Of a stretch of DNA of 25,041 nucleotides, positions 1 through 25,041 are shown in pieces. The DNA lies in IMG/VR virus record IMGVR_UViG_3300001970_000082, positions 1 through 25,041 of that record; one strand, 5' to 3'. A program made the translations under genes and the position numbers. The notes beneath the pieces are model-generated. The model saw nothing but the letters and a program-made list of their open reading frames with translations. It was not told the origin of the DNA and did no database searches. Positions within the stretch are counted from its first letter, which is position 1; every line of letters begins with the position of its first letter. Source of the stretch: a virus.

Positions 1-2
1 GC

Positions 3-437
3 GACCGCTTCGGGTGGCTCGACCTGGATTGTGTCATCACCGGCAACGTCGACCACATCTTTAGCCGCACTGAGCCGGTCGTCCTCAACCGCTACATCCA
101 CAACAAACGGCCGGGGCAGTTATTCAACGGGGCGCTGTGCCTCATGGACCGCAACGCAGCGCCGGAAGTGTGGCGATCCTATACCTCAGCGCGGAGGGAA
201 GCAGCGGCCTACGCTGCGCGTCTCAATGAGGCGAATTACATGGTCGGAAGCGATCAGCTGTGGATCAGCCTCATGGCGCCGTGGGCGGCGACGGTCGGGC
301 CGGAGAACGGCATCAGGGAGGCGGGGCTGTTGCGGCGCCGGCCGCCGGATCCTGATGCGAGGCTGGTGCTGTTTTCCGGGGCGCGTGATCCGTCGAATCT
401 GTCGCGGTTTGAGTGGGCGCGGGAGTATTGGAAGTGA
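3..437 (+). CDS. GT-A-type glycosyltransferase-like protein, 5' end outside the window
   Basis: The reading frame is open from the first bases of the window to a TGA at 435-437, so the N-terminus is missing. The visible part has the run WLDLDCVITGNVDHIF, which matches the Asp-x-Asp metal and nucleotide-sugar binding strand of GT-A glycosyltransferases (GT8/GT32-like). It is followed by FNGALCLMDRN and GSDQLWI, the usual order in that fold. It resembles the second glycosyltransferase-like gene at 706-1347 (LDLD..V.G spacing), so the two look like paralogs. The stop overlaps the next GTG by 4 bp, indicating translational coupling. The fold assignment is fairly sure. The substrate is unknown; plausible targets are host surface glycan, a virion protein or phage DNA. 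Confidence 0.7.
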   Translation, partial: DRFGWLDLDCVITGNVDHIFSRTEPVVLNRYIHNKRPGQLFNGALCLMDRNAAPEVWRSYTSARREAAAYAARLNEANYMVGSDQLWISLMAPWAATVGPENGIREAGLLRRRPPDPDARLVLFSGARDPSNLSRFEWAREYWK

Positions 438-709
438 CCTCCAAAGACCCTGCCCGAGTCAAACTCGCCGCCGTCCGCTATAACAACAAGCGATGGGAGG
501 CGCGCACATTCGGTCAGCGTGATCGACGCACATGGGCGCTGTGCAACAGCCTCGGCAACTACCGGATTGTCCAGTCTCATCGACAGCGCGGCGCATTCCG
601 ACACACGACGACACCTGGGCTAATTGGTGGGGAGAGGCCGGTCGATCTATGGGCGGGGCACGTATGGGGGTGGTCGATTTGGGTTAGGCAGTGGAGAGTT
701 CGCCGATGA
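434..709 (+). CDS. small hypothetical protein between two glycosyltransferase-like genes
   Basis: I do not recognise this 91-residue protein. The start is GTG at 434, which overlaps the upstream TGA by 4 bp (GTGA) and has GGGAG eight bases before it. Its own TGA at 707-709 overlaps the next ATG by 4 bp (ATGA). These two tight overlaps are the main reason to believe it. The first two thirds have GC-rich third codon positions as expected here. After about base 590 that bias fades, and the C-terminus is Trp/Arg-rich with no recognisable domain. A shift of frame near 590-600 would give a different ending, so the C-terminal third is uncertain. No signal peptide or clear membrane segment is seen. 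Confidence 0.45.
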   Translation: MTSKDPARVKLAAVRYNNKRWEARTFGQRDRRTWALCNSLGNYRIVQSHRQRGAFRHTTTPGLIGGERPVDLWAGHVWGWSIWVRQWRVRR

Positions 710-1347
710 CCCTAACCATCACCACCCTCTACCGCTCCGGCGGCGAGTACACGGCGGCGCATGTCGACAGGCTTGCCGCCCAGGTGGCGATCACGAATCC
801 CGAGGCAGAGTTCGAGCCGCTCTCGGATATGAAGCCGTGGCGCGGCCTTCGCCATTCCTGGCCGCACTGGTGGGGCAAGCTCGAAATGTTCAGAGGCGGG
901 CTCTGGCATGGCCCCGTCGTCTACCTCGACTTGGATACGGACGTGATAGGCGACCTGAGCCAACTTGCGTCAGATTCATTCACCATGCTCTCCGACTTCA
1001 ACCGCCCTCATATGCCAGCCTCCGGCGTCATGGCGTGGACGGGCGACGGGCCGAGAGAAGTGTACGAAGCCGCTAAGGCTAACCCCGACGCCATTCTCCG
1101 ATACAACACGGGCGCCCGATGGGGCGATCAGGGGTGGATTAGAGACCACATAAACGAGGCGCCAGAACGCTTCCCTCCTCATTTATGCGTCAGCTACAAG
1201 GTCCACTGTCGTCGCGCCCAACAGGTGCCAGAGGGGGCGGTCGTCGTCTGCTATCACGGGCAGCCCCGCCCGTGGCATACTAGCGCGGAGTGGTCTAGCA
1301 GGATTAGGGAGGCGCGCGCCCGGTGGCAGCCCTCGGCACCGAGCTAA
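706..1347 (+). CDS. GT-A-type glycosyltransferase-like protein
   Basis: This 213-residue protein carries the Asp-x-Asp motif typical of GT-A enzymes (VVYLDLDTDVIGD, about residues 71-83). Later come ASGVMAW, DQGWI and near the C-terminus VVCYHGQPRPWH, the order seen in GT8/GT32-like families. The ATG at 706 is chosen over an in-frame GTG at 691 because it makes an ATGA overlap with the upstream stop and has GGAG upstream at a good distance. It is related to the partial gene at 3-437. The 3' end overlaps the next gene by 25 bp. Glycosyltransferases inside a head-tail connector block are unusual in position. A role in modifying a structural protein or the host surface is inference; the acceptor cannot be read from sequence. 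Confidence 0.75.
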   Translation: MTLTITTLYRSGGEYTAAHVDRLAAQVAITNPEAEFEPLSDMKPWRGLRHSWPHWWGKLEMFRGGLWHGPVVYLDLDTDVIGDLSQLASDSFTMLSDFNRPHMPASGVMAWTGDGPREVYEAAKANPDAILRYNTGARWGDQGWIRDHINEAPERFPPHLCVSYKVHCRRAQQVPEGAVVVCYHGQPRPWHTSAEWSSRIREARARWQPSAPS

Positions 1348-1727
1348 AGATCGCCCTCCGTCAACTTATGACGGACGTGGGCGAAAATGCGACGTTCCGG
1401 CGCGTAACGCAGGGCGCGTATGTGCCCGGCACAGGTGCGACAAGCGGCAGCCCATCTAACGATGATGAGACGGTGCGGCTCATTTTTGTCAATCGGAATG
1501 ACGCCTTCGCAAACCTGTTCGACTCGCGCCTTGGCGTGACGCCAGTTGAAAAGGGTTCCCGCCGCGCGATTATTCTGGCCGAGATCGCATCAGGTGGCGC
1601 GCTGTCAAAGGTGCCAGAGCCGGGCGATCAATTCATCGGCGTGGGCGAGACCGTCACTGTAACGGACGCGCAGACGATCCGGGCGGGCGGCGCGACGATT
1701 GCTTATGTGATGGACGTGTCGGACTGA
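1323..1727 (+). CDS. probable head-closure / neck protein
   Basis: This 134-residue protein starts at GTG 1323, inside the end of the previous gene, with AGGGAGG about ten bases upstream. It stands directly before an HK97 gp10-like gene and a tail terminator, which is the standard slot of the head-closure or stopper protein in siphoviruses. Its size and predicted beta-rich content (GDQFIGVGETVTVTDAQTI) fit small neck proteins that seal the connector and dock the tail. The opening LKIALRQLMTDVGENATFRRV resembles the start of such proteins, but I cannot name a family. The function is therefore inferred mainly from synteny and length. The stop shares one base with the next start (TGATG). Confidence 0.6.
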   Translation: MAALGTELKIALRQLMTDVGENATFRRVTQGAYVPGTGATSGSPSNDDETVRLIFVNRNDAFANLFDSRLGVTPVEKGSRRAIILAEIASGGALSKVPEPGDQFIGVGETVTVTDAQTIRAGGATIAYVMDVSD

Positions 1728-2185
1728 TGCCTCTCAAGATTGATTTCGACGCATCCCAGGTCGCCAAGAATGCGAAGGTCTCGCTAGAGACTGCCGCGCG
1801 CGAGGTGCTGCAAGACCTCGCCCTTGACGTGATCCGGCGCACGCCGGTCGATACCGGCTTCTTGCGTGGCAACTGGACCGTCAACCTCAATGCCCCTCCG
1901 ATCGGGCGTGCGGCCGATAGCGGGCAGCCCGAGGTGGCCTATCCCGGCTCTAACAAGTTCCCGCCCGTTGCGCCTCAGACCGCCGCGAGAGTGTCGGCAG
2001 GGATTGGCAAGCTCCGCGCCGGGGATACGGTCTATCTCACCAACAACGCCCGCTATGCCGCCATCATCGAGAACGGTAGCGCCAATCGCCGTCCTCGCGC
2101 GATGGTGAAATCTGCCGTGGCGAACCTCGACAACATCGCCCAAGAAACGATCACGCGCATCCGGCGCACGATGGGGATGCGGTAA
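1727..2185 (+). CDS. HK97 gp10-like tail-completion protein
   Basis: This 152-residue protein has the hallmark of the HK97 gp10 family: RRTPVDTGFLRGNW in the N-terminal third, then YLTNNARYAAIIENGS before a basic C-terminal helix. The family consists of minor proteins encoded between the head connector and tail terminator genes, needed for joining or completing the tail. Residues 1-35 look helical, as usual. ATG 1727 shares a base with the preceding TGA, and its TAA shares a base with the next ATG (TAATG). Translation of this trio of neck genes is therefore coupled. Length is normal for the family. Confidence 0.85.
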   Translation: MPLKIDFDASQVAKNAKVSLETAAREVLQDLALDVIRRTPVDTGFLRGNWTVNLNAPPIGRAADSGQPEVAYPGSNKFPPVAPQTAARVSAGIGKLRAGDTVYLTNNARYAAIIENGSANRRPRAMVKSAVANLDNIAQETITRIRRTMGMR

Positions 2186-2598
2186 TGGCCGGAATATCCG
2201 ACGTGCGAAACGCCCTAGAGGCGCACGCATTGACCATCGCGGGCGCCCCGTCTGATCTGGCGTGGGAAAACGTGCAGTTCGAGCCGACACCGGGCAATAG
2301 CTGGCTGCGCTTCACCCTGCTCCCCGTGAGCCAGCGCCCGACCGACGTGACGGCGACCGGACTGAAACGCATCGACGCGCTGTTCCAGGTTGACGCATTT
2401 GTCCCTATCGACACCGGCCCGGCCGCCGCCGAAACGCTGGCCGAGGCTATCATCGCCGCTTACGCGCCGGGCGATCCGTTGACAAGCGACGGCGTTTCAG
2501 TTCAGGTAGAATATGCCGAAGTCAATACCTCTGCGGTCTATGATCCGCCGTGGTACTCGGTCTCCGTGACCATCAAAGTCAAGGCGTTCATTTCCTAG
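2185..2598 (+). CDS. tail terminator protein (DUF4128/gpU-like)
   Basis: This 137-residue protein sits between the gp10-like gene and the tail tube gene, the fixed position of the tail terminator that caps the tube and joins it to the head. The sequence pattern agrees: an N-terminal helix (ISDVRNALEAHALTIA), a strand pair around WLRFTLLPVSQ, a central LFQVDAFVP strand, a helix with ETLAEAIIAAY, and a final pair of strands (WYSVSVTIKVKAF). This fits DUF4128/gpU-type terminators. The start at 2185 overlaps the upstream TAA by one base. The family call is from the remembered pattern plus synteny. Confidence 0.72.
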   Translation: MAGISDVRNALEAHALTIAGAPSDLAWENVQFEPTPGNSWLRFTLLPVSQRPTDVTATGLKRIDALFQVDAFVPIDTGPAAAETLAEAIIAAYAPGDPLTSDGVSVQVEYAEVNTSAVYDPPWYSVSVTIKVKAFIS

Positions 2599-2676
2599 CC
2601 AGAGTCAGCGCCTATTTTTTTGTCTGATCGCCCCTCAGCCTAACGGTTAGAGAAAGGGGTCAAAGGAGTCAGAAAC
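2599..2676 (+). promoter_or_regulatory. leader of the tail tube gene with T-run, small inverted repeat and strong RBS
   Basis: This 78-bp gap precedes the most highly expressed gene expected in the block. It holds a run of T at about 2612-2619, the short inverted repeat CTAACGGTTAG at about 2640-2650, and an AAGGAG ribosome binding site eight bases before the ATG at 2677. No convincing hairpin precedes the T-run, so I do not call a terminator. A TTGTCT hexamer follows the T-run, but no good -10 box lies at the proper distance. A weak phage promoter or RNA processing site is possible but unproven. Confidence 0.3.
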
Positions 2677-3600
2677 ATGGCCGCATACGGACAAGGATCG
2701 CGGAGCCGACTGTCCTACGTCGTGGAGTCTTCGTTCGGCACGACGCCGGGCGGCCCCACGATGCTGTCGCTTCCGTTCAACACGCATTCCCTCGACCTCG
2801 TGAAACAGCGCGTGCAGGGTAATGAAATCCAGCCCGACCGGATGCCGCGCGTTGACCGTCACGGCAATCGCAACGGGCAGGGAGACATCACCGTCGATCT
2901 GCGCGCTACCGACTTCGATGAGCTGCTTGAATCCGCCTTCCTCGATACGTTCGGGACCTCCGGCGCGGATAGCCTGGTCATCGGTACGACCCCGCAATAT
3001 CTGACCATCGAAGACGCGCAGCTTGACCTCGGCACGCCGCAATATCGCCAGTTCACGGGCATGACGGTGAGCCAGATGAGCGTCAATATTGCACCTAACC
3101 AGATGGTGCAAGCGACGTTCTCGATGGTCGGACAGGACATGGAAATGTCCACGTCTACCCTCGGCACCCCTGTCGCCGCCTCTGGTAACGAGCCGTTCGA
3201 TTCCTACTCGGGTAGCATCAGCGAGGGCGGCAGCCCTATCGCTATCGTCACCGGGCTTCAGTTCACGCTGACTAACAGTTTCGCTCCGGCCTTTGCGGTC
3301 GGGTCGGCAACGGCTGCGCAGCTTGAGCTTGGGCGCGCGGTGGTCGAAGGCCAAGTGACGGCGTACTTCGAGGATGCCGCCCTCATCAACAAGTTCCTGA
3401 ACGAGACGGAAAGCTCGATTTCCGTCACCCTGGACGACACGACTTCGGGCGAGACGTACACGTTCCTTCTGCCGCGAGTCAAGTACAACGGAGCGTCCGT
3501 GCCGGTCCAGAACGAACAGAGCCGCATCATCACGCTGCCGTTCGTGAGCCTGTACGACACGTCCGAGGCGACTAACCTGAAGCTGACGCGAAGCGCCTAA
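2677..3600 (+). CDS. major tail protein (tail tube)
   Basis: This 307-residue protein has the opening typical of phage tail tube proteins, GSRSRLSYVVESSFGTTPGG, then a long beta-rich body with GDITVDLRATDFDELLESAF and a C-terminal ITLPFVSLYD strand. It matches the Phage_tube_2 type of tail tube protein. Hexamers of such proteins stack to form the tail tube. It is placed between the terminator and the tail chaperone genes, as in HK97-like and lambda-like phages. It has the best ribosome binding site of the block (AAGGAG, eight-base spacing), which fits a protein needed in many copies. A hairpin lies just after its stop. Confidence 0.85.
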   Translation: MAAYGQGSRSRLSYVVESSFGTTPGGPTMLSLPFNTHSLDLVKQRVQGNEIQPDRMPRVDRHGNRNGQGDITVDLRATDFDELLESAFLDTFGTSGADSLVIGTTPQYLTIEDAQLDLGTPQYRQFTGMTVSQMSVNIAPNQMVQATFSMVGQDMEMSTSTLGTPVAASGNEPFDSYSGSISEGGSPIAIVTGLQFTLTNSFAPAFAVGSATAAQLELGRAVVEGQVTAYFEDAALINKFLNETESSISVTLDDTTSGETYTFLLPRVKYNGASVPVQNEQSRIITLPFVSLYDTSEATNLKLTRSA

Positions 3601-3615
3601 TCGGCGCTCTAGTTT

Positions 3616-3635
3616 GATCCGCCGCTGGGTGGATC
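3616..3635 (+). other. hairpin just after the tail tube gene
   Basis: GATCCGCC at 3616-3623 pairs with GGTGGATC at 3628-3635 around the loop GCTG, giving eight pairs including one G-T. It lies 15 bp after the tail tube stop in the 104-bp gap before the chaperone gene. No T-tract follows, so it is not a clear terminator. It could protect the 3' end of the tube mRNA or reduce downstream transcription, which would fit the stoichiometry. This is inference. Confidence 0.4.
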
Positions 3636-3704
3636 GGGGGCCGTCCTGTTGTCGGGGCAGGGCGGTCCCCACCTATCCCCGACCCCGACGACAGGAGTCC
3701 CGAC

Positions 3705-4106
3705 ATGGACCTTTCCGGCCTTACGGCGCAATCCGATACTGCGCGCATCGACCTCTATCACCCTGTCACTGGCGAGGCGCTGACCGACGACCAAGGCCAG
3801 CCGATGTGGGTCGAGGTATACGGCGTAGACTCTGCCCGTTATCGCGAAATCGACCAGAAAATCACTGACCGCAATCTGCAAAAGGCGCTGCGCAGCGGTG
3901 GACGCAATGCGGTCTCTACTGAGCAGATCACCGCGCAGGAGTGGGAGCGCCTGACCTACTGCATCAAGGGGTGGCACATCATTGTGCAGGGCGAGGTGCC
4001 CGCCTGCGAGCCGATGAAAGTGCGCGAAGTCCTCGAAGCCCTCCCGTGGCTGCGTGAGCAGATCGAGGCGGGCATGAAGGACCGCGCGCATTTTTTCGGG
4101 AGCTGA
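3705..4106 (+). CDS. tail assembly chaperone, short form (gpG-like)
   Basis: This 133-residue protein lies between the tail tube and tape measure genes, the conserved position of the lambda gpG-type chaperone. Such chaperones bind the tape measure and recruit tube subunits, and are absent from the finished virion. The start at 3705 has AGGAG seven bases upstream. The protein is polar with an alpha-helical C-terminal half (MKVREVLEALPWLREQIEAG). Just before its stop (TGA 4104-4106) lies a canonical slippery heptamer from which a longer product is made. The name is from position and the frameshift, which are diagnostic together. Confidence 0.8.
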   Translation: MDLSGLTAQSDTARIDLYHPVTGEALTDDQGQPMWVEVYGVDSARYREIDQKITDRNLQKALRSGGRNAVSTEQITAQEWERLTYCIKGWHIIVQGEVPACEPMKVREVLEALPWLREQIEAGMKDRAHFFGS

Positions 4107-4447
4107 TCGACGGACTCCTAGAGTACGCGGCCGGGCAGTTTCGCCGGTCGCGGAGGGAGGGCGGCGCCACGCTGGGCGATCACGCTGCATACCTAAAGGC
4201 GCAGGGCATCGAGGTAGACGATGAAGATGCGCCGGAGCTGCCTCCGGTAGAGGTGGCGCATCTGTGGGGGTGGTTCTGCGAGCTTCACGCCGGACGCCAG
4301 GCTGGCTTCGGGCCGGGACCGATCACATGGGAAGCCATGTCCGCGTGGGCTGCGCTAACGCATCGCTCGCCTGCGCCGTGGGAAGTCGACGCGATCCGGC
4401 AGCTTGACGCCGCGTGGTTGACGGCGGCGCAGGAGCAAGCGGGATAA
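3705..4447 (+). CDS. tail assembly chaperone, -1 frameshift product (gpG-T-like)
   Basis: Ribosomes slipping back one base at 4091-4097 leave the 133-residue frame and read a second frame that is open from the slip site to TAA at 4445-4447. This gives a fusion of about 247 residues. The extension (about 116 residues) starts RELIDGLLEYAAGQF and ends with a Trp-rich helical region (HLWGWFCELHAGRQ ... PWEVDAIRQLDAAWL), the usual look of the T domain that binds the tape measure. The extension has no ribosome binding site of its own, and a GTG at 4253 would only give its last third. Both features favour the fusion. The frame was followed base by base and contains no stop. Confidence 0.85.
4091..4097 (+). 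promoter_or_regulatory. -1 ribosomal frameshift slippery site T TTT TTC
   Basis: In the zero frame the codons are CAT TTT TTC GGG AGC TGA, so TTT and TTC can both re-pair in the -1 frame as TTT TTT. This is an ideal X XXY YYZ heptamer placed three codons before the zero-frame stop, in the gene where siphoviruses nearly always use such a site. G-rich sequence follows directly, but I did not establish a stimulatory structure. Confidence 0.88.
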
Positions 4448-4486
4448 GGTAAAATCTCCCGACGGCTCAACTAAGGCGCGTGCCGC

Positions 4487-7400
4487 ATGACCGATCTTGT
4501 CGACATTGGCTTCCGTGCCAACACCTCCGAGCTTCAGCGCGCCTCGCAGGAGCTTGACAAGTTCGAGCGCGCCACAAAAGAGGCCGCGACGGCTACTGAT
4601 CGGCTAGGGCGCGAGTCCGAAGAAGCCAGCAAAACCGTTACCCGCACGGCGCAAAGCACGAGCCAGGCCACCGCGCGCACGCGCGGGTTGGCAGAGGCTA
4701 AGACGCAGGCAGCGAACGCCGCTCAGAATTATGCGTCTCGGCTGGGGCCGATTGGTGGGATTCTGTCTGCTATGGGGCCAGCCGGATTGGCTGCGGCTGC
4801 GGCGATTGGCGGCATCTCGATTGCGATGAGCAAGGCAATCACCGTTGCCACTCAATTTGACCGGATCGACAACACGCTTCGAGTCGCCACAGGCTCTGCT
4901 CAGGGCGCCCAATCTGCGTTTGAGTTTCTTTCGTCAGAGTCTTCCCGGCTTGGGCTTAACGTTCAGTCGGCCGGCCTTCAGTTCGCACGGTTGTCCGCCG
5001 CTGCGCGCGGGACCGCCTTGGAGGGTCAGGCTGCGCGCGATGTGTTCAGCGCAGTCGCGACCGCCTCGACTGCGCTTGGATTGTCAGCAGAGCAAACAGG
5101 CGGCGCACTTACCGCTATCGAACAGATGATCTCAAAGGGCACTGTCTCGGCCGAGGAGCTTAGGGGGCAGCTTGGCGAACGGCTGCCGGGCGCGTTCCAA
5201 TTGGCGGCGCGCGCTGTCGGCGTAACAACGCAAGAACTCGGCAAGATGCTAGAGCAGGGGCAACTTGCCGCAGAAGACCTTCTGCCAGCGCTTGCGCAAG
5301 AACTGAATAGCACCTTCGGGGCGGGCGCCGCGCAAGCGTCGCAACAATATGCGGCGTCGGTTCAACGAGTGTCGACAGAAATCGACCTTCTCCTAAACGC
5401 TATTGGGCAAGATGCGCAAGATGCGGTGACGCCTGCGCTTATTTCTCTTGCCGAAGGGCTCAATAGCATCACGTCCGCCTACGGCGAGGCGAAAGGAGCA
5501 TTGAGCGGAATCAGCGAGTTCTTTAGGTCGATCCCAACCGAGACTGAAGCTGAATTTTTCTCAATGGCGATGGATCAGCTTGCAGGGATGACGACGCTTT
5601 CCGGGCAAGCTGAGAACGCTTCGACCGTGTTCGGGTTGCTGAATGAAAAATTGCGAGATTTCCAATTCGCAATGTCGACCGCAATCCCGACTCAGGAAAA
5701 CATGGCTCGAATTGCAGCTAAGGTTGCCGATGACGTAGAAGACATCATCCCGGCAAGCAATAATGCAAACAAGGCGTTTGCTGCGATTCGATTCGCTACG
5801 GCCAACACTACGTCCGCATTGCGCGAAGTCGATGACGTAATGAAAGACCTTGAGTTTTCGACTTCTGATACTGCTTTTGAAGCGATTGACTTTGCGAATG
5901 AGGTCGACATCGCGACAATACGAGCGATTGACTTAAACGACGCGCTTGAAATATCTAACGAGGTGCTGCGCGACACACGCGACGGCATGTCAGACACCAC
6001 AGACGCCGCGATTGAGTATTGGGCATCGCTAGATCGCGTTGCTCAAAATACAACGATGGTCGACGGCGAAACCCGACTGCTGCAAGAGCAGCTTGAGGCG
6101 CTTCGGTCGAGTGGGGTTGAAGGATACGAGGCGATCATCGCCCAACAAGAACGCTCTGCCGCAGAAACGCAGTTGGCGACGCAGCTTGTCAAAGAGCAGG
6201 GCATCAGCATAGAAGAGGCGCGCATTATTGCGGAGCGCCGCGTTGCTACTGAGGCAAGCGTCAACGCAGAACTCGCCCGCCAGCGCGCGCAGATGCAGGA
6301 ACAGACGACGCTCGCCAGCATTGTGCGCGGCGCCGCCGAGGAGGCGGGCCGAGCCATTCAGCGCAGCTTGTCCGATAGCTTTCGCGACGTGCTCGACGGC
6401 AACATCAAGAGCTTCCGAGACTTTTTCTCGTCGGTGGTCGACATCGCCAAGAACGCAGCGGCGCAGATTGCCTCTCAGTTTGTCATGTCCAACATCACCA
6501 GCTTCTTGCGCGGTGGGGGAGGCGTTGGGCTTGGCTCGTTCCTTTCTGGGGGTGCGGCGGCGGCTGGCGGTGGGGCTGGTGGCAATCCTCTGGCCGCAGC
6601 AGCGAGCGTGCTCGGAGCAGGCGGCCAGCTAGGCACCGGCCTTAGCGGAGCAGGGCTAGGATCTGGCTTTCTCGGAGTCGGCGGTTTGTTTCAGGCGGGC
6701 GGAGCGTTTGGCGCGGGCGGCGGTGGTCTCGCGCAGGTCCTTGGGCTCGGCTCGCAGGTAGGTATTCCGGGCGCGCCAGGGTCGGGATTCGTGGCGAGCG
6801 GGCTCGGCACTGCCGCCAACTTCGCAGGCGTCGCCGCTCTAGGCGCAGGCGGAGGGATGTTGTTGGCCGACTTGCTCGGCAATCAATCCGCCACGGGCGG
6901 CGCAATTGGCGGTGGTGCAGGCGCTGCGCTCGGGTTTGCTGTTGGCGGCCCCCTGGGCGCGCTGGTCGGCGGCGCTTTGGGCGGGTCTTTAGGCAGCCTG
7001 ATTGGCGGCAAGAAAGACAAGGGCTCTTTCGCCCTCCAAACCGGCGGAGGCGGCTTCACAGGCGGCATCAGCCAACAATCCGCATTCGGCACCATCGGCC
7101 TCGGGCGTGGCACTTCTGACATCGGCGGCGACTTGGCGGGCACGCTACTTGGCGCCGTGGCGCAGGCGGATCAACTAGTCGCGTCTGCTCTGACCGAAAG
7201 CCAGATTCGTGACGTGCGCAATGCGCTGCAAGGGTCGGGGCAATTGGTGCGGACGGGGCGCGGCAACAAGTTCTTTGAGCAAGCCTTCGGCAAAGCAATT
7301 GCGGATCGCTTCCTTACCATCTTCGAGGCGCTGGGAATTTCCGCCCCGTCCGGGCTCGCCAGTCTTGCCCGAAACGACGGCACGGCCGGGAGCGCCACGG

Positions 7401-7657
7401 CGGGCGACGTGCTCGGACTGGCGCTGCCGGCGCTCTCGCAAGGGCTCGGGCTGGATAATCAAGCGTCGTCGTCCATTGTCGATCAGCTATCCGGTGCGTC
7501 CGCCCCGTCGTCCGACTTGCTCGGCAACATCGGCACGGAGCTGGTGGTGGGCAACCAGATTCAGGAGAGCAACGGCCGCACGCTGCGCGAGATTCGGAAT
7601 GCGATTGACGAACTGACGAGCGAAGTGCGACGTGGTAGCTCTGCGGCATTGACTTGA
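4487..7657 (+). CDS. tape measure protein
   Basis: At 1056 residues this is the longest gene, directly after the chaperones. The N-terminal part (about 1-80) is a coiled-coil-like stretch of the tape measure type (TSELQRASQELDKFERATKEA). A hydrophobic Gly/Ala segment follows at about 90-125. At about 205-275 stands the conserved block with KGTVSAEELRGQLGERLPGA and TTQELGKMLEQGQL, typical of lambda-type tape measure proteins. After more helical sequence comes SFRDVLDGNIKSFRDFFSSV (about 630), common near the C-terminus of these proteins, then a Gly/Ala-rich hydrophobic region at about 670-860. The protein sets tail length and is ejected with the DNA. At about 0.15 nm per residue the tail would be near 150 nm (inference). 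Confidence 0.92.
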   Translation: MTDLVDIGFRANTSELQRASQELDKFERATKEAATATDRLGRESEEASKTVTRTAQSTSQATARTRGLAEAKTQAANAAQNYASRLGPIGGILSAMGPAGLAAAAAIGGISIAMSKAITVATQFDRIDNTLRVATGSAQGAQSAFEFLSSESSRLGLNVQSAGLQFARLSAAARGTALEGQAARDVFSAVATASTALGLSAEQTGGALTAIEQMISKGTVSAEELRGQLGERLPGAFQLAARAVGVTTQELGKMLEQGQLAAEDLLPALAQELNSTFGAGAAQASQQYAASVQRVSTEIDLLLNAIGQDAQDAVTPALISLAEGLNSITSAYGEAKGALSGISEFFRSIPTETEAEFFSMAMDQLAGMTTLSGQAENASTVFGLLNEKLRDFQFAMSTAIPTQENMARIAAKVADDVEDIIPASNNANKAFAAIRFATANTTSALREVDDVMKDLEFSTSDTAFEAIDFANEVDIATIRAIDLNDALEISNEVLRDTRDGMSDTTDAAIEYWASLDRVAQNTTMVDGETRLLQEQLEALRSSGVEGYEAIIAQQERSAAETQLATQLVKEQGISIEEARIIAERRVATEASVNAELARQRAQMQEQTTLASIVRGAAEEAGRAIQRSLSDSFRDVLDGNIKSFRDFFSSVVDIAKNAAAQIASQFVMSNITSFLRGGGGVGLGSFLSGGAAAAGGGAGGNPLAAAASVLGAGGQLGTGLSGAGLGSGFLGVGGLFQAGGAFGAGGGGLAQVLGLGSQVGIPGAPGSGFVASGLGTAANFAGVAALGAGGGMLLADLLGNQSATGGAIGGGAGAALGFAVGGPLGALVGGALGGSLGSLIGGKKDKGSFALQTGGGGFTGGISQQSAFGTIGLGRGTSDIGGDLAGTLLGAVAQADQLVASALTESQIRDVRNALQGSGQLVRTGRGNKFFEQAFGKAIADRFLTIFEALGISAPSGLASLARNDGTAGSATAGDVLGLALPALSQGLGLDNQASSSIVDQLSGASAPSSDLLGNIGTELVVGNQIQESNGRTLREIRNAIDELTSEVRRGSSAALT

Positions 7658-7700
7658 TCCGCTTCCCATTAGCCCTTTCCCCCGGCACACGAGGTAACGC

Positions 7701-10106
7701 ATGAGCACGGTTTGGCTCATCAAGGCAGAACCCTACGACCCGGCATCGTCGGGCACTGTCGAAGTGCTTTGGTCGCTTGGGTCAAAAACGCCCAAGTATG
7801 ACGGGAAGCATTGGCCCGCGAGATTAATTGAGCCGCCTCAAATCTCCGCACGATTGTTTGAGCGCGATCAGGTACTAAGCGGCGGATCGTTTGGCGCCTC
7901 TGCGCCGCTCCGAGTCGCCATCGGCGAAGGCGGCGATGACGACGATTGGCGCACCTACAATTGGGAAGGCCGCGACATCACCATCTATCGCGGCGAAGAA
8001 GGCGATGCGTTCGGATCGTTCACAACGCTTGTCACGACGACTGTCCAAGAGGTCCGCTGGTCTCGCAGCGTGTTCGAGGTGAGGCTGGGGAACTTTTTGG
8101 AGCGATTGCGGCAGCCGGTGGCGCTTTCTCGGTATGCGGGGACGGGCTCGGACGAAGGCGGTGCGGACCTGAAGAACAAGCCGAAGCCGCGCGCGTTTGG
8201 GAAGGTTAAAGCCGCTGAGCCTGTCCTGGTTGACGAGCAAGCGCTCGTCTATCAAATCAATGACGGAGAAGTTGGCGGGATTGATGCTGTGTATTCGGCG
8301 GCTCGCAAGCTGACGTTCAAATCGGATACCTCAAACCTTTATCAGTTCGCGCCCGTTCGACAGCAGGTAGAACTATCGACCTATCAAGCCAACGGATCAT
8401 TTTCTCGCAATGGGTTGCATTACTACAACATAGATAGTGGGAATGTAAATCACTTTGCTTTGACGCGACCCTTCGACTGGCTCACAGCGCAACTGCGTTC
8501 GTCAATTTCGCTTTCTGTGGTGGTGCCCGGCATTATTTCGCCAGCTACGGCTGACGTAGCCATATCAAAGGACGGAGATGTCTTATTCATTGTGGCATAC
8601 GGGCCGAGCGGTGGGTACGTATACGGGGTCACCTTGGACTTCAACTATCAGTTAAATGAAGTATTCGGGCCCGCGGCAAGCTATGACTTCACGGCGCAGG
8701 AACCGTACAGAACAACATACAGCGACTTCCGTACGGTCCGCGTGTCGAATGATGGCACAAAGCTCCTCTTCATGAGGGTTGGTGGAGTCGTCGGCATCCC
8801 GACGACGCCGACAACATCGTACACTATTTTTCAGTTTGAAATGTCAACTTCTCTTGATGTTAGCACGATGAGCTACACGGCAGGAGATTTTATCAGTCCG
8901 GGTTCTTTTGGGTCTTATATATCCTATGATGGAGCTTTCGCGTTTGACCTATCGCCCGACGAGCTTACGATGTTCATCCACTTTGCAGATGGGAGTATTT
9001 TTTCCAATTATGGCATCACAGAGGTGTCACTGTCCGCAGCGTCCGACATCACGGGCTCTAACGCTCTTGTGACTCAGGACCAGTTTATCCCTCGCTCCTT
9101 GTTGAGGCCGAGCGGCGGATTCACAGTTGTGACCAACGCTTCCAGCGACATGACTGGGTTCTTGTTTGGCTCATTCCCTACTCAAGGCGGGGCTGTCGGG
9201 GGCATTGTAGAAATTCGCCTGCCTTCTGGCGACACTGCCGATGGAATCACCGGAGTGGTCAATGTTAACGAATACGTCACGAACGAAAGCGATGGCACCT
9301 TGATGGTGAGCGCCGTCCCCTCCGGCGTTATCCACGTCGACCTATCCACGTCAGGCGGCGACCTGGATACGTCAATCCTCTATAGCACGCCCGGCGCGAT
9401 TATTGAGCAGCTTTTGTTGCAGGAGCTGGACGCTGGCGACCTTGACTCCACCTCTTTCACGCAAATCGAAACCGACATCAATGACGACATCGGTTATTAC
9501 ATTGGCACAGAAAGCAAAACCATAGGGGAGTCTGTGGTCGATATTGCCCGTAGCGTTGGCGCTGCGATTCGGCCAAACAAAAACGGGAAGATAGGTATAG
9601 CTCAAGTTAAAATCGGCACGCCCGTTACAATCATAAACGAGTCAGACATTCTAGAGGGATCGTTTCGGAGGATTGAAGCACCTGACCGAGTATGGAAGGC
9701 CCGCGTCGGGTATGAATACAACTGGCGGCCGCTGCTAGGCTCTGAGGTGGATGTTGACCGTGCAGATTCGACTGACGTTCAACGGTTGCGAGTCGAGCAA
9801 CGCGAGGAATCCAGCGAAACGTCCAGCATCCAGACCGAAAGCCTCACTACGCGCGAGCGATCATACACGGGGTATTATGCGGATAGCGCGGACGCTTCGG
9901 CTGAGGCGGCGCGGCGCGTTACGCTACTCGGAGAAAAGCGAGACATCTATCGCTTCGACTTGAAAGGGCAGTCTTTCACGCGCCAGGTTGGTGAAACGGT
10001 TACGCTAATTCATCCCGACACGCGCACCCCGGCCGGACTCGATTGCATTGTGTCAAGCGTCGAAGAAAGAGGCGACGGCGAAACAAGGCTAGAGGTCTGG
10101 GGCTGA
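7701..10106 (+). CDS. tail hub / tip-like protein with inserted beta-propeller-like section
   Basis: This 801-residue protein follows the tape measure, where distal tail and hub proteins are encoded. ATG 7701 has GAGG nearby upstream. Three sections can be seen. Residues about 1-215 are beta-rich and probably dock to the tail end. Residues about 230-520 contain repeated strands with DG or DE turns (SKDGDVLFIVAY, SNDGTKLLFMRV, SPDELTMFIHF), as in beta-propellers. Residues about 550-801 resemble hub/tip domains of gpJ-type proteins (GESVVDIARSVGAAIRPNKNGKIG, later RVGYEYNWRPL, end FDLKGQSFTRQVGETVTLIHP). The middle section is visibly richer in A/T than the flanks, suggesting separate acquisition. 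A role in host contact for the propeller is inference. Confidence 0.65.
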   Translation: MSTVWLIKAEPYDPASSGTVEVLWSLGSKTPKYDGKHWPARLIEPPQISARLFERDQVLSGGSFGASAPLRVAIGEGGDDDDWRTYNWEGRDITIYRGEEGDAFGSFTTLVTTTVQEVRWSRSVFEVRLGNFLERLRQPVALSRYAGTGSDEGGADLKNKPKPRAFGKVKAAEPVLVDEQALVYQINDGEVGGIDAVYSAARKLTFKSDTSNLYQFAPVRQQVELSTYQANGSFSRNGLHYYNIDSGNVNHFALTRPFDWLTAQLRSSISLSVVVPGIISPATADVAISKDGDVLFIVAYGPSGGYVYGVTLDFNYQLNEVFGPAASYDFTAQEPYRTTYSDFRTVRVSNDGTKLLFMRVGGVVGIPTTPTTSYTIFQFEMSTSLDVSTMSYTAGDFISPGSFGSYISYDGAFAFDLSPDELTMFIHFADGSIFSNYGITEVSLSAASDITGSNALVTQDQFIPRSLLRPSGGFTVVTNASSDMTGFLFGSFPTQGGAVGGIVEIRLPSGDTADGITGVVNVNEYVTNESDGTLMVSAVPSGVIHVDLSTSGGDLDTSILYSTPGAIIEQLLLQELDAGDLDSTSFTQIETDINDDIGYYIGTESKTIGESVVDIARSVGAAIRPNKNGKIGIAQVKIGTPVTIINESDILEGSFRRIEAPDRVWKARVGYEYNWRPLLGSEVDVDRADSTDVQRLRVEQREESSETSSIQTESLTTRERSYTGYYADSADASAEAARRVTLLGEKRDIYRFDLKGQSFTRQVGETVTLIHPDTRTPAGLDCIVSSVEERGDGETRLEVWG

Positions 10107-10133
10107 TGCGCACCGAGAGCGAGACAAACGCAC

Positions 10134-10922
10134 ATGGCTAACCTCCTGATAGGCTGGTCCGACTGGGGCGATGTCGCGACCATTGACGAAGTGTCTGCCG
10201 AGACCACGAGCTTCGAGGGAACGCAGGTTCAGGCGACGCAGCCGACCGACTATTGGGAGGCGGTCAGCTCGACGCCTTACATCGTCTTTGACCGTGGTAG
10301 CGCGCAGACTTTCAACGTCGTGGCCGCGCTGTTCACGAACATGGCGAGCGGCGACACATGGCGTGTGCGTACAGCCGACACCAAGGCAGGTCTCACGTCC
10401 GCCCCGGACTACGATTCCGGCTCTGTGTCCTTCCGCGTCGCAGGCGATGACGACACTTGGGATCGGCACCACGGCTTGATCTACCGCAGCGCGGGCGAGA
10501 CGAACCGTTGGGTACGCATCGACTTCTCCGTCGCAGGCGGAACGCTCGAATGCGGGCGAATCATCATCGGTAACCTGTTCCAACCGACCAGCAATGACAG
10601 CTATGGCCGCGCGTTCGGGCCGCAGGACCCGAGCGATAAATCGCGCACAGATGGCGGTGCGCTGATTGCGGATGACCGCACGCCGTTCTTGACAGCAGAC
10701 GTGCGCTTGAGATTTCTATCTGAATCCGAGGCTTACGGTTCCGTGTTTGATCTGTTCCGGCGCCGTGGCACCCGAAATGACGTGCTGTTTATCGGAGACC
10801 CGGAAGAGTCGACCTATCTGATGCAGCAGATCATCTACGGCCAAGTCACGCGGCTTCGGCCGCTGTCTCTGCCTCAGTTTGGACGGTATGAGGCGCGGTT
10901 GACCATCGAAGAAATGCTCTAA
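10134..10922 (+). CDS. minor tail protein, probably at the tail tip
   Basis: This 262-residue beta-rich protein has no membrane segment or enzymatic motif and is the last + strand gene of the tail block. The middle section (FDRGSAQTFNVVAALFTNM ... RWVRIDFSV) looks like a jelly-roll or discoidin-like carbohydrate-binding fold. The C-terminal part (LRFLSESEAYGSVFDLFRRRG ... YGQVTRLRPLSLPQFGRYEARLTIEE) looks like a structural domain that assembles with other tail proteins. I do not know its family name. It could be a short receptor-binding protein, because no other tail fibre gene follows in this window. It ends tail to tail with the lipoprotein gene, overlapping it by 4 bp. Confidence 0.55.
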   Translation: MANLLIGWSDWGDVATIDEVSAETTSFEGTQVQATQPTDYWEAVSSTPYIVFDRGSAQTFNVVAALFTNMASGDTWRVRTADTKAGLTSAPDYDSGSVSFRVAGDDDTWDRHHGLIYRSAGETNRWVRIDFSVAGGTLECGRIIIGNLFQPTSNDSYGRAFGPQDPSDKSRTDGGALIADDRTPFLTADVRLRFLSESEAYGSVFDLFRRRGTRNDVLFIGDPEESTYLMQQIIYGQVTRLRPLSLPQFGRYEARLTIEEML

Positions 10923-11272
10923 TCCTCAACGTGGCCGGGCCCGCAAACTGCGTGCGTCATTTCGTGGATGATGAGCCCGATAGCGGCTTTATCTGATCGG
11001 CTGCGTGGGAGCACCGCATGAGCGATGTTTTGCTCACGGTCATACCAGCCCGTTAAATTGCCGTGTGGATTCCACGTCTCGCCTCCTCCAGCTGCTCGCC
11101 GCGCTTGCGCCACTCCATTAGAGTGCGGATGCAGGCGCACCGTCAGATTGACGGGGCTTGTGGCGCAGCTATTCGTGAGCGGGGTGGTGGTCGTGGCGTA
11201 AGGGTCAACGCTCGCGCAACCTGCAAGCGCGGCAAAACCTGCCGTGACTAGAAAGGTTCTCATCTTGCTCAT
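10919..11272 (-). CDS. small lipoprotein with HExxH metallopeptidase-like motif
   Basis: The 117-residue product begins MSKMRTFLVTAGFAALAGC, a basic start, hydrophobic core and lipobox (LAGC), so Cys should be lipidated and the protein anchored in the outer membrane or periplasm. Near the C-terminus stands LIIHEMTHAVCGPGH, an HExxH zinc motif followed by a Gly and a further His with HExxHxxxGxxH spacing. Similar short lipoproteins with HExxH and a third His are found in proteobacterial phages and prophages. ATG 11272 gives the best distance to AGAGG; ATG 11278 is the alternative. It may act on the host envelope in lysis, exclusion or entry, but this is inference. A zincin-type fold in so short a protein is not assured. 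Confidence 0.65.
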   Translation of the reverse strand: MSKMRTFLVTAGFAALAGCASVDPYATTTTPLTNSCATSPVNLTVRLHPHSNGVAQARRAAGGGETWNPHGNLTGWYDREQNIAHAVLPRSRSDKAAIGLIIHEMTHAVCGPGHVED

Positions 11273-11506
11273 TTGCATGATCCTCTGTAGTTGTAGGCGC
11301 CCCGTTCTCGCCGGGGCCACACGGACAGAGCCTGACTAACGGCTAGGCTCGCGCCTTGACTATCCCCTCGACCCACCGAGGTTAAGAGCGTCGCCGGAGG
11401 AAATCGCCATCTCTGTCTGCGGGTGTTATGCCGACCGCCCGCTGCGGCCCCCCGTATTAGCCCCCGGGGGAGGGTGAGGATCTAAGATTCGACCAAAGGC
11501 AACCCC
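11273..11506. other. intergenic gap between lipoprotein and block 2 genes
   Basis: This 234-bp gap has no open frame with coding character on either strand. It contains the palindrome CCCCCGGGGG near 11463-11472 and the run GCGGCCCCCCG just before it. A TTGACT hexamer on the + strand near 11356 has no proper -10 partner. The gap separates genes read in the same (-) direction, so it could hold the lipoprotein promoter or the end signal of the cluster to the right. I cannot point to either with confidence. Confidence 0.3.
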
Positions 11507-11809
11507 TCACCATTTCATCGTCGCCATGCGCCAGGCCATCGCGCGCTCGCGCTTGCGTCGCCAATACAGCTCGCGCCTGTAGGCTCGGCGCTTAGTCCAC
11601 GCCTCGCCTCTCCTGACCGGCTTGGCGCCAGATAGGCATCCGCAGGACGTGGCAATCCCGGCGCGCAGGTTTCGTCCGACCCTCGATACCTGGACGCCAC
11701 AATCGCACCGGCAGCGCCAGCGTGCGCGGCCGTGAGCAGTGGCGCCGTCGCGTTCGAGAACGATCAGGGCGCCGAAGCGATGGCCGGTTAGGTCGATGGG
11801 TTTAGGCAT
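11507..11809 (-). CDS. small Cys-rich protein, paralog of the next gene
   Basis: This 100-residue protein begins with IDLTGHRFGALIVLERDG and then has RWRCRCDCGVQVSRVGRNLRAG and TSCGCLSG. The pattern (IDLTGqRFG..., CxCDCG, SCGCL) is widespread in phage genomes, alone or in front of HNH or AP2-type DNA-binding domains, and is thought to bind zinc and nucleic acid. The C-terminal part is strongly basic (many Arg) and ends MKW. It matches the neighbour at 11843-12214 over the first 60 residues and in the final MKW, so the two arose by duplication. No nuclease motif is present. A DNA- or RNA-binding role is inference. Confidence 0.7.
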   Translation of the reverse strand: MPKPIDLTGHRFGALIVLERDGATAHGRARWRCRCDCGVQVSRVGRNLRAGIATSCGCLSGAKPVRRGEAWTKRRAYRRELYWRRKRERAMAWRMATMKW

Positions 11810-11842
11810 CTTGTCCGGTCCTGGGTTTTCATCACTTCGCCA

Positions 11843-12214
11843 TCACCACTTCATCCGGGCGAGGTTGACCGTGGCGGCATCGACACCAGGCTCGACCTTG
11901 CTGCGCTGTCGCTTCTCCGATGAGTGCTTCCCTTTTCGGCACGAGTTGCACACGCGCCCGTATTCGCCGTCATACTCTGGCTTCGGGCGAAACGCTCCGC
12001 ATTTCTGGCACTTGCGCTCTCGCCTGGATTCGCGGAACAGACAGCCGCATGATCGTGTATCCCCGACGCGGAGCGACTGACTCATCACTAGCGCCTCAGC
12101 CCCGCAGTCGCAGAGGCAGTGCCATTGCGCCTCGCCTCGGTCGGTGTTCGGGCCTCGGCGGGTTACGGACAGGCGCCCGAATCGCTGGCCGGTCAGGTCG
12201 ATCAGTCGGGCCAT
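11843..12214 (-). CDS. Cys-rich IDLTG-type protein with additional zinc ribbon
   Basis: This 123-residue protein has the same first module as its neighbour (IDLTGQRFGRLSVTRRG, CLCDCG, RSCGCL). It is followed by a second cysteine set, CQKCGAFRPKPEYDGEYG then VCNSC, which looks like a small zinc ribbon of the type found in homing-endonuclease-related phage proteins. The tail ends ARMKW, recalling TMKW of the neighbour. The start shares a base with the stop of the preceding gene (TAATG). There is no HNH catalytic motif, so if it derives from a homing nuclease the catalytic part has been lost. Nucleic acid binding is inferred. Confidence 0.7.
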   Translation of the reverse strand: MARLIDLTGQRFGRLSVTRRGPNTDRGEAQWHCLCDCGAEALVMSQSLRVGDTRSCGCLFRESRRERKCQKCGAFRPKPEYDGEYGRVCNSCRKGKHSSEKRQRSKVEPGVDAATVNLARMKW

Positions 12215-12468
12215 TACTTCGCCTCAACCATCGCCCGCTGCGCCCCTTCACGCGCCTGTCGAATGGCATCCTCGGGCGACGACGCCCAGCCCCACCAGCG
12301 ATACTCCGTCAGCGCCAGGTACGGCTCCGGCGTTTTCTTGGCGAGCTCGGTCCGGTCCCATCCGTCGCGCAGCATGGGCGGGGCTTGTCTCGACAGCGGA
12401 GCGCTCGCAGCAGAGGGCTTGATGAAAACGCCGTCGCCATTGGTGGGGACGGAGACGTAGTAGATCAT
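12214..12468 (-). CDS. hypothetical protein
   Basis: I do not recognise this 84-residue soluble protein. It starts at 12468 with AAGGAAA a few bases upstream, and its TAA overlaps the next ATG. Visible are a beta-like start (MIYYVSVPTNGDGVFIKPS) and a C-terminal WWGWASSPEDAIRQAREGAQRAMVEA, an aromatic patch followed by an amphipathic helix. The layout of strands then helix recalls small phage accessory proteins with a double-stranded-RNA-binding-like or HicB-like fold, but this is only a resemblance. Confidence 0.65.
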   Translation of the reverse strand: MIYYVSVPTNGDGVFIKPSAASAPLSRQAPPMLRDGWDRTELAKKTPEPYLALTEYRWWGWASSPEDAIRQAREGAQRAMVEAK

Positions 12469-12505
12469 TGGTGTTTCCTTTGGTCAGGGTTATCAGGGAC
12501 GAGGG

Positions 12506-12715
12506 TCAGAATCTTGGGTCGGGATTGTCGGCCAACTCAGCCGCCAGCATCACGCCCGCCCGGATGGCGCGGTGGGCCGTGTGCCCGGCGTTCAGGCGAG
12601 CCAGTGCCTGCGCCTGAGCGAGCACGATATGGGTCGGGTGCGCGCCGAGGGTGCGGGCCTTGCGGGCGACGATGGCGCGGACGGCTTCGTGGCGGGTGAG
12701 GGTGATGTTGTTCAT
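12506..12715 (-). CDS. small helical hypothetical protein
   Basis: This 69-residue, almost wholly helical, Ala-rich and basic protein (LTRHEAVRAIVARKARTLGAH, LAQAQALARLNAGHT) has no known family to me. The ATG at 12715 overlaps the upstream TGA by 4 bp (ATGA), so it is coupled to the preceding gene. It lacks Cys and membrane segments. Confidence 0.6.
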   Translation of the reverse strand: MNNITLTRHEAVRAIVARKARTLGAHPTHIVLAQAQALARLNAGHTAHRAIRAGVMLAAELADNPDPRF

Positions 12716-12960
12716 GCGGATGCCTCCGTGTTCATGTACTCGTCGTGCACGCGCGCTGCGTTCTCGATCGACAGCACCGCGCGCAGCCTATCGGCGGGCT
12801 TCACACCGCGCATCGCTGCGTGCGTGTTGGCGCGCATGATTTCGTAGTCGCGGAACGTGTCCGCCGAGATTTCGCCAGCCAGCCGCTGCTCGAATGCGCG
12901 GGCGTACCCGCGCTGTCGATTCTGCTGGCCGGGCTCCAGATACCAGGGTTGGCGGTTCAT
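12712..12960 (-). CDS. hypothetical protein
   Basis: This 82-residue protein has a polar, helical composition (ARAFEQRLAGEISADTFRDY; RLRAVLSIENAARVHDEYM). The start is three bases after the upstream stop, and the end overlaps the next start. No motif is recognised. The alternation of charged helices suggests a small binding protein, but no role can be given. Confidence 0.62.
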   Translation of the reverse strand: MNRQPWYLEPGQQNRQRGYARAFEQRLAGEISADTFRDYEIMRANTHAAMRGVKPADRLRAVLSIENAARVHDEYMNTEASA

Positions 12961-12963
12961 TTG

Positions 12964-13218
12964 TCAGTACCCCATCATTCGTGCGGCGATTGCGGCGGAT
13001 GCCTTGGCGGCGGCAAGCGTGGGCCGGTATCCGCCTCTTCGCATAACCGTGCGGCCTTCTTCATCGATAGCCGCCCAAATGCCCCACGACCAAGGACGCA
13101 AATCGCCATCAAGCCCGCCGTCGTCATAGCAGACGATGGCTTGATAGACGCCACACGGCAGAATCACATCTGCCGCGTATTCGCTCTCGTTCTGGGTTGC
13201 CGTCCAATTTAGTCGCAT
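12964..13218 (-). CDS. hypothetical protein, first gene of the block 2 cluster
   Basis: This 84-residue protein starts at 13218 with a GAGAGGGAAG ribosome site just upstream. It is the first gene leftward from the divergent region. It has beta-like strands (YQAIVCYDDGG, SWGIWAAIDEEGRTV), then a helix (TLAAAKASAAIAARMMG). The arrangement of strands followed by a helix is like 12214-12468, so the two may be distant relatives. Function is unknown. Confidence 0.65.
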   Translation of the reverse strand: MRLNWTATQNESEYAADVILPCGVYQAIVCYDDGGLDGDLRPWSWGIWAAIDEEGRTVMRRGGYRPTLAAAKASAAIAARMMGY

Positions 13219-13393
13219 CTTCCTTCCCTCTCAACGCAGCCCCATCGGCCACACTCCGAACTCTACCAGCCCCGCCGCCCCCGTCTAGCAAAATCGACCA
13301 GAATCCGATCACGACCCGACGAACGGTAGGCTATCCGCTCAGTGGCGCTGTGGTACGGTTAGCGTCCCGACAATGGCATAGGGACTAAGAGCC
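13219..13393. promoter_or_regulatory. divergent intergenic region, expected to hold two promoters
   Basis: This 175-bp gap lies between a leftward and a rightward gene cluster, so transcription should start here in both directions. I looked for sigma-70-like boxes and found no pair with good sequence and spacing on either strand. Part of the region is A/T-richer (around 13286-13310). Phage-specific or activator-dependent promoters are possible. The ribosome site is clear only on the leftward side. Confidence 0.4.
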
Positions 13394-13720
13394 ATGACCC
13401 TACCCGACGACCTGAGCGACCGCATACCCGTGGCGAAGATGCCGCCCTTTGACGAGGACTGGGGAGAGGACTGGGGGCCAGACCCCGCTCCGTCCTCTCC
13501 AGACCCCATCAACCCGCCGCACTACGCACAGGGCGACATCGAGTGCATCGACGCCATGCGCGCGTGCTCGACGCGAGAGGAGTATGAAGGGCACTTGCGC
13601 CTGACCGCGCTCAAGTACATCTGGAGGCTGCGGGACAAGGGGTCGGCGGTCGAGAATGCGGAGAAGGCGCAGTGGTATCTGGCGAGGTTGGTTGAGAGTT
13701 TGGGGTCCGACAATGCGTGA
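13394..13720 (+). CDS. DUF3310 family protein
   Basis: This 108-residue protein has an acidic, Pro-rich N-terminal third. It is followed by the DUF3310 signature INPPHYAQGDIECIDAM, then LTALKYIWRLRDKG and VENAEKAQWYLARLVE. To my knowledge this family includes T7 gp1.7, described as a nucleotide kinase-like protein, so a nucleotide-related role is possible. The match supports the family and not the activity. The 3' end overlaps the helicase start by 8 bp. Confidence 0.82.
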   Translation: MTLPDDLSDRIPVAKMPPFDEDWGEDWGPDPAPSSPDPINPPHYAQGDIECIDAMRACSTREEYEGHLRLTALKYIWRLRDKGSAVENAEKAQWYLARLVESLGSDNA

Positions 13721-15413
13721 AGATTATCAAGCCTTCGTCGCCGGCAAGGCATTCAAGGAAGTGCTCGCCGGGTTCACGCCATCGGCCATTGACGCCCCGC
13801 TGTTTGACTTCCAGCGCGCTATTGTCGAATGGGCTTGCCGCCGTGGGCGCGCCGCTATCTTCGCAAACACGGGCCTTGGCAAGACGGCCATGCAGACGAC
13901 GTGGGCGCGGCTTGTTTCCGAGCACGAATCTCGTCCCGTCCTGATCGTCGCGCCGCTGTGCGTTGCGAAGCAAACCGTCAGCGAGGCGGCAAAGTTCGGC
14001 CATGACGTGCGATACGTCCGGTCGATGCCTGCCGATCCGATTGGCCTCTACGTCACGAATTACGAGATGCTGGACGAGTTCGATCCGGCTGCATTCGCAG
14101 GGATCGTGCTGGACGAGTCGAGCATCCTGAAGAACCGCGACGGAAAGACCCGGCAGCGCATCATCCAAGGATGGCGAGAGGTTCCGTATCGGTTGTCCTG
14201 CACCGCCACCCCGTCCCCGAATGACTACATGGAACTCGGGAATCAGGCTGAGTTTCTGGGCGTGATGGGCATGGACGAAATGCTCGCCATGTTCTTCACG
14301 CACGACGGCGGCGACACGTCCAAGTGGCGGCTCAAGGGCCACGGGCGTCGCAAGTTCTGGGAATGGATGGCGACTTGGGCGGTCACGATCCGCTCGCCTG
14401 CTGATCTTGGCTTTGATGCGTCGGGCTACGATCTGCCGCCGCTCAACATGCACGAGCATTCTGTCCCGACGAATTACGGCGACGAGCTGTTCCCGTCGAT
14501 TGCGCAGACGCTTTCAGAAAGGCGCGAGGCGAAAAAGGAAACGCTAGAAGCCCGCGTCGCCAAGGTTGCCGAGAAGGTGGCTGCCGAGTCGTCTGAGCCG
14601 TGGCTTGTCTGGTGCCACACGAACGATGAAAGCGCGGCGCTGTGCGCGGCGATCCCAGGCGCGGTTGAGGTCAAGGGTGCTGACAGCATCGACCAGAAAG
14701 AGCGTGCCATTGAGGGATTTCTCGAAGGATCGGTGCGCGTGCTGGTCACGAAACCGAGCATCGCCGGGATGGGGCTCAACCTTCAGCACTGCGCGCGCAT
14801 GGCATTTGTCGGGCTGGATGACTCGTTCGAGCAAATGTATCAGGCCGTCCGGCGTTGCTGGCGCTTCGGCCAGAGTCGCCCCGTTGATGTGCATATCGTG
14901 ACGGCCGACAGCCTCGGCGCGATCAAGGCAAACGTCGAACGCAAGGAACAACAAATGCAGGAAATGCAGGCGAGCATGGTCGAGCACATGCGCGCATTCA
15001 TGGATAAGGAGGTGCGAGGCGTGAGCAGCGAGAAAAGCGAATATGTGCGCGACGTGGCAGAAGGCGAGGGCTGGACGCTGCACCTTGGGGACTGCGTAGA
15101 CGTGCTGTCCGAGCAGCCGGATGCAAGCGTCGGATACACGGTGTTTTCCCCGCCGTTTGCCAGCCTCTACACCTACAGCAACTCTGACTTTGATATGGGG
15201 AACGTCCGCGACGATAACGAGTTCGCGCAGCAGTTTCGGTTTCTCGTGGACGAGCTGTTCCGCGTCACGATGCCGGGGCGCTTGCTTTCGTTTCACTGCA
15301 TGAACCTGCCGACGAGCAAAGCGCGCGATGGTTACATCGGCGTCCGCGACTTCCGTGGCGAACTGATCAGAATGTTCGAGACGGCGGGCTGGATTTTCCA
15401 TTCCGAGGTCTGA
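13713..15413 (+). CDS. SNF2-type helicase fused to N-terminal part of a DNA methyltransferase, ended by in-frame TGA
   Basis: This 566-residue product starts at ATG 13713 (GGGG about eight bases before); an in-frame start at 13656 is unlikely. The helicase motifs are in order: Walker A TGLGKT (about 53-58), LDESS (134-138), SCTATP (162-167), and a C-terminal lobe ending in QAVRRCWRFGQ, typical of SNF2-like SF2 helicases. From about residue 450 a methyltransferase begins (WTLHLGDCVDVL), with catalytic motif IV as SPPF (about 479-482). The frame then meets TGA at 15411-15413 and continues open with the missing half. Helicase-methyltransferase fusions are known in phages. They may methylate DNA while moving on it, possibly to escape restriction. 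As written, this piece has the catalytic motif but not the SAM-binding motif. Confidence 0.85.
   Translation: MREDYQAFVAGKAFKEVLAGFTPSAIDAPLFDFQRAIVEWACRRGRAAIFANTGLGKTAMQTTWARLVSEHESRPVLIVAPLCVAKQTVSEAAKFGHDVRYVRSMPADPIGLYVTNYEMLDEFDPAAFAGIVLDESSILKNRDGKTRQRIIQGWREVPYRLSCTATPSPNDYMELGNQAEFLGVMGMDEMLAMFFTHDGGDTSKWRLKGHGRRKFWEWMATWAVTIRSPADLGFDASGYDLPPLNMHEHSVPTNYGDELFPSIAQTLSERREAKKETLEARVAKVAEKVAAESSEPWLVWCHTNDESAALCAAIPGAVEVKGADSIDQKERAIEGFLEGSVRVLVTKPSIAGMGLNLQHCARMAFVGLDDSFEQMYQAVRRCWRFGQSRPVDVHIVTADSLGAIKANVERKEQQMQEMQASMVEHMRAFMDKEVRGVSSEKSEYVRDVAEGEGWTLHLGDCVDVLSEQPDASVGYTVFSPPFASLYTYSNSDFDMGNVRDDNEFAQQFRFLVDELFRVTMPGRLLSFHCMNLPTSKARDGYIGVRDFRGELIRMFETAGWIFHSEV
15411..15413 (+). other. 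in-frame TGA inside the helicase-methyltransferase gene
   Basis: The codons around it read GAG GTC TGA ATT TGG AAA GAC CCC GTG. The frame is the same before and after, and protein similarity to this methyltransferase type runs through it: HSEV, then IWKDPV.AMQRTKALGLLHK. In full-length relatives as I recall them a sense codon, often Cys, stands here, one base away from TGA. It may be a nonsense mutation, a sequence error, a split gene with restart at GTG 15429 (GGAAAG lies between), or stop readthrough. Confidence 0.8.
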
Positions 15414-15428
15414 ATTTGGAAAGACCCC

Positions 15429-15923
15429 GTGACCGCTATGCAACGCACGAAGGCGCTGGGCCTACTGCACAAGACGATCCGCAAGGATTCGGCCATGAGC
15501 CGGCAGGGCATCCCGGATTATCTGGTGACGATGCGGAAGCCAGGGGATAACCCGGAGCCGATCAGCCACACGCCCGAACAGTTCCCGGTACAACTCTGGC
15601 AGAGGTACGCCTCGCCGGTCTGGATGGACATCAATCCGACGCGGACGCTGGCCTATCGCGATGCACGCGACGACGATGACGAGCGCCACATCTGCCCGCT
15701 GCAACTCGACGTGATTGAGCGGGCGCTGGACTTGTGGAGCAAGCCGGGCGATCTGGTGTTGTCGCCGTTCGCGGGCATCGGCTCGGAAGGATACTGCGCG
15801 CTTCGTGGTGGTCGTCGGTTCGTCGGGGCTGAACTCAAGCGCAGCTATTGGGAAGTCGCGCGTCAGAACCTTGAAGCGGCCGGGACTGATACGGTCGACA
15901 TGTTCGCTGTCGGAGGATGCTGA
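15429..15923 (+). CDS. C-terminal part of the DNA methyltransferase (SAM-binding half)
   Basis: This 164-residue frame is a direct continuation of the preceding gene after its TGA. It contains SRQGIPDYLVTMRKPG (a conserved block of phage N4/N6-type methyltransferases) and VLSPFAGIGSEGYCALRGGRRFVGAELK, which is motif I (FxGxG) with the acidic ribose-contact strand. Motif IV comes before motif I in the order, so the enzyme belongs to the beta class of amino-methyltransferases. GTG 15429 with GGAAAG upstream could allow separate translation, and the two halves might associate as in known split methyltransferases. Without it, or without readthrough, the enzyme is dead. The stop is one base before the next gene's ATG. 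Confidence 0.78.
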   Translation: MTAMQRTKALGLLHKTIRKDSAMSRQGIPDYLVTMRKPGDNPEPISHTPEQFPVQLWQRYASPVWMDINPTRTLAYRDARDDDDERHICPLQLDVIERALDLWSKPGDLVLSPFAGIGSEGYCALRGGRRFVGAELKRSYWEVARQNLEAAGTDTVDMFAVGGC

Positions 15924-15924
15924 C

Positions 15925-16209
15925 ATGACCCCCCCCAAAGACCAAACCCCAACCCCCCTCCACCCCGACCGCTCCGAAATGCTCGAAGCTCTCGATTCAC
16001 TCACCAACGACATCAAGGCGGGCCGCATACGCGGCCTGCGCTTGATCTGGGACGATGGCGAGGGCGTCGACTATGACACGCTCGGGACCTGGGATCGTGG
16101 CGGGCTGATCTATGCGATGAAGGTCGCGACGGCCGTGGACGAAGAAGCCGACCGGCTGGACCTGGAAGCGGAGATTGCGCTTTTGCGGAGTGCTGTTGAG
16201 GAGGGCTAG
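15925..16209 (+). CDS. hypothetical protein
   Basis: This 94-residue protein has a Pro/Thr-rich start, then two helices (MLEALDSLTNDIKAGRIRG; AVDEEADRLDLEAEIALLRSAVEE) around GLRLIWDDGEGVDYDTLGTW. ATG 15925 has GGAGG eight bases upstream and directly follows the methyltransferase stop. Family unknown. The stop TAG uses the palindrome CTAG, which is also the stop of the convergent HTH gene. Confidence 0.7.
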   Translation: MTPPKDQTPTPLHPDRSEMLEALDSLTNDIKAGRIRGLRLIWDDGEGVDYDTLGTWDRGGLIYAMKVATAVDEEADRLDLEAEIALLRSAVEEG

Positions 16210-16379
16210 CCTTCTCGCGCCAAGTTCCTTTTGAGCGCACGACGAATATACAAGGGGAGCGGTTGCTCCCCTTTTTTCCATGCCTGCCAGGTCGAGACCT
16301 TCACCCCGAAGATTTTAGCCGCGTCGGCTGCCGAGCCGTGGATGTGCTCGGCGGATTCGAGGAGGGACTGGTCAGACAT
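16206..16379 (-). CDS. Cro/YdaS-like HTH DNA-binding protein
   Basis: This 57-residue protein begins MSDQSLLESAEHIHGSAADA. It has a helix-turn-helix, AADAAKIFGVKVSTWQAWKKG, with the second helix being the likely recognition helix. After it come EQPLPLYIRRALKR, the arrangement seen in Cro-like and YdaS-like repressors (the position after the HTH is usually G..PP or similar). The start ATG at 16379 overlaps the possible small gene before it by 8 bp. It is the last gene of the leftward operon. It probably binds an operator to control early genes; no operator has been identified. Because it is short, it is easily missed. Confidence 0.8.
   Translation of the reverse strand: MSDQSLLESAEHIHGSAADAAKIFGVKVSTWQAWKKGEQPLPLYIRRALKRNLAREG
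16254..16277 (+). terminator. intrinsic terminator of the block 3 operon
   Basis: GGGGAGC (16254-16260), loop GGTT, GCTCCCC (16265-16271), then six T. The stem is perfect and the preceding AA can pair with the first T bases. It lies 45 bp after the last + strand gene. It is inside the convergent HTH gene, where the same bases encode the Lys-Lys-Gly-Glu-Gln-Pro-Leu-Pro stretch. Confidence 0.85.
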
Positions 16380-16653
16380 GGTGGAGCTCTAGACGGGGGA
16401 TGGTGCGGGGGAATATATCATGCTTGGAACTCCTTCCCCTCTCGGCTGATGATCTGCCCGCGCATATCCGTCGGCGCGTCGGCGTGGTACTCGAGTATGT
16501 CGCCACCTGCCACCACGGGGGCGCATCACCCGCGCATATCCGCCGGCGCGTCGGCGTGGTACTCCCCGCCCTTGAGGGCGCACGCCCGGCAGGGGCTGCA
16601 GCGCGCTCATGCGAGCGGTCCGCTGCACCGCTGGTGCCGGGCGCGTAACTCAT
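16372..16653 (-). CDS. possible small protein overlapping the repeat unit (uncertain)
   Basis: This is an open frame of 93 residues whose ATG makes an ATGA overlap with the previous stop and whose TGA overlaps the next ATG by 8 bp, which argues for a gene. Against it, the product is Arg/Ser/Pro-rich with two copies of STTPTRRRICAG, has no hydrophobic core pattern, and looks like translation of a wrong frame. In GC-rich third positions a different frame is better, giving two copies of EYHADAPxDMRG. That frame is interrupted by TGA at 16607-16609 and 16526-16528. The best reading may be a non-coding locus or a decayed gene. Confidence 0.3.
   Translation of the reverse strand: MSYAPGTSGAADRSHERAAAPAGRAPSRAGSTTPTRRRICAGDAPPWWQVATYSSTTPTRRRICAGRSSAERGRSSKHDIFPRTIPRLELHHV
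16457..16564 (-). CRISPR. CRISPR-like repeat-spacer-repeat unit (36/36/36), unproven
   Basis: A 36-bp sequence occurs at 16457-16492 and again at 16529-16564, with one difference (T at 16471, C at 16543). Exactly 36 bp lie between. In the minus direction the repeat begins GAGTACCACGCC and ends ATATGCGCGGG. Repeat and spacer length equal those of many type V arrays. It lies about 280 bp past the stop of a TnpB/Cas12-like gene, read in the same direction. No third copy is found. The 72-bp period is also divisible by three, so a duplicated coding segment gives the same picture. Confidence 0.35.
16567..16643 (-). ncRNA. candidate structured RNA next to the repeat unit
   Basis: A 9-bp inverted repeat (CGCCCGGCA 16583-16591 / TGCCGGGCG 16635-16643) encloses a 6-bp one (GCAGCG 16598-16603 / CGCTGC 16621-16626). 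That encloses a 4-bp one (GCTC 16605-16608 / GAGC 16613-16616) with a four-base loop, forming one long nested hairpin. A second hairpin (CGCCC / GGGCG, 16567-16580) stands between it and the repeat. On the minus strand the order is long hairpin, small hairpin, repeat, spacer, repeat. This is as expected for a scaffold of a guide RNA, but in GC-rich DNA some inverted repeats arise by chance. Confidence 0.33.
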
Positions 16654-16928
16654 TGGTTTGCCGTGTCCGCCTCGGCGTCACCACCGGACCGCTCGATCGC
16701 CAGCGGCGCCGTGCGCATGAGCCGGTGCGCGAACAAGCGGGCGTGCAGATCGACCTCCAGCGTCTTCGTTGCGCCATACAGCGCCTTGGCCTCTGCGGCG
16801 CCCTGATCGACGTTCACGCCACCCCCGCGGATATCGTCGGCCAGGCTCAGTTGGCGCTCAAACACCGAGCGGAAGTTCCTGGGGTCGTCCGAGACGTGAT
16901 CATATCTCACGATTTCATCGCTACTCAT
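16650..16928 (-). CDS. hypothetical protein after the TnpB-like gene
   Basis: This 92-residue protein begins MSSDEIVRYDHVSDDPRNF and continues mostly helical and polar (FRSVFERQLSLADDIRGGG; GATKTLEVDLHARLFAHRLM). ATG 16928 makes an ATGA overlap with the TnpB-like gene, so the two are translated together. No family recognised. Its tight coupling suggests a partner or regulatory role, which is inference. Confidence 0.65.
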   Translation of the reverse strand: MSSDEIVRYDHVSDDPRNFRSVFERQLSLADDIRGGGVNVDQGAAEAKALYGATKTLEVDLHARLFAHRLMRTAPLAIERSGGDAEADTANQ

Positions 16929-18115
16929 GCTGCGCACTCCTGTAGTTGCCGCCGAACTCGGCGAGATGCCTTGCGGTTCTCGACCGCCAGATTGCCGACG
17001 CTGAGCGCGTCATGCGTGGCACGCGTCAGCGGGATACCCGCCTCTGCGGCCTTGTATTCGATCATTGCCGCGCAGCCGCTCAGTCCCTGTGCCAGCACGG
17101 CCCGGTTAAACGACGCCTTCAGCTCGACCGCGCCGCCCCATTCGTATTGATCGCCGCGACCGGACGCGAGAGCGCCTGAAAGGTCGGCAGGCACCAACAG
17201 GTCAATCGCGCTCGCGCCCGCCACTAGCCTCGAAGTCCACTCATGCAGCGCTTCGCGCCGCTGCCGTCCCGCCCTCGCTTCCAGGCGCGCCTTCTGCCGG
17301 CGGAGGGCGGCGTACTCGACAGAACCGCGTGGCAGCTCGGCCATGCGCTGCTGGATCGACTCGATCCGCCGGTCGGGCGGCGGCAGTCCTACGTCCGACG
17401 CGAGAACGGGCAGGCCGTTGACCCGCGCGAAGCTGTCGATGCCGTCCAGCACCACCACGAGCGGTCGGTCGCCGGCGTCTCGGGCGCGCTCGATCTGGCA
17501 CCCCACGGACAGCCACCACGCTCCAGAATGCCAGCGTATGTCGGCGTCCGTGAGCTTGGTCGGGTCTCCAGGGAATTTGCCCCGAGCCACGATGTCACCG
17601 TCGACGCCCTTGAGCCGTAGCGCCCAGCGGGTGCCGCGCTGATGCGTCAGCTTGCATCCCGAGGCGAATCGGTGCGGCAGCCAGGTCTGTTCGCCACGGC
17701 GATAGGACCGAAATCGCGGATAGCCCGACTGCGACCCCGCGCCCTGTTTCGCCCGGCGGAAAAACGCATCGAACGCCTTCGCCAACGCGTCGGCCACGCG
17801 CCTCGGCGTCCAAGTCGAAAGCGCCTGCCACTCGGGATCGCATGCCAGAAGCTCGCTGACCAGATAGCCCATGTCGAAGCCGCTGAGATGCGACTTCGGT
17901 CCCAGCGTGTGCCTGCCTGCGCGCGTCTCCACGACCCGCACACCTCCGTCCCCGTGACACACACCGCGCTGGCCGCGTGTGCGCCGGTACTGCTCCTCCT
18001 GCATATGTAGCAGGGCGTTCCAGAGCTGGCCGACCAGCCTGCAGTGATCGCGCAGTGCGTTTTCTTGCCACGGGTCCGGGTGGAGCTTGAAGGTGTATCG
18101 GCGATTATTGGCCAT
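16925..18115 (-). CDS. TnpB/Cas12-like protein, RuvC-II Glu and zinc ribbon missing
   Basis: This 396-residue protein has TnpB architecture throughout. The N-terminal module is RYTFKLHPDPWQENALRDHC ... LWNALLHMQ. The WED/REC-like region follows with FDAFFRR and GYPRFRSYRRG (about 115-141). RuvC-I is VVVLDGIDSFA (Asp224). A long charged helix covers about 249-290. RuvC-II is DLLVPADLSG, in which Ala310 stands where Glu is expected. Then comes SFNRAVLAQGLSG..MIEYKAAEAG. A RuvC-III-like end is HDALSVGNLAVEN (Asp369). The CxxC zinc ribbon normally before RuvC-III is absent. ATG 18115 is preferred over GTG 18118. There are no insertion-sequence ends and no TnpA, and the stop overlaps the next start. 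It probably binds DNA with a guide RNA without cutting; that is inference. Confidence 0.85.
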   Translation of the reverse strand: MANNRRYTFKLHPDPWQENALRDHCRLVGQLWNALLHMQEEQYRRTRGQRGVCHGDGGVRVVETRAGRHTLGPKSHLSGFDMGYLVSELLACDPEWQALSTWTPRRVADALAKAFDAFFRRAKQGAGSQSGYPRFRSYRRGEQTWLPHRFASGCKLTHQRGTRWALRLKGVDGDIVARGKFPGDPTKLTDADIRWHSGAWWLSVGCQIERARDAGDRPLVVVLDGIDSFARVNGLPVLASDVGLPPPDRRIESIQQRMAELPRGSVEYAALRRQKARLEARAGRQRREALHEWTSRLVAGASAIDLLVPADLSGALASGRGDQYEWGGAVELKASFNRAVLAQGLSGCAAMIEYKAAEAGIPLTRATHDALSVGNLAVENRKASRRVRRQLQECAA

Positions 18116-18118
18116 CAC

Positions 18119-18202
18119 TCACACCCCACCCTTCTCGTCAGCGCGGAGGGCGGCGATGCGGGACTTGTCTTCTTCGGTCTGTTCACTTCCGTCGATGCTC
18201 AT
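18119..18202 (-). CDS. 27-residue peptide, coupled gene
   Basis: A very short, charged peptide (MSIDGSEQTEEDKSRIAAL and a few more residues). Its ATG overlaps the upstream TGA (ATGA) and its stop abuts the start of the TnpB-like gene. It may be a real micro-gene or simply serve to couple translation. No function can be read from it. Confidence 0.5.
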   Translation of the reverse strand: MSIDGSEQTEEDKSRIAALRADEKGGV

Positions 18203-18357
18203 CCCACCACCCCCACCACCACCAGGGCAGCGACAACGGCAGCGACAATGGCAGCCACAATGGCAGCGACCAGCAACACACCGCGCAGCCCCTTGCGCCC
18301 TGCGATGCGTCGGCGGGTCTCCCACGCCTCGGCGTGCTTTTCTCGGTTCGTGCTCAT
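18199..18357 (-). CDS. small single-span membrane protein
   Basis: This 52-residue product has a basic N-terminal half (STNREKHAEAWETRRRIAGRK) followed by one hydrophobic segment of about 25 residues made of Ala, Ile, Val (LLVAAIVAAIVAAVVAALVV). It should be a one-span inner membrane protein with its basic end in the cytoplasm. The segment is encoded by four 12-bp tandem repeats. ATG 18357 and the stop both make ATGA overlaps with neighbours. The function is unknown; its size would suit a holin-like or membrane-depolarising accessory, but the location in the early operon does not favour lysis. Confidence 0.65.
   Translation of the reverse strand: MSTNREKHAEAWETRRRIAGRKGLRGVLLVAAIVAAIVAAVVAALVVVGVVG
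18226..18273 (-). repeat. four 12-bp tandem repeats in the membrane protein gene
   Basis: Units beginning GGCAGCGACAAY run at 18226, 18238, 18250 and 18262 with few changes; the last unit diverges at its end. On the minus strand each encodes four small hydrophobic residues (Val/Ile-Ala-Ala pattern). Slippage would add or remove whole units in frame and alter the membrane span. Confidence 0.75.
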
Positions 18358-18494
18358 GCCGCCGCCCCCCGATACACGTACCGAAACATCACCGAATGCA
18401 CGGTTGCCGGACGCACGCCGAAATGCGCAGCGATCTCGGGCACCTCGTACCCGCGCGCCCACATGGCCAGGAATTGATCGGTTCGCTTGCTCAT
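18354..18494 (-). CDS. 46-residue HTH protein
   Basis: Starts at ATG 18494 behind AGGAGG, a very strong ribosome site. The protein is one helix-turn-helix: QFLAMWARGYEVPEIAAHFG, then VRPATVHSVMFRYVYRG. It resembles sigma-region-4-like or homeodomain-type HTH modules. A role as a small regulator, possibly of the phage or host early promoters, is inferred. An alternative upstream start at 18566 is not favoured, having no such ribosome site. Confidence 0.68.
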   Translation of the reverse strand: MSKRTDQFLAMWARGYEVPEIAAHFGVRPATVHSVMFRYVYRGAAA

Positions 18495-18565
18495 AGCTTC
18501 CTCCTTATCAAGAGCCCCAACCCTACCCCATCCGCGCCGAGAGTTGACTACCGTTCGTCGCCTCA

Positions 18566-18967
18566 CTACTTCCTCAACAGAGCCTCGACCTGAGCGCGCG
18601 CATCGTCACAGCCACGCCCGACGATGACGGTATGGCCGATGCTCTCTAGGTACTCGATGATGGTTTTCTGATCAGCCGATAACCTGCCCCCCTTGGATCG
18701 TTTCATCTCTACCCATAGGCTCCACGCGGGCACAAACATATCCGGCAGCCCAGCGACCCCGCCCTCGACCTTGATTCGCGCCGCTGCCGTTTTCGAGCGA
18801 TAGCCTCCGTTAGGGATGGCGGCGATCAGGGTGTCGGGGAAAGACTTGCGGAACCAGGAGACAAACTCCCGCTGCTCCTCGTGCTCGGTAGGGATGTAAT
18901 CATTCTTTGGCTGGCGGGGTCGGGGCATGGTGCGGGGGCTCGTGTTAGTGGATCGGGGCGGCTTCAA
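18566..18967 (-). CDS. VRR-NUC domain nuclease
   Basis: This 133-residue protein has the VRR-NUC pattern: HEEQREFVSWFR, AAIPNGG, then GGVAGLPDMFVP (Asp76), LWVEMKR (Glu87, Lys89) and LSADQ (Gln100). These are the Asp, Glu-x-Lys and Gln of the PD-(D/E)XK fold. Stand-alone VRR-NUC proteins are common in phages and are structure-dependent nucleases, probably acting on branched DNA in replication or recombination. TTG 18967 is proposed as start because GAGG lies six bases before it. ATG 18928 is an alternative without a ribosome site and would still contain the whole domain. Confidence 0.85.
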   Translation of the reverse strand: MKPPRSTNTSPRTMPRPRQPKNDYIPTEHEEQREFVSWFRKSFPDTLIAAIPNGGYRSKTAAARIKVEGGVAGLPDMFVPAWSLWVEMKRSKGGRLSADQKTIIEYLESIGHTVIVGRGCDDARAQVEALLRK

Positions 18968-19007
18968 TCAAAACCTCATCAAAAGATGGCGGGCGGTAAA
19001 CGTCTGA

Positions 19008-19235
19008 TCAAAAAGGAATCCAATACACAAACCTCGCGCACTCATTCTCCCGCGTCAAGAAATCCACAGGCGGCGCCTCATTGAACGCATCACACCAGCC
19101 GTCGTCCGTCATGTAATCGCACCGCGCGCAGTTCTGCGGCTCTTTGCGAGCGCGTTCGGCAGCGATAACCTTGGCGGCTTCGGTGCCGTCTTGGCCGTCG
19201 GGGCGTTGGGTTAGTTTTCGGCGGGCGTAGGTCAT
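19008..19235 (-). CDS. small Cys-containing hypothetical protein
   Basis: This 75-residue product starts at ATG 19235, which overlaps the previous TGA (ATGA). It has a basic N-terminal part, then NCARCDYMTDDGWCDAF and, later, NECARFVYW: four Cys in C-x2-C, x8, C arrangement that suggest a zinc site. Family unknown to me. Confidence 0.65.
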   Translation of the reverse strand: MTYARRKLTQRPDGQDGTEAAKVIAAERARKEPQNCARCDYMTDDGWCDAFNEAPPVDFLTRENECARFVYWIPF

Positions 19236-19471
19236 GCGGCTACCCACCAACCATACTCGCGGTCATATCGGCACACGCCGCGCTTGCGATACCGCTGGCA
19301 CAGCCGGCGCTGCGCTTCGGCGACGATCCAATGCTTGTCGGCCGAGTCTGGGACTGCACTCAACAGCACGAATTGGACGTCACAAGGCGCCACGCGGCGG
19401 CCCGCGCCCCACTCCTTTGCCATGTATGCCTCTGCCGGTTTCGTGTCAATCTCGTGTCCTGCTATCTTCAT
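19232..19471 (-). CDS. hypothetical protein
   Basis: This 79-residue protein overlaps at both ends with its neighbours by 4 bp. It holds IAGHEIDTKPAEAYMAKEWG and then helical HWIVAEAQRRLCQRYRKRGVC, with the Trp-rich end YGWWVAA. Not recognised. It follows the helicase directly, so a role in the same process is possible. Confidence 0.62.
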   Translation of the reverse strand: MKIAGHEIDTKPAEAYMAKEWGAGRRVAPCDVQFVLLSAVPDSADKHWIVAEAQRRLCQRYRKRGVCRYDREYGWWVAA

Positions 19472-21060
19472 GCCGCCTCCGTCTCAGATTGATCCCCAAA
19501 ATCCCACCGAATCACCCGCTCATACTTCCCCTCGGGCTTCACCAGAATGCGCTCCGGCTCGGGTATGTCCATGCTCAACACCTCCTCGACCGTCTCCGGC
19601 AACTCCAGCCCCATCGCGCGCCACTGCTGCTCCGTTTTCCGCCGCGCGTATCCCTCGTGCTCCGGGCACCACCAATGACTGATCATGCGGAGGCCGCAGC
19701 GGTATGTGACCCTAACCGAATCAGGCTTGCCGGGTTTCTGGTGTCGAGAGTAGGTCACGCCACTAACGGTCAGCCATTCGGGCTTGATCTGGTGCGACAT
19801 GACCGCGCCACCGTAAGCGGTCGCGTCGTGGTTAGGCTCCGGTTCTGGCCACAGATAGCCGCAATCGGGGCACTCGCGCGCAGACAGATGGACTATGGAA
19901 TGACACTTCGGACACGCCTTGGCGGGCATCTCGCCCTCGCCTTGCCCAGAGCCCGGCCGCTTCGGCTTCACGTCGTCAATCGGACCGTGACGCTCCACAT
20001 TGCCGCCGTAGTCGAGCAGCAGCGCGTTTTCCTTTCCTGGGTAGGTGCGCATCAGTCGCCCGACGATCTGTACATAGAGCGCCGTCGAGGCCGTCGCTCG
20101 CAGCAACACGCCCATGTCACAGATCGGCGCATTGAATCCAATCGTGAGCACGTCGCAGTTAACGAGACAGCGCAGGCGCCCGGCGCGGAATCGCTCGATC
20201 AGTTCAGCGCGCTCCGTTTTGTTCGTGCCGCCCGTGATCGCCTCTGCATCGACGCCCATATCGCGGAGCATGTCGCGGATGTGCTGGGCATGGTCAACGC
20301 CCGCCGCAAAGATTAGCCACGCCTTTCGGTTCGCCCCATAGGACACGATTTCGCGACAGGCCGCTTCCGTCAGGCTGGTTTTGTCAAACCGCTCGGCCAT
20401 CTCCTTAGCCACGAACTCACCGCCGCGCTTGTGAACGCCGGACAAGTCCGCCACCTCCGCGCCGCGTTTGCCTACCACCTCGCATAGTTCGCCACGGTCG
20501 AGGAGCGTGCGGACAGGGATGTCATAAGTCACGGCATCGAACAAAGCGCCGTCGCCCTCGTGGAGCATCCCGTTATCGAGCCTGTAAGGAGTAGCCGTTA
20601 AGCCCACCACCTTCATGCGCGGGTTCATGAGGCGCAGCGTATCGAGGCATTGCGCATACTGCGTGCCTGCCTTGCGCGGATACAAGTGCGCTTCGTCAAT
20701 GATGCAAAGGTCGAACGGGTCGATCTGATGCACCTTGTTGTAGATCGTCTGAATCCCCGCAAACAAAATGTCCGCGCCACGGTCGCGCCGTCCGATACTG
20801 GCCGAGAAAAATCCATAGGGCGCTTCGGGCCACTCTTCGGCAAGCTCGGCCGCGTCCTGCTCCAGCAACTCGGCCCGGTGCGTCAGAACGATAATGCGCG
20901 TGCCTGGATAGGTTCTTACCGCCTCGGTGATGAAATGCGCCGCGATCAGCGACTTGCCCGCACCGCATGGCGCCACGATCAGCGGATTGCCGGCGTGATC
21001 GGACCAGTAGGCGTACAGGCTATCGATTGCGGCGCGTTGATAATCGCGGAGGGTTTTCAC
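19468..21060 (-). CDS. SF2 DEAH-type DNA helicase with zinc ribbon
   Basis: This 530-residue protein begins LRDYQRAAIDSL (Q motif). Walker A is APCGAGKS (30-37), then IIDEAHLY (DEAH 122-125), GLTATP (153-158), a second lobe with ITGGTNKTERAELIERF, and motif VI QIVGRLMR (331-338). This is the layout of SF2 helicases of the RecG/UvsW/RAD25-like phage type. A zinc ribbon follows, CPKC ... CPDC (383-400), then about 125 residues without known domain but conserved in style in phage helicases of this kind. It probably unwinds replication or recombination intermediates. It is coupled to its neighbours by 4-bp overlaps. Confidence 0.9.
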   Translation of the reverse strand: MKTLRDYQRAAIDSLYAYWSDHAGNPLIVAPCGAGKSLIAAHFITEAVRTYPGTRIIVLTHRAELLEQDAAELAEEWPEAPYGFFSASIGRRDRGADILFAGIQTIYNKVHQIDPFDLCIIDEAHLYPRKAGTQYAQCLDTLRLMNPRMKVVGLTATPYRLDNGMLHEGDGALFDAVTYDIPVRTLLDRGELCEVVGKRGAEVADLSGVHKRGGEFVAKEMAERFDKTSLTEAACREIVSYGANRKAWLIFAAGVDHAQHIRDMLRDMGVDAEAITGGTNKTERAELIERFRAGRLRCLVNCDVLTIGFNAPICDMGVLLRATASTALYVQIVGRLMRTYPGKENALLLDYGGNVERHGPIDDVKPKRPGSGQGEGEMPAKACPKCHSIVHLSARECPDCGYLWPEPEPNHDATAYGGAVMSHQIKPEWLTVSGVTYSRHQKPGKPDSVRVTYRCGLRMISHWWCPEHEGYARRKTEQQWRAMGLELPETVEEVLSMDIPEPERILVKPEGKYERVIRWDFGDQSETEAA

Positions 21061-21275
21061 GAAACCTCAAACCAATCAGCAAACATCTCCAGCGCCCGCG
21101 CCAGATTCCGCGCGTCCGCATTCGGGACCGCAATCGCGCTCTCAACGCCGTGCTCGTCGTCGATGTAAATGACTTCGAGCGTGCTGGAATCCATGCTCTT
21201 GACGACAAAGCGCAGCTCCCGCAAATGGCAGTGGATCGTCAATTGCGGGTCGATCGCTTCGGGCAGCGCACTCAT
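21057..21275 (-). CDS. hypothetical protein
   Basis: This 72-residue protein has strands in the first part (QLTIHCHLRELRFVVKSM, STLEVIYIDDE), then a helix (ARNLARALEMFADWFEVS). It is a small alpha-beta fold with no recognised family. Both ends overlap neighbours by 4 bp (ATGA), so it is made together with the helicase. Confidence 0.65.
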   Translation of the reverse strand: MSALPEAIDPQLTIHCHLRELRFVVKSMDSSTLEVIYIDDEHGVESAIAVPNADARNLARALEMFADWFEVS

Positions 21276-21556
21276 TTCATCACCTCCGGCATCCCCTCAT
21301 AAACCTCAGTCGGCACCCCATCAGGATCGGCCAGCGGACGCAGCCAGCAAATCGGCACCCATCCGCTATATCCCTCATCCCATGCGACGAGCTGGGCGTC
21401 GTGGGGCAGGCGAGCATTGCCTCCTGACCCATTGCGGACAATGGTGCCCCTGACCAGCGTCTCCCGACTGGCAGCCGTCCCAATCGAGCCAATCTCAGCG
21501 GCGTCGGGCCACCAGACCAAGACTACTCGGGTGCCGGGGGTGTAGGGTTTAGTCAT
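21272..21556 (-). CDS. hypothetical beta-rich protein
   Basis: This 94-residue protein has several strand-like runs (PGTRVVLVWWPD, ETLVRGTIVRNG, AQLVAWDEGYSGWVPICWLRPL), suggesting a small SH3-like or other beta-barrel. It starts 8 bp inside the end of the nuclease gene. No family named; a nucleic acid- or protein-binding role is possible. Confidence 0.62.
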   Translation of the reverse strand: MTKPYTPGTRVVLVWWPDAAEIGSIGTAASRETLVRGTIVRNGSGGNARLPHDAQLVAWDEGYSGWVPICWLRPLADPDGVPTEVYEGMPEVMK

Positions 21557-22604
21557 TGACGATTTCCCCGCTCATTGATTCCCGCGCCCGCTCCAGCGGC
21601 TCAGGCAACGGCAGAAGGTCGATGCGATCGGCGGCGCGTATCTCGTGGGAGGAATAGCCGGAGCCTGTATCGTCGCGCCCGTTGATCATCCCCGAATCGT
21701 ACCGAATCCAGTCGCCGTCGGACTCTATCGCTCGTCGGGTCACGGGACCGGATGCAGTCTCGATGAAAGCGGGATGAAAGACATGGCTCTGACACCCCGC
21801 CCGCTGCTCATCGACCGTCAGCGTCTTCCCCCACCGAGAACAACTCCACGTCCCGTCCCGCTCAGCTGTGGCGTGCGCGCACGTCCGGCAGTTCACTTCG
21901 GGCGCCTTGTCTCTATGACACACGTCAGCGAACGTACAGAACCGGCACTCAAACCAAGAGGGGTCGTCGGAAATCTTAGTGAGAGGTTCTTCGGTGTAGA
22001 TGATGCGCTCGGCTCTGTCTAATAGGCGACTGGCCTCTGACGGATTGGCTCGGACGCGCTCGGTGTATAGCTCCGAGTTATCTTTGCACTCCACAAAATA
22101 CAGCGCGCGATCCATACCAGACAGCGCCATGCCGACCTGCATCTGCGCGTAATGTTCGGGCTTGGCTTCCTGCACGCCTTTCTTTTTTAGGGCGGCGAAG
22201 CTCTTGGCGTTCGATGTTTTCGCTTCCCAGAGGTGCCATTTCTCAGGCCGCTCTAACAGACCCACTAGGGCGCCGTCGAGGCTGCACCCAAAGTGCCCGC
22301 CGAGGGCGCTAAACGTCCACTGGCGCCCCGTGTCCGGGTCCACGTCGAGGACGGTAATCCCGACCGCGCGGAGCTCCTCGACAAAGCGAGGCTCGGCGTC
22401 CCATCCGTACCGGAACAGGCGCAGCATCCGGCCGTCGAAGGACGGGGAGTCGGCCCAACGAAACAAGTACCAGAGGCTACGATCACACGGCCGGCCGATG
22501 ACGGATGCGCCGAGGTGCGGGCGGTGGGCGCTCTCTCGTTTCGCTTCGTAGTGGCGGTAGATCGCCGCGACGGTGGGCTGGATGTGTTTGGCAATATCGG
22601 GCAT
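21549..22604 (-). CDS. Cas4/RecB-like PD-(D/E)XK exonuclease with Fe-S-type cysteines
   Basis: The 351-residue protein has LGASVIGRPCDRSLWYLFRW near the start (Cys40), GCSLDGAL (Asp110), HLWEAKTSN (Glu127, Lys129) and HYAQMQVGM (Gln154). These are the active-site residues of the RecB/Cas4-type nuclease fold. WFECRFCTFADVC gives Cys220, 223 and 229; together with Cys40 this is the four-Cys pattern of the iron-sulfur staple in Cas4 and AddB. A further set (Cys239, 242, 255, 271) may bind zinc. In phage recombination operons such nucleases resect DNA ends for single-strand annealing. Here the neighbours are DUF669 and Sak4-like genes, supporting that role. No strong ribosome site precedes ATG 22604. 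Confidence 0.85.
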   Translation of the reverse strand: MPDIAKHIQPTVAAIYRHYEAKRESAHRPHLGASVIGRPCDRSLWYLFRWADSPSFDGRMLRLFRYGWDAEPRFVEELRAVGITVLDVDPDTGRQWTFSALGGHFGCSLDGALVGLLERPEKWHLWEAKTSNAKSFAALKKKGVQEAKPEHYAQMQVGMALSGMDRALYFVECKDNSELYTERVRANPSEASRLLDRAERIIYTEEPLTKISDDPSWFECRFCTFADVCHRDKAPEVNCRTCAHATAERDGTWSCSRWGKTLTVDEQRAGCQSHVFHPAFIETASGPVTRRAIESDGDWIRYDSGMINGRDDTGSGYSSHEIRAADRIDLLPLPEPLERARESMSGEIVND

Positions 22605-22634
22605 GGGTCGGGTCCGTGCCGGGAGCTAAAGAGG

Positions 22635-22659
22635 CGGGGCACTCACACGGAGCGCCCCG
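22635..22659 (-). terminator. intergenic hairpin between DUF669 and nuclease genes
   Basis: CGGGGC (22635-22640) pairs with GCCCCG (22654-22659), and CTC (22642-22644) with GAG (22650-22652) around a five-base loop. On the minus strand it is followed by CCTCTTT, a poor T-run. It lies right after the DUF669 stop. It may be a weak terminator or attenuator giving more DUF669 protein than nuclease. Confidence 0.45.
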
Positions 22660-22664
22660 GAGGG

Positions 22665-23126
22665 TCAGCGTTCCCAGGGCTTCTTCCCGGCAGCCGGAGC
22701 CGGGGCGCTCGGAGCAGCCGAAGCACCCTCCATCGCCCGATACCCCTTCACCTCGTTCTGAGCATCGTACCCATCGCGCGCCGGCCGGATCGTCACCTTC
22801 GCCTGAAGCGGCTTGTCGTGCAGCTCCGTCGAGTCGTCAGGCGCCATGACGCCGACGGCGTGGCAGATTTGCGCGAGGTCCTTCTGCGCGATTTCAACCG
22901 CCTTCGGGTTCGGGTTATCGAGGTTGAGGTTGGTAAAGATGACCCGCCCCTGGTGCTCGCCCTCGATCACGTCGAAACGGAGCTTCAGGTACTGGCCCGT
23001 GCCCGCGCTCGTGGCCTTGAACTCCGAATCCGTGATCATGACGGAATACCAGCCGGCCGGAATCGGATCATAGCTGTCGGTGACTTCGATGTTTGCGGCA
23101 TTGAAGCCGCTGAGATTTCCTGCCAT
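22665..23126 (-). CDS. DUF669 family protein, probable ssDNA-binding protein
   Basis: This 153-residue protein shows the DUF669 layout. The N-terminal strands are IPAGWYSVMITDSEFKATSAG and YLKLRFDVIEGEHQGRVIF. A conserved TNLNLDNPNPKAVEIAQKDL follows, then ICHAVGV and a strand AKVTIRPA. The C-terminal tail is Ala/Pro-rich and ends KKPWER, likely disordered. DUF669 proteins are found in phage recombination modules beside single-strand annealing factors and are considered OB-fold-like binding proteins. Its ribosome site is GGGAG, within the end of the previous gene. Confidence 0.82.
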   Translation of the reverse strand: MAGNLSGFNAANIEVTDSYDPIPAGWYSVMITDSEFKATSAGTGQYLKLRFDVIEGEHQGRVIFTNLNLDNPNPKAVEIAQKDLAQICHAVGVMAPDDSTELHDKPLQAKVTIRPARDGYDAQNEVKGYRAMEGASAAPSAPAPAAGKKPWER

Positions 23127-23133
23127 TGTCGGG

Positions 23134-23904
23134 TCACTCCCCTTGCGTGGCGTTGGTGGAGCCGGACGCCGAAGCCCCCGGCAAGTGCTTGGCGAACTCG
23201 TCCCAGATGAGGGGAACGCTTTCGGGCATGGAATAGCGGTTTTTGGCGACCGCGAACGGACGCTCCTGGAGCAGCAGCATCGAGGTTTCGCCCTTGGCGA
23301 CGCCGCGCCCCTTCTTGTCGTCGGCCTCCTGCTTCCTGACGAACACGGGAAGGTGCGCGAACCCGATCACGTCGGCCTGTTCGTACAGGTACGCAAACGC
23401 CTTCTTGTGCAGCTTGATCTGATAGCGGTCATACGGGTCCGTCTCCGGCGACTGGAACGTCACCACGTCCGTGTGCGCGATCAGGATGACCGTCATCCCG
23501 CGCGAGGCCAGCCCACGCAGCGCCGTCATCAGCTCGCGCCAGTAGTCGAGGGCGTAGATGTAGCCCTTGGCGAAGCCGATATCCTCGATGCTGGTCTTCC
23601 CGTGATCCTCGGCCACCTTCGCCCAGATCAGCGGCTCCAGCGCGGACAGGCTGTCGATGTTGACGGTCTGGAAATCGTGTTCGCCATACAGCGCAGCGAC
23701 GGCTTCCATCACCTGATCGAACGTCTCGCAGAGCGGGAACGTCGGCACGTCAAGCTGGCCGAGACCGTCTTCGGTGCGGATGAAGATGGGCGACGGGGCC
23801 GATGCGCCGAAGGTGGTCTTCCCTCGGCCGGGCGTGCCGTGAATCGTGATGATCGGGGCGCGTTGACTTCCGCCCCGCTGGATGCTGGTTAGATCAAAGG
23901 CCAT
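23134..23904 (-). CDS. Sak4-like RecA-fold ATPase
   Basis: This 256-residue protein has Walker A GTPGRGKT (23-30), a Walker B-like FQTVNIDSLSAL (Asp83), and ILIAHTDVV, corresponding to the sensor strand after it. Such minimal RecA-core proteins without extra domains are the Sak4 type of phage annealing/recombination proteins (AAA_24 nucleotide-binding group). They work with an SSB-like partner, here the DUF669 protein immediately downstream. The start ATG 23904 has AGGA at nine bases; the TTG at 23913 is a less likely alternative. C-terminus is Ser/Ala-rich and probably flexible. Confidence 0.85.
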   Translation of the reverse strand: MAFDLTSIQRGGSQRAPIITIHGTPGRGKTTFGASAPSPIFIRTEDGLGQLDVPTFPLCETFDQVMEAVAALYGEHDFQTVNIDSLSALEPLIWAKVAEDHGKTSIEDIGFAKGYIYALDYWRELMTALRGLASRGMTVILIAHTDVVTFQSPETDPYDRYQIKLHKKAFAYLYEQADVIGFAHLPVFVRKQEADDKKGRGVAKGETSMLLLQERPFAVAKNRYSMPESVPLIWDEFAKHLPGASASGSTNATQGE

Positions 23905-23982
23905 TAGGCTCAATCCTGTGTCGGGTGTCGGGACCGTGGACGCTACCGCGCGCCCGTGGTGGTGTCTAGGCCGTTCGTCGGG

Positions 23983-24366
23983 TCAATCGTCTGGGGTGAT
24001 AGATACCCCAACCTTCCCCGGCCGGGATTCAATCGCCCGCGAGACCAAGCCATACACGGCAGGCTCATGCTCGCGCAGGTAGGTCAGGCCCTTGGTATCA
24101 ATCTCGGCCTTGTACCGGATCGGCCGCAACTCCTCGGGCACGTCGTCCACGATGGCGAGCCATGCGGACTCATCGAGGCGGCGGTTGATGCGGCTCGTCG
24201 TCCTGATCTTGTAGCCGTCTGCCTTATAGGTTTTCGACCCTTCGTCGGGGAGATTCCCGAGCAGCTCGATGATCGCCTCCTCCGTGCGGATGCGTGCGTC
24301 GCGGGCGGATTCTTCGGCGCGTTTCTGGATTAGCCATTGTTGGGCTAGGGACTCTAGACTCATCAT
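23983..24366 (-). CDS. conserved-looking phage recombination-module protein
   Basis: This 127-residue protein begins with a long helix (ESLAQQWLIQKRAEESARDARIRTEEAIIELL). Then come a beta hairpin (KTYKADGYKIRTTSRINRRLD) and a C-terminal block RPIRYKAEIDTKGLTYLREHEPAVYGLVSRAI with the final strand KVGVSI. I have seen this pattern in phage genes next to Sak4/DUF669 modules, but I cannot name the function. Start 24366 (ATGATG) overlaps the upstream stop. Confidence 0.7.
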   Translation of the reverse strand: MMSLESLAQQWLIQKRAEESARDARIRTEEAIIELLGNLPDEGSKTYKADGYKIRTTSRINRRLDESAWLAIVDDVPEELRPIRYKAEIDTKGLTYLREHEPAVYGLVSRAIESRPGKVGVSITPDD

Positions 24367-24563
24367 CGCCCCCTCATCGCAGTTTCGATTTGTTCGATCC
24401 GCTCGGCAAACATCTCAGACCTCACCTTGTCGCCCATGTCGAAGTAACCCCGACGCATGAACTCGTAATCCGCGATTAACTCGTGGAACCGAGACTCCAT
24501 CGCTTTGAGCCGCTCAAGCTCCTTCATCGTGCCAACCGGCACAGTCTCAAAATCATCACTCAT
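24363..24563 (-). CDS. small helical hypothetical protein
   Basis: This 66-residue, highly charged protein is mostly helical (TMKELERLKAMESRFHELIADYEFM; DKVRSEMFAERIEQIETAM), possibly a short coiled coil. Both ends make 4-bp overlaps. Unknown family. Confidence 0.65.
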   Translation of the reverse strand: MSDDFETVPVGTMKELERLKAMESRFHELIADYEFMRRGYFDMGDKVRSEMFAERIEQIETAMRGR

Positions 24564-24835
24564 CGCCCATATTCTCTAACAAACACCCCAACCGCCCCCG
24601 CAAACATCTCCCTCCCGTGATGACTGATCGTCATCCACTGGTCGGCCCATACGCCGGGGCGGGTGTAGATGGTGTATCGGTACTCGGGCGCGGGGCAGTG
24701 CGTCAAATTTGCGAACCCGCCACGCACCAGCGCGGTCGGGTCGGAGTGCGTCGAGGCCAGCGCCTTGGCGACGTATTGGGGCGCGCCGTGCTCTAGGCTC
24801 AGGGCGTGGCCTTGGGTGGATAGGGTTGCGGTCAT
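24560..24835 (-). CDS. hypothetical protein
   Basis: This 91-residue protein has an N-terminal half with HALSLEHGAPQYVAKALAS, then a beta-like YRYTIYTRPGVWADQWMTISHHGREMF and a final hydrophobic helix-like segment. It is not recognised. Both ends overlap neighbours by 4 bp, so it belongs to the same translational chain. Confidence 0.62.
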   Translation of the reverse strand: MTATLSTQGHALSLEHGAPQYVAKALASTHSDPTALVRGGFANLTHCPAPEYRYTIYTRPGVWADQWMTISHHGREMFAGAVGVFVREYGR

Positions 24836-25002
24836 TGGACGCTCCTTATCAGCACGGTCGGGCGATGCGAAATGACTACCGCTCGCCCGCGTCGGTAGAG
24901 ACGCACATCGCAGCGCCAGCGGATCGAGGCGCGGCGGATCGGGGGCACTGCCCGCCAGGCATCAAGCATGGCCGTGACTACTTGGTTGCCCGTGGTCTTC
25001 AT
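24832..25002 (-). CDS. small basic hypothetical protein (56 residues)
   Basis: Reads MKTTGNQVVTAMLDAWRAV, then an Arg-rich section (IRRASIRWRCDVRLYRRGRA). ATG 25002 has GAGGAG upstream at seven bases and overlaps the previous stop by 4 bp; its stop overlaps the next ATG. The high Arg content suggests nucleic acid binding, not proven. Confidence 0.6.
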   Translation of the reverse strand: MKTTGNQVVTAMLDAWRAVPPIRRASIRWRCDVRLYRRGRAVVISHRPTVLIRSVQ

Positions 25003-25041
25003 GCGGCACTCCTCTCAGGCAGGCCCAGCGCCTCAACCCAC
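24999..25041 (-). CDS. 3' end of a gene continuing outside the window
   Basis: The minus frame is open from the window edge to a TGA at 24999-25001 that overlaps the next ATG (ATGA). The last residues are WVEALGLPERSAA. Nothing more can be said of the product. Confidence 0.5.
   Translation of the reverse strand, partial: WVEALGLPERSAA

What the first reader, a model, noticed from the sequence alone, without database searches (positions are those of the whole stretch)
16457..16643. 36-36-36 repeat-spacer-repeat with nested hairpins downstream of the TnpB-like gene
Two 36-bp copies with one mismatch stand exactly 36 bp apart. In the same transcription direction a long nested hairpin (9, 6 and 4 bp stems) and a small one precede the first repeat. 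Repeat and spacer lengths are those of type V arrays. With the TnpB/Cas12-like gene in the same operon this could be a phage mini-array or guide RNA locus. An alternative is a 24-codon tandem duplication in small coding frames. The two explanations make different predictions.
Basis: partly seen in the sequence, partly recalled or inferred. Interest (0 to 1): 0.85.

Follow-up and report, generated by a model that had tools for sequence, protein, structure and literature searches.

The report
Short duplication beside a dead TnpB
A phage carries a real pair of near-identical 36-base repeats downstream of a TnpB relative that has lost its DNA-cutting residues; the pair is probably an ordinary short duplication and not a CRISPR mini-array, though a guide RNA for the dead TnpB somewhere in this stretch cannot be excluded.

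Summary
The repeats are real: two 36-bp copies, one mismatch, 72 bp apart. A strong nested hairpin precedes them on the minus strand; it is the lowest-energy 86-nt stretch of that strand. The CRISPR reading is not supported: the repeat-spacer-repeat region folds no better than shuffles, and repeat and spacer match nothing significant. Copy R1 and the 12 codons after it look coding (z +3.1, 0 of 500 shuffles), as the end of a possible 32-codon ORF; R2 looks like a displaced copy. The 93-aa frame through both does not look coding. A relative, L031, keeps the next gene (86% aa) but has other genes upstream of its start codon, so the TnpB-hairpin-repeat block is exchangeable cargo. The TnpB-like gene (16925-18118) is real but has lost at least two of three RuvC acids and the zinc-finger domain, so it resembles phage-encoded RNA-guided repressors (TldR). 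A guide RNA in this stretch stays possible: the search for a TnpB-type guide RNA was negative but insensitive. Verdict: ordinary duplication most likely; guide locus about 12%.

The parts
16925..18118 (-). TnpB-like protein P0003 (397 aa), predicted nuclease-dead: second RuvC acid replaced, C-terminal zinc-finger/TNB domain and third RuvC acid absent
16650..16928 (-). 92-codon gene of unknown function (P0002), ATGA overlap with the TnpB-like gene, clear coding signal
16581..16645 (-). nested hairpin directly after the P0002 stop codon
16567..16580 (-). small hairpin CGCCC-UCAA-GGGCG
16529..16564 (-). repeat copy R2 (36 bp); no start codon upstream in the supported frame and TGA straight after it
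16493..16528 (-). 36-bp 'spacer', unlike its neighbours; the possible 32-codon ORF starts inside it
16457..16492 (-). repeat copy R1 (36 bp); reads EYHADAPTDMRG in the supported frame
16418..16516 (-). possible 32-codon ORF (GTG start, MVAGGDILEYHADAPTDMRGQIISREGKEFQA) running through R1
   Evidence: no homologue found
16389..16421 (-). 10-codon ORF MIYSPAPSPV with an AAGGAG ribosome-binding site, ATGA overlap with the ORF before it, TAG just upstream of the HTH gene
   Evidence: sequence
16206..16379 (-). small helix-turn-helix gene (57 aa), kept in the relative L031
16252..16273 (+). terminator-like site of the converging helicase-methylase operon

Best explanation
The 36-36-36 pattern is a recent local duplication of a 36-bp piece inside the last part of a phage early operon (minus strand), in an exchangeable cargo block that ends at the start codon of a conserved small helix-turn-helix gene. 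R1 is the resident copy, probably inside a 32-codon ORF that is chained by overlapping stops and starts to the next genes; R2 is a displaced copy in the same frame, cut off by a TGA. The nested hairpin after the P0002 stop codon is a separate feature, most likely a transcript-stabilising or pausing stem-loop. Shown: the repeats, their edges, the hairpin energy, the coding-like composition of R1 and its tail, the break of homology at the HTH start codon. Inferred: the order of duplication, that the 32-codon ORF is translated, and the role of the hairpin.
For: Two copies with sharp edges and one mismatch. Minus-strand codon usage: R1 plus tail 0.43 bits per codon, z +3.1, 0 of 500 shuffles; 32-codon ORF z +2.95; R2 with its upstream z +1.05; 93-aa frame z -0.93. 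Repeat region not more folded than shuffles. Relative L031 keeps the HTH gene and what follows (82-84% nt) but has unrelated genes upstream, without hairpin, repeats or TnpB; L007 has helicase, beta clamp and helicase-methylase and no TnpB match. Chained overlaps ATGA at 16928 and 16421 (sequence).
Against: No homologue of the 32-codon peptide in any collection searched. The one mismatch changes an amino acid in the supported frame (Ala/Thr), so there is no sign of selection on the peptide. The exact 36-bp spacing of 36-bp copies is not explained by simple slippage. The codon test uses few codons and the frame was chosen after looking.
Confidence: 0.6

Rival explanations
1. The non-coding stretch after P0002 (hairpins, perhaps with R2) encodes the guide RNA of the nuclease-dead TnpB-like protein, which would act as an RNA-guided repressor in the manner of TldR.
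For: P0003 is an intact, coding-like ORF without nuclease residues, so any function left would be binding. The strongest hairpin of the minus strand lies downstream on the same strand. Phage TldRs keep guide binding after nuclease loss, with the guide scaffold downstream of tldR (PMC13418256).
Against: The stretch is not next to the gene: P0002 lies between. The covariance model of guide-RNA ends from the nearest transposon TnpBs finds nothing (best 4.7 bits, E 3), and the conserved end GTAGTTCA is absent there. No target known. The model also missed TnpB loci at 30-35% identity, so this is weak evidence.
Confidence: 0.12
2. A type V CRISPR mini-array (two repeats, one spacer) serving the TnpB/Cas12-like protein.
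For: Repeat and spacer lengths of 36 bp; P0003 matches Cas12f/Cas12u models.
Against: The same models match an ordinary transposon TnpB far better. Repeat and spacer find no significant match; no structure beyond composition; nuclease residues lost; part of the array overlaps a coding-like frame.
Confidence: 0.03
3. The two copies are protein-binding sites (an operator or iteron pair) for the small HTH protein encoded just downstream or for a replication protein.
For: Near-identity of both copies; a 10-bp perfect palindrome TACTCGAGTA at the edge of R1; HTH gene next door.
Against: The palindrome is absent at R2. L031 keeps the HTH gene but not the repeats. No sigma-70-type promoter-like site in the region.
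Confidence: 0.12

Closest known systems
TldR, phage-encoded TnpB-like nuclease-dead repressors (PMC13418256)
   Same: TnpB homologue in a phage, RuvC acids lost (here with the zinc finger), ORF intact
   Different: No guide RNA or target identified; not adjacent to a flagellin gene; about 30% identical to the TnpBs compared; no close relative found in the collections searched
IS200/IS605 TnpB with its omega RNA (for example Aromatoleum aromaticum EbN1, L015)
   Same: About 30% identity over most of the protein
   Different: No TnpA next to it, nuclease residues lost, no conserved RNA end AGTTCA after the gene
Type V CRISPR array
   Same: Repeat and spacer length only
   Different: One spacer, no matches, no adaptation genes seen, nuclease-dead effector homologue

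Membership tests
Type V CRISPR-Cas | Two or more near-identical repeats separated by unique spacers of even length | tested here: inconclusive
   Only two copies and one spacer
Type V CRISPR-Cas | Spacer matches a foreign or host sequence | tested here: inconclusive
   No significant match in phages or plasmids; the host genome is unknown and could not be searched
Type V CRISPR-Cas | RuvC nuclease effector | tested here: not met
   At least two of three RuvC acids and the TNB domain are absent; nuclease-dead effectors are known, so this alone does not exclude
TldR (TnpB-like nuclease-dead repressor) | TnpB homologue with inactivated RuvC | tested here: met
TldR (TnpB-like nuclease-dead repressor) | Cognate guide RNA next to the gene | tested here: inconclusive
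   No match to the TnpB-type RNA model, but the model is insensitive at this distance
TldR (TnpB-like nuclease-dead repressor) | RNA-guided DNA binding and repression | not testable with these tools
   Needs RNA and chromatin immunoprecipitation
IS200/IS605 element | TnpA and transposon ends around tnpB | tested here: not met
   No TnpA among the neighbouring genes scanned; conserved right-end motif absent

The most novel reading that the evidence does not exclude
The dead TnpB-like protein uses a guide encoded right after the hairpins (R2), and the near-identical R1 72 bp downstream is its target, so the phage operon represses its own last genes by an RNA-guided roadblock.
Probability: 0.03. 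Interest if true: 0.8.

Novelty: new member of a known kind. Interest (0 to 1): 0.3.

Why it matters
As an ordinary duplication it matters little. The more useful result is the neighbour: a phage early-operon TnpB homologue that has lost its nuclease residues but kept an intact reading frame, in exchangeable cargo. If it binds a guide RNA, it would add a divergent case to the recently described phage RNA-guided repressors.

Tried and rejected
Rfam and tRNA scans of the window: nothing. Scans for relatives of P0003 and P0002 in viral and genome contigs: none; P0003 in 398 genomes of one phylum: none at E 1e-8. Degenerate DNA patterns for the R1 peptide: only unrelated frames. A blastn hit in a Klebsiella phage (E 0.02, same frame, DMRGQI) is too short to count. 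Inverted similarity between the hairpin and the P0002 end is within the range of shuffles. AlphaFold of P0003 without an alignment failed (pLDDT 45), so no fold search was made. Comparison of the sequence downstream of P0003 with the ends of transposon TnpBs by blastn gave only short matches.

Full report
Observation. Two 36-bp copies lie at 16457-16492 (R1) and 16529-16564 (R2), one mismatch, start to start 72 bp. Apart from a 12-bp tandem array elsewhere they are the only such pair in the window and are not explained by chance. Comparing the sequence with itself at an offset of 72 shows identity that begins and ends sharply at the 36-bp copies; the spacer resembles neither flank, so this is not a diverged 72-bp tandem. 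On the minus strand a nested hairpin (16581-16645) and a small one (16567-16580) precede R2. The 86-nt piece has the lowest folding energy of all minus-strand windows sampled and the second lowest after correction for G+C. The repeat region itself folds like its shuffles.

Surroundings. The window is a 25,041-bp virus record, host unknown. Minus-strand genes run from a recombination/replication set (AAA ATPase, DUF669, exonuclease, helicase) to the TnpB-like P0003, the 92-codon P0002, the hairpins and repeats, a 10-codon ORF and a small HTH gene, which converges on a plus-strand helicase-methylase operon with a terminator-like site. L031 shares the HTH gene (86% aa) and the DNA beyond it, but homology stops at its start codon and other small genes lie upstream. 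L007 shares helicase and helicase-methylase but has no TnpB match. The block with TnpB, hairpin and repeats is therefore exchangeable.

Coding or not. With codon usage from twelve window genes, P0002 (z +4.8), the TnpB-like gene (+7.3) and the HTH gene (+2.5) look coding; the 93-aa frame through both repeats does not (-0.9). The frame EYHADAPTDMRG through R1 and the next 12 codons does (+3.1, 0 of 500 shuffles), while the same frame through R2 and its upstream does not clearly (+1.05), has no start codon and meets TGA directly after R2. No relative of the peptide was found. The frame was picked after inspection, so the strength is moderate.

The TnpB-like protein. P0003 matches TnpB families and TnpB chains of solved structures by sequence, and is about 30% identical to plasmid-borne transposon TnpBs. 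In two alignments the second RuvC acid is replaced or shifted, and the zinc-finger region with the third acid is missing; the first acid is ambiguous because of a one-residue length difference. Pfam finds the TNB domain in the relatives but not in P0003. It is therefore predicted to be nuclease-dead while its reading frame is kept. This is the hallmark of TldR proteins, of which one clade is encoded by prophages (PMC13418256).

Guide RNA test. The nearest TnpBs share an RNA end, GAAAC-CC, hairpin, GG-GTAGTTCAT, at or just after the gene end. A covariance model of twelve such ends finds its own members but nothing in 16200-18200 above 4.7 bits. The motif is absent near the repeats. The model also misses TnpB loci at 30-35% identity, so the test cannot exclude a diverged guide.

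Conclusion. The pattern is most simply a short duplication at the end of a phage operon, beside an independent strong hairpin. The CRISPR array reading is unlikely. A guide RNA for the dead TnpB is possible and testable.

Noticed in passing
window 16206-16379 and L031 1841-2014: A small HTH gene is kept while the genes directly upstream are exchanged between related phages, an arrangement that recalls anti-CRISPR cassettes with their HTH regulators (weak Aca2-like Pfam match, E 0.02).
   Followed up: no
window 3591-3680: The strongest plus-strand folded stretch of the window (-56 kcal/mol per 86 nt), at the end of the minor tail protein gene.
   Followed up: no
window 16389-16421: A 10-codon ORF with a good ribosome-binding site ends in TAG in frame with, and just upstream of, the HTH start codon, which itself lacks a clear ribosome-binding site; L031 has one there.
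   Followed up: partly
window 18226-18270: 12-bp tandem repeat (3.8 copies, GGCAGCGACAAT) upstream of the TnpB-like gene.
   Followed up: no

What the first reader, a model, noticed from the sequence alone, without database searches (positions are those of the whole stretch)
16925..18115. Phage-encoded TnpB/Cas12-like protein with altered RuvC site, built into the early operon
The sequence shows the TnpB layout from N-terminal module to RuvC-III. At the RuvC-II position the Glu is Ala (VPADLSG) and the CxxC zinc ribbon is absent. Asp224 and Asp369 seem kept. There is no TnpA or insertion-sequence end, and both stop and start are stitched to phage genes. It is known that TnpB and Cas12 derivatives with broken RuvC sites can serve as RNA-guided repressors (TldR-type). 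I infer a domesticated phage regulator or superinfection-exclusion factor.
Basis: partly seen in the sequence, partly recalled or inferred. Interest (0 to 1): 0.88.

Follow-up and report, generated by a model that had tools for sequence, protein, structure and literature searches.

The report
Phage CRISPR-like array with dead TnpB
A bacterial virus carries a tiny, apparently cutting-dead relative of the gene scissors TnpB/Cas12 next to its own small CRISPR-like guide array, and at least 16 related phage or prophage records carry the same effector, most with arrays, which suggests a virus-owned, RNA-guided gene-silencing system.

Summary
It has lost the RuvC-II Glu and the whole C-terminal zinc ribbon, and no TnpA was found. 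Beyond a translationally coupled 92-aa gene lie two 36-nt direct repeats (one mismatch) around a 36-nt spacer (16457-16564), in the same direction. Searching outward gave 16 further members of the same clade (100% support) in IMG/VR phages and one Rhodospirillales contig. None keeps a complete DED site or a zinc ribbon. Most carry arrays of 36-37-nt repeats with a 71-77-nt period, up to 14 in a row, just downstream, with one strongly covarying pseudoknot, and nearly all have a small partner gene. Cas1 was not found in 15 viral records. I conclude it is a phage-encoded, miniature, nuclease-dead type V CRISPR-like system, working like Cas12m or TldR by RNA-guided DNA binding. Targets are unresolved: only 2 of about 180 guides match their own phage and none matched known phages. 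In four phages the units are irregular or dispersed, in one even in-frame inside a gene, so a mobile-palindrome component is not excluded. No RNA or binding data exist.

The parts
16925..18118 (-). effector: nuclease-dead TnpB/Cas12-like protein, 396-397 aa, no zinc ribbon
16650..16928 (-). small partner gene (92 aa, two predicted helices), ATGA overlap with the effector stop; a small ORF lies at the same place in nearly all related loci
16529..16564 (-). repeat unit 1 (36 nt), intact pseudoknot handle
16493..16528 (-). spacer/guide 1 (36 nt)
16457..16492 (-). repeat unit 2 (36 nt), one change that breaks one stem pair
16421..16456 (-). putative guide 2: the 36 nt 3' of repeat 2 (extent inferred)
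   Evidence: inferred from the layout of related loci
18566..18967 (-). context: VRR-type nuclease gene upstream in the same direction
19468..21060 (-). context: DNA helicase upstream in the same direction; its relative in Roseobacter phage CRP-902 is also followed by a VRR nuclease, with no such unit there

Best explanation
This is a phage-encoded, miniature, nuclease-dead type V CRISPR-like system. A TnpB of the IS200/IS605 type was captured by phages, lost its RuvC catalytic set and its zinc ribbon, and took its guides from short pseudoknotted units strung into an array instead of a transposon end. Shown: the TnpB fold; loss of catalytic residues in 17 related proteins; repeat-spacer arrays beside most of them; a covarying pseudoknot; a coupled small gene; no Cas1 found in 15 viral records. 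Inferred: the array is transcribed, each unit with its 3' guide becomes a crRNA, the effector binds matching DNA next to a TAM and blocks transcription without cutting, and the small helical protein assists. Least certain is the purpose. Competing phages are the favoured target, with the host next, because nearly all guides lack a match in their own phage and one near-matches a tail-protein gene.
For: Fold. Triad and zinc ribbon lost in the whole clade. One clade, 100/100, against 11 canonical TnpBs. Window R-S-R of exactly 36-36-36 nt, 0 expected in shuffles. Arrays with 71-77-nt period downstream of the effector. 206 unit matches in 12 of 14 ortholog records. No match at E <= 0.05 in the loci of canonical or distant TnpBs. 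Pseudoknot: 95-96% of pairs form against 24-51% when slid, compensatory changes in 5 of 9 pairs, helix 2 100% paired. 177 of 192 units on the effector strand. Small gene. No Cas1. Precedent for dead Cas12 silencing by binding: PMC10442227, PMC11013384, PMC12669027.
Against: No RNA, binding or silencing data. The window itself has only two repeats. Targets not found. In G006, G009, G011 and G014 spacings are irregular (36-122 nt), and in G006 two units sit in-frame inside a phage gene whose relative in G011 lacks them, which is not CRISPR behaviour. L014 and L144 carry different hairpin repeats inside the effector ORF. The unit coordinates in A4 and A6 were picked partly with a rule that asks for pairing, which favours paired cells; the covariation between loci does not rest on that alone.
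Confidence: 0.72

Rival explanations
1. The repeats are mobile palindromic elements (REP/MITE-like or like Rickettsia palindromic elements) that spread in phage genomes, and the dead TnpB is a domesticated hairpin-binding protein that controls or helps their spread; spacers are incidental flanks.
For: Irregular or dispersed units in G006, G009, G011, G014; in-frame insertion in a G006 gene with an empty site in G011; an in-frame unit-like segment in the L058 effector.
Against: Several loci have strictly periodic arrays with unique spacers of 34-40 nt; units keep one orientation relative to the effector (177 of 192); the covarying part includes a pseudoknot, which a simple palindrome would not need.
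Confidence: 0.13
2. A TldR-type regulator: only one or two guides matter in the window's phage and they repress one host or phage gene, as TldR represses fliC.
For: Dead TnpB in a phage is the TldR situation (PMC13418256); the window has two units and L011 a single one; short seeds suffice for TldR, so a target could be invisible here.
Against: Up to 14 units in a row and 33 unit matches in single phages with different guides do not fit one fixed target; guide 1 has no match in the window.
Confidence: 0.1
3. A decoy: the dead effector or the array RNAs titrate host CRISPR or TnpB components (anti-CRISPR role).
For: A phage Cas9 with inactivated RuvC is thought to act so (PMC11656645).
Against: Units have their own pseudoknot and their own effector; no host array of that repeat was seen, though this was not searched for widely.
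Confidence: 0.05

Closest known systems
TnpB of IS200/IS605 elements (ISDra2, ISFba1)
   Same: fold, N-terminal domain order, RuvC scaffold; about 25-30% identity to intact relatives
   Different: no zinc ribbon, RuvC-II Glu lost, RuvC-III Asp lost in most, no TnpA seen, guides from an array
TldR, TnpB-like nuclease-dead repressors
   Same: phage-carried dead TnpB, expected to bind DNA by RNA guide
   Different: array of many guides beyond a small gene instead of a single gRNA; zinc ribbon lost; target unknown
Type V-M (Cas12m)
   Same: compact CRISPR effector with non-cleaving RuvC; silencing by binding
   Different: Cas12m is about 600 aa with REC2, a zinc finger and an HDD site (PMC10442227); this is about 400 aa and lacks the zinc finger
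Type V-U candidates (C2c8/V-U2, C2c9/V-U4) and phage-encoded type V families
   Same: small TnpB-like effector beside an array; weak profile matches
   Different: C2c8 score (22 bits for the window protein) far below the NCBIfam cut-off of 350. From memory, a 2022 Cell study reported 44 phage type V families; it was not readable here, so this family could be among them
TranC (LaTranC), transposon-CRISPR intermediates
   Same: TnpB-like protein; LaTranC is among the structural hits
   Different: TranC, from memory, is an active nuclease; this clade looks dead

Membership tests
TnpB RNA-guided nuclease | TnpB fold | tested here: met
TnpB RNA-guided nuclease | DED catalytic triad | tested here: not met
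   Glu lost in 17 of 17
TnpB RNA-guided nuclease | zinc ribbon (TNB) | tested here: not met
TnpB RNA-guided nuclease | carried by a transposon with TnpA or IS ends | tested here: not met
   no TnpA family among the ORFs tested. IS ends were not searched for specifically
TldR | TnpB with inactivated RuvC | tested here: met
TldR | one gRNA directly at the 3' end of the gene | tested here: not met
   array lies beyond the small gene. Units overlapping the effector 3' end occur in L055, L058, L060
TldR | represses a host gene | not testable with these tools
   needs ChIP-seq and expression data
Type V CRISPR-Cas | array of regular repeats with unique spacers beside the effector | tested here: met
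   the window alone has two repeats
Type V CRISPR-Cas | spacers match mobile elements | tested here: inconclusive
   two self-phage matches only
Type V CRISPR-Cas | adaptation genes (not required of every system) | tested here: not met
   Cas1 in 0 of 15 viral records, many of them fragments; Cas2 not searched
Type V-M (Cas12m) | zinc finger in the TNB domain; about 600 aa with REC2 | tested here: not met
   no zinc finger; length 375-477 aa
TIGR-Tas | Tas protein rather than a TnpB/Cas12 effector | tested here: not met
   fold is TnpB

The most novel reading that the evidence does not exclude
A distinct, phage-dedicated type V subtype in which a zinc-ribbon-less dead TnpB plus a small helical partner uses a minimal pseudoknot crRNA, with guide units that either form arrays or insert singly, even in-frame, into phage genes; each insertion would make a guide against the unit-less allele of rival phages while shielding the own copy.
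Probability: 0.3. Interest if true: 0.9.

Novelty: new variant of a known kind. Interest (0 to 1): 0.77.

Why it matters
It would be a further route by which TnpB became a CRISPR effector, here inside viruses and towards gene silencing rather than cutting. At about 375-430 aa in most members, without a zinc ribbon and with a 27-36-nt handle, it would be among the smallest guided DNA binders. The series single unit (L011), pair (window), long arrays and dispersed units makes the question how guide arrays arise from TnpB guide RNAs directly testable.

Tried and rejected
Close DNA relatives of the window in phages: none. Single-protein search in viral contigs: nothing; it needed an alignment with canonical TnpBs. 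First genome-contig scan with A3: nothing; A5 then gave L100. A search with part of the window repeat gave L003-L005: L003 is a repeated motif inside a gene and was set aside, L004 and L005 were not examined. A coding reading of the repeats (GC phase pattern and the peptide EYHADAPADMRG) was considered and set aside, because related repeats keep the RNA fold but not that reading. R1 does not find a counterpart at canonical TnpB 3' ends, so descent of the unit from an omegaRNA is not shown. Rfam: no match. Guide targets; a weak match to Streptomyces phages joins two short pieces and was not taken as a target. The peptide-level test was confounded by copies of the same contigs under other locus numbers. 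The tail peptide near the G003 guide had no phage match.

Full report
Observation. It matches TnpB models over most of its length and TnpB or Cas12n in the PDB by sequence. PF07282, the zinc-ribbon family of TnpB/Cas12f, is not found in the record. AlphaFold2 with 13 orthologues gives pLDDT 81, and the PDB search ranks ISDra2 TnpB first, then another TnpB, Cas12f, LaTranC, Cas12m, Cas12p and Cas12k.

The missed part. Reading the minus strand past the stop showed two 36-nt repeats with one mismatch around exactly 36 nt (16457-16564). A 32-nt core pattern matches only there; shuffles give 0. Between effector and repeats lies a 92-aa gene whose ATG overlaps the effector stop.

Relatives. An alignment with four canonical TnpBs found orthologues in IMG/VR at 37-53% identity. 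Rescans brought further viral loci and one Rhodospirillales MAG contig that also encodes an integrase-like protein. In the phage collection the only match was a canonical TnpB of Thermus phage TSP4. A tree of 28 proteins puts 17 members, window included, on one side of a 100/100 branch against 11 canonical TnpBs.

Catalytic site. Glu of RuvC-II is absent in all 17. Asp of RuvC-I is present in 16 (Gly in L011) but in a motif one residue shorter and without the usual glycine. Asp of RuvC-III has a clear counterpart only in the window protein and L011; L100 is unclear. None has the zinc ribbon. So no member can be expected to have the normal two-metal nuclease site. This is inference from sequence.

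Arrays. Repeats with 71-77-nt period follow the effector in L012, L013, L054, L056/L057, L061, L062 (with some shorter intervals), L140 and L100. L011 has one unit. The RNA model R1 finds 206 units in 12 of 14 ortholog records and none at E <= 0.05 in the loci of canonical or distant TnpBs tested. R1 misses the L100 repeats, which carry a different stem; these were found by repeat search. 177 of 192 units found by rule lie on the effector's strand.

Handle structure. Each unit is a five-pair stem with a four-base loop that pairs with four bases 7 nt downstream, a pseudoknot. Over 32 units 96% of pair cells form against 24-47% when slid; over 26 units with L100 and L140 added, 95% against 30-51%. 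Five of nine pairs show changes on both sides, and the loop helix is 100% paired with U-A, G-C and C-G alternatives. The units in the alignments were chosen partly by a pairing rule, so the percentage is biased; the alternation between independent loci is the stronger point.

Partner gene. A small ORF directly follows the effector in nearly all loci, mostly with overlapping stop and start. The sequences are very divergent (12-31% to the window protein except 56% in L011), so homology is likely for many but not shown for all. The window's partner is predicted as a short and a long helix. In L054 and L058 the picture is less clear. L059 has neither units nor this partner, which fits a functional set.

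Targets. Of about 180 guides, two match their own phage outside the array: G003 unit 8048 (one mismatch and one gap, inside a tail-protein-like ORF) and G006 unit 17535 (28 of 28 nt). There was no convincing match in phage records, nor for exact 20-mers in viral contigs apart from the source array, nor in the Rhodospirillales MAG (best 21/22 nt, E 0.03). TnpB recognises only about 12 bp of heteroduplex (PMC10442227) and TldR guides of 6 nt can act (PMC13418256), so functional targets could be invisible.

Complication. G006 and G011, from one sample and 88% identical over 17.5 kb, differ in many units; in G006 two units lie in-frame in a gene that has neither in G011. Units overlap the 3' end of the effector in L055, L058 and L060, the place where TnpB keeps its omegaRNA. 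This suggests units can move singly, and it leaves a mobile-palindrome explanation open.

Known systems. Makarova et al. 2025 (PMC12669027) describe about 50 independent TnpB-array associations and several inactivated type V subtypes that bind and silence; dead Cas12m does so (PMC10442227, PMC11013384). TldR are phage dead TnpBs guided by a gRNA (PMC13418256). A landfill-virus study saw small type V-like phage proteins with missing RuvC motifs (PMC12607003). This clade fits that landscape as a new variant. Whether it has already been catalogued could not be settled, since the 2022 Cell survey and the 2023 PNAS survey are not held.

Noticed in passing
L014:4590-4900 and 5560-5860: Effector ORF contains an in-frame array with another repeat (GGTCTCGTCACCCCGCATTTGTCCGGTGACGAGAAC, 66-nt period); an 87-nt identical leader precedes this and a second array and holds CACCGGACA, complementary to TGTCCGGTG of the repeat, as a tracrRNA anti-repeat would.
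   Followed up: partly
L144:1133-1377: A second, divergent effector has a four-repeat hairpin array (66-nt period) in-frame at about the same place after RuvC-I.
   Followed up: partly
G006 (L055 record) 16596 and 16664: Two units inserted in-frame in a phage gene; the 88% identical phage G011 lacks both.
   Followed up: partly
L058 effector, after RuvC-I: In-frame segment PGSHGQKRE looks like a degenerate translated unit.
   Followed up: no
G010 / L059: Orthologous effector without any unit and without the usual small partner gene.
   Followed up: partly
Thermus phage TSP4 (L002:2989-4140): A canonical TnpB with zinc ribbon is annotated only as hypothetical protein QAY18097.1.
   Followed up: no
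window 13394-15923: Plus-strand genes matching nucleotide kinase, SNF2-like helicase and a short N6/N4 DNA methylase fragment, facing the early genes.
   Followed up: no
window 22665-23913 and 21549-22604: SSB-like, Sak4-like annealing protein and Cas4-domain exonuclease genes; an ordinary phage recombination set, not a CRISPR adaptation module.
   Followed up: partly
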